Source: Fusobacteriaceae bacterium (GTDB lineage Bacteria > Fusobacteriota > Fusobacteriia > Fusobacteriales > Fusobacteriaceae). From it: DNA of 43,691 nt. This document shows positions 1 through 43,691 of the stretch, piece after piece. The notes under the pieces are model-generated. The model was not told the origin of the DNA. It was given only the letters and a program-made list of their open reading frames with translations, and searched no databases. The number at the start of each line of letters is the position of its first letter. Within the stretch, counting starts at the first letter, position 1. The DNA is taken from NCBI GenBank assembly GCA_031272775.1, contig JAISTB010000035.1, positions 1 through 43,691 of the forward strand, read 5' to 3'. The translations under genes were made by a program, and so were the position numbers.

Positions 1-66
1 GTATACTATAATTATAAAGCCCAATCACTGAATTGTCAACGATATTTTCGGACAGCCAAATATCCG

Positions 67-1374
67 CTATCCTTCCTGGGTCAACTCCAGAACCTTCCCG
101 ACGAAATACAAAGGAATATTCGTAATCCCGCCATTTTTCATATATCCGTTTGTGCTGAAGCGGACAGCCGCTTCCAGTTTGTATTTCCCGATATAATTCT
201 TGAAGCTGACGGCATTTTTGTTTTCACTGGATTTAACCTCAACGGGAATCACGTTTTCGTCCCGCTGAAAAATAAAATCAATCTCCCTGTCTTGCGCGTA
301 GGCGTAAAAGTAAGGCGGGTAGTCCAAAAGAGGCAAAAGCTGTTCCAACACATAGTTTTCGGCCAATTGCCCTTTGAACTCAAAGGCTTCCGACAGCAAG
401 ATGGATTTATTGGTGAGCCCGGCCATATGCTTGATCAAACCGACATCCAGCAGGAAAAGCTTGAAGTAATTCAGTATTTCATAGGTTTTCAGCGGATATT
501 CGTTTTTTGATACATTGAGGATACGATAAACGATTCCGCTTGAGACAAGCCACTCGATGGCGTCCTCAAAATCCTTTGCCCTCGCGCTTTTACTGATTGC
601 GGCGTACATAAACTTCTCATTGTTTCTTTTGGCGAGCTGGGGTACAATGCTTCTGAACACCTGCAGGATACGACCGCTGTTAATTTTGCCGCTGTGCTTG
701 GTGAAATCGTCCTCGTAAAGGGAGACAATCTCCCCTTGAATGACGCTTATTTCTTCGGGGGCGGCCTTCGTTGCCCAGGATTGGACGCACTCAGGCATTC
801 CGCCGATGATCAGGTATTTTTTATAGTGCTCCGTCATTCGTTCGTGAAAGGCGGAAACATAATCTTTTCCTGATTTGACCGAAGTAAAATATTGGTACAT
901 CCCCTTGTCGACGGCCGCCAGATATTCTTCAAAAGTCAAGGGATAGACGTCCAGCAGATTGACTTTCCCAACGGGATAGGACACGGGCTTTGCGAGATAC
1001 GTTCCCAGCAAGCTTCCGGCGGTTATGACGTGGTATTCGTTTGCCTCTTCGTTGAAATATTTCAGACTGCCGAGGGCGTTGGGACATTCCTGTATTTCGT
1101 CCAAAATGACAAGGGTCTTTCCGGGTAGAATGGTTTTTCCCCGAATGAGACTCAGCCGTTCAAGAATCCGCTTCGGATTCTTGGTGTCGTTAAAGATCCC
1201 GGCCGCGTCGGCGTCTTTATCGAAACTGACATAGATGCTGTCCTTATAGTACCGTTTCGAAAACTCCTTCATCAACCAGGTTTTACCGACCTGTCTCGCG
1301 CCTTTCAATACGAGAGGTTTTCTTCGTGAACTGTCTTTCCAGCGTGCCATTTCTTCCAAAGCCTTTCTGTACAT
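67..1374 (-). CDS. AAA-family ATPase with C-terminal DUF4143 domain
   Basis: A 435-residue ATPase of the AAA_14/DUF4143 group. Near the N-terminus (residues about 25-32) lies a Walker A motif, GARQVGKT, and around residues 88-93 a Walker B motif, LVILDE. The C-terminal third holds the DUF4143 region, ending in a PD-(D/E)xK-like segment with EIDFIF and PVEVKSSE around residues 375-395, typical of nuclease folds. Function in this family is not settled; members are widespread, multi-copy and horizontally mobile. I chose the ATG at 1374 because GGAG stands just upstream and the family normally starts MYRK; the ATG at 1416 would overlap the -10 box of the promoter. The gene is monocistronic and is preceded by four phased repeats (1422-1532). 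The left neighbour is outside the window. Confidence 0.85.
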   Translation of the reverse strand: MYRKALEEMARWKDSSRRKPLVLKGARQVGKTWLMKEFSKRYYKDSIYVSFDKDADAAGIFNDTKNPKRILERLSLIRGKTILPGKTLVILDEIQECPNALGSLKYFNEEANEYHVITAGSLLGTYLAKPVSYPVGKVNLLDVYPLTFEEYLAAVDKGMYQYFTSVKSGKDYVSAFHERMTEHYKKYLIIGGMPECVQSWATKAAPEEISVIQGEIVSLYEDDFTKHSGKINSGRILQVFRSIVPQLAKRNNEKFMYAAISKSARAKDFEDAIEWLVSSGIVYRILNVSKNEYPLKTYEILNYFKLFLLDVGLIKHMAGLTNKSILLSEAFEFKGQLAENYVLEQLLPLLDYPPYFYAYAQDREIDFIFQRDENVIPVEVKSSENKNAVSFKNYIGKYKLEAAVRFSTNGYMKNGGITNIPLYFVGKVLELTQEG

Positions 1375-1414
1375 CTGCAACGTCTCCTTCTCCGGTAATT
1401 TCTCTCTCAAACAC

Positions 1415-1443
1415 AATATACCACGTTTTTAAGAAAAAATCAA
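1415..1443 (-). promoter_or_regulatory. Promoter of the AAA/DUF4143 ATPase
   Basis: On the minus strand TTGATT (1443-1438), a 17-base spacer and TATATT (1420-1415) form a good sigma-70-type promoter. The spacer contains the first of the four CACGTTTTTAAGAA repeats, so a protein bound there would block polymerase. Confidence 0.7.
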
Positions 1444-1532
1444 GGGGAAAAATCACGTTTTTACGAAAAAAAATGAAAAGAATTACTGCGTTTTTAAGAG
1501 TTTTTTAGAGAAAATTTTCACGTTTTTAAGAA
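1422..1532. repeat. Four phased 14-bp direct repeats upstream of the ATPase gene
   Basis: The plus-strand sequence CACGTTTTTAAGAA occurs at 1422-1435 and 1519-1532, with variants at 1454-1467 (one mismatch, ACG for AAG) and 1487-1500 (TGCG start, GAG end). Starts are 32, 33 and 32 bases apart, about three helical turns, so all copies face the same side of the DNA. The first copy lies inside the promoter spacer. This looks like an operator array or iteron set, with the neighbouring ATPase an obvious candidate ligand; that link is inference. Confidence 0.75.
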
Positions 1533-1561
1533 TCGCCTTCATACGGAGACATTTTCTTCCC

Positions 1562-1590
1562 TTTACACAAGACCCTTTTTCCTGTATAAT
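1562..1590 (+). promoter_or_regulatory. tex promoter
   Basis: TTTACA (1562-1567), a 17-base spacer and TATAAT (1585-1590). The -10 box covers the in-frame ATG at 1589, which rules that codon out as the tex start and supports the one at 1670. Confidence 0.8.
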
Positions 1591-1669
1591 GGAAAAGGAC
1601 GACGCGGTCGCGGACGACAGCCGGATCGCGTCAAACCTCAGTAAATTCACCGAAAAAGGAGCAAAACCC

Positions 1670-3820
1670 ATGACCATCCCCGCGAAATTAGCCAAAGAAT
1701 TCACCCTGCCCCTCCCTCTGACTGAAGCCGTCATCGCCCTGATCGAAGAGGGCAACACGATCCCTTTCATCGCCCGTTACCGTAAAGAGGCGACCGGCGG
1801 CATGGACGACGTGACGCTCCGAGCCTTTGACGAAAGGCTTTCGTATCTGAAAGGCCTCGAAGCCCGCAAAGAAGAAGTGATCCGTCTCATCGACGAACAG
1901 GGCAAGCTGACGGAAGCGCTCCGGGCCGAGATCGAAAGCGCGGAAATCCTCCAGCGCGTCGAGGATCTGTACAAGCCCTTCAAAAAGAAGCGGGCCACCA
2001 GGGCCTCCAAGGCAAAGGACGCGGGTCTCGAGCCTCTGGCCGCCCTGATGTTGGAGCAAAAGCTGACTACGGGAGATCCGCTGGAATCGGCCGCCCCCTA
2101 TGTCCAGGCCGAAAGCCCTTACGATACGCCGGAAGCGGCTCTGGGCGGGGCCTGTGACATCATCGCCGAGCAGATCGCCGACGATCCCGAACTCACGGGA
2201 ACGCTCCGGGACATGACGCGAAAGCAGGGGATCATTTCCTCGGAGGCCGTCAACCCCGATGAGAAGAGCGTCTATGAGATGTATTACAATTTTACGGAGC
2301 CAGCGGCAAAAATCCTCAACCATCGGATTCTGGCAATCAACCGCGGCGAGAAGGAAGAAAAACTTAAGGTCAGACTGGTCGTGGAGCAGGATAAGCTGAC
2401 GAACTGCGTGGAACGCCGGATCATCAAAAGGCCTTCCATATTTACGGAGCTTCTTAAAACAACCGTTGCCGACAGCTACAAGCGCCTCATGGCCCCCTCC
2501 CTCGAACGGGACATCCGCAACGAGCTCACGGAGCGGGCGGAAAAAGACGCCATCGAGGTTTTCGCGAAAAATACGGAAAACCTCCTCAATACGCCGCCTG
2601 TCAAGGGGGCCAGAGTCATCGCCATAGACCCCGGCTACCGCACGGGCTGCAAGGTGGCGGTCCTTTCGGAGACCGGAAAACTTCTCGATTATACGACCAT
2701 TTATCCCACCGCGCCCAGAAACGACGTGGCAGGAACGGAGCGGACGCTTCAAAAATTGGCGGAAAAATATGAAATCAACGTCGTTGTCATCGGAAACGGC
2801 ACGGCCTCCCGGGAAACGGAGGAGGTGGTCGCGGGCTGGATCAAGAAAAGCGGCCTTTCCGTCAAGAGCACGATTGTCAACGAAGCGGGGGCCTCGGTCT
2901 ATTCCGCCTCAAAACTGGCCTCGGCCGAATATCCGGACCTGGACGTCACGACCCGGGGCGCCATGAGCCTCGGGCGGCGTTTGCAGGACCCGCTGGCGGA
3001 GCTTGTCAAAATTCCTCCCAAGAGCATCGGCGTGGGGCAATACCAGCACGACATCAATCAATCGGCTCTCGAAAAATCCCTTACCGGCGTCGTGGAAAAC
3101 GTCGTGAATCGCGTGGGGGTCGATCTCAATACGGCAAGCGCCAGCCTCTTGGGCTATGTATCGGGCATAAACGCCGCGGTTGCGGGAAATATCGTCTCTT
3201 ACCGGGAGGAGAACGGGAGCTTTACCGACAGAAAACAACTGAAAAAAGTCCCCAAATTGGGGGACAAGGCCTTCAAACAGTGCGCGGGCTTTCTCCGGAT
3301 CCGGGACGCGAAAAATCCTCTGGACGGGACGGCGGTCCACCCCGAAAGTTACGGGGCGGCCGCGGAAATTCTCAAAAGAGCGGGCGTTTCCGGGAAGGAG
3401 CTCACGACCGGGGGCGTGGCCGACATCGAAAAGCGGGTAGGCGACCAGAAGAAACTGGCGGAGGAGCTGGGCGTGGGTCTCCCGACGCTCCGGGATATTC
3501 TCGCGGAAATCAAAAAACCCGGCCGGGATCCCCGGGATGACGCGCCTCCTGTGATCTTCAACCGGGCGGTTCGGGCCATGGAGGATCTGGCCGTCGGCAT
3601 GCAGCTGACTGGAACGGTCAGAAACGTCGTCGATTTTGGGGCCTTTGTGGATATCGGCGTCAAGCAGGACGGCCTTGTCCACATTTCGCGGATGAGCGAG
3701 CGCTTTATCCGGCATCCCTCGGAAGCGGTGGCGGTCGGCGACACCGTTACGGTCTGGGTTACGGCCGTCGACAAGGAAAAAGGGAAAATCGGGCTCAGCA
3801 TGGTAAAAGGGAAGGTCTGA
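1670..3820 (+). CDS. tex: Tex family RNA-binding protein
   Basis: A 716-residue homologue of Tex, a cytoplasmic nucleic-acid-binding protein tied to transcription. The order matches the family: an N-terminal helical Tex domain (IPFIARYRKEATGG early on), a YqgF/RNase H-like core (VIAIDPGYRTGCKVAVL), a helix-hairpin-helix segment (GVDLNTASASLLGYVSGIN) and a C-terminal S1 domain (GTVRNVVDFGAFVDIGV, then DGLVHIS). The start at 1670 has AAAAAGGAG upstream; an in-frame ATG at 1589 lies in the -10 box and is not used. It is a single-gene unit ending in a terminator shared with convergent hflX. Confidence 0.95.
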   Translation: MTIPAKLAKEFTLPLPLTEAVIALIEEGNTIPFIARYRKEATGGMDDVTLRAFDERLSYLKGLEARKEEVIRLIDEQGKLTEALRAEIESAEILQRVEDLYKPFKKKRATRASKAKDAGLEPLAALMLEQKLTTGDPLESAAPYVQAESPYDTPEAALGGACDIIAEQIADDPELTGTLRDMTRKQGIISSEAVNPDEKSVYEMYYNFTEPAAKILNHRILAINRGEKEEKLKVRLVVEQDKLTNCVERRIIKRPSIFTELLKTTVADSYKRLMAPSLERDIRNELTERAEKDAIEVFAKNTENLLNTPPVKGARVIAIDPGYRTGCKVAVLSETGKLLDYTTIYPTAPRNDVAGTERTLQKLAEKYEINVVVIGNGTASRETEEVVAGWIKKSGLSVKSTIVNEAGASVYSASKLASAEYPDLDVTTRGAMSLGRRLQDPLAELVKIPPKSIGVGQYQHDINQSALEKSLTGVVENVVNRVGVDLNTASASLLGYVSGINAAVAGNIVSYREENGSFTDRKQLKKVPKLGDKAFKQCAGFLRIRDAKNPLDGTAVHPESYGAAAEILKRAGVSGKELTTGGVADIEKRVGDQKKLAEELGVGLPTLRDILAEIKKPGRDPRDDAPPVIFNRAVRAMEDLAVGMQLTGTVRNVVDFGAFVDIGVKQDGLVHISRMSERFIRHPSEAVAVGDTVTVWVTAVDKEKGKIGLSMVKGKV

Positions 3821-3831
3821 CCTTCCCTTTT
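3805..3831. terminator. Shared bidirectional terminator between tex and hflX
   Basis: AAAAGGGAAGG (3805-3815) pairs perfectly with CCTTCCCTTTT (3821-3831) around the loop TCTGA, which contains the tex stop codon. A/T tracts on both sides let it stop transcription from both directions; the hflX stop is at 3833. Confidence 0.8.
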
Positions 3832-3832
3832 C

Positions 3833-5623
3833 TTATACGCGATATTTCTCCATTTTCCCCGATACGCCGGGCCCCACGACGCAGCGGAGCAAGACGCATT
3901 CCGCCTCATAGCGCTCTTCCTCGACGAGGGCGTTCCGGTGCAGCCAGGCCACGCTTGCCGTATCGCTGTAGGGGATCCGGTAGCGCTCGATCCAGGTCTT
4001 TTCGGGAATCAGGGCCTCTACGGCCTCCAGAAAAGCGGGGATGCCTTCGTTAAATTTCGCGCTCAGAAGAACGCTCCGGTATCCGGGAAAAAGCTCCGTG
4101 ATTTCAGTCGTTTTTTCCGGCGTCAGCCGGTCTTTTTTGTTGAGGGCCAGAAGCGTGGGCTTGTCCGCCGCTCCCAACTCTCCGAGAACGCTTTCCACGG
4201 CCCGGATTTCGGCGGGAATGTCTTCGCTCGCCCCGTCCGCCACATGGACGATGACGTCGGCGTAAAGGACCTCGTCCAGCGTGGACTTGAAGGCCTCCAC
4301 GAGGTCGTGGGGCAGCTTCCGGATGAAGCCCACCGTATCCGTAAAGGAGAGGACTTTTCTCGAAGGGAGCTGTATGGAGCGGGTCGTGACGTCAAGAGTC
4401 GCGAAGAGCATGTCTTCGGCGAAGACCGCCTCGTTTTTCGCGCCGGCCCTGACCGGGTATTCCCTGACGAGAAGGTTGCGCAGCGTGGATTTGCCGGCGT
4501 TGGTATAGCCCACGAGGGCGATTCTCGGAATGCCCGACAGTTCCCTTCTTTCCCTGCGGACGGCCCGGGCCCTCTCCAATTCCGCCAATTCTTTCTTGAG
4601 GACGAGGATCCGGTCCCGGATCCGCCTCCTGTCCGTTTCGAGCTTTGTCTCCCCCGAACCTCCCCGGATCCCGAAGCCCGCCCGGGACATGCCCGCGCCC
4701 TGGCCCGTGAGTTTTGCCGCGCTGTATTTGAGCCGGGCCAGTTCCACCTGGATCTTTCCTTCCCGGGAGACCGCCCGTTTGGCGAAGATCTCCAGGATCA
4801 AAACCGTTCGGTCCATGACGCGGCAACCCAGGATTTCCTCAAGATTTTTGGCCTGGATTCCCGAGAGCTCGTCGTCAAAGATCACGAGGTCCGCTTTTCG
4901 TACCTGGCGGAACAGCGAGAGCTCCCTTACTTTTCCGCTTCCCAAAAACGTGACGTTGTCGGGCTTCGCCTTTTTCTGGAGAAAGGTCCCGACGGCTTCG
5001 ATGCCGCAGGCTTCGGCCAGTTCGGCCAGTTCCTTCAGGAGGGCCTCATTTTCGAGCCCCACGAGGACGGCCCGCTCTTTATCGCTTTCGGTGGCGACGC
5101 CGCTTTCCCTGACGCCCGCCGCTTCGATCTCCCCGATGATCCGAAGATAATCGACGCGCGTCGCCTGATCCGGCGAAAAGGGCCGGGTCAGCCGGTAGGA
5201 GACCCCTTCCTCCCCGAGGGCGCAAAAGCCCGCGGAAATATCCGTAATCCGCCCGTCGCCGGCGACCCCGATCGCGCACATGGCGTCAAGGCGCAATTTT
5301 ACCAGGGCTGAAATATCCACGTCGGAGAGCCTGGAATCGCCGCCCGGGTGCGTGTGGAAGACGCGGATCCCCGAGAGCTTCCCTTCGGCCGCCGTCACCG
5401 CCGGCAGGCCCGCCGTCCTGTCGTCGCCTATGGAAATTTCCGCGACGTTTCCCTTCCTGTCGATGGAAACGCTGATTTCCCGGTTGATCCGGGCGCTGAT
5501 TTCCGCCATGGGAACGAGGATTTCCTCCGAGATGAAGACGTCTTTTTCGAGTTTAATCGTGTGGATTGACTCCAGGGCGGAAAGGACTGTTTCCCTGATG
5601 CCGCCTGTATTTCCTTTGATCAT
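3833..5623 (-). CDS. hflX: GTPase HflX with N-terminal JAMM/MPN-like extension
   Basis: A 596-residue ribosome-associated GTPase, longer than E. coli HflX (about 426). The C-terminal two thirds carry the HflX N-domain (DDELSGIQAKNLEEILGCRV), then the G domain with GYTNAGKS (G1), DTVGF (G3) and NKKD (G4). The first ~180 residues are an extension with H90-T-H92-P, S100 and D103, which exactly fits the JAMM metal-site pattern HxH-x7-S-x2-D. Similar extended HflX proteins occur in clostridia, to my recollection. Whether the site binds zinc or cuts isopeptide bonds is unknown. Start at 5623 has AGAGGTGG upstream. Monocistronic, with its own promoter. Confidence 0.9.
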   Translation of the reverse strand: MIKGNTGGIRETVLSALESIHTIKLEKDVFISEEILVPMAEISARINREISVSIDRKGNVAEISIGDDRTAGLPAVTAAEGKLSGIRVFHTHPGGDSRLSDVDISALVKLRLDAMCAIGVAGDGRITDISAGFCALGEEGVSYRLTRPFSPDQATRVDYLRIIGEIEAAGVRESGVATESDKERAVLVGLENEALLKELAELAEACGIEAVGTFLQKKAKPDNVTFLGSGKVRELSLFRQVRKADLVIFDDELSGIQAKNLEEILGCRVMDRTVLILEIFAKRAVSREGKIQVELARLKYSAAKLTGQGAGMSRAGFGIRGGSGETKLETDRRRIRDRILVLKKELAELERARAVRRERRELSGIPRIALVGYTNAGKSTLRNLLVREYPVRAGAKNEAVFAEDMLFATLDVTTRSIQLPSRKVLSFTDTVGFIRKLPHDLVEAFKSTLDEVLYADVIVHVADGASEDIPAEIRAVESVLGELGAADKPTLLALNKKDRLTPEKTTEITELFPGYRSVLLSAKFNEGIPAFLEAVEALIPEKTWIERYRIPYSDTASVAWLHRNALVEEERYEAECVLLRCVVGPGVSGKMEKYRV

Positions 5624-5647
5624 AAAACCACCTCTTATCTGGAAAAT

Positions 5648-5676
5648 ATCCTATCACGAAAGCGGGAAAAAGGCAA
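5648..5676 (-). promoter_or_regulatory. hflX promoter
   Basis: Minus strand TTGCCT (5676-5671), 17-base spacer, TAGGAT (5653-5648), 25 bases upstream of the start codon. A perfect inverted repeat TTCTCCG-CCA-CGGAGAA (5682-5698) lies just upstream of the -35 and could be an operator. Confidence 0.65.
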
Positions 5677-5756
5677 GGGTTTTCTCCGCCACGGAGAATT
5701 TTCCCGCCACAGAGCCCGTGTCGGAATCCTGTCCGGACAAAATAAACAAAAAAAAC

Positions 5757-5785
5757 TTGCCTATTTGCGTATCCTATGGTATAAT
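5757..5785 (+). promoter_or_regulatory. Promoter of the mtnN-folC-hprK-nrnA operon
   Basis: TTGCCT (5757-5762), 17-base spacer, TATAAT (5780-5785). It points rightward and is the only clear promoter seen before 11229, so it may drive five genes. Confidence 0.75.
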
Positions 5786-5861
5786 ATTATGAGATAAACG
5801 TTCGCATTTTTTGGTTTTGTTGCGCCAGGCGCGAAAAAACCCATATAGGCGGGCAAACGGG

Positions 5862-6563
5862 ATGAGGAAAATGCTTGGTATTATGGGCGCCATGCGGGAA
5901 GAAACGGAAGCGTTGCGCGGGGAAATGCGCGACGCCGTTGCGCTATCCGCTGGAAATCTGCAATTTGTCCGGGGCAGCCTCGCCGGAAGGGACATTGTCC
6001 TGACCCAATGCGGCATCGGGAAAGTGAACGCGGCCATGGCCGCGACGCTGATGATCGAGCGCTTCGGGGCGGAAAAGCTCTTCTTCACCGGCGTGGCCGG
6101 CGCCATTGATCCGGTCCTCGATATCGGAGATATCGTTATCGGGACGTCCCTCATCGAGCATGACTTCGATATTACAGCCTTCGGGCGCGCCCCCGGGGAG
6201 ATTCCGGGCATGGAAACGATCGGTTTTCCCTGCGATTCCGGACTCGTCGAACTGGCGGACGTACAGGCAAAAAAACTCTTTCAGGACATCAAAGCGGTCA
6301 GGGGCGTCATCTTGAGCGGCGATCAATTCATCGCGTCCCCCGAAAAAATAGATTGGTTGAAACACACATTTGGCGGTATATGCACAGAAATGGAAGGGGC
6401 GGCGGTCGCCCACGTCTGTCATTTGTTGCGCGTACCCTGTCTGGTCCTCCGGGCGATCTCCGACAGGGCCGACGGCAACGCCAAAACAGACTTCGGGGCC
6501 TTTGTCCGCACATCGGCGCTGCGGTCCAAAGTCCTTCTGACAAGCCTCCTGCAATCGCTCTGA
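5862..6563 (+). CDS. mtnN: 5'-methylthioadenosine/S-adenosylhomocysteine nucleosidase
   Basis: A 233-residue MTA/SAH nucleosidase, which removes adenine from the by-products of S-adenosylmethionine use and thereby feeds methionine salvage and autoinducer-2 precursor formation. The MREETEAL segment near the N-terminus carries the conserved glutamate, TEMEGAAVAHV the substrate-binding Met-Glu pair, and ISDRAD the catalytic aspartate. The ATG at 5862 gives the family's usual N-terminus (MRKMLGIMGAM); the upstream GCGGG is only a weak ribosome site, and the ATG at 5871 is an alternative. First gene of the operon; folC follows after 27 bases. Confidence 0.92.
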   Translation: MRKMLGIMGAMREETEALRGEMRDAVALSAGNLQFVRGSLAGRDIVLTQCGIGKVNAAMAATLMIERFGAEKLFFTGVAGAIDPVLDIGDIVIGTSLIEHDFDITAFGRAPGEIPGMETIGFPCDSGLVELADVQAKKLFQDIKAVRGVILSGDQFIASPEKIDWLKHTFGGICTEMEGAAVAHVCHLLRVPCLVLRAISDRADGNAKTDFGAFVRTSALRSKVLLTSLLQSL

Positions 6564-6590
6564 GGCCAAAATCCCCGGGCGGGTGATTCC

Positions 6591-7880
6591 ATGGACGTGA
6601 AGACGGAAAATCCAACGACAACAACTCAAAACAATATAGACGCGCTGCTGGAAGAGCTCTACGCCTATTCCATGCACGGGATCAAGCTGGGCCTTGAAAA
6701 CATCCGCATCCTATGCCGGATGTTGGGCAATCCCCAGAGGCGCTACAAGGTCATCCACATCGCCGGCACAAACGGCAAGGGATCCGTGACCGCGACGATC
6801 GACAATGTCCTCCGAAAGGCGGGCTGCCGGGTCGGACGCTACATTTCCCCCCACATCCTGCGTTTCAACGAAAGAATCGCCGTGGACGGGGAATATATCA
6901 CGGACGAAGAGATCGCCCGATATTACGGGCGGGTTCGGGAAGCCATCGCCATATCCGACGTGAAACCCACGTTTTTCGAAGTCACGACGGCCATGATGTT
7001 TCTCTGGTTCGCCGACAAAGGCGTCGAGTACGCGGTTGTGGAGACCGGCATGGGCGGGCGCTTCGACGCGACGAACATCTGCGACGACCTCATCTGCGTC
7101 ATCACCAACGTGACGCTGGAGCATACGGAATTTCTGGGAAAAACGGTCCGCAAGATCTCCCGGGAAAAGGCCGGAATCATCAAACATTGCCGCGACGTCA
7201 TCGTCGGCGATTCCAAGCCCACATTCCTCGGGCAGATCACAAAGGCCATGCCCAAGGGCGCCTGGCCCGTCAACGTCCTCGCAAAGTACAAGGGCGCGAG
7301 GTTTACCAGCGATTACGACAACTTTACGATAACGGTCCATGTGGACGGCAAATCCTACGTCTACAGCTTATTCGGGGACTATCAGTTCAAGAATTTCCTC
7401 TGCGCCTACGAGGCCCTCAAAAGGCTTCGGGTATCGGAGGAGGCCATGATTGAGGGCTTTGCCACGACGGTCTGGGAATGCCGCTTCGAACGCTGGTCAA
7501 AGGATCCCCTGATCATTCTCGACGGGGCCCACAACGCCGACGGCATGGCGGAACTGGCCAAAATTATCCGCAAGGGCTTCGCGCGAAAGGACGTCGTCGT
7601 CATCACTTCGATCCTCAAAGACAAGAAAATCGAAGACATGGGCGTATCCCTCGACAGCATGGCGGATACCGTGATCTTTACGGCCATCACCCACAATCCC
7701 CGGGGACTTCGGGGGGAAGAGGTCTTGGCCCGGATAAGTTCCGCGGAGGCCGAGCACCTTGTGGAAAACGATCTCGGCGAGGCGGCGCGGCTGGCGCGGG
7801 AAATGAACAAAAAACTGACCCTTGTCTGCGGATCCTTCTATCTCCTCAGCGAGTGGAAGGAAAAATTTACGAATCAGTGA
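6591..7880 (+). CDS. folC: Bifunctional folylpolyglutamate/dihydrofolate synthase
   Basis: A 429-residue Mur-ligase-superfamily enzyme that adds glutamate to folates (and usually makes dihydrofolate from dihydropteroate) with ATP. Diagnostic motifs are the P-loop HIAGTNGKGS near residue 60, the following YISPHILRFNERI and the ETGMGGRFDATN stretch, with DGAHNADG in the C-terminal domain. The ribosome site is weak (GGGTGATTCC), compatible with coupling to mtnN 27 bases upstream. Length is normal for the family. Confidence 0.93.
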   Translation: MDVKTENPTTTTQNNIDALLEELYAYSMHGIKLGLENIRILCRMLGNPQRRYKVIHIAGTNGKGSVTATIDNVLRKAGCRVGRYISPHILRFNERIAVDGEYITDEEIARYYGRVREAIAISDVKPTFFEVTTAMMFLWFADKGVEYAVVETGMGGRFDATNICDDLICVITNVTLEHTEFLGKTVRKISREKAGIIKHCRDVIVGDSKPTFLGQITKAMPKGAWPVNVLAKYKGARFTSDYDNFTITVHVDGKSYVYSLFGDYQFKNFLCAYEALKRLRVSEEAMIEGFATTVWECRFERWSKDPLIILDGAHNADGMAELAKIIRKGFARKDVVVITSILKDKKIEDMGVSLDSMADTVIFTAITHNPRGLRGEEVLARISSAEAEHLVENDLGEAARLAREMNKKLTLVCGSFYLLSEWKEKFTNQ

Positions 7881-7971
7881 ATCAACGACCCAACAGCTCA
7901 ACTTATTCACAACGCAAAGCTATAAACGTATCCGGGAAAGATGCGTATCATTGAAACAAAGGATTTTTATC

Positions 7972-8289
7972 ATGGACAAGCACGGAAATCGGGCTCAAAA
8001 GCAGACGAAAAAAATACCGGATCCCTTCCGCACGGCGGTAAAGGTTTTGCTGCTCACGCTATTTTTGGTCGCGGAGACTTTCCTCGTCCGGAGCGTGCTG
8101 GCGGAAAGAACGGAAACGGCCCTTCGCAAAAAAGAATTTACGGACCGGGTCGAAGCGGGTTTTCGTATGCGCGACGGGTCCTTTTACCGGAATACCGAAT
8201 ATGTCAAGCAATACCGGGCGCGAACGGCCCCGGCGGCCGTGGTGGTTTCCCACACGTCCGACTCCGCAAAGGGTGATCTGATTGAGTAA
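7972..8289 (+). CDS. Small single-pass membrane protein, function unknown
   Basis: A 105-residue protein that I do not recognise. A basic N-terminus (residues 1-22) is followed by one transmembrane helix (about 24-41, VKVLLLTLFLVAETFLV) and a charged, probably outside, tail. Size and topology recall FtsL/DivIC-like proteins but no coiled-coil is evident, so this is only a comparison. The start at 7972 has AAAGGA eight to ten bases upstream; the same frame is open further left but overlaps folC. It overlaps the next gene by eight bases, so the two are probably translationally coupled. Confidence 0.6.
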   Translation: MDKHGNRAQKQTKKIPDPFRTAVKVLLLTLFLVAETFLVRSVLAERTETALRKKEFTDRVEAGFRMRDGSFYRNTEYVKQYRARTAPAAVVVSHTSDSAKGDLIE

Positions 8290-10225
8290 CGCCTCAAACC
8301 CCACCATCGGCGATCTGATTGCGGCCCTCTCCCTCGAGGTCCTGAATCCGGGCAATCCCGGCCGGGAGATCGAGGGGCCCAATATCTACCAGATCGGCTA
8401 TGAGCTGACGGGTTTTTTTAATTACAGCAAGGCCGAGCTGGAGCAGTCCATCCAGATCTGCGGCCGCAAGGAACTCATGTATATCAAGACTTTGCCCCGG
8501 GACAAAATCGATTCCCTGCTGGCAAAGTATTTTTCATTTCATTTTCCGGCCCTGATCATCACCTGGGACGACCCGGAAATCGAGGCCGTCATGGTGAAAA
8601 AGGCCGCGGCCCAGGACGTGACGCTCCTGAAGAGTAAATTGGACACGCCGGTCACGATCCGGATGCTGAAGGTCTTTTTGCAGAAGCGCTTCGTCGATGA
8701 GATGATCCTGCAGGGGCACATTTTCCTTGAAATCTACGGCATCGGCGTTTTGATCACGGGCTATGAGGACGCGAAAATCGGCGTGACCATAGAGCTTTTG
8801 GATCGGGGGCACCGGATGATAACCGACGACAACGTCGTCGTCAGAAGGCTCGCCGAAAATTACCTCGAGGGCTGCAATCGCCTCGACAAGAGTCAGGAAG
8901 ACAGCCATTTCTTTCTGGAAAACAAAAAAGACGGCACGAAGATCGATATCACGACCCAGTACGGCATCCAGTCCACAAGGGCCAGAAAGAAAATCGACCT
9001 CCTGATCGTGCTGGAGGAATGGCACGAGAGTGAGTTTTACGACAGATTGGGCCTCGACGAGTATTATACGGAGCTTCTGGGGGAAAGGGTGCCCAAGATC
9101 GTCCTTCCGGTCAGGAAAGGGCGCAATCTGGCGGTCATTCTCGAAGCGGCGGCCATGAATAGCAGGCTCAAAAAAATCGGGGAAAATTCCGCCGAAATCT
9201 TCGTGGCGGAGACGAAAAAGATCATCGAAGAAAACAAGCGGCATCAGGGGGATCAGGCTATGGAGAAAAAAGCCATCGGGATCGCGGATCTCAAAAATGA
9301 ATTCGGGCTCAAAGTATTGGCGGGAGAGGAATATCTCGCGAAGACCACGGTGTCCACAGTGTCCATTCACCGGCCGGCCCTGGCCCTTTCGGGCTATTTT
9401 GATCTCTTTGAGGATCCGGAAAATATCTGCATCCAGGTCCTTTCCCGGGACGAATTCCGCTACCTCTCGTCGATCCCCGAAGACGTCAGGGAAGCCAATA
9501 TGAGAAAGTATCTGAGCTATCCCTTTCCGATGATCGTCACGACCATCGATACGGATATCCCCCAATGGTTTTACGACATGCTGAAGGAAACGCGGCTCGT
9601 GCTCTGCCGGAGCCCCTACCGCAAGGTTTCCCAGATCATCGCCAATTTCAACGGCTATCTGGAGACGGCCTTCAACCCTACGATTTCCACCCACGGGGTC
9701 TTTCTGGAGCTCTACGGCTTCGGCGTATTGATCACGGGAAAGAGTCAGATCGGAAAGAGCGAAACGGCGCTGGAGCTCATCCACCGGGGGCACCGGCTCG
9801 TGGCCGACGATTTTGTGAAATTTTCCAAAGATACCGGCGGGGCCGTCGTCGGAAGGGCGGCAAGGCTGCCTTATTTTATGGAAGTGCGCGGCTTGGGCAT
9901 CATCGACATCAAGGCCCTCTACGGCCTCGGGGCCGTCCGGCTCAACAAAAGGCTCGACTTCGTGATCGAGATGCGGGAACAGAAGACGGAAGACTACTTG
10001 ACTTCGCTGCATTACGAGAGCGGGACCTTTGAGATCCTCGGGAAAAGCATCCCCAAGATCGTCCTCTACATGTCCTCGGGCAGAAACGCCGCGGCCATGG
10101 TGGAGATCGCGGTCATGAACCGCATGGCCCGGGCCTTGGGCCATGATCCCGACAAGCTCTACCGGGAAGGGCTCAAAAAACTCACCGAAGAAGAAAGAAA
10201 ACTCATAGAGGAGAATCCGAGATAG
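8282..10225 (+). CDS. hprK: Tandem HPr kinase/phosphorylase with degenerate N-terminal copy
   Basis: A 647-residue protein made of two HPrK/P units; normal HPrK/P is about 310-320 residues. HPrK/P phosphorylates HPr on serine and reverses it, controlling sugar uptake and catabolite repression. The C-terminal unit (about 327-647) is complete: H471 in THGVFLE, the P-loop G486-KSQIG-KS493, RGHRLVADD (D509/D510) and VRGLGIIDIKALYGLGAVR. In the N-terminal unit (about 1-326) the matching loop reads TGYEDAKIGV (159-168), so the GKS is lost, and the histidine is displaced (QGHIFLE); ITDD is kept. It is therefore likely a non-catalytic partner. Start is TTG at 8282 with AAAGGGTGAT upstream. An internal ribosome site could yield the C-terminal unit alone. 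Confidence 0.88.
   Translation: MSNASNPTIGDLIAALSLEVLNPGNPGREIEGPNIYQIGYELTGFFNYSKAELEQSIQICGRKELMYIKTLPRDKIDSLLAKYFSFHFPALIITWDDPEIEAVMVKKAAAQDVTLLKSKLDTPVTIRMLKVFLQKRFVDEMILQGHIFLEIYGIGVLITGYEDAKIGVTIELLDRGHRMITDDNVVVRRLAENYLEGCNRLDKSQEDSHFFLENKKDGTKIDITTQYGIQSTRARKKIDLLIVLEEWHESEFYDRLGLDEYYTELLGERVPKIVLPVRKGRNLAVILEAAAMNSRLKKIGENSAEIFVAETKKIIEENKRHQGDQAMEKKAIGIADLKNEFGLKVLAGEEYLAKTTVSTVSIHRPALALSGYFDLFEDPENICIQVLSRDEFRYLSSIPEDVREANMRKYLSYPFPMIVTTIDTDIPQWFYDMLKETRLVLCRSPYRKVSQIIANFNGYLETAFNPTISTHGVFLELYGFGVLITGKSQIGKSETALELIHRGHRLVADDFVKFSKDTGGAVVGRAARLPYFMEVRGLGIIDIKALYGLGAVRLNKRLDFVIEMREQKTEDYLTSLHYESGTFEILGKSIPKIVLYMSSGRNAAAMVEIAVMNRMARALGHDPDKLYREGLKKLTEEERKLIEENPR
9247..9262 (+). promoter_or_regulatory. 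Possible internal ribosome site and start within the double hprK
   Basis: AGGGGGA (9246-9252) lies seven bases before an in-frame ATG (9260-9262, Met327). Initiation here would give a 321-residue protein equal to the catalytically intact HPrK/P unit, close to the family's usual length. Confidence 0.45.
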
Positions 10226-10230
10226 AAAAA

Positions 10231-11220
10231 ATGGACGCCATGCAAAGAATTTTGAAAATTATCCGGGCCAGCCGGCGCATCATCATCACGACCCATGTGA
10301 ATCCCGACGGCGACGCCGTGGGCGCGTCTCTGGGGCTTTTTCTGGGGATCCGCAAATGGGCGTCCCGGGAAGAGGACTGGGATCCGCAGATCCGGATCGT
10401 GCTGGAGGATAAGGCCCCCGATACGACGGCCTTTCTGCCTTATTATGAACGCCTGGAGCGCTGGAGTTCCGACGAGCACTACGAGGGGGACCTTCTGATC
10501 TGCCTGGACGCCGCCGACCTCAAAAGACTGGGGAAAACGGCGGTACTCGCCGAGGACCATGTCGTCGTCAATATCGACCATCACATCACGAACCCCGGCT
10601 ACGGCAAATACAACTACGTCAAGGACATTTCCTCGACCTCGGAGATCATTTTCCGCCTCCTGCAAAGCGCCGGAGCGCCGCTGGATACGGAGATCGGCGA
10701 GTGTCTCTATACGGGGCTCGTAAACGACACCGGCAATTTTTCCCATGACAACGTGACCAAGGATACGCTTTATATGGCGGGGACCTTGGTCGGGATCGGC
10801 GTCGATAACGCCAAAATCATCCGGGAGTTTTTGGAGAACAAGAGCTACGGGGCCATCAAGCTCATCGGCGAGGCCTTGTATTACATGCAGTTTTACCCCG
10901 AAGAAAAACTGGCCTACTACTATCTTCCTTACGCGGAGATGATCCGGCACGGCGGCAGGAAGGAAGACACCGAGAGCATCGTCGAAAGACTCATCGAGTA
11001 TAATGAGGCCGAAGCGGCGCTCTTTATCCGGGAGGAGGAGACGGGACTTCTCAAGGGCAGTATGCGCAGCAAAGTCGATTCTGTGGACGTGGCCAAAATC
11101 GCGGGCTGCTTCGGTGGCGGCGGGCATAAAAAGGCCGCCGGCTTCACGGCCAAGGGGACGGCGGACGCCGTGCTCGCGAAAGTTTTGAGACAATTGTCGG
11201 AAAATGAGCGGAAAAAATAA
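10231..11220 (+). CDS. nrnA: DHH-family phosphoesterase, NrnA-like
   Basis: A 329-residue member of the DHH/DHHA1 family. NrnA-type enzymes degrade 2-5-nt RNAs and can dephosphorylate pAp; related members cleave cyclic dinucleotide products. Visible are THVNPDGDAVGAS (motif I), CLDAAD (motif II), NIDHHITN (the DHH motif), NDTGNFSHDN (motif IV) and the DHHA1 substrate motif FGGGGHKKAAG near the C-terminus. It starts five bases after hprK with no good Shine-Dalgarno of its own, so translation is probably coupled. Last gene of the operon. The exact substrate cannot be told from sequence. Confidence 0.88.
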   Translation: MDAMQRILKIIRASRRIIITTHVNPDGDAVGASLGLFLGIRKWASREEDWDPQIRIVLEDKAPDTTAFLPYYERLERWSSDEHYEGDLLICLDAADLKRLGKTAVLAEDHVVVNIDHHITNPGYGKYNYVKDISSTSEIIFRLLQSAGAPLDTEIGECLYTGLVNDTGNFSHDNVTKDTLYMAGTLVGIGVDNAKIIREFLENKSYGAIKLIGEALYYMQFYPEEKLAYYYLPYAEMIRHGGRKEDTESIVERLIEYNEAEAALFIREEETGLLKGSMRSKVDSVDVAKIAGCFGGGGHKKAAGFTAKGTADAVLAKVLRQLSENERKK

Positions 11221-11228
11221 AAAAAGCA

Positions 11229-11257
11229 TTGAAAAAAATCCCGAAAAATAGTATCCT
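11229..11257 (+). promoter_or_regulatory. Promoter of sepF
   Basis: TTGAAA (11229-11234), 17-base spacer, TATCCT (11252-11257), 63 bases before the sepF start. Confidence 0.65.
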
Positions 11258-11319
11258 ATACATAAGAGATGAAAAGAAACGAAGCGATCTGATTTTTTTA
11301 AGCGAAACGGAGGTTCGGC

Positions 11320-11592
11320 ATGGAAATCGTATTTATCAGGCCAGGCAGGATTGAAGACTGCGAAAAATGTATCCCGGAAATCAAGAGCAACAAGATAATG
11401 CTGATCAATTTGTCCGACGTGGAAAATGACAAAGCCCAGCGGATCATCAACTACCTGAGCGGCGCCATGTATATGCAGGAAGGCCTGCTGAAGGACGTGG
11501 CCGAACGGATTTTCTGCACGATCCCCCGGGGGGTCAAGCACTCGTATCTGACAAATGAAGACGAAGAACCGGAAATCACCATCGACAGATGA
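11320..11592 (+). CDS. sepF: SepF-family cell division protein (short form)
   Basis: A 90-residue protein consisting almost only of the SepF core domain (DUF552): IMLINLSDVENDKAQRIINYLSGAMY, then RIFCTIPRGV. SepF forms rings that bundle FtsZ filaments and, in most bacteria, tethers them to the membrane through an N-terminal amphipathic helix. That helix and the linker are absent here (B. subtilis SepF is about 150 residues), so another membrane anchor would be needed. The downstream SEDS gene supports a role in division or wall growth. Confidence 0.8.
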   Translation: MEIVFIRPGRIEDCEKCIPEIKSNKIMLINLSDVENDKAQRIINYLSGAMYMQEGLLKDVAERIFCTIPRGVKHSYLTNEDEEPEITIDR

Positions 11593-11612
11593 CAACCAAT
11601 GAGTCCTGTGAC

Positions 11613-11631
11613 GCCCCGCCTGTGACGGGGC
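11613..11631 (+). terminator. Hairpin between sepF and the SEDS gene
   Basis: GCCCCG (11613-11618) and CGGGGC (11626-11631) enclose a seven-base loop, followed by TTGTCTTTG. The tail is not a pure T-run, so this may attenuate rather than stop transcription into the next gene. Confidence 0.45.
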
Positions 11632-11653
11632 TTGTCTTTGTGAAGGAGCGCCC

Positions 11654-12871
11654 ATGGAAGCGGCAAGAGCAAAAGAAAGCGGAAATATCGGCGAAATCAG
11701 CGCCAAACAGCTGAGCCTGGAGATCGCGAGGCGGAAGAAAACCCGGACCCGGGTGATCCTCGGCATCACGCTGATCCTTGTCGTGATCAGCATCCTCAAT
11801 ATGTACAGCACGGCCCTGCTTTCCCCCGACCGGAGGCAGATCATCCGGAATCATTCGGCCTACCTGCTGCTGGCGCTGGCGGCCGGGGCAATCTGCTCCA
11901 ACATCTCCTACCGCCGCTTTGACGGCAAGCGCCTGTGTCTCCTGCTCCTTTTGGGTTCCGTGGCGGGGCTTGTCCTCATGCTCGTGGGGCACAATTTCCT
12001 GCCGAAATTTTTCCCGCGGATCAACAACACCAAGAGTTGGATGCGCCTGGGGAGCATCGGCTTCCAGCCGGCGGAATTTCTGAAACTGCCCTTTATCATC
12101 TTGATCGCCCATCACCTCGCCTATTGCGAGGAACATAAACTCAAAAACTTCGCGGTCGTGGCCAATGTGCTGCCCGTATATTTCGTTTTCGCGGTCCTGA
12201 TCCTGCTGCAAAACGACCTCGGGACCGCCATCCACTACGGATTGATTCTCTGCTTCATGCTGTTTTTCGCCCGTATCGATATGCTCTATATCCTGGGGGC
12301 GGGGGGACTGGCCCTCTCGTCTCTTTCGGGGCTGACGCTCTGGCTGCTGTCTCTGGGCGGGCAAAACATCAAGGGTTACAAGCTCAAGCGGATCTGGCTT
12401 TTTATCACGGGGCTCACCCGGGGCGAATACGACCCCGACATCGGCTATCAGGTGGGGCAGTCGATCCTCGCCTTCGGCAACGGCGGCTGGAAGGGACAGG
12501 GCTATTCCAACGGCATCCTGAAGCACGGCTACCTGCCCGAGACCCGCACGGACTTCATTCTGGCGACGCTGGGGGAGGAATTCGGCTTTATCGGCCTTTT
12601 GGTTATCTTTATTTTGTTTTTTTTGCTCTTTACGTTGACGCGCTCGACGGCCATGGATGTGGGCCGCCCCTTCGGACGCTATCTCGCCGTGGGGATCGGG
12701 GGCTTTCTGATGACTCAGATGTTTATCAATCTCTTTGTGGTCATCGGCCTTTTGCCGGTCATGGGGGTCCCCATGCCCATTTTGAGCTACGGGGGGACAT
12801 CGATCCTGACGATTTTCCTCGCCCTCAGCATGATCATGAATATGAATTTTCAAACGAACGATGGACAATAA
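11654..12871 (+). CDS. SEDS-family peptidoglycan polymerase (FtsW/RodA type)
   Basis: A 405-residue multi-pass membrane protein of the SEDS family, glycosyltransferases that polymerise lipid II with a partner class b PBP. Family hallmarks: NNTKSWMRLGSIGFQPAEFLKLP, LLQNDLGTA, GYQVGQSILAFGNGGWKGQG, then LPETRTDFILATLGEEFGFIG, which holds the catalytic aspartate of the TDFI motif, and the late GVPMPILSYGGTS. A hydrophilic N-terminal tail of about 35 residues precedes the first helix. The neighbouring sepF favours FtsW, but FtsW and RodA cannot be separated safely from sequence alone. GAAGGAG lies before the start. Confidence 0.88.
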   Translation: MEAARAKESGNIGEISAKQLSLEIARRKKTRTRVILGITLILVVISILNMYSTALLSPDRRQIIRNHSAYLLLALAAGAICSNISYRRFDGKRLCLLLLLGSVAGLVLMLVGHNFLPKFFPRINNTKSWMRLGSIGFQPAEFLKLPFIILIAHHLAYCEEHKLKNFAVVANVLPVYFVFAVLILLQNDLGTAIHYGLILCFMLFFARIDMLYILGAGGLALSSLSGLTLWLLSLGGQNIKGYKLKRIWLFITGLTRGEYDPDIGYQVGQSILAFGNGGWKGQGYSNGILKHGYLPETRTDFILATLGEEFGFIGLLVIFILFFLLFTLTRSTAMDVGRPFGRYLAVGIGGFLMTQMFINLFVVIGLLPVMGVPMPILSYGGTSILTIFLALSMIMNMNFQTNDGQ

Positions 12872-12901
12872 AACTTTATGCCATATGGAGGACAGACAAC
12901 A

Positions 12902-14293
12902 ATGAAAGACACGTATGTAAAAGAGATTTTCCGGCAAAGCGAGGCGTACCTCGGAAAGGACGTCAAGCTCTCGGGCTGGGTCAAGAAAATCCGGGTTTCC
13001 AAGAACCTTTGTTTTATCGAGCTTTCCGACGGGAGCTTTTTCAAGGGAATACAGATCGTCTGCGACGCGTCGCTTCCCAATTTTGACGAAGTATCGCGGC
13101 TTTCGATCATCTCTTCGATCGTCGTGACGGGTCCCGTCGTGGAATCCCAGGGGGCGGGGCAGGATGTGGAAGTTCACGCCGCCACGGTGGAAATCTGCCA
13201 GAAGGCCGATCTTGATTATCCGCTGCAAAACAAGCGCCATTCCTTTGAGTTCCTCAGGACCATGGCCCATCTGAGGCCCAGAACCAATACGTTTACGGCC
13301 GTATTCCGGGTGCGCTCCGTCGTGGCCTACGCGATCCACAAATTTTTCCAGGAACGAGGCTTTGTCTATGTGCATACGCCGATTATCACGGGATCCGACG
13401 CCGAAGGGGCCGGAGAGATGTTCCGGGTTACGACCCTCGATCTCGCCAATGTGCCGAAAAATCCCGACGGGACCGTGAACACCAAAGAGGACTTTTTCGG
13501 AAAAGAAACAAATCTTACGGTTTCGGGACAGCTCAATGTGGAAACTTTCTGCGCGGCCTTCCGCAACGTCTATACTTTCGGGCCCACGTTCCGGGCGGAA
13601 AACTCCAATACGGCCAGACACGCGTCGGAATTCTGGATGATCGAACCCGAACTGGCCTTCGCCGACCTTGAGGCCAATATGGAGACCGCCGAGAGCATGG
13701 TCAAGTTTATCATTCAATATGTCAAGGACAACTGCCCCGAGGAGCTGGCGTTTTTTGACCAGTGGATCGAAAAGGGCCTGATCGCCAAATTGGATAACGT
13801 GCTGAACAGCGAATTCGCGAGACTTTCCTATACGGAAGCGATCGAAGTCCTGAAAAAATCCGGCCGGAAATTCGAATATCCCGTCGAGTGGGGGATCGAT
13901 CTGCAGAGCGAGCACGAGCGCTATCTCGCCGAAGAGCATTTTAAAAAGCCGGTATTTTTGATCAATTATCCCAAGGACATCAAGGCCTTTTACATGAAGC
14001 TCAATCCCGACGGCAAGACCGTCCGGGCCATGGATCTGCTGGCCCCCGGCATAGGGGAAATCATCGGCGGCTCCCAGCGTGAGGACAACTATGATCTGCT
14101 CTTGAAGCGCATCGAAGACGACGGCATGAAAAAAGAGGATTACGGCTTCTACCTCGACCTCAGAAAATACGGTTCTTTCCCGCATTCGGGCTACGGTCTC
14201 GGCTTTGAACGAATCCTCATGTACATAACGGGCATGCAGAACATCCGCGACGTGATCCCCTTCCCGAGAACGCCCAAAAACGCGGATTATTAA
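12902..14293 (+). CDS. asnS: Asparaginyl-tRNA synthetase
   Basis: A 463-residue class IIb aminoacyl-tRNA synthetase that charges tRNA-Asn. An N-terminal OB-fold (about 15-110, [24 protein letters not shown]) is followed by class II motif 1 ([20 protein letters not shown]), motif 2 ([22 protein letters not shown] region) and motif 3 ([16 protein letters not shown]). Length matches AsnRS. The ATG at 12902 has GGAGG about eleven bases upstream; an in-frame ATG at 12878 would lack one. The gene begins 30 bases after the SEDS gene, so they are probably cotranscribed. Confidence 0.95.
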
Positions 14294-14340
14294 GAGTTGA
14301 CCCCTCAGCCGGCATGCGTCGGGGGTCACAAAATTAACTC
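14294..14340 (+). promoter_or_regulatory. Two-tier stem in the leader of the VUT transporter
   Basis: GACCCC (14299-14304) pairs with GGGGTC (14322-14327), and flanking GAGTT (14294-14298) pairs with AACTC (14336-14340) across an internal A-rich bulge. It starts right after the asnS stop, 27-73 bases before the transporter start. It has no T-tract. It may be a processed mRNA end or a regulatory leader; it does not match preQ1-I as I know it. Confidence 0.35.
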
Positions 14341-14366
14341 AAATCACACGGGGGTGTATTGAAAAA

Positions 14367-15083
14367 ATGCCAAACGAATTGATCTGGTTTTTGATGTTGC
14401 TCGCGAATTTCGCGTGCATCATCGCAATTTATTACTTTTTCGGCCTCACGGGCCTCTTCTGCTGGATCCCCATCGCGACCATACTCGCCAATATCCAGGT
14501 CACCATGCTCGTGGAGCTCTTCGGCTTCACGACGACGCTGGGGAACGTTCTCTACGCGGGCTCCTTCCTCGTCACGGACATCATGTCGGAAAACTACACA
14601 AAAAAAGACGCCGTGAGAGCCGTCAAAATTGGATTTTTCGCGATGATCGCGACGACAGTCATCATGTCCTGCGCCATTCACATGGCGCCTTCGGCGACGG
14701 AGGGGGGCGGCATCTCCTTTGAGGGCGTCCGGAACATTTTCGCCTTCATGCCCCGGGTGTCCTTCGCGTCTCTCGTGGCTTACGCCGTTTCCCAGACCCA
14801 CGACATCTGGTCCTATTTCCGGTGGCGGTCCTGGTTCCCCGCCAAAAAATTCATGTTTATCCGGAACAATATGAGTACCCTGGTGAGTCAGGCCATCGAC
14901 AACGTAATCTTTACGGCCGTGGCTTTCTGGGGCGTCTACCCCTTTGAGGTCCTCGTGCAGATCTTCTGGTCGACCTATCTTTTGAAATTCATCATCGCCC
15001 TCTGCGATACGCCCTTCCTGTATCTGGCCGATTACCTGAAGCAAAGCGGCAGGATCAGAAACGATGTTGAACGCCCAAACTGA
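14367..15083 (+). CDS. VUT-family transporter, probable queuosine precursor transporter (YhhQ type)
   Basis: A 238-residue inner-membrane protein with about six hydrophobic helices. The VUT/YhhQ signature is clear: LYAGSFLVTDIMSENY (about 68-83) and IRNNMSTLVSQAIDNVIF (about 169-186). Family members take up queuine or preQ0/preQ1 for tRNA modification, a salvage strategy for hosts or guts that supply these bases. GGGGG stands about ten bases before the ATG. The 3' end overlaps the convergent outer-membrane barrel gene by 29 bases. Confidence 0.82.
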   Translation: MPNELIWFLMLLANFACIIAIYYFFGLTGLFCWIPIATILANIQVTMLVELFGFTTTLGNVLYAGSFLVTDIMSENYTKKDAVRAVKIGFFAMIATTVIMSCAIHMAPSATEGGGISFEGVRNIFAFMPRVSFASLVAYAVSQTHDIWSYFRWRSWFPAKKFMFIRNNMSTLVSQAIDNVIFTAVAFWGVYPFEVLVQIFWSTYLLKFIIALCDTPFLYLADYLKQSGRIRNDVERPN

Positions 15084-15972
15084 GGGCCCCTTCAAAGTAT
15101 TTCCGGCGGAATTGGGCCTCATAGCCCAGCGATACGGAAAAATCCGGCGAGAGGTGATGACTGAGGCGGATATCGAAAGCGCCCGAGGAAAGAGGATTGC
15201 TTCCGAAGGCGCGGATCGCGCTGATATCGCCCTGTAACGACCAGCGTTCCGTAAAAAACGCGTATATCCCAAGCCCGGCGACCCCGCCGGGTGTTTTTTC
15301 GTCTTCCCGGGAAAGAAGGCTTGTTTGCTTGCCGCGCCGCCATTCATAGTCGACGCCCAGGTGGGGGTAGAGCGTCAGGATCTTTTCCATCAGCGTAAAA
15401 TAGCGCCCGGCTTCGAGACCCGAGAGGAAGCTGTGGATATGGCGACGCTGATCCGACCCCGGTCCCGACAGATTCTCCCGGCTCCGGGTATAGGCCGCCC
15501 GGGCGAAAACAAGCCATTTGTCCGCTTGCGCGCCGATCGTCATATTGAGCCCGTGGCTGCGGACCCGAATGTTCCCGCCGTTTTTGAAAGCGGCATAAGA
15601 TTTGAGGTAAGCGTAGTCCATGCCCAAAAAGAGCCGGGGATGCTTGACGGAATTGCTAAGGCTTCCGTAGCGGAGGCCCTTGATTTTTGTCTTGTATTCC
15701 CCCGGATTTGCCGCAAGATCTTCCTTTTGATTATCGGTCCAGGCTTCGCTCAGGACCGTGAGGTAGACGCTGCTTTGGCTTTTCCCCGAAAGCCCGGCCT
15801 CACGGAGTACGGCCTGCTCCCGGATATGGGTCGCCGCGGCCCCGGTCAAAAGCCGTCCCTGTCTTTGCGGCAGGGAGGTATCGTAATTGCTTCCCCGAAG
15901 GGAAAAAGGCAGCGCGCAGAGCGCCGCCGCCCAGAGGATTTTTCGTAAGGTTTTTTCTTTTCCCGCCTTCAA
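15055..15972 (-). CDS. Free-standing outer-membrane beta-barrel (autotransporter-barrel-like)
   Basis: A 305-residue secreted protein. The N-terminus has a basic stretch and hydrophobic core (ILWAAALCALPFSLRG), a likely Sec signal peptide. From about residue 90 on, alternating hydrophobic/aromatic strands of the type LFLGMDYAYLKS, WLVFARAAYTRS and FSVSLGYEAQFRRKYFEGALSLGV are seen, and the chain ends in QHRF with a terminal Phe, as outer-membrane barrels do. There is no large passenger, so this is either a barrel-only protein or a relative of the autotransporter translocator. Start is TTG at 15972 with GGGAG five bases upstream. It lies 17 bases after the Bax-inhibitor-1 gene on the same strand. 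Confidence 0.72.
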   Translation of the reverse strand: MKAGKEKTLRKILWAAALCALPFSLRGSNYDTSLPQRQGRLLTGAAATHIREQAVLREAGLSGKSQSSVYLTVLSEAWTDNQKEDLAANPGEYKTKIKGLRYGSLSNSVKHPRLFLGMDYAYLKSYAAFKNGGNIRVRSHGLNMTIGAQADKWLVFARAAYTRSRENLSGPGSDQRRHIHSFLSGLEAGRYFTLMEKILTLYPHLGVDYEWRRGKQTSLLSREDEKTPGGVAGLGIYAFFTERWSLQGDISAIRAFGSNPLSSGAFDIRLSHHLSPDFSVSLGYEAQFRRKYFEGALSLGVQHRF

Positions 15973-15989
15973 GTTTACTCCCTTTGGAT

Positions 15990-16739
15990 CTAATTTTTCC
16001 TTCTGCCGAAAATCCGCAGCAGGTAGAGGAAGAGATTCACGAAATCGAGATAGAGTTCCAATGCTCCGATAATGCCCATTTTCTTAGCCATAGAGGGATC
16101 TTCGGCCATAAGCTCATAGGACCAGCGCTTGATCCGGTTGACGTCATAGGCGATAAGCAAGGTAAATATGGCGATGCCGCCGACGGTTCCAGCCCAGTAC
16201 AGAGCCGGCACCTTGAACCAGAGATTGAACACGGACACGAGCATCAGGGCCACAAGCCCGATGAAGAAGAAGCGTCCGTAGCCTTGCAGGTCTTCCTTTG
16301 TCATATAGCCGTATACGGAGAGCGTAATAAAAATGGCCAGCGTGATCAAAAGCGTATAGATGATGCTGTTGACGCTGTAGACCGCGCCCACGGCGGCGAA
16401 AGTCACGCCGGTCAGGGCCGCGTAGAGGTAAAAGAGCAGGGTCGCCGCCACAGCCGAGAGTTTTCGGATCATAAAGCTCAAAATAATCACGACGCCCAAC
16501 TGCACGAGGGCCACCAGTGTGAGGCTCGTCACGGCCGTATAGAGCAGCCTGTGGTTGACAAAGAGCAGGTAGAGCGCCACGACTGCCGTAACCAAAATCC
16601 CCAGCGTCATGTGCAGGAAGGACTTCCGTAAAAAATTGTGTCCCGTAAAGTCATAGACCCCTTCGCTCGATTCCGCCGGGTTGTAGTGATCGGGCCTTTC
16701 ATAGGTTTCCACTTTTTCCATGATTTCATCTTCGCGCAT
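15990..16739 (-). CDS. Bax inhibitor-1 (BI-1/YccA/TMBIM) family membrane protein
   Basis: A 249-residue protein with a ~50-residue hydrophilic N-terminus and seven hydrophobic segments. The C-terminal GALELYLDFVNLFLYLLRIFG is characteristic of the family; bacterial YetJ is a pH-sensitive calcium leak channel and E. coli YccA modulates FtsH. The ATG at 16739 has AAAGGAG upstream and is preferred over 16775. It probably forms an operon with the outer-membrane barrel. The precise role here is not known. Confidence 0.88.
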   Translation of the reverse strand: MREDEIMEKVETYERPDHYNPAESSEGVYDFTGHNFLRKSFLHMTLGILVTAVVALYLLFVNHRLLYTAVTSLTLVALVQLGVVIILSFMIRKLSAVAATLLFYLYAALTGVTFAAVGAVYSVNSIIYTLLITLAIFITLSVYGYMTKEDLQGYGRFFFIGLVALMLVSVFNLWFKVPALYWAGTVGGIAIFTLLIAYDVNRIKRWSYELMAEDPSMAKKMGIIGALELYLDFVNLFLYLLRIFGRRKN

Positions 16740-16779
16740 GTGTTTCACTCCTTTATGTGAATGGTTTTTATACAAATCT

Positions 16780-16812
16780 ATAAATCCGGGACAAAGTCCC
16801 GTATGGATTTAT
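16780..16812 (-). promoter_or_regulatory. Stem-loop at the 5' end of the BI-1 transcript
   Basis: CGGGAC (16787-16792) pairs with GTCCCG (16796-16801) over an AAA loop, extended by ATAAATC (16780-16786) with GATTTAT (16806-16812) across a four-base bulge. It sits right at the predicted transcription start, so it may protect the mRNA end; it could also help end the FAD dehydrogenase transcript. Confidence 0.4.
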
Positions 16813-16815
16813 CCT

Positions 16816-16843
16816 ATTATATCATATTTTTTGTTGAAATCAA
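16816..16843 (-). promoter_or_regulatory. Promoter of the BI-1/barrel operon
   Basis: Minus strand TTGATT (16843-16838), 16-base spacer, TATAAT (16821-16816). The -35 overlaps the last codons of the FAD dehydrogenase gene. Confidence 0.7.
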
Positions 16844-18423
16844 AGGGAAATCACCGAAAAATTCCGGTCGACGACTCCGATGCCGTCAACGGCCGAAGAA
16901 GTGATCCCGCCCGCGTAACCGGCCCCTTCGCCGACGGGGAAGAGGCCTTTGATGTTGAGGGATTCCCCATTTTCATCCCGGAGGATCCGCAAAGGGGACG
17001 AGGTCCTTGTTTCAAGACCGAAGAGATTGGCGTTTTTTCCCGCAAAGCCCGGGTATTTCTCCTGCCAGGCGAGAAGGGCCGCCCGGATGTTCGCGGTGAG
17101 GTACGGAGGGAGCAGATCCCCCAGGGGGTAAGGCTTGAGGCTCATCCGGTAACTCGTTTTGATTTCTCCCCGTGAGGGGGTCCCCGTGAGGAAGTCCTCC
17201 ATATTCTGCCACAGGGCGCCGTAGGTCCCCATGAGGGCGTAAATTTGCCGCTCGAGGCGCTCCTGCAGTTCCATCCCCGCGAAGAGCTCCGGCCCCAGAT
17301 CGGCGGGGCCTATCCCCGCCACAAGGCCCGCGTTGGCAAATTTCCCCGCCCGAGCCGCTTCGCTCATGCCGTTGACGAGGGAAGCGCCGGGGTTCGAGGC
17401 CGCGTTGACGATCTCCCCGCCGGGACACATGCAGAAGCTGAAGACGCCGCGGTTTTCCCGCTTATTGTGGTACGTCACGGAGTAGGTCGCGGGACCCAGC
17501 GCCGGATGACCGGCCCAGGGGCCGTATTGCATCCGGTCGATGTCCTCCTGCCGATGCTCCATGCGAAAGCCCATGGCAAAGGGCTTCGGCGCCATGGCGC
17601 AGCCGATTTGCCCGAGCATCCGGTACGTCTCCCGGGACGAATGGCCTGTGGCGAGGATCACGCAATCGCAGGGGACAAATTCCCGCGCTCCTTTGGGGTC
17701 AGCTACCTGAATTCCCGCCACGCGGCCTTCTTTTATGACGAGCTCCTCCATTTTCCGGCCGAAGAAAAAGCGCCCGCCGGTCGCTTCGATCATTTTCCGC
17801 AGAGCGGTGACGACGGTTTTGAGGACGTCTGTCCCCAGATGGGGCTTGTAATCCCAGCGAATGCGGGGGTCCGCCCCCGCGGCAACCAATTCTTCGAAGA
17901 CATCGGCAATCAGGGAGCTTTTGATCCGGGTGTTGAGTTTCCCGTCGGAAAAGGTGCCCGCGCCTCCTTCTCCGAACTGGATATTGGAGCGGGAATCAAG
18001 GATCCCTTCCCGGATAAAGCGCGCCGTGGTCAGGGTCCGGGCGTCGACAGGCTCCCCCATTTCATAGACGAGGGGGACGCAACCGTAGCGGGTGAGCCGC
18101 AGGGCCGCGAAGAGTCCGGCGGGACCCGCGCCGATGACGACGACTTCCCGGCCGGGATATTTGGGGGCGCGGATCTCAGGCGTCTCCGCGGGAACGGGGA
18201 CGATGTCCTTCCCAAAAGCAAGATTTGCCGGCATTTTGAGCGTTATCCGGAGACTGTAGAGAAATTTCAGCCGCCGCTTTTGCCGCATGTCGAGGGAGCG
18301 CCTGTTCCAGCTGAGGGCGGCGATATTTTCCGCAGCGACGCCCCGGATGTCCAGGGCCTCGAGGATGGCCTCCTCCTGGGGGACGTCGATGGGGATTTCG
18401 ATATTGTGGATGTCGACCTGCAT
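16840..18423 (-). CDS. FAD-dependent dehydrogenase (COG2509 type)
   Basis: A 527-residue flavoprotein. After an N-terminal domain of about 90 residues comes a classic dinucleotide-binding motif VVVIGAGPAGLFAALRL, then FGEGGAGTFSDGKLNTR, CDCVILATGHSSRETY and a C-terminal FAD loop GLFPVGEGAGYAGGITSSAVDG. It belongs to the large NAD(P)/FAD oxidoreductases annotated as uncharacterised FAD-dependent dehydrogenase; the substrate is not known. The ATG at 18423 has AAAGGAG upstream; the in-frame ATG at 18513 would extend into the toxin gene and is rejected. No own promoter was found, so it may be read from the relB/MazF promoter 62 bases and more upstream. Confidence 0.85.
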   Translation of the reverse strand: MQVDIHNIEIPIDVPQEEAILEALDIRGVAAENIAALSWNRRSLDMRQKRRLKFLYSLRITLKMPANLAFGKDIVPVPAETPEIRAPKYPGREVVVIGAGPAGLFAALRLTRYGCVPLVYEMGEPVDARTLTTARFIREGILDSRSNIQFGEGGAGTFSDGKLNTRIKSSLIADVFEELVAAGADPRIRWDYKPHLGTDVLKTVVTALRKMIEATGGRFFFGRKMEELVIKEGRVAGIQVADPKGAREFVPCDCVILATGHSSRETYRMLGQIGCAMAPKPFAMGFRMEHRQEDIDRMQYGPWAGHPALGPATYSVTYHNKRENRGVFSFCMCPGGEIVNAASNPGASLVNGMSEAARAGKFANAGLVAGIGPADLGPELFAGMELQERLERQIYALMGTYGALWQNMEDFLTGTPSRGEIKTSYRMSLKPYPLGDLLPPYLTANIRAALLAWQEKYPGFAGKNANLFGLETRTSSPLRILRDENGESLNIKGLFPVGEGAGYAGGITSSAVDGIGVVDRNFSVISL

Positions 18424-18484
18424 AGGGGTCTCCTTTTGGGGGAAAATTTGTCCCTCTCGGGATGATGCTTCTGAATAAAGGGTA

Positions 18485-18745
18485 TCACAGAATAAGGATA
18501 CTTTGCGGGACATAGCGCGCTTTGACCGTATCTACATATGATGGTTTGTCAAGTCCCGCATATTTCCAATCCCTTATCGGGTAGTACAACCTGCGAATCG
18601 CGTTGCTCTTGTTTTCATATTGCGAGGTAACGTTGTAAACAACGGCAAAATTGTTCTCCAGGTCCATGACAAGAACCGGGCGTTCTTTACCGGCGTTTCC
18701 GTTTTCAAACACCATATAAGCGTGATAAACCTCGAACAGTTCCAT
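18485..18745 (-). CDS. MazF/PemK-like toxin, short
   Basis: An 86-residue protein whose NAGKERPVLVM and following beta-strands (FAVVYNVTSQYENKSN) resemble the MazF/PemK mRNA-interferase fold. It ends at PQSILIL, where the family usually continues into a final IGxLS and helix (about 110 residues in total), so the C-terminus may be lost. I see no continuation in the other frames. The antitoxin stop and this start overlap by one base, typical of a toxin-antitoxin pair. Activity is doubtful. Confidence 0.6.
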   Translation of the reverse strand: MELFEVYHAYMVFENGNAGKERPVLVMDLENNFAVVYNVTSQYENKSNAIRRLYYPIRDWKYAGLDKPSYVDTVKARYVPQSILIL

Positions 18746-19053
18746 CAGCCGTTTACCGCAAAATCGTAGAGTTCAGGATCTTTGTCCTTATCGACAACAA
18801 TTTCGCCCTTCTCGTTGGTATCAAGAATGATCTTGGGATAATTCTTGGCGCGGAACGCAAAACGTAACTGCTCATCAAGAGAGGCAACAGGTTTTGGGAC
18901 AAAAGGCAGCTGATTCTCATTGATTATCTGGCGATAGAACATTTCGATAGCCGTTGTGTGGCTTAATCCCATGCGGGCAAGCAGCGTGCCCGCGCGTTCT
19001 TTGATATCCGAGTCAATCCGGATGTTCAGATTTGTTTTTGTCACTGTGTTCAT
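18745..19053 (-). CDS. RelB/DinJ-family antitoxin
   Basis: A 102-residue protein with an N-terminal ribbon-helix-helix region (TNLNIRIDSDIKERAGTLLARMGLSHTTAIEMFYRQI), the DNA-binding fold of RelB/DinJ antitoxins, and an acidic C-terminal tail that would wrap the toxin. The ATG at 19053 has GGAGG upstream. It pairs with a MazF-like rather than a RelE-like partner, a mixed pairing seen elsewhere. It probably represses its own promoter, which holds a CATGTT/AACATG inverted repeat. Confidence 0.82.
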   Translation of the reverse strand: MNTVTKTNLNIRIDSDIKERAGTLLARMGLSHTTAIEMFYRQIINENQLPFVPKPVASLDEQLRFAFRAKNYPKIILDTNEKGEIVVDKDKDPELYDFAVNG

Positions 19054-19064
19054 AACAGCACCTC

Positions 19065-19102
19065 CATGTTGATATTTTAACATGATTTCACGCTGATGTC
19101 AA
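19065..19102 (-). promoter_or_regulatory. Promoter and likely operator of the relB/MazF pair
   Basis: Minus strand TTGACA (19102-19097), 17-base spacer, TAAAAT (19079-19074). Arms CATGTT (19065-19070) and AACATG (19079-19084) flank the -10 box, a fit for ribbon-helix-helix autorepression. Confidence 0.7.
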
Positions 19103-19137
19103 CACAAAACCCGAGTTAGACAATACGGATATCCCCC

Positions 19138-19776
19138 TCACTCCTCCATATAAAACCTCGTTCCCTGTGACTTCAGCACTCCGTCCCGCTTGAGATGGCT
19201 GATCTCCCGCATCATGGCGCTTCGGTCCACGCAGAGGTATTCGGAGAGGGAAATCAGCGACATGGGGATCGTAAAGGGATTGGCGCCGGCCGAATGTCGG
19301 ATGTATTTGAGGTAGGCGAGGAGCTTTTTCCGGATCGTGTTCTGACTCATGATGCTGATGTGCAACGACAACAGCTGCACTTTTTTCGCGGTCATATGAA
19401 AGAGATTGTTGATGAGGCGCGTGTGGTGCTCGCAGATCTTGTTGCAGGGCGTGATGATGTGGTGGTAATCGATAAACATGACCTTGGCGTAGGACGTGGC
19501 CTCGATGATGTATTCAAAATTCTCCATGGGCACATGGAAGATTTCCCCGAAAACGTCGCGATTTTTGTAGGTTTCCAGTTCCTGGTACTCTCCGTCCTGG
19601 TTGATGGCGTACAAATGGGCCGTCCCCGAGAGCATGACGCCGATTTTATTTTTTTTGTCCGAATAACAGAGGATCGTCTCGTTGGCGTAGTAGGTCTTGA
19701 GCTCCGGCTTGAAACAATAAATCATTTCCTTGACCACGTCTTTGGGAATCCCGTCGTCGATAAAAAATTGCTGCAT
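19138..19776 (-). CDS. Crp/Fnr-family transcription regulator
   Basis: A 212-residue regulator: an N-terminal cyclic-nucleotide-binding-like beta-roll (about 15-115, including KIGVMLSGTAHLYA and NRDVFGEIF), a long dimer helix and a C-terminal winged helix (LSEYLCVDRSAMMREISHLKRDGVL). There is no CRP-type cAMP-binding arginine motif that I can identify. Four or more cysteines are present, two of them in TPCNKICEHH, but their spacing is not that of FNR. It is transcribed divergently from the acyl-CoA dehydrogenase/rubredoxin fusion, which it probably controls. CCTTTTTCC-type spacing upstream includes GGAGGGG as ribosome site. Confidence 0.85.
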   Translation of the reverse strand: MQQFFIDDGIPKDVVKEMIYCFKPELKTYYANETILCYSDKKNKIGVMLSGTAHLYAINQDGEYQELETYKNRDVFGEIFHVPMENFEYIIEATSYAKVMFIDYHHIITPCNKICEHHTRLINNLFHMTAKKVQLLSLHISIMSQNTIRKKLLAYLKYIRHSAGANPFTIPMSLISLSEYLCVDRSAMMREISHLKRDGVLKSQGTRFYMEE

Positions 19777-19815
19777 TTTTCTTTCCCCTCCTTGCGAAAA
19801 TAAGGCTTAATTAGA

Positions 19816-19848
19816 ATAATATCACGAAAATGTTGCAGATGCAACATT
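19816..19848 (-). promoter_or_regulatory. Promoter of the Crp/Fnr gene overlapped by a palindromic operator
   Basis: Minus strand TTGCAT (19844-19839), 17-base spacer, TATTAT (19821-19816). A perfect inverted repeat with nine-base arms, AATGTTGCA (19829-19837) and TGCAACATT (19840-19848), covers the -35. Half-site TGTTGCA and two-base centre are suited to a Crp/Fnr dimer. The gap to 19948 also holds ATGATATCAT and two CATAATG copies. Confidence 0.7.
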
Positions 19849-19947
19849 ATTTTTTGTTCAAAAATGATATCATAATGGCACATAATGTTTCAAACAATCA
19901 TTTTTTGATGGATAAGCAAACGAGATCAATTCAAAGGAGGTAATGTT

Positions 19948-21852
19948 ATGTTGTTCAAAACATCGGAGAAACACGAAGAATTTCGAAAATTGATCCGGGA
20001 TTTCGCCGAGACGGAGGTTAAACCCAACGCCTTTACCTGGGATCAGGAAAACGAGTTTCCTGAAGAGGCTGTCCGGAAGCTTGGTCAAATGGGCGTGTTG
20101 GGAACCCCCTTCCCCGTGGAGTACGGCGGAAAGGGCCTGGACATCTTGTCCTACGCCATTGCCGTGGAGGAACTCTCCCGGGTGGACGGCGGCACGGGCG
20201 TCATCCTGTCGGCCCATGTGTCTCTGGGTTCTTGGCCCATTTTCGCCTTCGGAACCGAGGAGCAGAAGCAGAAATACCTGGTTCCTCTGGCCAAAGGGGA
20301 AAAGATCGGCGCCTTCGGCCTGACGGAGCCAAACGCCGGATCAGACGCCGGCGGGACCGAGACGACGGCCGTCCTTGAAGGGGACTATTATCTTTTGAAC
20401 GGCGGCAAGATCTTTATCACCAACGCGGGACCCGCCGACATTTACGTCGTATTCGCGGTCACGACCCCCGGCATCGGGACAAGGGGCATCAGCGCCTTCA
20501 TTGTGGAAAAGGGCTGGGAAGGCTTCACATTCGGCGAGCACTACAACAAAATGGGGATCCGCTCTTCGGCCACGACGGAGCTCGTCTTTGACGACGTCAA
20601 GGTGCCGAAGGAAAACCTCCTTGGCAAGGAAGGCGAGGGCTTCAAGATCGCCATGGCTACCCTTGACGGCGGCCGGATCGGGATCGCGGCCCAGGCGCTG
20701 GGAATCGCCCAGGGGGCTTACGAAGAGGCTTTGGAATACGCCAAGGAAAGAAATCAATTCGGCTATCCGATCGCGGGACAGCAGGCCGTTTCCTTCAAAT
20801 TGGCCGATATGGCCACAAAGCTCCGGGCCGCGCGCTTTTTGATCTACAGCGCCGCCGAGCTCAAGGAAACCCACGCGCCCTACGCCATGGAAGCGGCCAT
20901 GGCCAAGATGTACGCGTCCGATATCGCGCTGGAAGTGACAAACGACGCTTTGCAGATCCACGGCGGCAACGGATTCATGAAGGGCATGCTTGTGGAACGG
21001 GCTTACCGCGACGCCAAGATCTGTACGATCTACGAAGGGACAAACGAGATCCAGCGGGTTGTCATCGCCGCCTCCCTCGTCGGGAAAATCAAGACCGCGG
21101 CTGCGGCCCCCGCCAAGGCCAAGGGCCCCATTACGGGCGTCCGGAAAAAGCAGATATTCGCCGAGGGAACGGCAGGGGAGCGGGTCGACGCCCTTGTGGC
21201 CGCCCTCAAGAAAGACGGTTACGACTTTACGGTGGGGATCGACATCAATACTCCCATTTCCCAGGCCGACCGGGTCGTATCGGCCGGAAAGGGCATAGGC
21301 CCCAAGGAAAACATGAAGCTGGTGGAGGATCTGGCCATCCAGGCCGGAGCTGCCCTGGGCTCCTCGAGACCTGTGGCCGAAACGCTGAAATATCTGCCTC
21401 TCAACCGCTATGTGGGCATGTCGGGACAAAAGTTTAACGGCAACCTCTATATCGCCTGCGGAATTTCCGGAGCGGGCCAGCATTTGAAGGGCATCAAGAA
21501 CGCGACGACCATCGTGGCCATCAACAAAAGCAAGAACGCGCCGATCTTCAAAAACGCCGACTATGGCATTATCGGAACGTTGGAAGAAATCCTGCCCCTT
21601 TTGACCGCGGCTCTCGATACGGGCGCGCCCAAGACGGAAGCGCCGCCCGCCAAAAAGATGAAACGGCCGACGATCAAGAAGGAAAAATCCCGCTGGGAGA
21701 CCTGGGTATGCGGCGGCTGCGGTTACGAATACAATCCGGAGCTCGGAGACCCCGAAGCGGATGTAGCCGCCGGAACAACCTTCGAAAAGCTGCCTGAGGA
21801 CTGGATCTGCCCCGAATGCGGCGAGTCCAAAGACAGTTTTATCAAAGCCTGA
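19948..21852 (+). CDS. Acyl-CoA dehydrogenase / EtfA FAD domain / rubredoxin fusion
   Basis: A 634-residue three-part redox enzyme. Residues 1 to about 385 are an acyl-CoA dehydrogenase (GLTEPNAGSDAGG; catalytic glutamate in IYEGTNEIQR), probably for short chains such as butyryl-CoA. About 400-565 is only the C-terminal FAD-binding domain of EtfA (VVSAGKGIG, GAALGSSRPVAE, GNLYIACGISGAGQHLKG); EtfA domain I and EtfB are absent. After a Lys/Pro linker, 582-634 is a rubredoxin with iron-binding Cys588, 591, 621 and 624. Electrons can thus pass from substrate FAD to EtfA FAD to iron in one chain. The flavodiiron gene follows, a known rubredoxin client. Start has AAAGGAGG. Confidence 0.92.
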   Translation: MLFKTSEKHEEFRKLIRDFAETEVKPNAFTWDQENEFPEEAVRKLGQMGVLGTPFPVEYGGKGLDILSYAIAVEELSRVDGGTGVILSAHVSLGSWPIFAFGTEEQKQKYLVPLAKGEKIGAFGLTEPNAGSDAGGTETTAVLEGDYYLLNGGKIFITNAGPADIYVVFAVTTPGIGTRGISAFIVEKGWEGFTFGEHYNKMGIRSSATTELVFDDVKVPKENLLGKEGEGFKIAMATLDGGRIGIAAQALGIAQGAYEEALEYAKERNQFGYPIAGQQAVSFKLADMATKLRAARFLIYSAAELKETHAPYAMEAAMAKMYASDIALEVTNDALQIHGGNGFMKGMLVERAYRDAKICTIYEGTNEIQRVVIAASLVGKIKTAAAAPAKAKGPITGVRKKQIFAEGTAGERVDALVAALKKDGYDFTVGIDINTPISQADRVVSAGKGIGPKENMKLVEDLAIQAGAALGSSRPVAETLKYLPLNRYVGMSGQKFNGNLYIACGISGAGQHLKGIKNATTIVAINKSKNAPIFKNADYGIIGTLEEILPLLTAALDTGAPKTEAPPAKKMKRPTIKKEKSRWETWVCGGCGYEYNPELGDPEADVAAGTTFEKLPEDWICPECGESKDSFIKA

Positions 21853-21862
21853 TATCAATCAA

Positions 21863-21932
21863 TCCGCAGGGACGGATGTCCACATCCGCCCGAATCAAGA
21901 TAAATCCCGCAGGGGCGGCATATTGCCGCCCG
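21863..21932. repeat. Two tandem REP-like hairpins between the fusion gene and the flavodiiron gene
   Basis: Unit 1: CGGATG (21873-21878), loop, CATCCG (21883-21888). Unit 2: GGGCGGCA (21913-21920), TAT, TGCCGCCC (21924-21931). Both are preceded by CCGCAGGG and followed by CCGCCCGA, about 41 bases apart. The arms differ but keep pairing, as in dispersed intergenic hairpin families. A similar hairpin is seen at 42305-42323. Confidence 0.65.
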
Positions 21933-21981
21933 AGGAAACGAATATCAAACCCATAATGTTGTAAATAAGGAGAGTGATACA

Positions 21982-23196
21982 ATGTATTGCGTAAGAAAAG
22001 TGACAGACGATTTGTTCTGGGTCGGAGCGAACGAAAACCGACTGGCGCTGTTTGAAAACATTCACCCCATCGAAAACGGCGTGTCCTACAATTCCTATCT
22101 GCTGCTGGACAAGAAGACCGTTCTCTTTGATACGGCCGACTGGGCCGTTTGCAGACAGTTTATCGAAAATATCGAATATGTATTGAACGGCAGACCCCTC
22201 GATTTTCTCGTGATCAATCACATGGAGCCCGACCACGGCGGATCCATCGAGGAAATCCTGCTGAGATATCCCGACGTGACGATTATCAGTACGGAAAAAG
22301 CCTTTATGATCATGCGCCAGTTCGGCTTCAAGATCGACGGTCACACGCTGAAGGAAGTCAAGGAAGGGGATACGGAGACCTTCGGAAAGCACACGGTGAC
22401 CTTTATCGCGGCACCCATGGTGCACTGGCCTGAAGCCATGGTGACCTTTGACATCACAAACGGCGTGCTCTTCGCGGCTGACGCTTTCGGCTCCTTCGGA
22501 AAACTCTCGGGCCGTCTCTTCAACGACGAGGTCAATTTCGACCGCGACTGGATCGACGACGCCCGGCGCTATTATACGAATATCGTGGGCAAATACGGCC
22601 CCCACGTGCAACTCTTGCTGAAGAAGGCTTCGAGCATTTTGGGCAGCATCAAGATCATCTGCCCGCTGCACGGTCCCGTATGGCGCAGCGATTTCGGCTA
22701 CATCCTCGACAAGTATATCAAGTGGAGCACCTACGAGCCAGAGGAAAAGGGAGTACTGATCATCTATGCCTCCATGTACGGAAATACAGAAGCCGTAGCC
22801 AACAATTTCGCGAGCCGCCTTGTGGAAAAGGGCGTGACGAACATCAAAATGTACGACGTGTCCAAGACTCACGTGTCCTTCCTGATCGCGGATACCTTCA
22901 AGTACAGCCATGTGGTATTGGCCTGCGTGACTTACAACCTGGGCGTTTATCCGGTAATGCACAATTACCTTGAGGACATGAAAGCCCTCAACGTGCAGAA
23001 AAGGACCTTCGCCGTTATCGAAAACGGGTCCTGGGCGCCCAAGTCCGGCTCCCTGATCCGCCAGTTCCTCGACGAGGAATTGAAGGAAATCACGGTTTTG
23101 AACGACGAGGTCAGCGTGCTTTCCTCGCTCAGCGAGACGAGCGCCAACGATCTCGAACAGCTGGCCGACGCCTTGGTTGAATCCGTCAAGGAGTAA
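21982..23196 (+). CDS. fprA: Flavodiiron protein (rubredoxin:oxygen oxidoreductase)
   Basis: A 404-residue A-type flavodiiron protein that reduces O2 to water or NO to N2O in anaerobes. The N-terminal metallo-beta-lactamase-like half holds the diiron ligands: HMEPDHGGS (HxExDH), MVHWPEAM and FAADAFGSFG (His and Asp), and CPLHGPVWR (last His). The C-terminal flavodoxin domain (about 255-404) begins LIIYASMYGNTEAVANNF, the FMN phosphate loop. It has no rubredoxin of its own; the upstream fusion protein carries one, so they likely work together. GGAG precedes the start; a terminator follows. Confidence 0.93.
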   Translation: MYCVRKVTDDLFWVGANENRLALFENIHPIENGVSYNSYLLLDKKTVLFDTADWAVCRQFIENIEYVLNGRPLDFLVINHMEPDHGGSIEEILLRYPDVTIISTEKAFMIMRQFGFKIDGHTLKEVKEGDTETFGKHTVTFIAAPMVHWPEAMVTFDITNGVLFAADAFGSFGKLSGRLFNDEVNFDRDWIDDARRYYTNIVGKYGPHVQLLLKKASSILGSIKIICPLHGPVWRSDFGYILDKYIKWSTYEPEEKGVLIIYASMYGNTEAVANNFASRLVEKGVTNIKMYDVSKTHVSFLIADTFKYSHVVLACVTYNLGVYPVMHNYLEDMKALNVQKRTFAVIENGSWAPKSGSLIRQFLDEELKEITVLNDEVSVLSSLSETSANDLEQLADALVESVKE

Positions 23197-23216
23197 AGAA
23201 AAAGCAAATCCATCTC

Positions 23217-23253
23217 AAAAAGCGGGGCGAACGCGGATTCGCCCCGCTTTTTT
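23217..23253 (+). terminator. Rho-independent terminator after fprA
   Basis: GCGGGGCGAA (23222-23231), loop CGCGGA, TTCGCCCCGC (23238-23247), then TTTTTT; an A-run before it extends the stem. Confidence 0.9.
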
Positions 23254-23306
23254 CCATAATTCCATGAGCCGATGGAATCGGTTTGTTTTTGATCATTTCA
23301 AAGACT

Positions 23307-23540
23307 TCAGAATATCCGTGCTCGAATGATTTCATCCAGCGTCATTATGGATTCCTCATAAGAAACGGGCCTATAGAGCAGATGAATCAATTTTTGCTTG
23401 TAATCCGCTTCAAAGGTGCGTTTCCGGATTTGATAATCGCAAATCGCGAAAATCTTGTCGATCAGCGTCCGTTCAAGGCTTTGCACGGAAACCGGAAAGC
23501 GCGTCAGTCCGTAGTGCGCTATGGCTTCGTGCAAATTCAT
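23307..23540 (-). pseudogene. Remnant of an AbiEii-like toxin (C-terminal piece)
   Basis: A 77-codon frame whose VSVQSLERTLIDKIFAICDY matches the conserved C-terminal motif of AbiEii/DUF1814 nucleotidyltransferase toxins (about 250-300 residues). The N-terminal nucleotidyltransferase domain with its GGT and D[DE]xD motifs is missing. A usable GAGGTAATTT ribosome site precedes the ATG, so the piece might still be translated, but it cannot be an active toxin. Confidence 0.6.
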
Positions 23541-24141
23541 AAATTACCTCACTTTCAATCAGCTTCATCCCGACGGATTTCGGATAGTATTCTATATATT
23601 GCTGAATATCTCCACGCTTCAGGTTTATCTTTCTGACGTAGCGCAAAAATTCTTTCTGCTTTAATTCCTTACTTTCAAGATTGTTGACGAGTTCCAGAAA
23701 ACGAAGAATCTGATAGTTTTCGCTTGTGATCTTTGCCCTGGCTCTTCTGACGATAACCTTCTGATAATCTACCAGCACCCGGGACAATCTTGAATTTACG
23801 TTGTTCGAAACGATTTCCAGCGTATTGGGGACCTGCGTCGTCAATCCAGCCGCATTGAGCAGGGTAAATCCTGAATAATAACCATAAATCTCCGCTCCGT
23901 TCGTTATGTATTTTTTCTCTATTACGTCCCGCGGACCGATCATAGACAGCCCGTATCGCAGCATTGTCGGCAGATAATATACGCCGGGGGAGTATCTGAT
24001 CAGTTCTCTTTTTCGGATAGCCTCGTCAATAAACTGCGAAATTCGTGGCCGGGAGTAATTTCCGCAGACCGCTTTGATCTCGTCAATCAGGATCGGCGTA
24101 TTTTCGCCGTATTTTTCTTTTAAAACCTGAACGAATTCCAT
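23473..24141 (-). CDS. AbiEi-like antitoxin (DUF6088 type), altered C-terminus
   Basis: A 222-residue protein of the AbiEi antitoxin group of type IV toxin-antitoxin/phage-defence systems. The N-terminus is a winged-helix DNA-binding region (about 10-60, including SRPRISQFIDEAIRKRELIRY), followed by a GVYYLP strand and the TNGAEIYGYYSGFTLLNAAGLTTQVP segment of the C-terminal domain. Its last ~20 residues are read out of frame across the toxin remnant, so they are probably not native. GGGAG lies before the start. It probably represses its own promoter. Confidence 0.72.
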   Translation of the reverse strand: MEFVQVLKEKYGENTPILIDEIKAVCGNYSRPRISQFIDEAIRKRELIRYSPGVYYLPTMLRYGLSMIGPRDVIEKKYITNGAEIYGYYSGFTLLNAAGLTTQVPNTLEIVSNNVNSRLSRVLVDYQKVIVRRARAKITSENYQILRFLELVNNLESKELKQKEFLRYVRKINLKRGDIQQYIEYYPKSVGMKLIESEVIYEFARSHSALRTDALSGFRAKP

Positions 24142-24160
24142 AAAAATCTCCCTCTCTGTG

Positions 24161-24220
24161 CTTTGTCAACAATATTATAATCTTTTTAACATTATATGTC
24201 AAGAAGATTATAATTTTCAA
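24161..24220 (-). promoter_or_regulatory. Consensus promoter with flanking inverted repeats (AbiE locus)
   Basis: Minus strand TTGACA (24202-24197), 17-base spacer, TATAAT (24179-24174): a perfect sigma-70 consensus. It is bracketed by imperfect inverted arms of about 20 bases, CTTTGTCAACA...TTATAATC (24161-24182) and GATTATAAT...CAACAAAG (24206-24225). AbiEi antitoxins are known to bind inverted repeats at their promoter. Confidence 0.7.
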
Positions 24221-24224
24221 CAAA

Positions 24225-24255
24225 GAAAAAAGGCCTAACTGGGAGTGTCAGGCCT
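24225..24255 (-). terminator. Terminator of the sugar ABC operon
   Basis: On the minus strand AGGCCTGAC (24255-24247), a seven-base loop and GTTAGGCCT (24239-24231) precede TTTTTT. It lies about 140 bases beyond the binding-protein stop; the gap also holds the perfect palindrome GTTCACATGTGTGAAC (24266-24281), possibly an operator. Confidence 0.75.
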
Positions 24256-24392
24256 ATATGGGTCTGTTCACATGTGTGAACCATGGGTACTAGAAACAAA
24301 CTGTCATTGTTCCACGTGAATATCATACCAAATATTTACTTGAATTGCAAATTTATTTTATCAATAGTTACCATATACCAGATATATCGTTC

Positions 24393-25358
24393 CTATTTGA
24401 GCGCCCCGGTAGCCTTGTGGGCGTCAATCAGCTGCTGCACGTTGTCTTTGGTGATCAGCGGGCAGTCGATATCGGTATTGACGAGGCCCGTAACTTTTCC
24501 CGTGAGGATCTGGTCCGCCAGTTCCATGCTCTTCCGGGCCAGTTCGTAGGCGTTCTGGAACGAGGTGGACGTCAGGCGTCCTTCCTGGATCAGGAGGGCC
24601 GCTTCGGCCGTGCCGTCTACGCCGTAGGCGAGAAGATCTTTGTACTTGGGGTTGTCTTTTACGACTTCAAGAGCGCCCGCGGCCATGTTGTCGTTGGTGG
24701 AAATCACGGCGTCGATCTTGTCGTTGGCCTGCACCCAGTCTTCCATGTAGCGCATGGCTTCATCCTTGTTCCAGTTGGCGATCTGTTCGCCGACAATCTT
24801 GACATCGGGTCTCTTGTCAAAAAACTCTTTCTGCCAGGATTTGCGGCGTTCGGTGGCGTGAAGATTTCCCGCGGGTCCGTTGATGACAACGACTTTGGCG
24901 TCTTTCGGCACCTGGGTCAGCGCCAGTCTCGCGTTGACGGCGGCCTGTTCATAGGGATCGGCGTCCACGCTGTTGGTGATGGGTTCCAGTCCGGGTACGC
25001 GGGGATTCGTAATGATAATGGGGATTTTGGCGTCCACAACCATTTTGATGTAAGGCGTCTGGGCTTCGCCGTCATTGGGCTGCAGAATGATCAGGTCATA
25101 TTTGTTGCTGATGCAGTTTTCAATGAAGCCGCTGATCTTGTCGTTGTCCGCCTGCCCGTCCATTACGGAAACCGTGAGGTAGGGATATTTGGCGGCCTCA
25201 TCTTTGATGGAATTGGCAAGCCAGGCCGCGAAGGAATCCCCCTGGGCCCGGGCGATGTAGGCGACTCTTTTCTTGGCCTGTCCGCTGGCGAGGGTTACGA
25301 AGCAAACGAGGATCGACAGTGCTGCTAAAAACAGGATTTTTTTCATGATACCTTTCAT
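24393..25358 (-). CDS. Sugar ABC transporter substrate-binding protein (RbsB/LacI-type fold)
   Basis: A 321-residue periplasmic binding protein with a signal peptide (ILFLAALSILVCFVTLASG). The VAYIARAQGDSFAAWLANSI strand-helix at the start of the mature chain, DLIILQPNDGEAQTPYI and AVISTNDNMAAGALEVV are typical of class B sugar-binding proteins such as RbsB. The cysteine at the end of the hydrophobic stretch does not form a lipobox. The ligand cannot be read from sequence. AGGAGG lies before the start. Last gene of a three-gene operon. Confidence 0.9.
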   Translation of the reverse strand: MKGIMKKILFLAALSILVCFVTLASGQAKKRVAYIARAQGDSFAAWLANSIKDEAAKYPYLTVSVMDGQADNDKISGFIENCISNKYDLIILQPNDGEAQTPYIKMVVDAKIPIIITNPRVPGLEPITNSVDADPYEQAAVNARLALTQVPKDAKVVVINGPAGNLHATERRKSWQKEFFDKRPDVKIVGEQIANWNKDEAMRYMEDWVQANDKIDAVISTNDNMAAGALEVVKDNPKYKDLLAYGVDGTAEAALLIQEGRLTSTSFQNAYELARKSMELADQILTGKVTGLVNTDIDCPLITKDNVQQLIDAHKATGALK

Positions 25359-25442
25359 AGAATAGATTACCTCCTTTTATTTGGTTTATGACTTGACGGG
25401 CCTCCGATAACCGCGGAGACCGCTTTTGCCCTTGAGATAAGC

Positions 25443-26411
25443 CTATCTGGGCCGGGACCGCTTGTTTTTCGCGTAGATGTCCATGATGACCGCAAGAGCG
25501 ATGATGCCGCCCTTGATGATCTGCTGCAGATAGGAATTGACTTCCAAAAGATTCATGATATTGTTGATGATGCCGACGATAAAGGCCCCCGCGAGGGTCC
25601 CCATGGCGGTTCCGATGCCGCCTGAAAAACTGGTGCCGCCGATGATGGCCGCCGTCAGGGCCTCAAATTCATAGCCCCCCGCGGCGTTGGGAAGCCCCGC
25701 GTTTACCCGGGACATGAAGATGATCCCCGCGAGCCCCACGAGGAAGCCGTTGATCACATAGCAGACGAACTTGGTCCGGGGCACCATGATCCCTGAGGCG
25801 TTGGCGGCCTCTTCATTGCCGCCGATGGCGTAGAGAGACCTGCCGAAGCGGGTATTGTTCAGGATATACCAGGTCAGGACCAGCATCAGAAGCATGATGA
25901 TGACCGGGATCGGGATGAAGCCGAGATAGCCCTGCCCGAAGACCACGTAATTACCGATTTGGTAGATATTCTGCCCCTTCGTGTACAGAAGTACGGACCC
26001 TCTGGCGACCGCCGTCACGGCCAGGGTCGCGATAAAAGGCGGCGTCTTGTAGATACTCACGAGAGCGCCGCTGATGGCGTTCATGACGACGCCTGTGGCG
26101 AGCGCCACCGAGAGCGCCAGGGGCATATTTCCCGTGGCCTTCCATACGGCAATGGAAAAAACCCCCGCCAGGGCGAGAACGGCCCCGGAAGCGAGGTCGA
26201 TGAGCCCCGCGATGATCAACATGGTCTCGCCGAAGGCCAGGATGGCCACGACGGAATTCTGCCTCAGGATATTGGTCAGATTCATTACCGAAAGGAAGTT
26301 CCGGTTGAGAAAGGAACTGACGACGAAAACCGTCACAAGTATCGCGAATATACTGTATTTGCTTAAGATCGCCCCGAGTTTTGACCCGGAAGCCTTTGCG
26401 TCCTTTGCCAT
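25443..26411 (-). CDS. Sugar ABC transporter permease (RbsC type)
   Basis: A 322-residue inner-membrane permease of the BPD_transp_2 family with 8-10 hydrophobic segments. It carries AFGETMLIIAGLIDLASGAVLAL, GNEEAANASGIMV and the family loop EFEALTAAIIGGTSFSGGIGT. The family usually works as a homodimer with one double-NBD ATPase, which is the next upstream gene. The binding-protein gene starts 84 bases downstream. Confidence 0.92.
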   Translation of the reverse strand: MAKDAKASGSKLGAILSKYSIFAILVTVFVVSSFLNRNFLSVMNLTNILRQNSVVAILAFGETMLIIAGLIDLASGAVLALAGVFSIAVWKATGNMPLALSVALATGVVMNAISGALVSIYKTPPFIATLAVTAVARGSVLLYTKGQNIYQIGNYVVFGQGYLGFIPIPVIIMLLMLVLTWYILNNTRFGRSLYAIGGNEEAANASGIMVPRTKFVCYVINGFLVGLAGIIFMSRVNAGLPNAAGGYEFEALTAAIIGGTSFSGGIGTAMGTLAGAFIVGIINNIMNLLEVNSYLQQIIKGGIIALAVIMDIYAKNKRSRPR

Positions 26412-26460
26412 AGCGCTTTATTCCTCCAAGCGGCGGATACTCCGCCTGATTTTTGCCGCG

Positions 26461-27984
26461 TCAGTCTCCCGCGTTTTGCATGCTGCCAGTGGCGTATTGC
26501 ATGATGAGCTCCTGGGAGAATTGCTCCCGGGGGATTTCCGCGACGATCCTGCCCCGGGACATGATGTAGATCCGGTCGCACATGCCCAAAAGCTCCGGCA
26601 GTTCCGAAGAGATCATTACGATGCCTTTTTCCCCGTCTTTGACGATATCGGACATCAGCTTGTAGATTTCATATTTGGCCCCGACGTCGATGCCCCTGGT
26701 CGGCTCGTCAAAGAAAAAGAACGTGGGATCCCGGATAAGCCATTTGGCAAGCGCTACTTTTTGCTGATTGCCGCCGGAAAGGTTCGCGACCGGGGTCTCC
26801 AGAGAGGGCGTTTTGAGCCGCAAATTTCGAATCTGCTCCTCCGCTTCCCCGATTTCCTTTTTTTTGTGCAGGCGTCCGCCGTAAATATAGCGGGCGAGGT
26901 TGGGCAGGGACATATTTTCCCGGACGTCCCGGATCAATACGAGTCCGTAGCGTCTCCTGTCCTCGGAGATATAGGCGATCCCGTTTTTGACGCTGTCCGA
27001 AACGCAGGTGACGGCGATACTTTTGCCGTCGACGCTGACCTCCCCGGCGTCAAAGGGATCGAGGCCGCAGACGGCCCGGGCCACTTCCGTGCGACCGGCG
27101 CCGACCAGTCCCGCGAAGCCCACGATTTCCCCCGAACGGACTGTAAAATTGATGTTTTGGAAGAGACTCCCCCGGGAAAAGTCTTTGACCGAGAGCGTCC
27201 TTTCCCCTTTTTTCGCTTCCTGCTTCGGATAGTCGTTGGTGAGTTCCCGCCCCACCATGAGGGCGATGACCTTATCGATCGAAAGATTCTTCGCGTAGTC
27301 TGTGCCCACGACTTTTCCGTCCCGGAATACCGTGATCCGGTCCGCGATCCGGAACAGTTCCTCCATTTTGTGGGAAATGTAGATGATACTTTTCCCCCGG
27401 TTTCGAAGCTCGATGACTTTGCGCAGGAGGTTGTCGGTCTCTTTTTTTTCGATGGAGGACGTCGGTTCATCCATAATGATGACCTGGGATTCCTTGTGGA
27501 TGGCCTTGACGATCTCCAGCATCTGGATCTCCGCGATCGTGAGATTCTTGAGCTTCGTGTGGACGCCCTCCGTCATCCGGGGATTGTCCAGCAGGCCTTC
27601 GCTTTTGAGGAGTTTTTCCGTTTCTTCTTCGATATAGTTCCAGTCGATCCGGCCGAAGCGTTTCACGGGCCAGTCGCCCATAAAGAGGCTTTCGGCCACG
27701 GTCATTTCCGGCACATAGGCGCATTCCTGGAAAATCATGGCGATGCCGTGCTTTCGCGCGTCCACGGGATTTTCGATGGAGACGGGCTTCCCTTCGATGA
27801 GGAGCTCTCCCTCGTCGGCCCGGTAGATGCCGTTGATGATCTTCATCAGCGTGGATTTTCCGGCCCCGTTTTCGCCGCAGAGGGCGTGGACCTCGCCTTT
27901 GTTCGCATAAAAACTGACCTTGTCAAGGGCTTTGACCCCCGGAAAGGTCTTGGTGATATTGCGTAATTCGAGATATTTTTCCAT
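26461..27984 (-). CDS. Sugar ABC transporter ATPase, two NBDs (RbsA/MglA type)
   Basis: A 507-residue ATPase with two nucleotide-binding domains. NBD1: Walker A GENGAGKST, and the VIIMDEPTSSIEKKE Walker B/D-loop. NBD2: degenerate Walker A (GLVGAGRTEVARAV), signature LSGGNQQKVALAKWL, and FFFDEPTRGIDVGA. The altered second P-loop is normal for this group. First gene of the leftward operon; GGAGAG is the ribosome site, and the permease follows after 49 bases. Confidence 0.93.
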   Translation of the reverse strand: MEKYLELRNITKTFPGVKALDKVSFYANKGEVHALCGENGAGKSTLMKIINGIYRADEGELLIEGKPVSIENPVDARKHGIAMIFQECAYVPEMTVAESLFMGDWPVKRFGRIDWNYIEEETEKLLKSEGLLDNPRMTEGVHTKLKNLTIAEIQMLEIVKAIHKESQVIIMDEPTSSIEKKETDNLLRKVIELRNRGKSIIYISHKMEELFRIADRITVFRDGKVVGTDYAKNLSIDKVIALMVGRELTNDYPKQEAKKGERTLSVKDFSRGSLFQNINFTVRSGEIVGFAGLVGAGRTEVARAVCGLDPFDAGEVSVDGKSIAVTCVSDSVKNGIAYISEDRRRYGLVLIRDVRENMSLPNLARYIYGGRLHKKKEIGEAEEQIRNLRLKTPSLETPVANLSGGNQQKVALAKWLIRDPTFFFFDEPTRGIDVGAKYEIYKLMSDIVKDGEKGIVMISSELPELLGMCDRIYIMSRGRIVAEIPREQFSQELIMQYATGSMQNAGD

Positions 27985-28027
27985 AATTTTGCTCTCCGCT
28001 GACCGGATGGCGCCGGGAATGGACTCT

Positions 28028-28051
28028 GCGGACGGTCCGCCCTCGCGGGCG
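28028..28051 (-). promoter_or_regulatory. Palindromes in the leader of the sugar ABC operon
   Basis: GCGGAC-G-GTCCGC (28028-28040) and CGCCC-TCGC-GGGCG (28038-28051) lie back to back between the promoter and the first start codon. They could be an operator or a leader stem; no regulator gene is adjacent. Confidence 0.35.
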
Positions 28052-28072
28052 ATTTCGCTGCTGTCGTTACTA

Positions 28073-28101
28073 TATTTACCACAGAAATGTCAATCTGTCA
28101 A
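28073..28101 (-). promoter_or_regulatory. Promoter of the sugar ABC operon
   Basis: Minus strand TTGACA (28101-28096), 17-base spacer, TAAATA (28078-28073). Upstream are two direct copies of GACAAAGTTTT (28109-28119 and 28121-28131), 12 bases apart, which may be activator or operator sites. Confidence 0.65.
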
Positions 28102-28143
28102 GGGCATAGACAAAGTTTTGGACAAAGTTTTTTCAAAAAAAGA

Positions 28144-28172
28144 TTCCCCTTTTGCCCGGCGCGTGCTATAAT
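28144..28172 (+). promoter_or_regulatory. coaBC promoter (extended -10)
   Basis: TATAAT (28167-28172) with TG one base upstream (28164-28165), an extended -10 that compensates for the weak -35 TTCCCC (28144-28149). It is divergent from the sugar ABC promoter. Confidence 0.6.
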
Positions 28173-28213
28173 GCATAGGAAAGCACATAAAACCCAAGCG
28201 CCGGAGGAAAACC

Positions 28214-29416
28214 ATGCTCAAAGGAAAAACGGTCCTGCTGGGGCTGACCGGCGGCATCGCGGCCTACAAAATCGCGAGCCTCGCCAGCGCCCTTGTAAAG
28301 CTAAACGCCGCCGTCAACGTGATCATGACGGAAAACGCGACAAAATTCATCGCGCCGCTGACATTTGAAACCCTTACCAACCGCCGCTGTGTGACCGATA
28401 CGTTCAACCGGGAGTTCTCCTTTGACGTGGAGCACATTTCCCTCGCCAAAGCGGCCGACATTTTGGTCATCGCCCCCGCCAGCGCCAATACCATCGGGAA
28501 ACTGGCCTGGGGCATGGCCGACAACATGCTGACGACAACGGCCCTTGCCTGTACCTGTCCGGTCCTCGTGGTCCCCGCCATGAACAGCCGCATGTACCTG
28601 AACCCGGTCGTTGCCGAAAACATGGAGCGCCTGAAAAAGCTCGGCATGGAATTGATCGAGCCCGCCAGCGGCAGACTTGCCTGCGGCGACGTGGGGATCG
28701 GGAAAATGCCCGAGCCCGAGACGATTCTCGCCCATATCCTGCGGTTGATCGCCCGGGAAAAGGACCTCAAAGGAAAGAAAATCCTCGTGACCGCCGGACC
28801 GACCCGGGAAGCCATTGACCCGGTCCGCTATATCACCAACCACAGCACGGGGAAAATGGGCTACGCCCTGGCTCTCGCCGCCGTCAGGCGCGGCGCGGAA
28901 GTCACCCTCGTAAGCGGTGAGACGGCCCTAGCCCCGCCGCCCTTTGTGGAGACCGTGACCGTCCGCTCGGCGGAGGACATGTTTGCCGCCGTGACCGCCA
29001 GGGCAGGCGACGCCCATATCGTCATCAAGGCTGCCGCCGTGGCCGATTACCGGCCCGAAACCGAAGCGCCCGAAAAAATCAAAAAAAGCGGAGACGGCAT
29101 AACGCTCTCCCTTGTCCGGACAAAGGACATTCTGGGCTGGCTCGGCCAACACAAAAAGCCCGGACAATACCTCTGCGGTTTCGCCATGGAGACCGAGAAC
29201 CTCCTCGAAAACGCCCGGGCCAAATTGACCCGGAAGAATCTCGACCTCATTGTGGCCAATTCCCTGCGGGAAGAGGGCGCGGGCTTCGGCGGCGACACAA
29301 ATATCGTGACGCTGGTCGCGGCGGAGGGCTCTCGGAAACTCCCGCTTCTCTCCAAGGAAGCCGTGGCCGACGGCATTCTCGACGCGATTTTGTACGGCCT
29401 TGAAGGGAAAAAGTAA
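28214..29416 (+). CDS. coaBC: Bifunctional phosphopantothenoylcysteine decarboxylase / phosphopantothenate-cysteine ligase
   Basis: A 400-residue enzyme for two steps of coenzyme A synthesis. The N-terminal CoaC flavoprotein half shows LLGLTGGIAAYKIASL, the catalytic histidine in VEHISLAK, the PAMNSRMY motif and the cysteine in GRLACGDVGIGKM. The C-terminal CoaB half shows ILVTAGPTREAIDPVRYITN and STGKMGYALA, and IKAAAVADYRP. CGGAGG precedes the ATG. Single-gene unit. Confidence 0.95.
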   Translation: MLKGKTVLLGLTGGIAAYKIASLASALVKLNAAVNVIMTENATKFIAPLTFETLTNRRCVTDTFNREFSFDVEHISLAKAADILVIAPASANTIGKLAWGMADNMLTTTALACTCPVLVVPAMNSRMYLNPVVAENMERLKKLGMELIEPASGRLACGDVGIGKMPEPETILAHILRLIAREKDLKGKKILVTAGPTREAIDPVRYITNHSTGKMGYALALAAVRRGAEVTLVSGETALAPPPFVETVTVRSAEDMFAAVTARAGDAHIVIKAAAVADYRPETEAPEKIKKSGDGITLSLVRTKDILGWLGQHKKPGQYLCGFAMETENLLENARAKLTRKNLDLIVANSLREEGAGFGGDTNIVTLVAAEGSRKLPLLSKEAVADGILDAILYGLEGKK

Positions 29417-29544
29417 CATTTTCCGAACATAATGCCCGTCAACGGAAAAAATCGGGACCCTGCCCAAAAATATTTTTCTTAGCTGATTTTCGGCGGAATT
29501 GTCTGTCTTTCCGTACGAAAATCGGGATATCGAACAAAATATAC

Positions 29545-29585
29545 AAAAAACCGGAGAAAAATCCAACGCTTTTCCGGTTTTTATT
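29545..29585. terminator. Terminator between coaBC and glnK
   Basis: AAAAACCGG-AGAAAA (29546-29560) pairs with TTTTCCGGTTTTT (29570-29582) with one bulged base, followed by ATTTT. It probably ends coaBC transcription 130 bases past its stop; the stretch between holds nothing else that I can name. Confidence 0.75.
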
Positions 29586-29597
29586 TTGGCGTCGGAT

Positions 29598-29626
29598 TTG
29601 ACTTTTTATTTTGGTACAGTTATACT
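29598..29626 (+). promoter_or_regulatory. glnK-amtB promoter
   Basis: TTGACT (29598-29603), 17-base spacer, TATACT (29621-29626). It is a sigma-70-type promoter; I see no GG-N10-GC sigma-54 element. Confidence 0.8.
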
Positions 29627-29684
29627 GATTTTATGGATGAATTTTCCCGGAAAGGGGAACAAAAATCAAGAAGGAGGGGTTGTA

Positions 29685-30023
29685 TTGAAAAAGTTGGAGA
29701 TCATAATCCGGCCCGAAAAGCTGGATACGCTCAAGGATATCCTGACCGAGAACCACATCACGGGTATGATGATCACGAACATCATGGGCTTCGGCAACCA
29801 GATGGGGCATACGCAGCAGTACAGGAGCGTCAAGTATTCCGTCAATCTGGTCCTGAAACTCCGGGTGGAGACCGTCGTCCGGGATGAGGCCGTGGCGGGG
29901 CTCGTGGCCGCCGTGACGTCAAAGCTCGCGACCGGGCGCGTGGGGGACGGCAAGATCTTTATCTCGCCGGTGGAAAACGCGGTCCGAATCCGAACGGGGG
30001 AATCGGGGGAAAAGGCATTATAA
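29685..30023 (+). CDS. glnK: Nitrogen regulatory protein PII
   Basis: A 112-residue PII protein. PII trimers sense ATP/ADP and 2-oxoglutarate and block the ammonium channel. The T-loop GHTQQYRSVKY includes Tyr51 at the uridylylation position of enterobacterial PII; the conserved TGRVGDGKIFISPVE forms the ATP-binding B-loop. The start is TTG at 29685 with AAGGAGGGG upstream, which gives exactly the family length. Its place 27 bases before amtB marks it as GlnK type. Confidence 0.92.
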   Translation: MKKLEIIIRPEKLDTLKDILTENHITGMMITNIMGFGNQMGHTQQYRSVKYSVNLVLKLRVETVVRDEAVAGLVAAVTSKLATGRVGDGKIFISPVENAVRIRTGESGEKAL

Positions 30024-30050
30024 TCTTATGACTCGAGGGGGCGTTAAAAA

Positions 30051-31307
30051 ATGGAAATGAAGTTGATCAACATCGTCTGGGTGTTCCTGGCGGCGGTGCT
30101 GGTAATGTTTATGCAGGCCGGTTTTGCCATATTGGAAGCGGGGCTTACCCGGCAAAAGAACACGAACAATGTGCTGATGAAAAATATCCTGGACTTTTGT
30201 ATCGGGTCCATCGTATACCTCGTTCTGGGCTTCGGATTCATGTTCGGGACTTCGGTCGGGGGCCTCATCGGCGGCAGCGGTTTTCTGAATCCGACGGCCA
30301 TGGCCCTTCCGCAGTTTGAGGCCCTGTCGCCATCGGTCTTTATCTTTTTCCAGACCGTCTTTTGCGGGACCGCGGCGACCATCGTCTCCGGGGCCATGGC
30401 GGAACGGACGCGCTTTGTGAGCTATCTGATCTATACGTCGGTCATATCGCTGATCATCTACCCGACGTCGGGTCACTGGATCTGGGGCGGCGGCTGGCTG
30501 GCCAATATGGGTTTCGTGGATTTCGCGGGCTCCACGGCCGTGCATTCCGTGGGCGGATGGGCCGCGCTCATGGGCTCCATCATGCTGGGCCCCCGGATCG
30601 GCAAATACGACGAAAACGGCAAGTCCCGGGCCATTCCCGGGCACAATATTATGATGGCGACGCTGGGGGCCTTTATCCTCTGGTTCTGCTGGTTCGGCTT
30701 CAATCCCGGCTCCTCCCTTGAGGCCGCCGAGTATGTGGGGCACATCGCCATGACGACGAACCTCGCGGCCTGCGCGGGGGCTCTCGGGGCCATGTTCTTT
30801 ACGTGGATCCGCTACGGCAAGCCCGATATCTCCATGACGCTGAACGGCATCCTGGCGGGCCTTGTGGCGATTACCGCGGGCTGTCACATTGTCTCTTTGT
30901 ACGGCTCCATCGTGATCGGCCTCGTTTCCGGCATCCTCGTTGTCTGGGGCTGCGAGACTCTGGACCAGAAGATGCATGTCGACGATCCCGTGGGGGCCGT
31001 GGGCGTCCACTGTCTGAACGGCATGTGGGGGACCATTGCCGTGGGCCTCTTTGCAACGGCGACGCCGGCCTCTCCCGAAGGGCCGCTGGGCCTCTTCTAC
31101 GGCGGCGGCTTCAGCCTGCTGTGGATCCAGATCGTAGGGGTTGTGGCCGTAGGGATTTGGGTTGCCGCCACAAGTCTCGCGATGTTTAAGACCATCAAAT
31201 CCACGATCGGGCTTCGCGTATCGCCCTCCGAGGAGATCGAAGGCCTCGATTTGGGCGAACACGGTTCGGAAGCTTATCCCGATTTTATCAAGCAGAGTTA
31301 CGACTAA
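30051..31307 (+). CDS. amtB: Ammonium transporter
   Basis: A 418-residue ammonium channel with about 11 hydrophobic helices. The family signature GAMAERTRFVSYLIY, the twin pore histidines in FAGSTAVHSVGGWAALMG and AVGVHCLNGMWGT, and the late charged tail are present. There is no cleavable signal peptide. It forms an operon with glnK, whose product can plug the pore. A terminator follows. Confidence 0.95.
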   Translation: MEMKLINIVWVFLAAVLVMFMQAGFAILEAGLTRQKNTNNVLMKNILDFCIGSIVYLVLGFGFMFGTSVGGLIGGSGFLNPTAMALPQFEALSPSVFIFFQTVFCGTAATIVSGAMAERTRFVSYLIYTSVISLIIYPTSGHWIWGGGWLANMGFVDFAGSTAVHSVGGWAALMGSIMLGPRIGKYDENGKSRAIPGHNIMMATLGAFILWFCWFGFNPGSSLEAAEYVGHIAMTTNLAACAGALGAMFFTWIRYGKPDISMTLNGILAGLVAITAGCHIVSLYGSIVIGLVSGILVVWGCETLDQKMHVDDPVGAVGVHCLNGMWGTIAVGLFATATPASPEGPLGLFYGGGFSLLWIQIVGVVAVGIWVAATSLAMFKTIKSTIGLRVSPSEEIEGLDLGEHGSEAYPDFIKQSYD

Positions 31308-31323
31308 ATACCGGCTTGATCGC

Positions 31324-31352
31324 AAAAAAAAGACGCCTCAGGGCGTCTTTTT
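31324..31352. terminator. Shared terminator between amtB and aspA
   Basis: GACGCC (31332-31337), loop TCAG, GGCGTC (31342-31347), with an A-run on the left and a T-run on the right, so it serves both convergent genes. Confidence 0.85.
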
Positions 31353-31363
31353 CATAATGTCTT

Positions 31364-32791
31364 TCATGCTTTCACTTTAATCATCGTTTTATCTTTGCCG
31401 CTGATTCCGGGCTTGGTCATTTCATAAGGATTCAGAATGATTTCGAGATCCGTGGGCGCAAGCAGGCCCTTTCTCTGTACGATTTCCTTGACGGGTACGC
31501 TGGTCCGGAGCGATTCCTTGGCGATCTCGGCGGCGTTCCGGTAGCCGATATAGGGGTTTAGCGCCGTGATGATGCCTACGGAGCGGTCGACCCAGTACTG
31601 GCAGTTCTCGCGGTTGGCCCGGATGTCCTTGAGACAGTTCTTCACAAAGGTGTTGACGGCGTTTTTGAGGATCTTTATGGTCTGGAACATATTGAAGAAC
31701 AGGACCGGCTCAAAGACGTTCAGCTCCAGCTGTCCGGCTTCGGCGGCTTTGGCGATCGTGATGTCGTTGCCGAAAATCTGGAAGCAGACCTGGTTGACGA
31801 CTTCGGGGATGACCGGGTTCACCTTTCCGGGCATAATGGAGGAGCCCGGCTGCTGCTGCGGCAGGATCAGCTCCCCGATGCCGGCCTTGGGTCCCGAGGC
31901 CATGAGCCTGATATCGTTGGCGGTCTTGGAGAGGTTGACGGCGCAGGTCTTGAGGGCCGCCGAGAGCCAGGCGAAGCTGTCGAGGTTCCGGGTGCCGTCG
32001 ATGAGGTCCGTAGCCCTGCGGAATGGGAAACCCGAGAGTTCCGCGAGGATACGGACGACATTTTCCGCGTATTTTTCGTCGGCGTTAAGCCCCGTTCCCA
32101 CGGCCGTTGCGCCCATATTGATATAGGTCAGCTCCTCCGTCGCGAGACGGATCCGCCGGATATCCCGCTCCACGGGCTCCGCGAAGGCGCGAAATTCCTG
32201 CCCCAGCCGGATCGGGACGGCGTCCTGGAGGTGGGTGCGGCCCATTTTCAAGACGTCGTCAAATTCGTTGCCTTTGGCCCGGAGCGTGTCGACGAGGGTC
32301 TGCAGGGATTCAAGCAGGCGCTTGATCTTGATCTGCACCGAGAGCTTTCCGGCCGTGGGTACGACGTCGTTTGTGGACTGGCTGCAATTGACGTGATCGT
32401 TGGGGTTCACCCGGTCGTAGACGCCGAGACCGCCGCCCAGGAGTTCGTTGGCGCGGTTGGCGATGACTTCGTTGACGTTCATGTTGACGGAGGTGCCCGC
32501 TCCGCCCTGGATCACGTCGGTAATGAACTGATCCCGGAATTTTCCGGCCATGATCTCATCGACGGCGGCGCAGATGGCGTCCCTGACGTCGAGGTTGATC
32601 ATTCCGGCCTCGTAATTTGCCATGGCCGCGGCTTTCTTCACGGTCGCCATGGCCTTGATAAAGGTCTTGCCCCATTTATAGCCGGTGATATGGAAATTTC
32701 GCGAGCCCCTGAGCGCCTGTATGCCGTAGTATGCGTTGGCGGGGACTTTCATTTCCCCGATGGAATCGGATTCCAAGCGATAACGTTTCAT
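31364..32791 (-). CDS. aspA: Aspartate ammonia-lyase
   Basis: A 475-residue fumarase/aspartase-superfamily enzyme that converts aspartate to fumarate and ammonia, useful in amino-acid fermentation. The signature GSSIMPGKVNP holds the catalytic serine loop; AGTSVNMNVNEVIANRANE and NDHVNCSQSTNDVVPTA are also typical. Length matches aspartase (478 in E. coli), and it is placed there rather than with class II fumarase by N-terminal style; this distinction is not absolute. The ATG at 32791 has GGGAGG upstream. A TATAAT-type -10 is seen at 32892-32887 on the minus strand, with a weak -35. Confidence 0.9.
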   Translation of the reverse strand: MKRYRLESDSIGEMKVPANAYYGIQALRGSRNFHITGYKWGKTFIKAMATVKKAAAMANYEAGMINLDVRDAICAAVDEIMAGKFRDQFITDVIQGGAGTSVNMNVNEVIANRANELLGGGLGVYDRVNPNDHVNCSQSTNDVVPTAGKLSVQIKIKRLLESLQTLVDTLRAKGNEFDDVLKMGRTHLQDAVPIRLGQEFRAFAEPVERDIRRIRLATEELTYINMGATAVGTGLNADEKYAENVVRILAELSGFPFRRATDLIDGTRNLDSFAWLSAALKTCAVNLSKTANDIRLMASGPKAGIGELILPQQQPGSSIMPGKVNPVIPEVVNQVCFQIFGNDITIAKAAEAGQLELNVFEPVLFFNMFQTIKILKNAVNTFVKNCLKDIRANRENCQYWVDRSVGIITALNPYIGYRNAAEIAKESLRTSVPVKEIVQRKGLLAPTDLEIILNPYEMTKPGISGKDKTMIKVKA

Positions 32792-33014
32792 GTATCCTCC
32801 CGGTCGAAGCGTGATTTTCTGTTCTGCCTGTATTATCCCATGAATTTTCTTCGGGGGCAACAAAAAACACGCCTCTCAAGTTTCATATTATATACAATTC
32901 GGAAGATTTTCATATATTTGATATATGATTTCGGGACATTTTCCCGTTTTTGAGCGGAAAATTTTGATTTTGGGGTGGAAATGAAAATAAAATGGTCATT
33001 TTTGTCCGTCGCTT

Positions 33015-33033
33015 GTTGGCGCTAAACGCCAAC
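33015..33033. promoter_or_regulatory. Perfect inverted repeat upstream of the ncRNA promoter
   Basis: GTTGGCG (33015-33021), CTAAA, CGCCAAC (33027-33033). No T-run follows on either strand, so it is more likely an operator or a stem than a terminator. It lies 38 bases before the -35 at 33072. Confidence 0.4.
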
Positions 33034-33071
33034 TTCAAACAAAAAAAATTTTCAAAAAATCAAAAAACTCC

Positions 33072-33100
33072 TTGCTTTTATCTAAGAAATATGCTATAAA
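33072..33100 (+). promoter_or_regulatory. Promoter of the candidate non-coding RNA
   Basis: TTGCTT (33072-33077), 17-base spacer, TATAAA (33095-33100) with TG one base upstream. Nothing protein-coding starts soon after it. Confidence 0.75.
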
Positions 33101-33450
33101 ATGAGTAGGAACATTTTTTGTTCTGAAATTACTACTTCTAAACGATGGTATACTAGATAAGCAGGGAATGAAGCCGTTTTAACAGGTCAAAAAACAAGCG
33201 AAAAAGCATCAAAATGTCTTGCAGAAATGTGACAAAAGTTTTTTGGACAGCTTGTTCTACGCGGATCATTCAAAAACCGTACACAGTTGACGCCAAGCGG
33301 AGTAAGCTTGTAGGATTTCGGTCAAGTCGGGGAGAGCGGTAGGAAAGTATTGTAAGTCATGTAGTTGTATGACGGACCGGAATGTATTGAGCGCTTTGCG
33401 TCGGAAACACGCCTATTCGGTAATCACTGCCAAGAGGGGGGCAAGGGATT

Positions 33451-33486
33451 ATGAAAGACAAAAGAAAATGTGTGAAAACGGAATAA
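33451..33486 (+). CDS. Possible 11-residue basic peptide inside the ncRNA
   Basis: ATG at 33451 is preceded by GAGGGGGGCAAGGG and opens a frame reading MKDKRKCVKTE before TAA at 33484. It is too short to judge by composition; the ribosome site is the only support. Confidence 0.2.
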   Translation: MKDKRKCVKTE

Positions 33487-33571
33487 TGGACGCGTAACGC
33501 AGCAACCAAAAGCCATGAATTCGAAAATAAGTTAAATTTAAACATAATCGGACCAGCCAACCGATGAGAAT

Positions 33572-33598
33572 AAACCGGGACCAGCCATCCCGGTTTTT
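33572..33598 (+). terminator. Terminator of the candidate ncRNA
   Basis: AAACCGGGA (33572-33580), loop CCAGCCA, TCCCGGTTT (33588-33596), T-run to 33598. The loop is complementary to TTGGCTGG (33601-33608) just past the T-run, so a read-through transcript could form a competing stem. Confidence 0.85.
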
Positions 33599-33623
33599 CT
33601 TTGGCTGGATTTTCAACATTTTA

Positions 33624-33651
33624 TTTACTTTTTTGATAAATGTGGTAAAAT
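33624..33651 (+). promoter_or_regulatory. Promoter of the MORN-repeat gene
   Basis: TTTACT (33624-33629), 16-base spacer, TAAAAT (33646-33651), 52 bases before the start codon. Confidence 0.65.
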
Positions 33652-33702
33652 AGAGTCAAGAGAAAACGTACGTCACAAATTGATTCCGAAAAGGTGGTCA
33701 AG

Positions 33703-36018
33703 ATGAATTTTTTCAAAAATATCGGTCCGAGACGGATCATTCAGATCCTATCCGCCCTTGTGGCGCTCTATGCCCTTGTCCGGATCATTCTGCAGGCGGC
33801 CTCGGGCAAGGCCGGCGAGCAGGCCGGAAACGGCGTCGACGCCGACAGACTCTTCGGGCGAAAACCCGCGGCCCATCCGGAAAAACCGAGATCCCAGGCC
33901 CCGAGAGCCCCCAGGGAAGCGTTAGCCGCAAAAGTCAAGGAAATTCCCGAACAAAAACCGGAAGTAAAGCCCGAGGCGCAAGCGGAGCCGATACCCGAGG
34001 TCAAGGCGGAACCGGCGCCCGAAGTCAAGGCTGAAGAGAAGCCGGAGGCCGCGCCCGAAGTCAAAGCGGAAATCCCGACGATAGCGCCTGAAGTCAAGGC
34101 TGAAGCGGAAGCGGCGGCAGCGCCGGAAGCGGTTCCCGAGGTCAAGGCGGAAGAGCCCCCGGAGACAGAACCCGAAATCAAGATCGAAGAAAAGATCGAA
34201 GAAAAGATCGAAGAAAAAACCGAAGAGATTTCGGCCGCCGAAGAAGAGACGGTCCCCGAGATCAAGATCGAAGAGCGGGCGGAAGAGCAGGAAGTCGTGT
34301 TTGAGGAAAAGCGGGAGGAACCCGCGGCTCCGGCCGCGAAGGCCGCTGAGCCGGTCGCTGCCATCGCGCAAAAGCCCGCGCCCCTTGCCATAGAGGAAAA
34401 GACCACGACCCTGGCCCTCGAGGAAAAAAAGCCGCAGGCGCCCGGCCCCTTCGAGGGGACGGCCCCCGGCGTCATCGTCAACGGCAAAAAGCAGGGCTAT
34501 TTCAAGCTCTATTTTGAGGACGACCCAAGCGAAGTCAAGGCCGAGGGCTTTTTTGAGGACGATATGCGCCAGGGGCTCTGGCGGCAGTACAACCCCGACG
34601 GTTCGCTCTATATCGAGTGTACTTACGACAAAAACGTCGTGCAGGGGGACTTCCGGGTCTACTACAAGAACGGCAGCGTCCGTGAGGAAGGCCCCGTGGC
34701 CGACAATCTCAAAGTCGGGCATTGGCGGCGCTATTATCTGAACGGCGGCCTGCGCTATGAGGAAAATTATCAAAACGGCTTCCTGACCGGAGAATGGCGC
34801 GGCTTTTACGAAGACGGGGCCGTCATGGTCGAGGGCCTCTACGAGCACAACCGCAAGACGGGGCTCTGGCGCGGCCACTACAGCAACGGCCAGCTCATGT
34901 ACGAGCAATACTATGAAAATGGCGTCAAATCAGGCGGAGGCACTTATTTTATCCACGAGATCGAAACGACCATCAAGGAAGTCCTCAATTACCAGCACGG
35001 CAAGCGCAGCGGCGGCGTGATCTTCTTCAACCAGAACGCGGCCGACGGCGGTTTTGCCCGCTCGGCGGTCTCCTTTACGGGAGAGCGCAAATACCGCTAC
35101 TTTGAGGAAATTCTCAAGAATAACGCCATGGAGGTCGCGCCTCAGGTCGAGACCTATTCCTATACCAACGGCATGCTGGGCGAAAAGGGAACGATCATCG
35201 CCGCCGACGGCCTCAAGGAAAATTTCAGCTATGAAAATGGCGTCGTCAGCGGACCCGCCGTGGTCTGGCTCGCCGACGGGGAAAAGGAGACCCTGCGCTA
35301 CGAAAAGGGCCTCAAGGAAGGAGAGGCGGTCTTTTACGGAAAAGACGGGCAGGAGATGCATTTCCGCTACCAGAAGGGCGTGAAATCGGGCCCGGCCTTG
35401 ATCAAATTCCCCAACGGCGACATGCAGGAATTTACCTATGTGTCGGGGACCATTACGGGCCCCTCCAAGTATTCCTTCGTAAACGGGGACATGGAGACCT
35501 TTGCCTTTGAGAAGGGCAAGAAAGACGGCCCCAGCGAATATGTCTTCAAAAACGGGAACAAGCAGCTGGCCACGTACACGGCGGGCGTCAAGAACGGGCC
35601 CGGCGCGCTTTTGCTGACCAACGGCGAAAAGGAGGAATTCCGCTTCAAGGACGACGTCAAGAACGGCCCGGGGAAATATTACTGCGCCGACGGCAGCCGC
35701 GAGGAATTCCACTATGTGAACGGCGTCAAAAACGGCCCCGCGGTCTTTTATTTCGGCAAAGGGGGCCGTCAGGAATATACTTATGTGAACGGCGTCCGTC
35801 AAGGGAAGGCCGTCAATTACTACGACAACGGCGAGCGCATCCTGTTCCAGTACAAGGACGGCTTCGCGGGCCCCGACATCGTGCGGGAACTCCCGACGGG
35901 GGAAAAGATCAGCGGGACCTTGAAAAACGGGAAAATGGAAGGCCGCGCCCTCAAGGAAAACCCCGACGGCTCGGCCGAAGAGCTCTGGTATGAAAACGGG
36001 CAGGTCCTCAGTCGATGA
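33703..36018 (+). CDS. Membrane-anchored MORN-repeat protein with PEVK-like linker
   Basis: A 771-residue protein. One transmembrane helix near the N-terminus (about 11-31, ILSALVALYALVRIILQAA) is followed by about 200 residues of low-complexity Pro/Glu/Val/Lys/Ala sequence with repeated PEVKAE and EEKIEEKIEE units. From about residue 260 to the end are some 20 MORN_2-type repeats of the pattern YxNGxxxGxxxxYxxDG, which should form a long beta-ladder. So the domain is probably held outside the inner membrane on an extended stalk. MORN_2 proteins in bacteria are mostly uncharacterised. ATG at 33703 has AAAAGGTGG upstream; a GTG at 33694 is less likely. The 3' end overlaps the convergent gene by 11 bases. 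Confidence 0.85.
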   Translation: MNFFKNIGPRRIIQILSALVALYALVRIILQAASGKAGEQAGNGVDADRLFGRKPAAHPEKPRSQAPRAPREALAAKVKEIPEQKPEVKPEAQAEPIPEVKAEPAPEVKAEEKPEAAPEVKAEIPTIAPEVKAEAEAAAAPEAVPEVKAEEPPETEPEIKIEEKIEEKIEEKTEEISAAEEETVPEIKIEERAEEQEVVFEEKREEPAAPAAKAAEPVAAIAQKPAPLAIEEKTTTLALEEKKPQAPGPFEGTAPGVIVNGKKQGYFKLYFEDDPSEVKAEGFFEDDMRQGLWRQYNPDGSLYIECTYDKNVVQGDFRVYYKNGSVREEGPVADNLKVGHWRRYYLNGGLRYEENYQNGFLTGEWRGFYEDGAVMVEGLYEHNRKTGLWRGHYSNGQLMYEQYYENGVKSGGGTYFIHEIETTIKEVLNYQHGKRSGGVIFFNQNAADGGFARSAVSFTGERKYRYFEEILKNNAMEVAPQVETYSYTNGMLGEKGTIIAADGLKENFSYENGVVSGPAVVWLADGEKETLRYEKGLKEGEAVFYGKDGQEMHFRYQKGVKSGPALIKFPNGDMQEFTYVSGTITGPSKYSFVNGDMETFAFEKGKKDGPSEYVFKNGNKQLATYTAGVKNGPGALLLTNGEKEEFRFKDDVKNGPGKYYCADGSREEFHYVNGVKNGPAVFYFGKGGRQEYTYVNGVRQGKAVNYYDNGERILFQYKDGFAGPDIVRELPTGEKISGTLKNGKMEGRALKENPDGSAEELWYENGQVLSR

Positions 36019-36511
36019 CCCGTATGCTCGAGACAAAATGCTCCGTCCCTTCGATGACCGCCACGAGGTAGTCGTTCTCCTTGCTGCGGCGAAGGGCCTC
36101 AATATTGCTTTCCACCGCCTTGCCGCCCAGGTCGAGGCGGACTTTTTTTGATTCTTTGAAGGCCGTGGCGAGGAAGCTGACTTTCTCCCGGTAAATGTTG
36201 TATTCCCGAAGGAAGGCCGGCAGAGTCGCGTAATAGGAAAAGATATCCCGGATCAGCTGGGATTCGTTGGTTTCTCCCGATTCCTGGAGCAATTCCCCGT
36301 AGTAGCGTTTGTTCTTGGCGTTCAGGGCAAATTGCAGATATTCTTTGTCGTCAAAGATCAGGTCGTCGTCATAATTGGAACGGAATTTGACCGAAAACTT
36401 GAAGAGGATTTCGTTGCACAGGCGCTCCTTGGAGATCGAGAAATGCACGCAATCCTTGTCCAACACCTCCGCGATAAAGGATGAAACCAAGGCTTTTATT
36501 CTCTCTTTCAC
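36008..36511 (-). CDS. Hypothetical cytoplasmic protein
   Basis: A 167-residue protein that I do not recognise. It is charged and helix-rich in the first 110 residues, with strand-like segments near the C-terminus (KKVRLDLGGKAV, YLVAVIEGTEHFVSSIRVI). There is no signal peptide or membrane segment. The GTG at 36511 is chosen because GGGAGGAAGG stands just upstream; an ATG at 36526 has none. It converges on, and overlaps, the MORN gene; whether they are linked is unknown. Confidence 0.6.
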   Translation of the reverse strand: MKERIKALVSSFIAEVLDKDCVHFSISKERLCNEILFKFSVKFRSNYDDDLIFDDKEYLQFALNAKNKRYYGELLQESGETNESQLIRDIFSYYATLPAFLREYNIYREKVSFLATAFKESKKVRLDLGGKAVESNIEALRRSKENDYLVAVIEGTEHFVSSIRVID

Positions 36512-36700
36512 TGTCCTTCCTCCCATTTCGCAAATTTACCACATTTTATCATATAATTTGACGCAATCCAATATATCAAATAATTTTAATAATCTATTCA
36601 AAAACACAACGAAAATCAGGATTTTGCTCTGTATTTTTGTCTAATGAGATCGGGGAGCTTGCGGAGCGGACCGAATTTTGTCGGAAAATGCAAAAAAACC

Positions 36701-36729
36701 TTGCTTTTTTTTTCGTTTTGGTGTATACT
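36701..36729 (+). promoter_or_regulatory. Promoter of the small hydrophobic peptide gene
   Basis: TTGCTT (36701-36706), 17-base spacer, TATACT (36724-36729), about 39 bases before the ATG. Confidence 0.75.
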
Positions 36730-36767
36730 GAGACAAGTTTTCGTTTCAAACGAACCAAGGAGCAGCT

Positions 36768-36902
36768 ATGAGACCAGCGACAATCCTTATCGGCATACTC
36801 GTCAGCATTCTACTGTTCATCTTTACGGGCGGTAAAATTTTATATGCCGGGATGTAGTCGAAAACGCCATTTTTCAAAAAAGCGAAAAAAGCGGCGGGGA
36901 AA
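36768..36902 (+). CDS. Small hydrophobic membrane peptide
   Basis: ATG at 36768 has AAGGAG eight to ten bases upstream and follows a good promoter. The first ~24 residues, MRPATILIGILVSILLFIF and a few more, form one transmembrane helix; a basic/charged tail follows (CRDVVENAIFQKSEKS). I place the stop at 36900-36902 (44 residues), but the exact end is less sure than the start. A strong terminator follows at 36921. A compact gene with promoter, one TM helix and terminator is reminiscent of type I toxins or small stress peptides; no homologue is recognised. Confidence 0.5.
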
Positions 36903-36920
36903 TTCAACAGAGCAAGCGTA

Positions 36921-36945
36921 CAGCCCGGAAAATCGGGCTGTTTTT
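36921..36945 (+). terminator. Terminator after the small peptide gene
   Basis: CAGCCCG (36921-36927), loop GAAAAT, CGGGCTG (36934-36940), TTTTT. Confidence 0.88.
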
Positions 36946-37048
36946 ATTTCATGACAGGGAGGGGATACATGGTCCAACGGTAAAGACAGCTGTGGAATCT
37001 ACGATATTTTTGCAGAAAACCGAACATTTTATGAGAAGGGGGTTCAAA

Positions 37049-38581
37049 GTGAATCAAAAAAGAGAAAGAAAAATCAACTTGAAGGCGCTGGCCCTGGTGC
37101 TGGCGGTCATGCTGGGCTTCGCGGCGTTTTTGGGGGCCGCCGACGCCAAGAATTTGAAAGAAGAGCTCGTCATCGCCATGCGGAGCGATCCCAAGACCAT
37201 CGATCCGCAGCGGACCATTGACGTTGTGTCCAACAAGTCCATTCAGCTCATGTATGAATCGCTGCTGGAGCTGGACGCCGATCTGAAATTGAAGCCAAGT
37301 CTCGCCGAAAAGTGGGAGCGGATCGACGCCCTGAGCGCGGTATTTTACCTGAAAAAAGGCGTTAAATTCCACAACGGCGACGAAATGACGTCCGAAGACG
37401 TCGTCTTTTCCCTTGAGCGGGGAAAAGTTTCGCCCCAGTGCAAATTTGAGTTTGACTCCTTCGACAAGATCGAAGCCATCGACAAATATACGGTCAAGGT
37501 TACGACGAAGGAACCCTTCGGCGTACTCTTTGACAACGTGGCCTCGACCCACGGCGGCATCATCAACAAGCGCGCCTACCTCGAAAACGGCGAAGACACG
37601 ATAACAAAGGCCGTAGGGACCGGTCCTTACAAATTGAAAGACTGGTTCGCGGGCGACCGGATCACCTTCGAGGCCTTTGACGGCTATTGGGGAGATCCCG
37701 TAAAGATCAAGAAAATCACGATCCGCACGATCCCCGAGCAGGCAAACCGGACCATTGCCCTGGAGACAGGAGAGGCCGACATGTCCTTTGACATCAGCCT
37801 GCAGGACAAGGACGCCATCCTCGCCAACAAAAAGCTTGTCCTCATGGAAGTGGAGTCCCCCTCCGAGTGGTATCTGGGCTTCGATCAGACCAATCCGCGC
37901 TATCAGAACAAGAAGCTGCGCCAGGCCATCGCCTGCGCCGTCGACAACAAAGTCTTTGTGGATACCGTATTCCGCGGCTCCGCCGTGGCGGCCACTTCGC
38001 CTCTGCCCAAGGCCTGTCCCGACCACATTGATGTCGACACTTGGGAATACAACCCCGAGCGGGCCAAGGAACTCCTGAAGGAAGCGGGCTATCCCAACGG
38101 TCTCGACATCGAGCTCTGGGTCAATGACGACCAGACGCGAATCGACATCTGCGTCATCATGCAGGACGCCCTGAAGGCCATCGGCATCAACGCCGAAATC
38201 AAGGTATTCGAGTGGGGCGCCTACATTTCCCGGACGGCCCAGCCCAACAAAGAGCTGTATTTCCTCTCATGGAATACGACCGGCGACGGCGACGCCCATA
38301 TGTATCCGCTGTTCCATTCGAGCCAGCACGGCAGCTCCGGCAACCGCAGCTATTTCACAAACGCCGAGATTGACGCCCTGATCGAGAAGGGACGCCATTC
38401 CGTCAATCCCGAAGAGCGGACCGGGATTTATCACACGCTGCAGAAGATGCTGAACGAGGAATTGCCTCATTATACGGTGGTTTATCCCATGCTTTCGCTG
38501 GCCATGACCAACAAGGTCAAGGGCTTGATCTTCAAGAAGAACGGGTATGTGGACTTGCGGCATACTTATATCGAAAAGTAA
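37049..38581 (+). CDS. Peptide/nickel ABC transporter substrate-binding protein (SBP_bac_5)
   Basis: A 510-residue family 5 binding protein of the DppA/OppA type. A signal peptide (LKALALVLAVMLGFAAFLGAADA) without lipobox cysteine is followed by LVIAMRSDPKTIDPQ, LYESL-like LMYESLLELD, FYLKKGVKFHNGDEMTSEDVVFSLER and AVGTGPYKLKDW, all usual for the family. The GTG at 37049 has GAAGGGGG six bases upstream; an in-frame GTG at 36992 lacks one. No permease or ATPase gene is next to it, so it is an orphan within the window. Its ligand is unknown. Confidence 0.9.
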   Translation: MNQKRERKINLKALALVLAVMLGFAAFLGAADAKNLKEELVIAMRSDPKTIDPQRTIDVVSNKSIQLMYESLLELDADLKLKPSLAEKWERIDALSAVFYLKKGVKFHNGDEMTSEDVVFSLERGKVSPQCKFEFDSFDKIEAIDKYTVKVTTKEPFGVLFDNVASTHGGIINKRAYLENGEDTITKAVGTGPYKLKDWFAGDRITFEAFDGYWGDPVKIKKITIRTIPEQANRTIALETGEADMSFDISLQDKDAILANKKLVLMEVESPSEWYLGFDQTNPRYQNKKLRQAIACAVDNKVFVDTVFRGSAVAATSPLPKACPDHIDVDTWEYNPERAKELLKEAGYPNGLDIELWVNDDQTRIDICVIMQDALKAIGINAEIKVFEWGAYISRTAQPNKELYFLSWNTTGDGDAHMYPLFHSSQHGSSGNRSYFTNAEIDALIEKGRHSVNPEERTGIYHTLQKMLNEELPHYTVVYPMLSLAMTNKVKGLIFKKNGYVDLRHTYIEK

Positions 38582-38600
38582 ACTATATCGAAAAGTAAAC
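38567..38600. repeat. Perfect 17-bp tandem duplication across the stop codon
   Basis: TATATCGAAAAGTAAAC occurs at 38567-38583 and again at 38584-38600 without a gap. The first copy contains the last codons and TAA of the binding-protein gene. It looks like a recent slippage event. Confidence 0.9.
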
Positions 38601-38623
38601 ATGATTTCATAAGATTCCAAGTC

Positions 38624-38650
38624 AAAAGGGCGGTTTTGGACCGCCCTTTT
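38624..38650. terminator. Terminator between the binding-protein and Gfo/Idh genes
   Basis: AAAAGGGCGG (38624-38633), loop TTTTGGA, CCGCCCTTTT (38641-38650). It is symmetric, so it can serve both convergent genes. Confidence 0.8.
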
Positions 38651-38680
38651 GGATTTAGCGTTTTAATTCGCCGCCTTTTT

Positions 38681-39757
38681 TTATTTGCGCTCGCCCGCGA
38701 GTTGCGCCTCGATGGCGATTTTCATGGCTTCCAGCACGTGGGCCTGGGTCATGGCCGTCTCGGTTCGGTTTACGCAATCCCGGATAAACTGCCCGAAAAA
38801 GATAAAGCCGATTTTTCCGGTGACATTTTCCCTGTGCTCGCCTTCCCCGTCAACCCAGTAGACGTTGTCGCCCCGGGTATCCCGGGCCACGTCCACATAT
38901 TTCCTGACCTCGATATATCCTTTTGTCCCCACGATAAAGACCCTGCCGTCGCCCCAGGCGGAAAGCCCCGGCGGCGTGAACCAGTCGACGCGAAACATGC
39001 AAGTCGCGCCGTTATCGGCAAGGAGCGTCCCTTCTCCGTAGTCGTAAAAATCGGGCTTATCGGGATTGGCGTAGTTCGCGACATAACTGTGGGCGACCGC
39101 GGCGGTCTTGGCCCCCGCGAAAGCGAGAAATTGTTCGATCTGATGGCTCCCGATATCGGTGATAATCCCGCCGTGTCGGGATTTTTCAAAGAACCAGGGA
39201 GGTCTTGTGGGCTTGTTGAGGCGGTGAGGGGCCAATACGGTCACATGCAAAACCCGTCCGATCACGCCTTTTTTGATCAGCTCTTCGGCAAATACCGCCC
39301 CTTCCACGTGTATCCTTTCTCCAAAGTATATCATATATTTGCGTCCGGTTTTTTCCGTCAATTCCCTGACGGCCTCAATTTCCTCAAGCGTGATCATGCC
39401 CGGCTTGTCGACAAAGTAATCCTTGCCCCGGGACATGACCCGAAGGCCCAGACCTGCCCTGAGATCAGGCCGGATGGCGCTTGCCACGAGACGGATTTCC
39501 GGATCGGCCAAGATGGCTTCTTCGCTTTCGGCGGCCCTTGCCTCGGGGTATTTTTCCAGAAATTCCGCGACTTTGACCGGATCGCTGTCCCAGACGGATT
39601 TGAGCGTTGCCCCCGCTTCCCGAAGACCGTTTGTCATGGCGTAGATATGGCCGTGGTCGAGGCCCGCGGCGGCGAAGACAAATTCGCCTGGTTTGACCAC
39701 CTTTTCAGCCTTTCCCTGAAACACAGGGGCGTAATTCATGCCGTCCGCTTTTTGCAT
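38681..39757 (-). CDS. Gfo/Idh/MocA-family oxidoreductase
   Basis: A 358-residue NAD(P)-dependent oxidoreductase, probably acting on a sugar or polyol derivative. The N-terminal Rossmann domain runs to about residue 140 and includes DYFVDKPG, the EKP-like motif; the C-terminal domain holds GGIITDIGSHQIEQFL, with the D-x3-H catalytic pair. The first beta-strand FVFAAAGLDHGHIYAM departs from the usual GxGxxG. Substrate unknown. GGGAGG precedes the ATG. Single-gene unit with its own promoter. Confidence 0.85.
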   Translation of the reverse strand: MQKADGMNYAPVFQGKAEKVVKPGEFVFAAAGLDHGHIYAMTNGLREAGATLKSVWDSDPVKVAEFLEKYPEARAAESEEAILADPEIRLVASAIRPDLRAGLGLRVMSRGKDYFVDKPGMITLEEIEAVRELTEKTGRKYMIYFGERIHVEGAVFAEELIKKGVIGRVLHVTVLAPHRLNKPTRPPWFFEKSRHGGIITDIGSHQIEQFLAFAGAKTAAVAHSYVANYANPDKPDFYDYGEGTLLADNGATCMFRVDWFTPPGLSAWGDGRVFIVGTKGYIEVRKYVDVARDTRGDNVYWVDGEGEHRENVTGKIGFIFFGQFIRDCVNRTETAMTQAHVLEAMKIAIEAQLAGERK

Positions 39758-39797
39758 ATATCCCTCCCGTAGGCTTCGTTTTCTTTCAGTTGGTACG

Positions 39798-39826
39798 ATT
39801 TTACCTCAAAGCCGCTGAAAAGTCAA
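39798..39826 (-). promoter_or_regulatory. Promoter of the Gfo/Idh gene
   Basis: Minus strand TTGACT (39826-39821), 17-base spacer, TAAAAT (39803-39798). Confidence 0.8.
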
Positions 39827-39850
39827 GGTGAGGGTTCTTTCTTTTACCGC

Positions 39851-39880
39851 AAAAAAAGGGCAAGTTGTGACTTGCCCTTT
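39851..39880 (-). terminator. Terminator of the HigB-like toxin/antitoxin operon
   Basis: On the minus strand AAAGGGCAAGT (39880-39870), a four-base loop and ACTTGCCCTTT (39865-39855) run into a T-stretch (to 39851). Confidence 0.85.
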
Positions 39881-39886
39881 ACGTGT

Positions 39887-40111
39887 TTACTTCCCTTCAA
39901 CTCTGGCTTCCTGCGGCAGCATGGTCGTTCGCTTTTTAACGGGAGCAATGTAGGTGCTTATGTCTATATTTTCCATTTTTGCCATTTCTCTCGCATTACG
40001 TTTCTGGATCACTCTGTCGATTCTTGCGGCCTCTTTTTTGATTTCTTCGTGATCTTTGGGATCAACGAATTCGTTTAACAATTCTTCAAATGTATAGCCT
40101 TTATCGCCCAT
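39887..40111 (-). CDS. Small antitoxin-like partner of the HigB-like toxin
   Basis: A 74-residue charged, helical protein (EELLNEFVDPKDHEEIKKEAARIDRVIQKRNAREMAKM) overlapping the toxin gene by 11 bases. Position and size fit an antitoxin. The helix-turn-helix expected of HigA-type partners is not evident, so either the fold is different or a DNA-binding part has been lost. AAAGGAGG stands before the ATG. Confidence 0.6.
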   Translation of the reverse strand: MGDKGYTFEELLNEFVDPKDHEEIKKEAARIDRVIQKRNAREMAKMENIDISTYIAPVKKRTTMLPQEARVEGK

Positions 40112-40475
40112 AGGAGCCTCCTTTTCTGTTCAAAAAATCTTTCATTTTGACTTTTGCGCTATCAATTTCTTTTTTTGGCGTTTTTCTGGTGGATTTAAAA
40201 AAATGGTGAAGCAGAATAAGCTGGCGATTCTCCCATAAGAAAAACAAAATTCTGAGATTTAGTGGCCGGAGTTCCCAAATCTTTTCATCGATATGCCTGA
40301 TATAGGGCATACCTGCAGAAAACCCTCTTTTCAGCAACTCGGACAAGTAGGCGTAATACTTTTTCTTGAGGCGCCTTGAATTTTCGTCCTTTGCTGACTC
40401 TGCTTCCAAGTATTCAAGAAAATCTCTGATTTCTGATTTTCCACTGATGTTCTTGTAGAAATCGACAGTGTACAT
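40101..40475 (-). CDS. RelE/HigB-like toxin (phage-derived Gp49-like family)
   Basis: A 124-residue protein: YTVDFYKNISGKSEIRDFLEYLE, then helices, then IRHIDEKIWELRPLNLRILFFLWENRQLILLHHFFKSTRKTPKKEI. The last part is the hallmark of the PF05973/HigB group, mRNA-cleaving toxins acting at the ribosome. ATG at 40475 is the family's usual start, with GGAGG about eleven bases upstream; an in-frame ATG at 40517 would overlap the promoter's downstream region. The toxin comes before its partner, as in higBA. Confidence 0.82.
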   Translation of the reverse strand: MYTVDFYKNISGKSEIRDFLEYLEAESAKDENSRRLKKKYYAYLSELLKRGFSAGMPYIRHIDEKIWELRPLNLRILFFLWENRQLILLHHFFKSTRKTPKKEIDSAKVKMKDFLNRKGGSYGR

Positions 40476-40505
40476 TTCTGTACCCACCTCCTTGAGTTTT
40501 CTATT

Positions 40506-40534
40506 ATTATACAGCAAAAAAACCCCTTAGTCAA
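40506..40534 (-). promoter_or_regulatory. Promoter of the HigB-like operon
   Basis: Minus strand TTGACT (40534-40529), 17-base spacer, TATAAT (40511-40506). Confidence 0.85.
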
Positions 40535-41099
40535 CAGAAAAGGTTATTTTTGCATTGCCTTTTGCGTTGGCATTGAAGCAGCGCCCCGTTTCCAGCAAAA
40601 ACTTACAATTTTCCCGACGAAAGAATAAACGTTTCCCTCTTTGTGACAAAAACGACTGAATTGTACCGGAAATATTTGCAGAAAATAGAACGAAAAGTCA
40701 AAAGCGGGAGGCACAAAAAATCAGCGCAATAAAGTGCGAAAATTTTTCGCGATTCCCAAACAAAAAGATTTCGGCCGTAAAAATTGCATAAACCTGAACA
40801 TAAATTTCAAAAAATCCTCCGGATTGCGATTTGGCTCCCCCGTCAAGGGGATTTTGTTGTTGTTGTGTCAAAAGATGTCACTGCGTTCCAAAAACGCTTG
40901 TTATTGTTCCCGATTTGTTTTTGTTCCAAATCTGACATCATTAAAGGAACCCGACGCCGGCAAAGTTTCCGTGCCTCTGAACCGCGCCGAATCGCCGTGA
41001 AATCGTTTATTGCGGGCAAAAAGCGAAAAATTGCCCGCCGCTCTGTCACAGAGCACGCAAAATTTTGAAAAAAATCTTTTCTTTTTTTGTTATCTATTG
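40535..41099. other. AT-rich gap with tandem hairpins, no gene seen
   Basis: No frame here looks coding. Palindromes are frequent: GCGAAAA-T-TTTTCGC (about 40736-40750), CCCC/GGGG around 40838-40851, GCGGGCAA (41012-41019) with TTGCCCGC (41031-41038), and right after it GCTCTG-TCA-CAGAGC (41040-41054). The last two could end an unrecognised transcript or be part of a larger RNA. Confidence 0.45.
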
Positions 41100-41105
41100 T
41101 ATAAT
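41100..41105 (+). promoter_or_regulatory. -10 box of a possible leader RNA
   Basis: TATAAT at 41100-41105 with only a weak -35 (TTTTCT, 41077-41082). It would start a transcript of about 375 bases before the coding sequence at 41489. Confidence 0.4.
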
Positions 41106-41111
41106 ATCATT

Positions 41112-41440
41112 GCTATCTTTTTACGTTTTCCAAAGTTCCGACCGAAACACAAAAAGGCCGGAAGCGCTTTCTTTCGGGAAAAATGCGGAAGGTGTTTTTG
41201 CGTATCGGAAAAAATCAGCGGGAAATTCGTGAAAAAAAGGCCATATCTTGCAATCTCGCAGGGAGTTCATTCCCGGGAACGGGGATGGTCTGTTTTGTGT
41301 TATTGTCTCTGTCCCCTGTGTTTTTGTTGTTGCGGGTCACGGGACGGACGAAATGCTCCGAGGCAGTAGTACTGTAGTGGAGGCGAAAGCCTTCGTGTAG
41401 GTTTTTGATAAACCTGGTCCCCCGGGCTGTCGGGGGGCCG
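41112..41440 (+). ncRNA. Possible structured leader RNA before the surface-protein genes
   Basis: No coding frame is convincing. The 3' part folds by eye: GGAGGC-GAAA-GCCTTC with a GNRA loop (about 41379-41394), AGGTTT/AAACCT (41399-41404 and 41410-41415) and CCCCCG/CGGGGG (41419-41424 and 41431-41436) enlarged by GG/CC. The last stem is not followed by a T-run, so transcription could continue into 41489. Confidence 0.35.
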
Positions 41441-41488
41441 GGATTTGCTTACAAAATCATTGACATAAAAATCTTATGGAGGGAAAGT

Positions 41489-42184
41489 ATGAGAAAACTT
41501 TTACTGGCAACACTTGTATTGGGCGCGCTCCTTTGCTCCGGCAAGGCCCCGAAAGCGGCCGCGCCTGACCCGAGGGCGGAGGCTCAGGCCGAGGCCGCGG
41601 GGAAAAAGGTCATGGAGAAGAAGCGCGAATCCCTGCTGAGGGAGTATCTGGCGAAAAAGCGCACGGCCGGGGCGGCGGCCTCGGAGACTGTGGTTTCGGA
41701 AGAGGCGGCGGTCGAGCCCCTTGCGGCGGAAGCCGCCCCACAGGAGGCTACGGAAAAGGCCCCCGCGAAAAAGGCGGCCAAGGCCAAGCCCGCCACGAAA
41801 AAAGCCGTTGATACGGCAAAGGCCCAAAAGAAAGTCATGAAGCAAAAGCGCGAGGAGCTCTTCGAGTCCCTGGAGGAAAAAGTCTTCCGCGCGCCAAACA
41901 ACAGCGCGGCAGAACTTGCCGCCGGAGAAAAGGCCTTCGAGACCGGCAAGAAGCGGATGTATTACCTCAACCGGGAGGAGGCCGAAATCAAGGAATATTC
42001 CCAGGACCTCAAGGGCGGTGAGGCCCCCGACAATTATCCGCTCTTGGGCGACCGCTTCGACGAGACCCGCGATGAATTCCTCACGAAAAAAGGGGAGATC
42101 GAGGCCTTAGACAAGGAATACGAGGTATTGCAGAAGTATCTGTCCAAGCTGGAGGCCATGGAAAAGAGGGCGGTGAAGAAGTAA
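41489..42184 (+). CDS. Secreted coiled-coil protein, function unknown
   Basis: A 231-residue protein with a signal peptide (MRKLLLATLVLGALLCSG); no proper lipobox (ALLC). The mature part is rich in Ala, Glu and Lys with a Lys/Ala/Pro tract (about 90-115) and two repeated helical units beginning KKVMEKKRESLLREYL and KKVMKQKREELFESLE, then a coiled-coil-like end (EIEALDKEYEVLQKYLSKLEAMEKRAVKK). Small helical secreted proteins beside autotransporters are known from fusobacteria (FadA family); similarity to FadA itself is not clear. GGAGGG precedes the ATG at 41489. Confidence 0.7.
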   Translation: MRKLLLATLVLGALLCSGKAPKAAAPDPRAEAQAEAAGKKVMEKKRESLLREYLAKKRTAGAAASETVVSEEAAVEPLAAEAAPQEATEKAPAKKAAKAKPATKKAVDTAKAQKKVMKQKREELFESLEEKVFRAPNNSAAELAAGEKAFETGKKRMYYLNREEAEIKEYSQDLKGGEAPDNYPLLGDRFDETRDEFLTKKGEIEALDKEYEVLQKYLSKLEAMEKRAVKK

Positions 42185-42323
42185 GGGGGGGAACCCTTGC
42201 GCAGGGCTCGGGCCAACGCCCTGCGGGCGTGTTGCCCCCCGTCTGGCGGACGATACCGGCCTGCATATTCTTGTATCGGCGTGCACCTTGCCCGGTCCAT
42301 GTACGGGCGTATAACATACGCCC
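42185..42323. repeat. Cluster of three hairpins between the two surface-protein genes
   Basis: A large composite stem: outer GGGGGGGAAC (from 42185) with GTTGCCCCCC (to 42240), one mismatch, and inner GCAGGGC (42201-42207)/GCCCTGC (42218-42224). Next CGATAC/GTATCG around 42250-42278. Last GGGCGTAT (42305-42312), AAC, ATACGCCC (42316-42323), which resembles the REP-like units at 21863. None has a T-run; they may adjust read-through or mRNA stability. Confidence 0.5.
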
Positions 42324-42453
42324 CTCAAATATACAAAAAACTTTACATAGAAAAGAAAAAACAACAACACATCCCGGATGGCGATACGTAAGACGGAAAA
42401 TTTTGGTAGATCCACGGAAATCCGTGACGTCATTAAAAATGGAGGACCAGAAT

Positions 42454-43691
42454 ATGGATACGAATTTGAAACGCAGGATCGAAAAGGTCTTGAAGCAGAA
42501 CCTCAAGCGAAAGGTCGCGTTTTCGCTTGGCCTCGTGGTGTCATACCTGATATCGGGGAATCTGCTTTACGCGGGCGCCGAGGGGTTGAAGGCAAACCTT
42601 GAGGAGCTGAACGCGAATCTTGTCGTGCGTGAAGCCACGTTCGAGACGGATTTGCAGGCGGAAATCGCGCGAATCAAGGCCCTGATGGCGGAAAACCGCC
42701 AGAAGCGAGCCGAGATTTGGTTTGATTATCAGGAATTGATCCGGAAGGGGGATTTTTACTCGAAGCCGATTTACCCCTCGTCGCAGATTTTCTTCACCTA
42801 CGGTTACGAGCACAGCGCCAGGAACAAGAATCGCACGACTTCCGAATGGCAGTCGACCATCGGGGATATTTCGGCGAAGCTTGCGGGGGTGGGGCTTCCC
42901 AAGGGGAAGAATCCTTATCACGCCGGGGAGCTGATTGCGTACGCCAACGGGTCCATGCAGGATGTCGGGAGTCAGGCCGCCCTTGCGTGGGTGTATGGGT
43001 ATAATACGACCGGGACTGCGGGCGGGCAGTTGATGGCCGCTTATGACAAGAACGGGTATAATCCCAATATTACACCTGACAGCTTGAGCGGTACGGCAGC
43101 CGCCAAGTATATGCGGCCGACCTATGTGTACCTCGATACGGCCAAGACCCAGCCGTCGGTTTTGACGCCGCCCGCGGGGGCCGCCGTCGTCTATGATTCC
43201 GTGGGAAACGCCTATCTACAGTTTACGGACGGAAGCGGGGTACTCAGGACCGTTCAGCAGGGGACGAATATCGAGGTCGCGACGGATTCCGCCGGGAAGG
43301 TTATCGTGTCGAACTCGCTCCTTGATCCCAAGATCGGGGGGTCCAATCCTTCGACGTCGTTGATGGCTGAGGCCGAGGCGAAAAACGGGGATGTGGCGCT
43401 CGGGGAAGTTGTGGACGGGCGGGGGGTTTATATTGATGATCCGCCGCATGCGGAGGCGATTGATGTGGGGGCCAATATCAAGCCCTTGAGTCCGACGATT
43501 CCGGATGTGTCGAAAACGGTTACGGTGGATGTGAGTACGCCAGCCAGCATTACGTTGCCGGGGATGCCTTTTACGCCAACCCAGCCCGGATCCGTTACGC
43601 CGCCCAGCAGTCCGGCTGTTTCCGTTACGCCGCCTGACGCGGTGGGGGCAATTACGGTTTCGCCGCCCAGCGGGGTTACGCCGAATATCGG
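42454..43691 (+). CDS. Large surface protein / autotransporter, N-terminal part (runs off the window)
   Basis: An open frame of over 410 codons continuing past the right edge. A basic start (NLKRRIEKVLKQNLKRK) and one hydrophobic segment (VAFSLGLVVSYLISGNLLYAG) form an unusual long signal peptide. Residues about 35-75 are helical; about 75-220 form a globular part with NRTTSEWQSTIGDIS and tyrosine/glycine-rich segments. From about 330 on the chain becomes Pro/Thr/Val/Ser-rich with repeated VTPP and TVSPP motifs, a probable stalk. This order recalls fusobacterial type V autotransporters, whose barrel would lie downstream; the barrel is not visible here. GGAGG precedes the ATG. Confidence 0.7.
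   Translation, partial: MDTNLKRRIEKVLKQNLKRKVAFSLGLVVSYLISGNLLYAGAEGLKANLEELNANLVVREATFETDLQAEIARIKALMAENRQKRAEIWFDYQELIRKGDFYSKPIYPSSQIFFTYGYEHSARNKNRTTSEWQSTIGDISAKLAGVGLPKGKNPYHAGELIAYANGSMQDVGSQAALAWVYGYNTTGTAGGQLMAAYDKNGYNPNITPDSLSGTAAAKYMRPTYVYLDTAKTQPSVLTPPAGAAVVYDSVGNAYLQFTDGSGVLRTVQQGTNIEVATDSAGKVIVSNSLLDPKIGGSNPSTSLMAEAEAKNGDVALGEVVDGRGVYIDDPPHAEAIDVGANIKPLSPTIPDVSKTVTVDVSTPASITLPGMPFTPTQPGSVTPPSSPAVSVTPPDAVGAITVSPPSGVTPNI

Follow-up and report, generated by a model that had tools for sequence, protein, structure and literature searches.

Genes encoding DUF4143 ATPases are preceded by arrays of short repeats whose pitch is specific to the protein clade and whose motif is largely private to each gene, and we hold it close to certain that such arrays are a feature of upstream regions in this family. 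The array is best read as a private operator: the encoded ATPase would bind its copies and repress its own promoter, a reading to which we assign a probability of about two in three. From sequence we infer the ATPase as reader, its arrangement on the copies and the repression; it is likely that the encoded ATPase reads its array, and silencing would be the most likely outcome of its doing so.

The array from which the analysis started lies in the window, by which we mean the whole 43,691-nt stretch of Fusobacteriaceae DNA that was analysed. Upstream of the ATPase gene, four minus-strand copies of a 13-nt motif carry 0, 1, 2 and 0 mismatches to TCTTAAAAACGTG at steps of 32, 33 and 32 bp, within 1422-1531 (Table 1), and their triple-repeat score of 35.8 was matched by none of 5,000 dinucleotide shuffles (highest, 28.4), which bears out the fourfold motif reported in a preliminary description of this DNA. 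That description had also placed the first copy inside a 17-base promoter spacer, and copy 1 indeed lies wholly within the spacer of a sigma-70-like match, TTGATT-17-TATATT (1443..1415, minus strand), that agrees with 9 of 12 consensus positions and is weak by itself (3 such sites in 1.8 kb versus 2.2 in shuffles). Its term 'helically phased' suits the window lineage, where 32.3/10.5 gives about 3.1 turns per step, but not sister lineages, whose 23-bp and 40-bp arrays are out of helical phase. CRISPR repeats are near-identical, about 23-50 nt long and accompanied by spacers and cas genes; a CRISPR array was rejected for the window, in which the copies are 13 nt with 0-2 changes and an Rfam search returned zero matches. 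A tRNA search found none. On the plus strand, a divergent promoter match (11 of 12 positions, 1562-1590) begins about 30 bp from the distal copy and is followed by a large reading frame (1589-3820) whose product presumably resembles the accessory protein Tex; the array might also influence this frame. A perfect TTGACA-17-TATAAT match at 11-39 on the minus strand is directed off the contig end.

Table 1 Features of the array, its promoter and the ATPase gene in the window
Feature	Position	Strand	Basis or remark
Array copy 1 (gene-proximal), TCTTAAAAACGTG, 0 mismatches	1422-1434	-	Inside promoter spacer
Array copy 2, TCGTAAAAACGTG, 1 mismatch	1454-1466	-	
Array copy 3, TCTTAAAAACGCA, 2 mismatches	1487-1499	-	
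Array copy 4 (distal), TCTTAAAAACGTG, 0 mismatches	1519-1531	-	
-35-like TTGATT	1438..1443	-	Consensus scan
-10-like TATATT	1415..1420	-	Consensus scan
ATPase gene, 435 aa from ATG at 1374, AAA_14 + DUF4143, PADLOC PDC-S01	67..1374	-	Pfam; PADLOC
AAA_14 domain, residues 18-152	919..1323	-	Pfam
DUF4143 domain match	226..714	-	Pfam
Winged-helix domain (predicted; candidate reader of the array), residues 233-308	451..678	-	AlphaFold2 model
Predicted PD-(D/E)XK nuclease-like domain, residues 311-421, E339/D366/E379/K381 kept	112..444	-	AlphaFold2 model and conservation

The 2.09-Mb source genome holds 17 DUF4143 matches, and arrays were found at 9 of the 16 loci scanned. The scan for phased triple repeats covered these 16 loci in 443.7 kb of contigs picked for holding DUF4143 genes and gave 19 hits, with DUF4143 promoters making up 9 of the top 12. 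Nine of the other ten hits lie inside open frames (152 to 789 codons long), and in eight of these nine the steps are multiples of three; the tenth, C14:27709, follows the stop codon of a DUF4143 gene. This last array (in locus L078) comprises three CCTTCGGAAAACGTG-like units at 33 bp directly past the stop of the clade-D gene L002, and no clade-A gene was seen beside it. The window 13-mer, allowing one mismatch, occurs four times genome-wide: three times in the window array and once upstream of the DUF4143 paralogue L011, which has four copies of its own at steps of 33, 33 and 33 bp, the fourth more divergent. By eye, many other paralogue upstreams carry arrays or palindromes of differing motif. 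The motif of L012 (17-mer, up to 2 mismatches) is confined to its own three copies, and that of L006 (15-mer, up to 2 mismatches) has five own copies and two matches elsewhere (mirror control, 5 hits). The search upstream of other DUF4143 genes that the preliminary description had proposed thus turned up arrays, but the paralogue motifs differ from that of the window. Single palindromes at the promoter, with no arrays, were seen by eye upstream of L002, L003, L008 and L009, and three of these four genes encode GPRQxGK Walker motifs.

Across the family, a significant array lay just upstream in 96 of the 179 distinct DUF4143 genes tested and 83 fell below threshold, several of the latter showing, on visual inspection, a palindrome or one or two sites. 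An early survey of 33 genes (14 of the 17 from the source genome and 19 from relatives) gave a triple array at the lowest P value (0.005) in 17 of 32 testable genes and a repeated pair in four more; excluded from it were L100, at a contig end, and the broken or partial L009, L016 and L017. Across the surveys, the upstream regions of L098, L176, L182 and L249 were too short. A group of 21 relatives was viewed by eye and enters no count, and one further set of relatives was fetched and scored in part. For clade A, an alignment scan of a collection with one genome for each of 84,980 species supplied the best 80 loci, which come from many phyla and are 39-66% identical. Among the 78 testable upstreams, 47 had arrays at P ≤ 0.005 and 46 of these also at z ≥ 4, the two thresholds together being passed by 4 of 189 control upstreams (other genes at the same loci). 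Both steps fell within 31-34 bp in 44 of the 78 versus 1 of the 189 controls, and that lone control is the array just 3' of the L170 DUF4143 gene. Comparable results were obtained for other clades in 80 regions (79 testable) from 11 of these genomes, drawn from the matches listed in 22 genomes; nine of these regions duplicate clade-A loci and were dropped, and a tenth, L285, repeats L147 and has no array, so that 180 scored rows represent 179 distinct genes. Repeats are therefore present upstream of both paralogues (9 of 16 own-genome loci) and homologues elsewhere (46 of 78 testable), the observation on which the preliminary description had staked its proposal. Among the matches listed, the genes are dispersed and reach about 20 copies per genome. 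A core-motif chain finder run on 300-nt upstreams was too permissive, giving long chains in shuffles as well, and its counts were not used; an iterated position weight matrix slipped by one base in register and served for the core alone.

The step between copies follows the protein lineage. The 96 arrays fall into classes of 32-34 bp (n = 70), 22-24 bp (n = 18) and 38-40 bp (n = 8), and on a maximum-likelihood tree of the 96 proteins these classes require 4 changes (minimum 2) against a mean of 24.5 for shuffled classes (0 of 200 as low), on a quick tree in which long branches were flagged and two labels within clade A, L179 and L181, do not share its step class. Walker A types behave likewise: an array precedes 14 of 16 genes for KWCGK-type proteins, in all 14 at a step of 23 or 24 bp, and 9 of 10 for GARRxGK proteins, all at 32-34 bp, with arrays in only 2 of 13 for GPRxxGK and 8 of 22 for GxRRxGKS. 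This pattern bears on the notion that the repeats are helically phased, curved A-tract DNA working as an UP-like promoter element that needs no specific reader. Clade-A units do contain A-tracts, and 32-33 bp approximates three turns, but phasing fails at steps of about 23 and 40 bp, many motifs do not consist of A-tracts and the motif is largely gene-specific and tracks the protein, so that we give this notion very little credence. We think just as poorly of the idea that the arrays are neutral tandem duplications or insertion remnants: some near-perfect tandem 33-mers exist (L154, L159), but most arrays share chiefly a core of about 15 positions while the remainder of the unit varies, and the same step occurs with unlike motifs in many phyla.

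Motifs are close to private within a genome. Comparing 15-mers in six genomes, an array's own copies differed by 0.6-1.8 mismatches on average, and the best match to other arrays of the same genome had 4.8-5.7 mismatches, against 5.2-5.8 in shuffled DNA. Privacy is incomplete, since 11 of 278 within-genome comparisons had at most 3 mismatches versus 4.0 expected from shuffles. At the same time, motif similarity in the 33-bp class (n = 70) climbs with protein identity (r = 0.58; P = 0.002, the lowest value that 500 permutations allow). For the 23-bp class (n = 18), a circular comparison gave r = 0.28 (P = 0.011; opposite strand, -0.27); it took the place of an initial similarity measure that was blind to register shifts (r = 0.15, P = 0.08). 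In the 40-bp class (n = 8), that initial measure yielded r = 0.24 (P = 0.11), and by circular comparison the motif does not track protein identity on the same strand (r = 0.15, P = 0.26); the opposite strand gave r = 0.44 (P = 0.04), strand being uninformative in this class because its units look palindromic. One 85%-identical pair, L101 and L102, has an unlike motif tract (GGAAAACGTGA versus GATTTCGTGAG).

The clade-A core AAAA(A)YGTG recurs across phyla, which makes a single widespread reader imaginable, and within-genome motif matches lie slightly above shuffles; both observations lend something to the proposal that another host regulator or a nucleoid protein reads the arrays and co-ordinates the ATPase genes. 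We nevertheless judge this proposal improbable, because the arrays of one genome are mostly unlike each other and show up to three steps, which one reader cannot serve, because the step tracks the ATPase tree and because no neighbour gene recurs.

Arrays comprise 3 to 7 copies, and the median distance from the start of the last copy to the start codon is 51 nt in the 33-bp class, 50 nt in the 23-bp class and 56 nt in the 40-bp class. Overlap of the three-copy span with the top sigma-70-like promoter candidate occurs in 61 of 96 genes versus 47.9 expected from shuffled upstreams, a modest excess; an earlier count with extended arrays (72 of 96) carried no control. Overlap between array and promoter is thus favoured but not proved by these sequence comparisons. 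When 50 genomes, all chosen for holding a clade-A gene, were searched with the motif only (AAAAYGTG three times at 32-33 bp), 33 hits were obtained in 22 genomes, and the mirror-image pattern gave 0 in 50. A DUF4143 gene starts within 300 bp in 26 of 30 fetched loci, or 24 of 28 distinct arrays, because two pairs among the 26 are overlapping hits within one array; it is missing at the other 4, which are bacterial. At L370, an array of GGTCAAGAAAATGTG type precedes a small cysteine-rich reading frame with no ATPase gene. Among 46 cases, copies of a gene's own motif occurred 3' of the gene at P ≤ 0.01 once on the same strand and never on the opposite strand, and 3' arrays were accordingly rejected as a general feature. 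Arrays on the 3' side or duplicated flanks were seen at L170 (after 1928), L184 (both flanks) and L358, and are perhaps traces of cassette exchange. A regular partner gene was rejected as well, neighbour families appearing in at most 4 of 80 loci, some of which have short flanks. Because motif-only loci are mostly DUF4143 promoters, downstream copies are rare and no neighbour recurs, the array's regular companion is the ATPase itself. The preliminary description had offered an autoregulatory operator or a nucleoprotein target of the ATPase, and this is supported as the best reading of the sequences, since step and motif follow protein phylogeny and no other gene stands regularly beside the array.

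That the gene behind the window array encodes an AAA/DUF4143 ATPase, as first described, was confirmed by Pfam matches above curated cut-offs (AAA_14, E = 1.5e-28; DUF4143, E = 4.3e-33). The protein also matches the profile of PDC-S01, which PADLOC lists as a candidate for phage defence by a single gene, over its full length (E = 6.2e-158, residues 1-429), as do five paralogues tested with PDC-S01 profiles, all step classes being represented among the tested proteins. Searches by sequence returned no PDB relatives (E up to 0.01) and, for three proteins searched, no NCBIfam match. An AlphaFold2 model built from 55 sequences has a mean pLDDT of 90.8, is least sure in blocks between residues 221 and 270 (means 51-89), and predicts that a winged helix (233-308) and a nuclease-like domain (311-421) follow the AAA module, the winged-helix call resting on the order of helices and strands in the model. 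We take the last domain to have the PD-(D/E)XK fold. That name agrees with the description of PDC-S01 in PMC12988326. In structure searches, the top Foldseek match was DNA-bound archaeal Orc1, at a weak TM of about 0.25-0.3, and VIA-align ranked PABY2304 first (Z 15.7, rmsd 4.6 over 266 residues; residues 1-319) and SSO1545 second (Z 14.5, rmsd 4.1 over 259 residues; residues 1-318), followed by NLR-type proteins over residues 1 to about 320. The window model thus shows an AAA module and then a winged helix in a PABY2304/SSO1545-like fold, a layout whose class name we take to be STAND/MNS; a common fold with STAND/MNS ATPases demonstrates no function. Partial correlations of motif with domain did not single out the winged helix (AAA, 0.198; linker, 0.118; winged helix, 0.157; nuclease, 0.086) in a set that left out six 33-bp genes, four off clade A in the tree and two others.

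The catalytic residues set the 40-bp class apart. All four of E339, D366, E379 and K381 are present in 68 of 70 proteins of the 33-bp class and in 18 of 18 of the 23-bp class; in the 40-bp class only 1 of 8 has all four, K381 is replaced in 4 of 8 and unreadable in 3 of 8, and E379 is replaced by Q in six (L013, L014, L015, L107, L109 and L114). Units in several members of this class look palindromic. Since arrays persist there despite mostly changed catalytic residues, nuclease activity is not what retains them, which argues for a regulatory over a cleavage role. The same persistence weighs against the ATPase binding its array chiefly for something other than repression, such as activation, formation of a nucleoprotein complex, a role resembling that of a partition site or an origin, or storage of a nuclease until a signal arrives. 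Such uses are suggested by the resemblance of the AAA and winged-helix fold to DNA-bound Orc1 (at weak TM) and to STAND proteins, by the rare 3'-side arrays or repeated flanks (L170, L184, L358) and by a promoter overlap just modestly over chance; arrays nonetheless lie almost always 5', with the last copy at a median of 50-56 nt from the start codon in all classes, and we regard these uses as rather unlikely.

Under the operator reading, the ATPase, with its AAA, winged-helix and nuclease-like domains, would line up along the array with one protomer or dimer bound to each copy, and the geometry of the oligomer would fix their spacing at about 33 bp in the window lineage and about 23 or 40 bp in sister lineages. 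As the copies span the putative -35 and -10 elements, the bound assembly would silence its own promoter and so keep a possibly toxic nuclease scarce.

Arrays with the clade-A core also occur in viral contigs, where the AAAAYGTG triple pattern at 32-33 bp was found at 16 loci; control steps gave 4 loci at 27-28 bp, of which two are a single coding repeat, and none at 37-38 bp. The 16 include three sets of near-copies (L308/L312, L333/L334 and L335/L337). A DUF4143 gene was present in 2 of the first 8 viral records and in none of the other 6, with 8 of 16 records searched and some possibly fragments; L305, L306, L307, L309 and L311 gave zero matches in this search. Arrays with the clade-A core at 32-33 bp steps were seen in these five and in L331-L337. 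In L310, likewise without DUF4143, the repeats seemingly lie in coding sequence, and L330 is another kind of tandem repeat. Several viral arrays sit between phage genes and are oriented with the next gene, that of L305 lying just ahead of a reading frame that resembles a small terminase as judged from reading its sequence. Decoys, borrowed operators and relics are all possible readings. One speculative extension, which we consider unlikely, is that PDC-S01 ATPases are a large set of mutually orthogonal array readers, each assembling on the array of its own promoter at a lineage-set pitch, and that the arrays borne by phages close to phage genes are decoys or signals drawing the ATPase off its promoter or onto phage DNA.

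Plasmid partition offers a familiar parallel in its parC and iteron centromeres, whose iterated sites are the operator of the reader's own gene; DUF4143 loci differ in having no second partition gene and no recurrent neighbour family. Archaeal Orc1/Cdc6 paralogues, which combine AAA and winged-helix domains, each have a set of ORB repeats beside the gene, and the DUF4143 family resembles them as AAA and winged-helix paralogues with gene-adjacent repeats, but its genes are dispersed and have sigma-70-like promoter guesses in or near the array. The best structural neighbours, the archaeal Walker-type ATPases PABY2304 and SSO1545, match only up to the nuclease-like domain, and we know of no array for either. 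The nearest functional precedent found, by analogy, is RptR, a 9-kDa dimeric repressor on 9-bp repeats that represses a defence island via three direct repeats over the promoter, according to the available part of PMC12255303. Both cases have direct repeats ahead of a gene linked to defence, over the promoter for RptR and over a putative promoter for the ATPase, RptR being a self-encoded repressor where here the ATPase is the putative reader; the DUF4143 arrays differ in their steps of about 23, 33 or 40 bp, in the mostly private motifs of paralogues and in that no small repressor recurs. Membership of the RptR family was rejected, the window array being without TAGCTA and the gene encoding a 435-aa ATPase.

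A literature search, with most subscription papers outside its reach, found no account of arrays at DUF4143 genes; the accessible text of PMC4406477 mentions DUF4143. In the portion of PMC12988326 that was available, PDC-S01 ranks fourth in abundance among the defences of prokaryotes and is described as an ATPase joined to a PD-(D/E)XK member; most candidates of this sort are said to await validation, and no cis element, operator or regulation is mentioned there. The window protein and the tested paralogues of other step classes match the PADLOC profiles of this system, and arrays were found here. A recurrent and largely private DNA target, pitched according to lineage, offers a way into what PDC-S01 ATPases bind, and the arrays supply ready substrates for footprinting and structure work. 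One genome may offer about ten orthogonal repressor-operator pairs, as in a Treponema with 11 arrays. The arrays also make the defence question testable, namely whether phage-borne arrays alter the outcome of infection; if the decoy reading were true, a very common defence system would use the array as its sensor.

What the first reader, a model, noticed from the sequence alone, without database searches (positions are those of the whole stretch)
8282..10225. Double HPr kinase/phosphorylase: dead N-terminal copy, intact C-terminal copy, internal ribosome site
Seen: two HPrK/P-like units in one 647-residue frame. The second has the full P-loop (GKSQIGKS, 486-493) and the catalytic histidine (H471); in the first the loop reads YEDAKIG and the histidine is displaced. 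AGGGGGA lies seven bases before an in-frame ATG at Met327, which would produce a normal 321-residue enzyme. Known: HPrK/P is a homohexamer with allosteric kinase/phosphorylase switching. Inference: one gene may give both a fused form and a free catalytic form, so mixed hexamers with pseudo-subunits could tune catabolite control.
Basis: partly seen in the sequence, partly recalled or inferred. Interest (0 to 1): 0.78.

Follow-up and report, generated by a model that had tools for sequence, protein, structure and literature searches.

The report
Split-duty double HPr kinase of Fusobacteriota
A sugar-control enzyme that normally works as six identical subunits is, throughout one bacterial phylum, encoded as two fused copies that have each lost what the other kept, so that together they appear to build one shared active site, and a conserved internal ribosome site seems to make the second copy separately as well.

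Summary
Window 8282-10225 encodes two complete HPr kinase/phosphorylase (HPrK/P) units in one 647-residue frame; the first has no P-loop, the second has it, and AGGGGGA lies 7 nt before Met327. The tandem itself is known: Comas et al. 2008 reported it in Fusobacterium nucleatum. Not found described: (1) The two copies degenerate reciprocally in 59/59 distinct proteins across the phylum. The C-copy keeps the whole phosphotransfer centre (H140, P-loop, D179, E204, R206) and has lost the R245 loop and helix contacts. The N-copy keeps R245, P266, F297 and I305 and has lost the phosphotransfer centre. In the L. casei HPrK-HPr complex these two sets come from two adjacent subunits at one HPr site. 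(2) A reduced relative (L078, 269 aa) keeps only these two sets. (3) The internal start with its Shine-Dalgarno is present across 18 genera. (4) A SIMG-type Ser46 HPr occurs in 67/69 HPrK-positive genomes and 0/29 HPrK-negative ones. Best reading: an obligate pseudo-heterohexamer with composite sites, plus free C-copy from the internal start. No CcpA scored above its cut-off in the phylum. Geometry and the second product are untested.

The parts
8282..10225 (+). Double HPrK/P gene, 647 aa, TTG start overlapping the end of the upstream ORF
   Evidence: single hit in own genome
8282..9256 (+). N-copy (residues 1-325): PF02603 + PF07475, phosphotransfer centre lost
8759..8782 (+). Former P-loop of the N-copy, GYEDAKIG (160-167), one residue short
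9014..9052 (+). Conserved R245 loop of the N-copy, EEWHESEFYDRLG (245-257); R255 = L. casei R245, 59/59
9107..9124 (+). K3 loop of the N-copy, PVRKGR (276-281); P276 = P266, 59/59
9188..9247 (+). C-terminal helix of the N-copy (303-322), with F307 (= F297) and I315 (= I305), 59/59
9246..9252 (+). Internal Shine-Dalgarno AGGGGGA
   Evidence: conserved in relatives
9260..9262 (+). Internal in-frame start codon ATG (Met327)
9260..10225 (+). C-copy (residues 327-647): PF02603 + PF07475, catalytic centre intact, R245 loop lost
9692..9694 (+). Catalytic H471 (= H140), 59/59
9737..9760 (+). P-loop GKSQIGKS (486-493)
9806..9811 (+). Catalytic D509-D510 (= D178-D179), 59/59
9881..9898 (+). EVRGLG (534-539), = E204/R206 signature, 59/59 at E and R
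9968..10012 (+). Degenerated R245 loop of the C-copy (about 563-577)
   Evidence: low confidence in the model at 571-576
10067..10087 (+). Changed K3 loop of the C-copy, YMSSGRN (596-602); P266 replaced by Y in 51/59

Best explanation
The gene encodes an HPr kinase/phosphorylase whose two halves have divided one composite active site between them. In ordinary HPrK/P each HPr is held between two identical neighbours: one supplies the phosphotransfer centre (His140, P-loop, Asp179, Glu204), the other supplies Arg245 on a flexible loop and the C-terminal helix. After an ancient tandem duplication and in-frame fusion in an ancestor of the sampled Fusobacteriota, the C-copy kept the phosphotransfer centre and the N-copy kept the Arg245 loop and helix; each lost the other's part. 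Three fused chains would then make a pseudo-hexamer with three working C(catalytic)/N(Arg245) sites and three dead ones, acting on Ser46 of the SIMG-type HPr. The conserved internal Shine-Dalgarno and start also make free C-copy, which probably adjusts the C:N ratio of the assembly, since it should not be a complete enzyme by itself. Shown here: the reciprocal residue pattern, its universality, the single origin, the conserved internal start, the reduced natural variant, and the HPr co-occurrence. Inferred: N-C pairing in the assembly, the site count, translation of the free C-copy, and its role.
For: Reciprocal pattern in 59/59 distinct proteins: C-copy H140, S157, G160, K161, S162, D178, D179, E204, R206 all 59/59, N-copy H140 0/59, D179 8/59; N-copy R245, L246, G247, P266, R285, F297, I305 59/59, C-copy R245 3/59, P266 0/59, F297 4/59, I305 not among its residues. 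Of 48 positions identical in three canonical enzymes, 15 are kept only in the C-copy, all at 140-210, and 4 only in the N-copy, all at 245-297. The published two-subunit HPr site uses these sets: R245, T294, L301, I305 from one subunit and H140', S157', D179', E204' from the other (PMC9399212). Natural deletion: L078 (G087) 269-aa ORF, residues 1-127 match PF07475 only at 98-169 and residues 128-269 best at 7-118; both PF02603 domains and the dead P-loop core are gone, while R64, P77, F108, I116 (= R245, P266, F297, I305) and H132, S149, K153, D171, E196, R198 (= H140, S157, K161, D179, E204, R206) are all kept; AF2 predicts one compact unit (pLDDT 83.8, pTM 0.84). N and C copies each form one clade (100/99 and 99/97). 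Both halves are under purifying selection in six close pairs. Internal start: codon-permutation test combined over 18 genera p = 7e-15; in most sequences no other 12-codon window of the ORF is as good. SIMG-type HPr in 67/69 HPrK+ and 0/29 HPrK- genomes.
Against: No oligomer was modelled and no coordinates could be read, so it is not shown that the N-copy R245 loop reaches the C-copy P-loop; full-length AF2 pTM is only 0.66. Of the donor-side contacts named for L. casei, T294 and L301 are not kept in the N-copy (mostly A/S and S/T). The C-copy's own K3 loop is changed (P266 to Y, K/R268 to S), and in the literature this loop sits by the P-loop of the same monomer and matters for dephosphorylation (PMC9399212), so the phosphorylase reaction may be altered rather than simply complemented. 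Synonymous resampling gives no codon-level signal for most ATG internal starts (median p 0.36), L017 has only a weak site, and the reduced L078 gene has no internal start, so the free C-copy cannot be essential in every lineage. Genera are not phylogenetically independent. Many genomes are draft assemblies.
Confidence: 0.75

Rival explanations
1. One reading: the C-copy translated from Met327 is a complete, normal HPrK/P; the fused form is a pseudo-subunit carrier that tunes mixed hexamers.
For: Intact P-loop, His, Asp and Glu in the C-copy; internal start conserved.
Against: The C-copy lacks R245, P266, F297, I305 in nearly all 59 relatives and has lost its C-terminal helix in several lineages. 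L078 keeps the R245 part in cis and has no internal start.
Confidence: 0.1
2. The N-copy is a structural or allosteric pseudo-subunit only. It keeps R245 and helix residues because they are needed for its fold or to bind HPr at its own dead site, not to complete the C-copy's site.
For: Both copies keep G270, R271, E278 and other fold residues; PDRP is a precedent for a regulatory N-domain with the same fold as the catalytic one (PMC9138534).
Against: Does not explain why the C-copy lost exactly the same elements in every lineage, nor why L078 dropped the N-copy core but kept the R245 loop and helix.
Confidence: 0.15
3. The internal ribosome site is a by-product: a purine-rich Lys/Arg/Gly/Glu linker plus the relict Met of the second copy, with no free product of importance. 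(This concerns the internal start only and is compatible with the composite site.)
For: Synonymous resampling not significant for most ATG starts; L078 lacks the site; L017 weak.
Against: Linker amino acids differ between genera (QGDQAM, KRGLVV, IGDNKM, KKGDEM) while the Shine-Dalgarno and start persist; most GTG and TTG start cases do show codon-level signal (p mostly 0.002-0.03); permutation p 7e-15.
Confidence: 0.3
4. Assembly or annotation artefact, or a decaying pseudogene.
For: The genome is a draft in 41 contigs.
Against: Same intact frame in 59 distinct proteins of 18 genera, several in one-contig genomes; purifying selection on both halves.
Confidence: 0.01

Closest known systems
HPr kinase/phosphorylase (HPrK/P; TIGR00679, PF02603+PF07475), e.g. 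L. casei, S. xylosus, B. subtilis
   Same: Both halves are full-length homologues; the C-copy has every phosphotransfer residue; the substrate HPr with Ser46 is present.
   Different: The known enzyme is a homohexamer of ~310-residue chains; here two copies are fused and have divided the composite site.
F. nucleatum tandem HPrK (Comas et al. 2008, PMC2405797)
   Same: Same architecture: two HPrK domains in tandem, then the sole exception in 222 genomes.
   Different: In the passages read only the fusion is reported; reciprocal loss, internal start and reduced form are not mentioned.
F1-ATPase alpha/beta subunits (own knowledge)
   Same: Homologous catalytic and non-catalytic subunits alternate, the non-catalytic one giving an arginine to the catalytic one's site.
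   Different: Unrelated family; there the two are separate genes.
Internal in-frame start giving a free C-terminal subunit: Cas11 (PMC11899642, PMC10212523; titles and abstracts only)
   Same: One gene gives a long protein plus its C-terminal part for the same complex.
   Different: There expression was shown; here it is predicted.
Zea mays PDRP (PMC9138534)
   Same: HPrK/P-like bifunctional kinase/phosphorylase with a catalytic C-domain and a proposed regulatory N-domain of the same fold.
   Different: Different family and substrate; no reciprocal split of one composite site is described.

Membership tests
HPr kinase/phosphorylase (TIGR00679) | Profile match over the curated cut-off (240 bits) | tested here: met
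   Whole protein 483 bits; C-half alone 271.8; N-half alone 215.9, below cut-off
HPr kinase/phosphorylase (TIGR00679) | P-loop, His140, Asp179, Glu204/Arg206 | tested here: met
   Met in the C-copy 59/59; not met in the N-copy
HPr kinase/phosphorylase (TIGR00679) | Arg245 loop and C-terminal helix that contact HPr | tested here: met
   Met in the N-copy 59/59 (R245, F297, I305); not met in the C-copy. Met by the fused protein as a whole only.
HPr kinase/phosphorylase (TIGR00679) | Substrate HPr with Ser46 in the same genome | tested here: met
   L072 ORF NGRSIMGLMLL; SIMG-type HPr tracks HPrK in 98 genomes
HPr kinase/phosphorylase (TIGR00679) | Homohexamer | not testable with these tools
   No multimer prediction available
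HPr kinase/phosphorylase (TIGR00679) | Kinase and phosphorylase activity | not testable with these tools
   No assay
CcpA-dependent carbon catabolite repression | CcpA equivalog in the genome | tested here: not met
   0 of 98 phylum genomes above the TIGR01481 cut-off; two control genomes are above it
Internal in-frame start producing a second subunit | Conserved Shine-Dalgarno and start at the domain junction | tested here: met
   codon-level selection not shown for the ATG cases
Internal in-frame start producing a second subunit | Second protein product | not testable with these tools
   No ribosome profiling of Fusobacterium found among the papers listed

The most novel reading that the evidence does not exclude
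A whole phylum uses a bifunctional protein kinase/phosphorylase in which duplicated copies have irreversibly divided one inter-subunit active site, with a built-in internal start that sets the subunit ratio. One lineage has gone on to strip the pair into a 269-residue protein with the C-terminal part of the domain placed before the N-terminal part, a natural intermediate in circular permutation by duplication.
Probability: 0.5. Interest if true: 0.78.

Novelty: new variant of a known kind. Interest (0 to 1): 0.66.

Why it matters
HPrK/P is the textbook homohexameric kinase/phosphorylase, and how its identical sites communicate is hard to dissect because every mutation hits all six sites. Here nature has separated the donor and acceptor sides of one site into different halves, so each can be mutated alone. 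It is also a clear case of subfunctionalisation inside one polypeptide with full and reduced forms both alive, and it suggests that Ser46-HPr signalling in Fusobacteriota works without a recognisable CcpA.

Tried and rejected
Scanning genome contigs with the single protein returned one close relative only, so presence outside Fusobacteriota was not tested. The original HPrK structure papers tried (EMBO J 2001, PNAS 2002) are not held; the two-subunit contacts are taken from PMC9399212. No ribosome profiling of Fusobacterium found. AF2 coordinates are not exposed, so distances between N-copy R255 and C-copy P-loop could not be measured. Considered and rejected: pseudogene or artefact (59 intact frames, purifying selection); recent duplication (separate N and C clades); a normal free enzyme from Met327 (R245 side lost). 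The synonymous-codon test for the internal site gave no support for most ATG cases and is reported as such.

Full report
Observation. The frame at 8282-10225 is real and open. Each half is a full HPrK/P: Pfam finds both PF02603 and PF07475 in each, NCBIfam TIGR00679 scores the whole at 483 bits, the C-half at 272 and the N-half at 216 with a cut-off of 240, and both align nearly end to end with the S. xylosus structure 1ko7. An AF2 model of the whole (59-sequence alignment, pLDDT 83.5, pTM 0.66) matches 1ko7 with TM 0.85 by target length. The gene occurs once in its genome.

Who has it. The nearest named relative is a Fusobacteriaceae bacterium (81% identity). All 36 other members searched of the same family, in 14 genera, carry the ~640-residue double gene. 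Across 98 genomes of the phylum, 69 carry HPrK, and apart from one reduced gene and a few broken or truncated draft copies the matches are doubles; no ordinary single HPrK was seen. It is missing from most of one related family (f4, probably Leptotrichiaceae, an inference). The tandem architecture is not new: a survey of 222 genomes noted it in F. nucleatum as the sole exception (PMC2405797).

Reciprocal degeneration. I aligned 59 distinct N-halves and 59 C-halves with four solved enzymes and counted residues at L. casei positions. The C-half keeps H140, S157, G160, K161, S162, D178, D179, E204, R206 in 59/59. The N-half has none at H140, a P-loop one residue short, and D179 in 8/59. The other way round, the N-half keeps R245, L246, G247, P266, R285, F297, I305 in 59/59 and W237 in 58/59; the C-half has R245 in 3/59, P266 in 0/59 and F297 in 4/59, and I305 is not among its common residues. 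Of 48 positions identical in three canonical enzymes, 15 survive only in the C-half, all between 140 and 210, and 4 only in the N-half, all between 245 and 297.

What the pattern means. In the L. casei HPrK-HPr complex one HPr touches two adjacent subunits: one by its catalytic site (H140', S157', D179', E204'), the other by Arg245 and the C-terminal helix (R245, T294, L301, I305) (PMC9399212). The lost and kept sets of the two halves match the two sides of that site, except that T294 and L301 are not preserved. The simplest mechanism is that N- and C-halves pair, the N-half completing the C-half's site. In a pseudo-hexamer of three chains this gives three live and three dead sites.

A natural deletion. 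In G087 (family f4, 1.2-Mb draft genome) the gene is 269 codons, L078 612-1421, followed by a DHH-phosphoesterase gene as in the window. Residues 1-127 match PF07475 only at profile positions 98-169 (R245 loop NWNKEEHFDRLG, K3 loop IPIKKGRD, helix with F108), and residues 128-269 match positions 7-118 (HSVHGV, GKSGVGKSE, ADD, MEVRGLG). Both N-terminal domains and the dead core of copy one are gone. AF2 gives a compact single unit (pLDDT 83.8, pTM 0.84), whose best solved matches are L. casei HPrK/P structures. This lineage kept what the composite-site model says is needed and dropped much of the rest. It resembles an intermediate of circular permutation by duplication.

History and selection. 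N-halves form one clade (100/99) and C-halves another (99/97), so one duplication preceded the divergence of the sampled lineages. In six close pairs dN is far below dS in both halves.

Internal start. In the window, ATG 9260 (Met327) follows AGGGGGA by 7 nt. Nearly all 59 relatives have a start codon near the junction with a Shine-Dalgarno at working distance; 53 of 59 reach -5 kcal/mol or better after a 1 kcal penalty for non-ATG starts. The median strength (-7.3) is close to that of the genes' own starts (-8.3). The linker residues vary between genera while the site persists. Shuffling codons within the linker rarely gives as good a site (combined p 7e-15, one sequence for each of 18 genera); resampling synonymous codons is not significant for most ATG starts but is for most GTG/TTG starts. 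The site is thus conserved, but how far it is selected as a ribosome site rather than through its amino acids is not settled, and no product has been shown. L078 has no internal start. If made, the free C-copy would lack the R245 side, so it is best seen as a partner that changes the C:N ratio.

Substrate and output. The genome has two HPr genes, one of the SIMG type with Ser46 (L072) and one with KSLMH (L073). A DNA pattern for the SIMG-type Ser46 motif is found in 67 of 69 HPrK-positive genomes and in none of 29 HPrK-negative ones; the exceptions are a 76%-complete draft (G084) and the most distant HPrK-bearing lineage (G097) (lineages are not independent). One HPrK-negative genome (G040) has a related HPr with Asn in place of Ser46 (L117). 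This supports HPr-Ser46 as the target. No genome has a CcpA above the curated cut-off, so the output route is unknown.

Verdict. Real, conserved and under selection; the fusion is known, while the reciprocal division of the composite site, the conserved internal start and the reduced form appear undescribed in what I could search.

Noticed in passing
window 3833-5623 (-): HflX-type GTPase (596 aa) with an N-terminal stretch of about 190 residues that has no Pfam match but contains HTHPGGDSRLSDVD, reminiscent of a JAMM/JAB metalloprotease motif.
   Followed up: partly
98 Fusobacteriota genomes: A SIMG-type Ser46 HPr and HPrK are present or absent together; 67/69 versus 0/29.
   Followed up: yes
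L117 (G040): In an HPrK-negative genome a SIMG-like HPr survives with Ser46 replaced by Asn (VDAKNVFGIMTL), as if the phosphorylation site decayed after loss of the kinase.
   Followed up: partly
98 Fusobacteriota genomes: No CcpA above the curated cut-off anywhere in the phylum although HPrK and Ser46-HPr are common; what reads P-Ser-HPr is unknown.
   Followed up: partly
window 8281-8289: The TTG start of the double gene overlaps the stop of the upstream ORF (7822-8289), which could couple their translation.
   Followed up: no
L041, L074-L077 (C-halves): In f4 genus g21 and in G097 the C-half has lost its own C-terminal helix, as expected if that helix only served the dead N-half site.
   Followed up: partly

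What the first reader, a model, noticed from the sequence alone, without database searches (positions are those of the whole stretch)
33072..33608. Unrecognised ~490-nt structured RNA with twin ACCAGCCA loops
Seen: a promoter, an AT-richer non-coding stretch with long-range complementary segments, and an intrinsic terminator. The last two hairpins display nearly the same loop (GGACCAGCCA at 33550-33559 and 33578-33587). Directly behind the terminator T-run lies TTGGCTGG, the exact complement of CCAGCCAA, so loop-loop contact or an alternative stem is possible. It does not look like tmRNA, RNase P RNA, SRP or 6S RNA. Inference: a large non-coding RNA, or a leader that controls the MORN gene by terminator read-through.
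Basis: partly seen in the sequence, partly recalled or inferred. Interest (0 to 1): 0.75.

Follow-up and report, generated by a model that had tools for sequence, protein, structure and literature searches.

The report
Twin-loop RNA matching a second RNA
This stretch of a Fusobacteriaceae genome looks like the gene of an undescribed, roughly 490-letter RNA whose two end hairpins carry loops complementary to the loops of a second undescribed RNA elsewhere in the same genome, which suggests, but does not prove, that the two RNAs grip each other.

Summary
Window 33107-33602 has a conserved promoter, a conserved 5' block (33108-33168), a fast-evolving middle and two 3' hairpins with AGCCA loops, the second a terminator. 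Among 98 Fusobacteriota genomes it was found in the three of the window's genus only, once each, and it matches no Rfam family. The hairpin stems change in compensating pairs; the loops do not. The middle is not significantly folded (z 0.10). Synteny and a separate promoter-like site speak against a MORN leader. The TTGGCTGG behind the terminator is not conserved.

New here: the same three genomes carry a second, unlinked ~250-nt RNA (RNA2) with five strongly predicted hairpins, whose first three loops read UGGC[U/A]. In every genome RNA1's loops match RNA2 loops over 7-9 bases (column-permutation p 0.0001 to 0.005). One genome also holds a possible RNA1-like third RNA.

Best reading: RNA1 is a trans-acting RNA that binds RNA2 by loop-loop pairing, as a sponge or switch. 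The gene is well supported (about 0.9); the partner is moderately supported (about 0.5); there are no expression data and only three genomes.

The parts
33072..33100 (+). Promoter of RNA1: -35 TTGCTT (33072-33077), 17-nt spacer, TGc-extended -10 TATAAA (33095-33100); start inferred near 33107
   Evidence: Sequence; core letters CTTGC...TATAA invariant in 3 of 3 genomes; not listed by the consensus scan
33108..33124 (+). 5' hairpin GGAAC-atttttt-GTTCT of RNA1
   Evidence: Present in all three genomes; stem letters hardly vary, so no covariation evidence
33147..33168 (+). Most conserved 5' element GGWATACTAGATAAGCAGGGAA
   Evidence: Identical but for one W in 3 of 3 genus genomes; next best of 61 family genomes has 3 mismatches
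33169..33546 (+). Variable middle of RNA1, G/T-richer first, then A-rich and T-poor towards the 3' end
   Evidence: Hardly alignable between the three genomes; composition table; not significantly folded
33547..33565 (+). RNA1 hairpin H1, loop ACCAGCCAA (33552-33560)
   Evidence: Compensatory stem changes, invariant AGCCA; AGCCAAC complementary to RNA2 H3 loop GUUGGCU
33572..33602 (+). RNA1 hairpin H2, loop CCAGCCA (33581-33587), and T-run: intrinsic terminator
   Evidence: AGCCAUC complementary to RNA2 H1/H2 GGUGGCU
33601..33608 (+). TTGGCTGG behind the terminator, judged chance
   Evidence: Absent from both relatives
33624..33651 (+). Separate promoter-like site in front of the MORN gene
   Evidence: 9 of 12 consensus letters, TG before the -10
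33694..36018 (+). MORN-repeat protein gene, neighbour, not part of the RNA
   Evidence: ortholog on the RNA1 contig of G002 with another gene between

Best explanation
RNA1 (window about 33107-33602) is an independently transcribed, trans-acting non-coding RNA of one Fusobacteriaceae genus. Its twin 3' hairpins show AGCCA loops that kiss the UGGCU loops of a second, unlinked RNA of the same genomes (RNA2, five hairpins): H1 with RNA2 H3, H2 with RNA2 H1/H2. RNA2 also carries AGCUA loops (H4, H5), which can reach its own UGGCU loops through a weaker G.U pair. RNA1's all Watson-Crick AGCCA could therefore displace them, making RNA1 a sponge or switch of RNA2. Shown by calculation: the gene, its conserved ends, RNA2, the complementarity. 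Inferred: transcription, binding, direction of control, and what RNA2 regulates.
For: RNA1 in 3 of 3 genus genomes: BLAST; R2 model 90.7-93.3 bits, next best 22.7 among 98 genomes; R1 model 83-89 bits, next best outside the genus 36.6. Stem covariation with fixed loops. RNA2 in the same 3 genomes: 96-151 bits; folds with z -3.76, -4.48 and -5.18, 0 of 200 shuffles as stable in each; 8 of 34 pairs changed on both sides, 100% of cells paired, 0 of 500 shuffles as high. Loop complementarity of 7 bases or more in every genome, p 0.0001 / 0.00065 / 0.0052 under three column-permutation nulls. Most RNA2 loops are predicted open. In G001, RNA1 H1 and RNA2 H3 have both drifted, and H1 there fits RNA2 H1/H2 instead.
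Against: No transcript or binding data. Three genomes only. RNA2 was found because its terminator loop resembles RNA1's, so the two discoveries are not wholly independent. In an unconstrained antisense comparison the loop pairings are not the top runs (7th in the window genome, 5th and 8th in G001, 2nd, 4th and 5th in G002). RNA1 H1's motif is only 0.56-0.80 unpaired when the full RNA is folded. Simple clusters of motif hairpins are not rare: control motif sets gave 19 and 3 clusters against 10.
Confidence: 0.5

Rival explanations
1. RNA1 and RNA2 both present hairpins to one RNA-binding protein that reads loops of the type YYAGCYA (and perhaps UGGCU); RNA1 titrates that protein, as CsrB does CsrA.
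For: All AGC[C/U]A loops of RNA1, RNA2 and RNA3 fit YYAGCYA; repeated identical loops are typical of protein-binding RNAs (general knowledge).
Against: CsrA is absent from all 3 genus genomes. A protein does not explain why the UGGCU loops are exact complements, nor the flank complementarity.
Confidence: 0.2
2. RNA1 is a base-pairing sRNA whose loops are seeds for mRNAs; the match to RNA2 is incidental or RNA2 only shares targets.
For: Loop-displayed seeds are known in Fusobacterium (FoxJ, passages of PMC11005410).
Against: Complements of the loops are not over-represented in 400 kb of the genome (several rarer than reversed controls); the letter after AGCCA varies A/U/C; no target prediction was possible.
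Confidence: 0.2
3. RNA1 is a leader that controls the MORN gene by terminator read-through.
For: Adjacency and same strand in the window.
Against: Opposite-strand gene between them in G002; no MORN gene behind RNA1 in G001; own promoter-like site for MORN in the window; strong conserved terminator.
Confidence: 0.04
4. RNA1 is a divergent member of a known class (6S, tmRNA, RNase P, SRP, ROOL, OLE, raiA and the like).
For: Length; no 6S hit in the genus.
Against: No Rfam match, even at E up to 10, in any of these classes; tmRNA and RNase P RNA lie elsewhere in the same genome; no stable global fold.
Confidence: 0.02

Closest known systems
SprY-RNAIII and RsaI-RsaG of Staphylococcus aureus (RNA-RNA sponges; passages of PMC9266662)
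   Same: Two separately encoded trans-acting RNAs that meet by base pairing, one titrating the other
   Different: No sequence relation tested or seen; here the contact would be between repeated hairpin loops; binding is not shown here
FoxI/FoxJ sRNAs of Fusobacterium nucleatum (passages of PMC11005410)
   Same: Fusobacterial trans-acting RNAs; FoxJ's seed sits in a hairpin loop; the species lacks Hfq and ProQ
   Different: Poly-C seeds against mRNAs; no RNA1 or RNA2 in the phylum's other 95 genomes searched
CsrB/RsmZ-type protein sponges (recalled)
   Same: Repeated hairpins with one loop motif, independent terminator
   Different: Motif is not GGA in all members; no CsrA gene in the genus
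ROOL, GOLLD, OLE (passages of PMC12286853)
   Same: Long bacterial RNAs in which kissing loops, some palindromic, join molecules
   Different: No Rfam match; RNA1 shows no comparable global fold; RNA2 is short

Membership tests
RNA sponge pair (sRNA against sRNA) | Two independently encoded RNAs with conserved complementary accessible stretches | tested here: met
   three genomes, permutation p 0.0001-0.0052
RNA sponge pair (sRNA against sRNA) | Direct binding and change of the partner's activity in cells | not testable with these tools
   Needs expression and binding experiments
CsrB/RsmZ | CsrA/RsmA protein in the genome | tested here: not met
   PF02599 in 0 of 3 genus genomes, 4 of 61 family genomes
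CsrB/RsmZ | Many GGA motifs in loops | tested here: not met
   GGA 15 against 9.5 expected in the window RNA (p 0.016), 14 against 13.6 in G001, 12 against 8.7 in G002; absent from the G002 twin hairpins
Any Rfam 15 family, large ornate RNAs included | Covariance-model match at the gathering score | tested here: not met
   0 matches in the window; lenient matches are weak and of unrelated kinds; RNA1/RNA2 loci of the relatives give only one tRNA outside the RNAs
6S RNA | RF00013 match | tested here: not met
   0 of 3 genus genomes at E <= 0.001; not in the window
tmRNA / RNase P RNA | Being the genome's copy of that RNA | tested here: not met
   G000 has them on other contigs, C15 and C20
MORN-gene leader | Conserved adjacency to the same downstream gene | tested here: not met
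   Broken in G001 and G002

The most novel reading that the evidence does not exclude
RNA1, RNA2 and RNA3 are parts of one RNA-built assembly: palindromic UAGCUA loops (RNA2 H4, H5) join RNA2 molecules to each other, and AGCCA loops (RNA1, RNA3) dock on UGGCU loops (RNA2 H1-H3), giving a hetero-oligomeric RNA complex held by kissing loops, with RNA1's long 5' part as its variable cargo or tether.
Probability: 0.1. Interest if true: 0.85.

Novelty: new variant of a known kind. Interest (0 to 1): 0.52.

Why it matters
Few regulatory RNAs of fusobacteria are described (my knowledge), and the model species lacks the common chaperones Hfq and ProQ (PMC11005410, passages). A pair of lineage-specific RNAs with mutually complementary, conserved loops would be a natural case of RNA-RNA control by loop contact, and one that can be tested with two short transcripts in vitro. 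It would also show a terminator hairpin doubling as a recognition element.

Tried and rejected
Rejected: MORN leader; downstream TTGGCTGG as partner; CsrA sponge; housekeeping RNA; coding function (the 5' block has no reading frame shared by the three genomes, read by eye; the ATG near 33144 is not in G002).

Led nowhere: exact 17-mer in genome contigs gave 9 stretches, of which 2 are RNA1 (L023, L028) and 7 lack the flanking features; 6 viral contigs, none; plasmids and phages by blastn, no match for RNA1 or RNA2; the 22-mer with 3 mismatches hit 11 further family genomes (13 places), and none shows the rest of the RNA; an RNA2 17-mer hit 25 viral contigs, none with RNA2 (best 19.3 bits, a coding-looking stretch). 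The AGCCA-type loop is not a general terminator loop of this genome: 0 terminator-like hairpins for CAGCCA and for TAGCCA and 1 for TAGCTA (RNA2 itself) in 400 kb, with shuffled-letter controls averaging 0.35 and 0.65. RNA3's neighbour gene is absent from the other two genomes. Duplex energies were uninformative because terminator stems pair with each other. Antisense of the 5' element to tmRNA and RNase P RNA: nothing beyond 10 pairs with G.U. An R1 search at E up to 10 in the genus gave no further member.

Literature: no description of these RNAs was seen in the listings; only open-licence papers are held.

Full report
What is there. The finding is at window 33072-33608. The -35 (33072-33077) and TGc-extended -10 (33095-33100) put the start near 33107; hairpin H2 plus T-run ends the RNA near 33602. 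The consensus scan did not list the promoter (its -35 matches 3 of 6 letters), but its core letters are invariant in three genomes. I call the RNA RNA1.

Relatives. BLAST with the region finds 3 of 61 genomes, all of the window's genus: G000 (own), G001 and G002. The two relatives are JAISST010000002.1 and JAITPM010000010.1, both titled 'Fusobacteriaceae bacterium' MAG. A sequence-only model of the promoter and 5' block (R2) scores 93.3, 93.3 and 90.7 bits in these three and at most 22.7 bits in all other listed matches among 98 Fusobacteriota genomes. A model of the twin hairpins (R1) scores 89.0, 88.3 and 83.2 bits there; 48 of 98 genomes have some match at E <= 0.1, but outside the genus the best is 36.6 bits, and the alignments inspected are ordinary terminators without the loop. 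RNA1 is therefore restricted, as far as held genomes go, to one genus, once per genome.

Anatomy. Conserved: a 5' hairpin with a U-rich loop, the element GGWATACTAGATAAGCAGGGAA (33147-33168), and the last ~60 nt. Total length is about 490, 773 and 482 nt; the middle is hardly alignable and A-rich towards its end. The global fold is no better than shuffles: z 0.10 (58 of 100 as stable), -0.56 (4 of 20) and -1.91 (5 of 100). So 'structured ~490-nt RNA' is right only for the ends. In H1 and H2, 5 of 14 pairs are changed on both sides between genomes, 97.6% of cells pair, and 6 of 500 column shuffles reach these values. The loops read ACCAGCCAA and CCAGCCA (window), ACCAGCCAT and CCAGCCA (G001), CCTAGCCAA and TTAGCCA (G002): AGCCA is invariant in 6 of 6.

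Neighbours. In the window the order is amt (+), aspA (-), RNA1 (+), MORN gene (+). In G001 amt and RNA1 are adjacent and same-strand, and an ATPase-like gene, not MORN, follows. In G002 a gamma-glutamyltranspeptidase-like gene on the other strand lies between RNA1 and the MORN gene; the names of the ATPase-like and transpeptidase-like genes are my reading of the translations. The shared order amt-RNA1-MORN looks ancestral, with later insertions, and RNA1 kept its own promoter and terminator. The MORN gene has a separate promoter-like site in the window. The leader reading is not supported.

A second RNA. Two further R1 matches inside the genus (G002:C8 40.6 bits, G000:C38 33.9 bits) led to RNA2. 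It lies beside a DUF1275 gene (Pfam PF06912 in G000) and, in G002, a 4HBT_2 thioesterase-like gene. A model of its last three hairpins (R3) finds it in G000, G002 and G001 at 151.4, 146.7 and 96.1 bits; of the other 95 of 98 genomes one has a match at E 0.005 (G055, 30 bits), a plain terminator on reading. The G002 RNA1 terminator itself matches R3 at 27.6 bits. RNA2 folds far better than shuffles: z -3.76, -4.48, -5.18, with 0 of 200 in each case. On the model-fitted alignment 8 of 34 pairs are changed on both sides, 100% of cells pair and 0 of 500 shuffles reach this; that alignment leans to the structure. Loops: H1 UGGCU in 3 of 3; H2 UGGCU, UGGCU, UGGCA and H3 UGGCU, UGGCA, UGGCU (G000, G001, G002); H4 AUUAGCUAC in 3 of 3; H5, the terminator, AUUAGCUAC, CCCAGCUAA, AUUAGCUAC. 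No Rfam match at the gathering score.

Complementarity. UGGCU is the exact complement of AGCCA. With flanks: RNA1 H1 AGCCAAC / RNA2 H3 GUUGGCU (7, window genome) and UAGCCAACU / AGUUGGCUA (9, G002); RNA1 H2 AGCCA[U/C]C / RNA2 H1 GGUGGCU (7 or 8 in 3 of 3, with G-C and G.U exchange). In G001 both H1 (AGCCAU) and RNA2 H3 (UGGCA) differ, and H1 there fits RNA2 H1 and H2 over 8. Permuting the columns of the RNA1 loop windows, which keeps conservation and composition, gives p 0.0001 (all columns), 0.00065 (loop columns only) and 0.0052 (same permutation for both hairpins) from 20,000 permutations each. RNA2's own H4/H5 can also reach H1-H3, in most pairings through a G.U pair, which suggests an internal lock that RNA1 could open; this is inference. 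Against: in a whole-RNA antisense comparison these pairings rank 7th (window genome), 5th and 8th (G001), and 2nd, 4th and 5th (G002) by score, and RNA1 H1's AGCCA is only partly open when the full RNA is folded (0.80, 0.56, 0.60; H2 0.99-1.0).

A third RNA. G002:C91:1-430, cut by the contig end, ends in two hairpins with AUUAGCCAA loops after an A-rich repeat stretch, like RNA1's 3' part. Its neighbour gene is not in G000 or G001; no ortholog was found.

Specificity. The loop motif is not a house style of terminators: in 400 kb of G000 only RNA2 has such a terminator loop. Clusters of motif hairpins as such are no evidence, since control motif sets also give them.

Comparison. No Rfam family; CsrA absent in the genus; tmRNA and RNase P RNA found elsewhere in the genome (both also found in G002, while in G001 no match passed the tmRNA cut-off and none was found for RNase P, probably missing contigs); 6S not found by its model. 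It works most like known sRNA sponges (SprY-RNAIII, RsaI-RsaG; passages of PMC9266662), without being shown to be one.

Confidence. Independent conserved RNA gene: about 0.9. Pairing with RNA2 as main function: about 0.5. Sponge or switch direction: open.

Noticed in passing
L143:826-1077 (-) = G000:C38 about 14.32-14.58 kb; L168:1390-1628 (+) = G001:C96; L142:782-1028 (+) = G002:C8: RNA2: a strongly predicted five-hairpin RNA with UGGC[U/A] loops (H1-H3) and AUUAGCUAC-type loops (H4, H5), beside a DUF1275 gene in G000; not in Rfam, only in this genus among 98 phylum genomes.
   Followed up: yes
L145:1-430 (G002:C91, contig start): Possible third RNA: A-rich repeats followed by two hairpins with AUUAGCCAA loops and a terminator; only seen in G002 and cut by the contig end.
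   Followed up: partly
L023:1747-2524 (-), middle of the G001 RNA1: G[C/T]AGG occurs 9 times against 0.74 expected in shuffles (3 against 0.78 in the window RNA, 1 in G002), echoing the conserved GCAGGGAA of the 5' block; a tandem GAAACATGAAAAA-like repeat lies in its A-rich part.
   Followed up: partly
window 33015-33033: Perfect 7-bp inverted repeat GTTGGCG-CTAAA-CGCCAAC just upstream of the RNA1 promoter, possibly an operator or the terminator of a minus-strand transcript; not tested for conservation.
   Followed up: no
whole genomes G000-G002: The MORN-repeat protein has 11, 11 and 23 matches in the three genus genomes, and matches occur in 37 of 61 family genomes: an expanded family in this group.
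   Followed up: no
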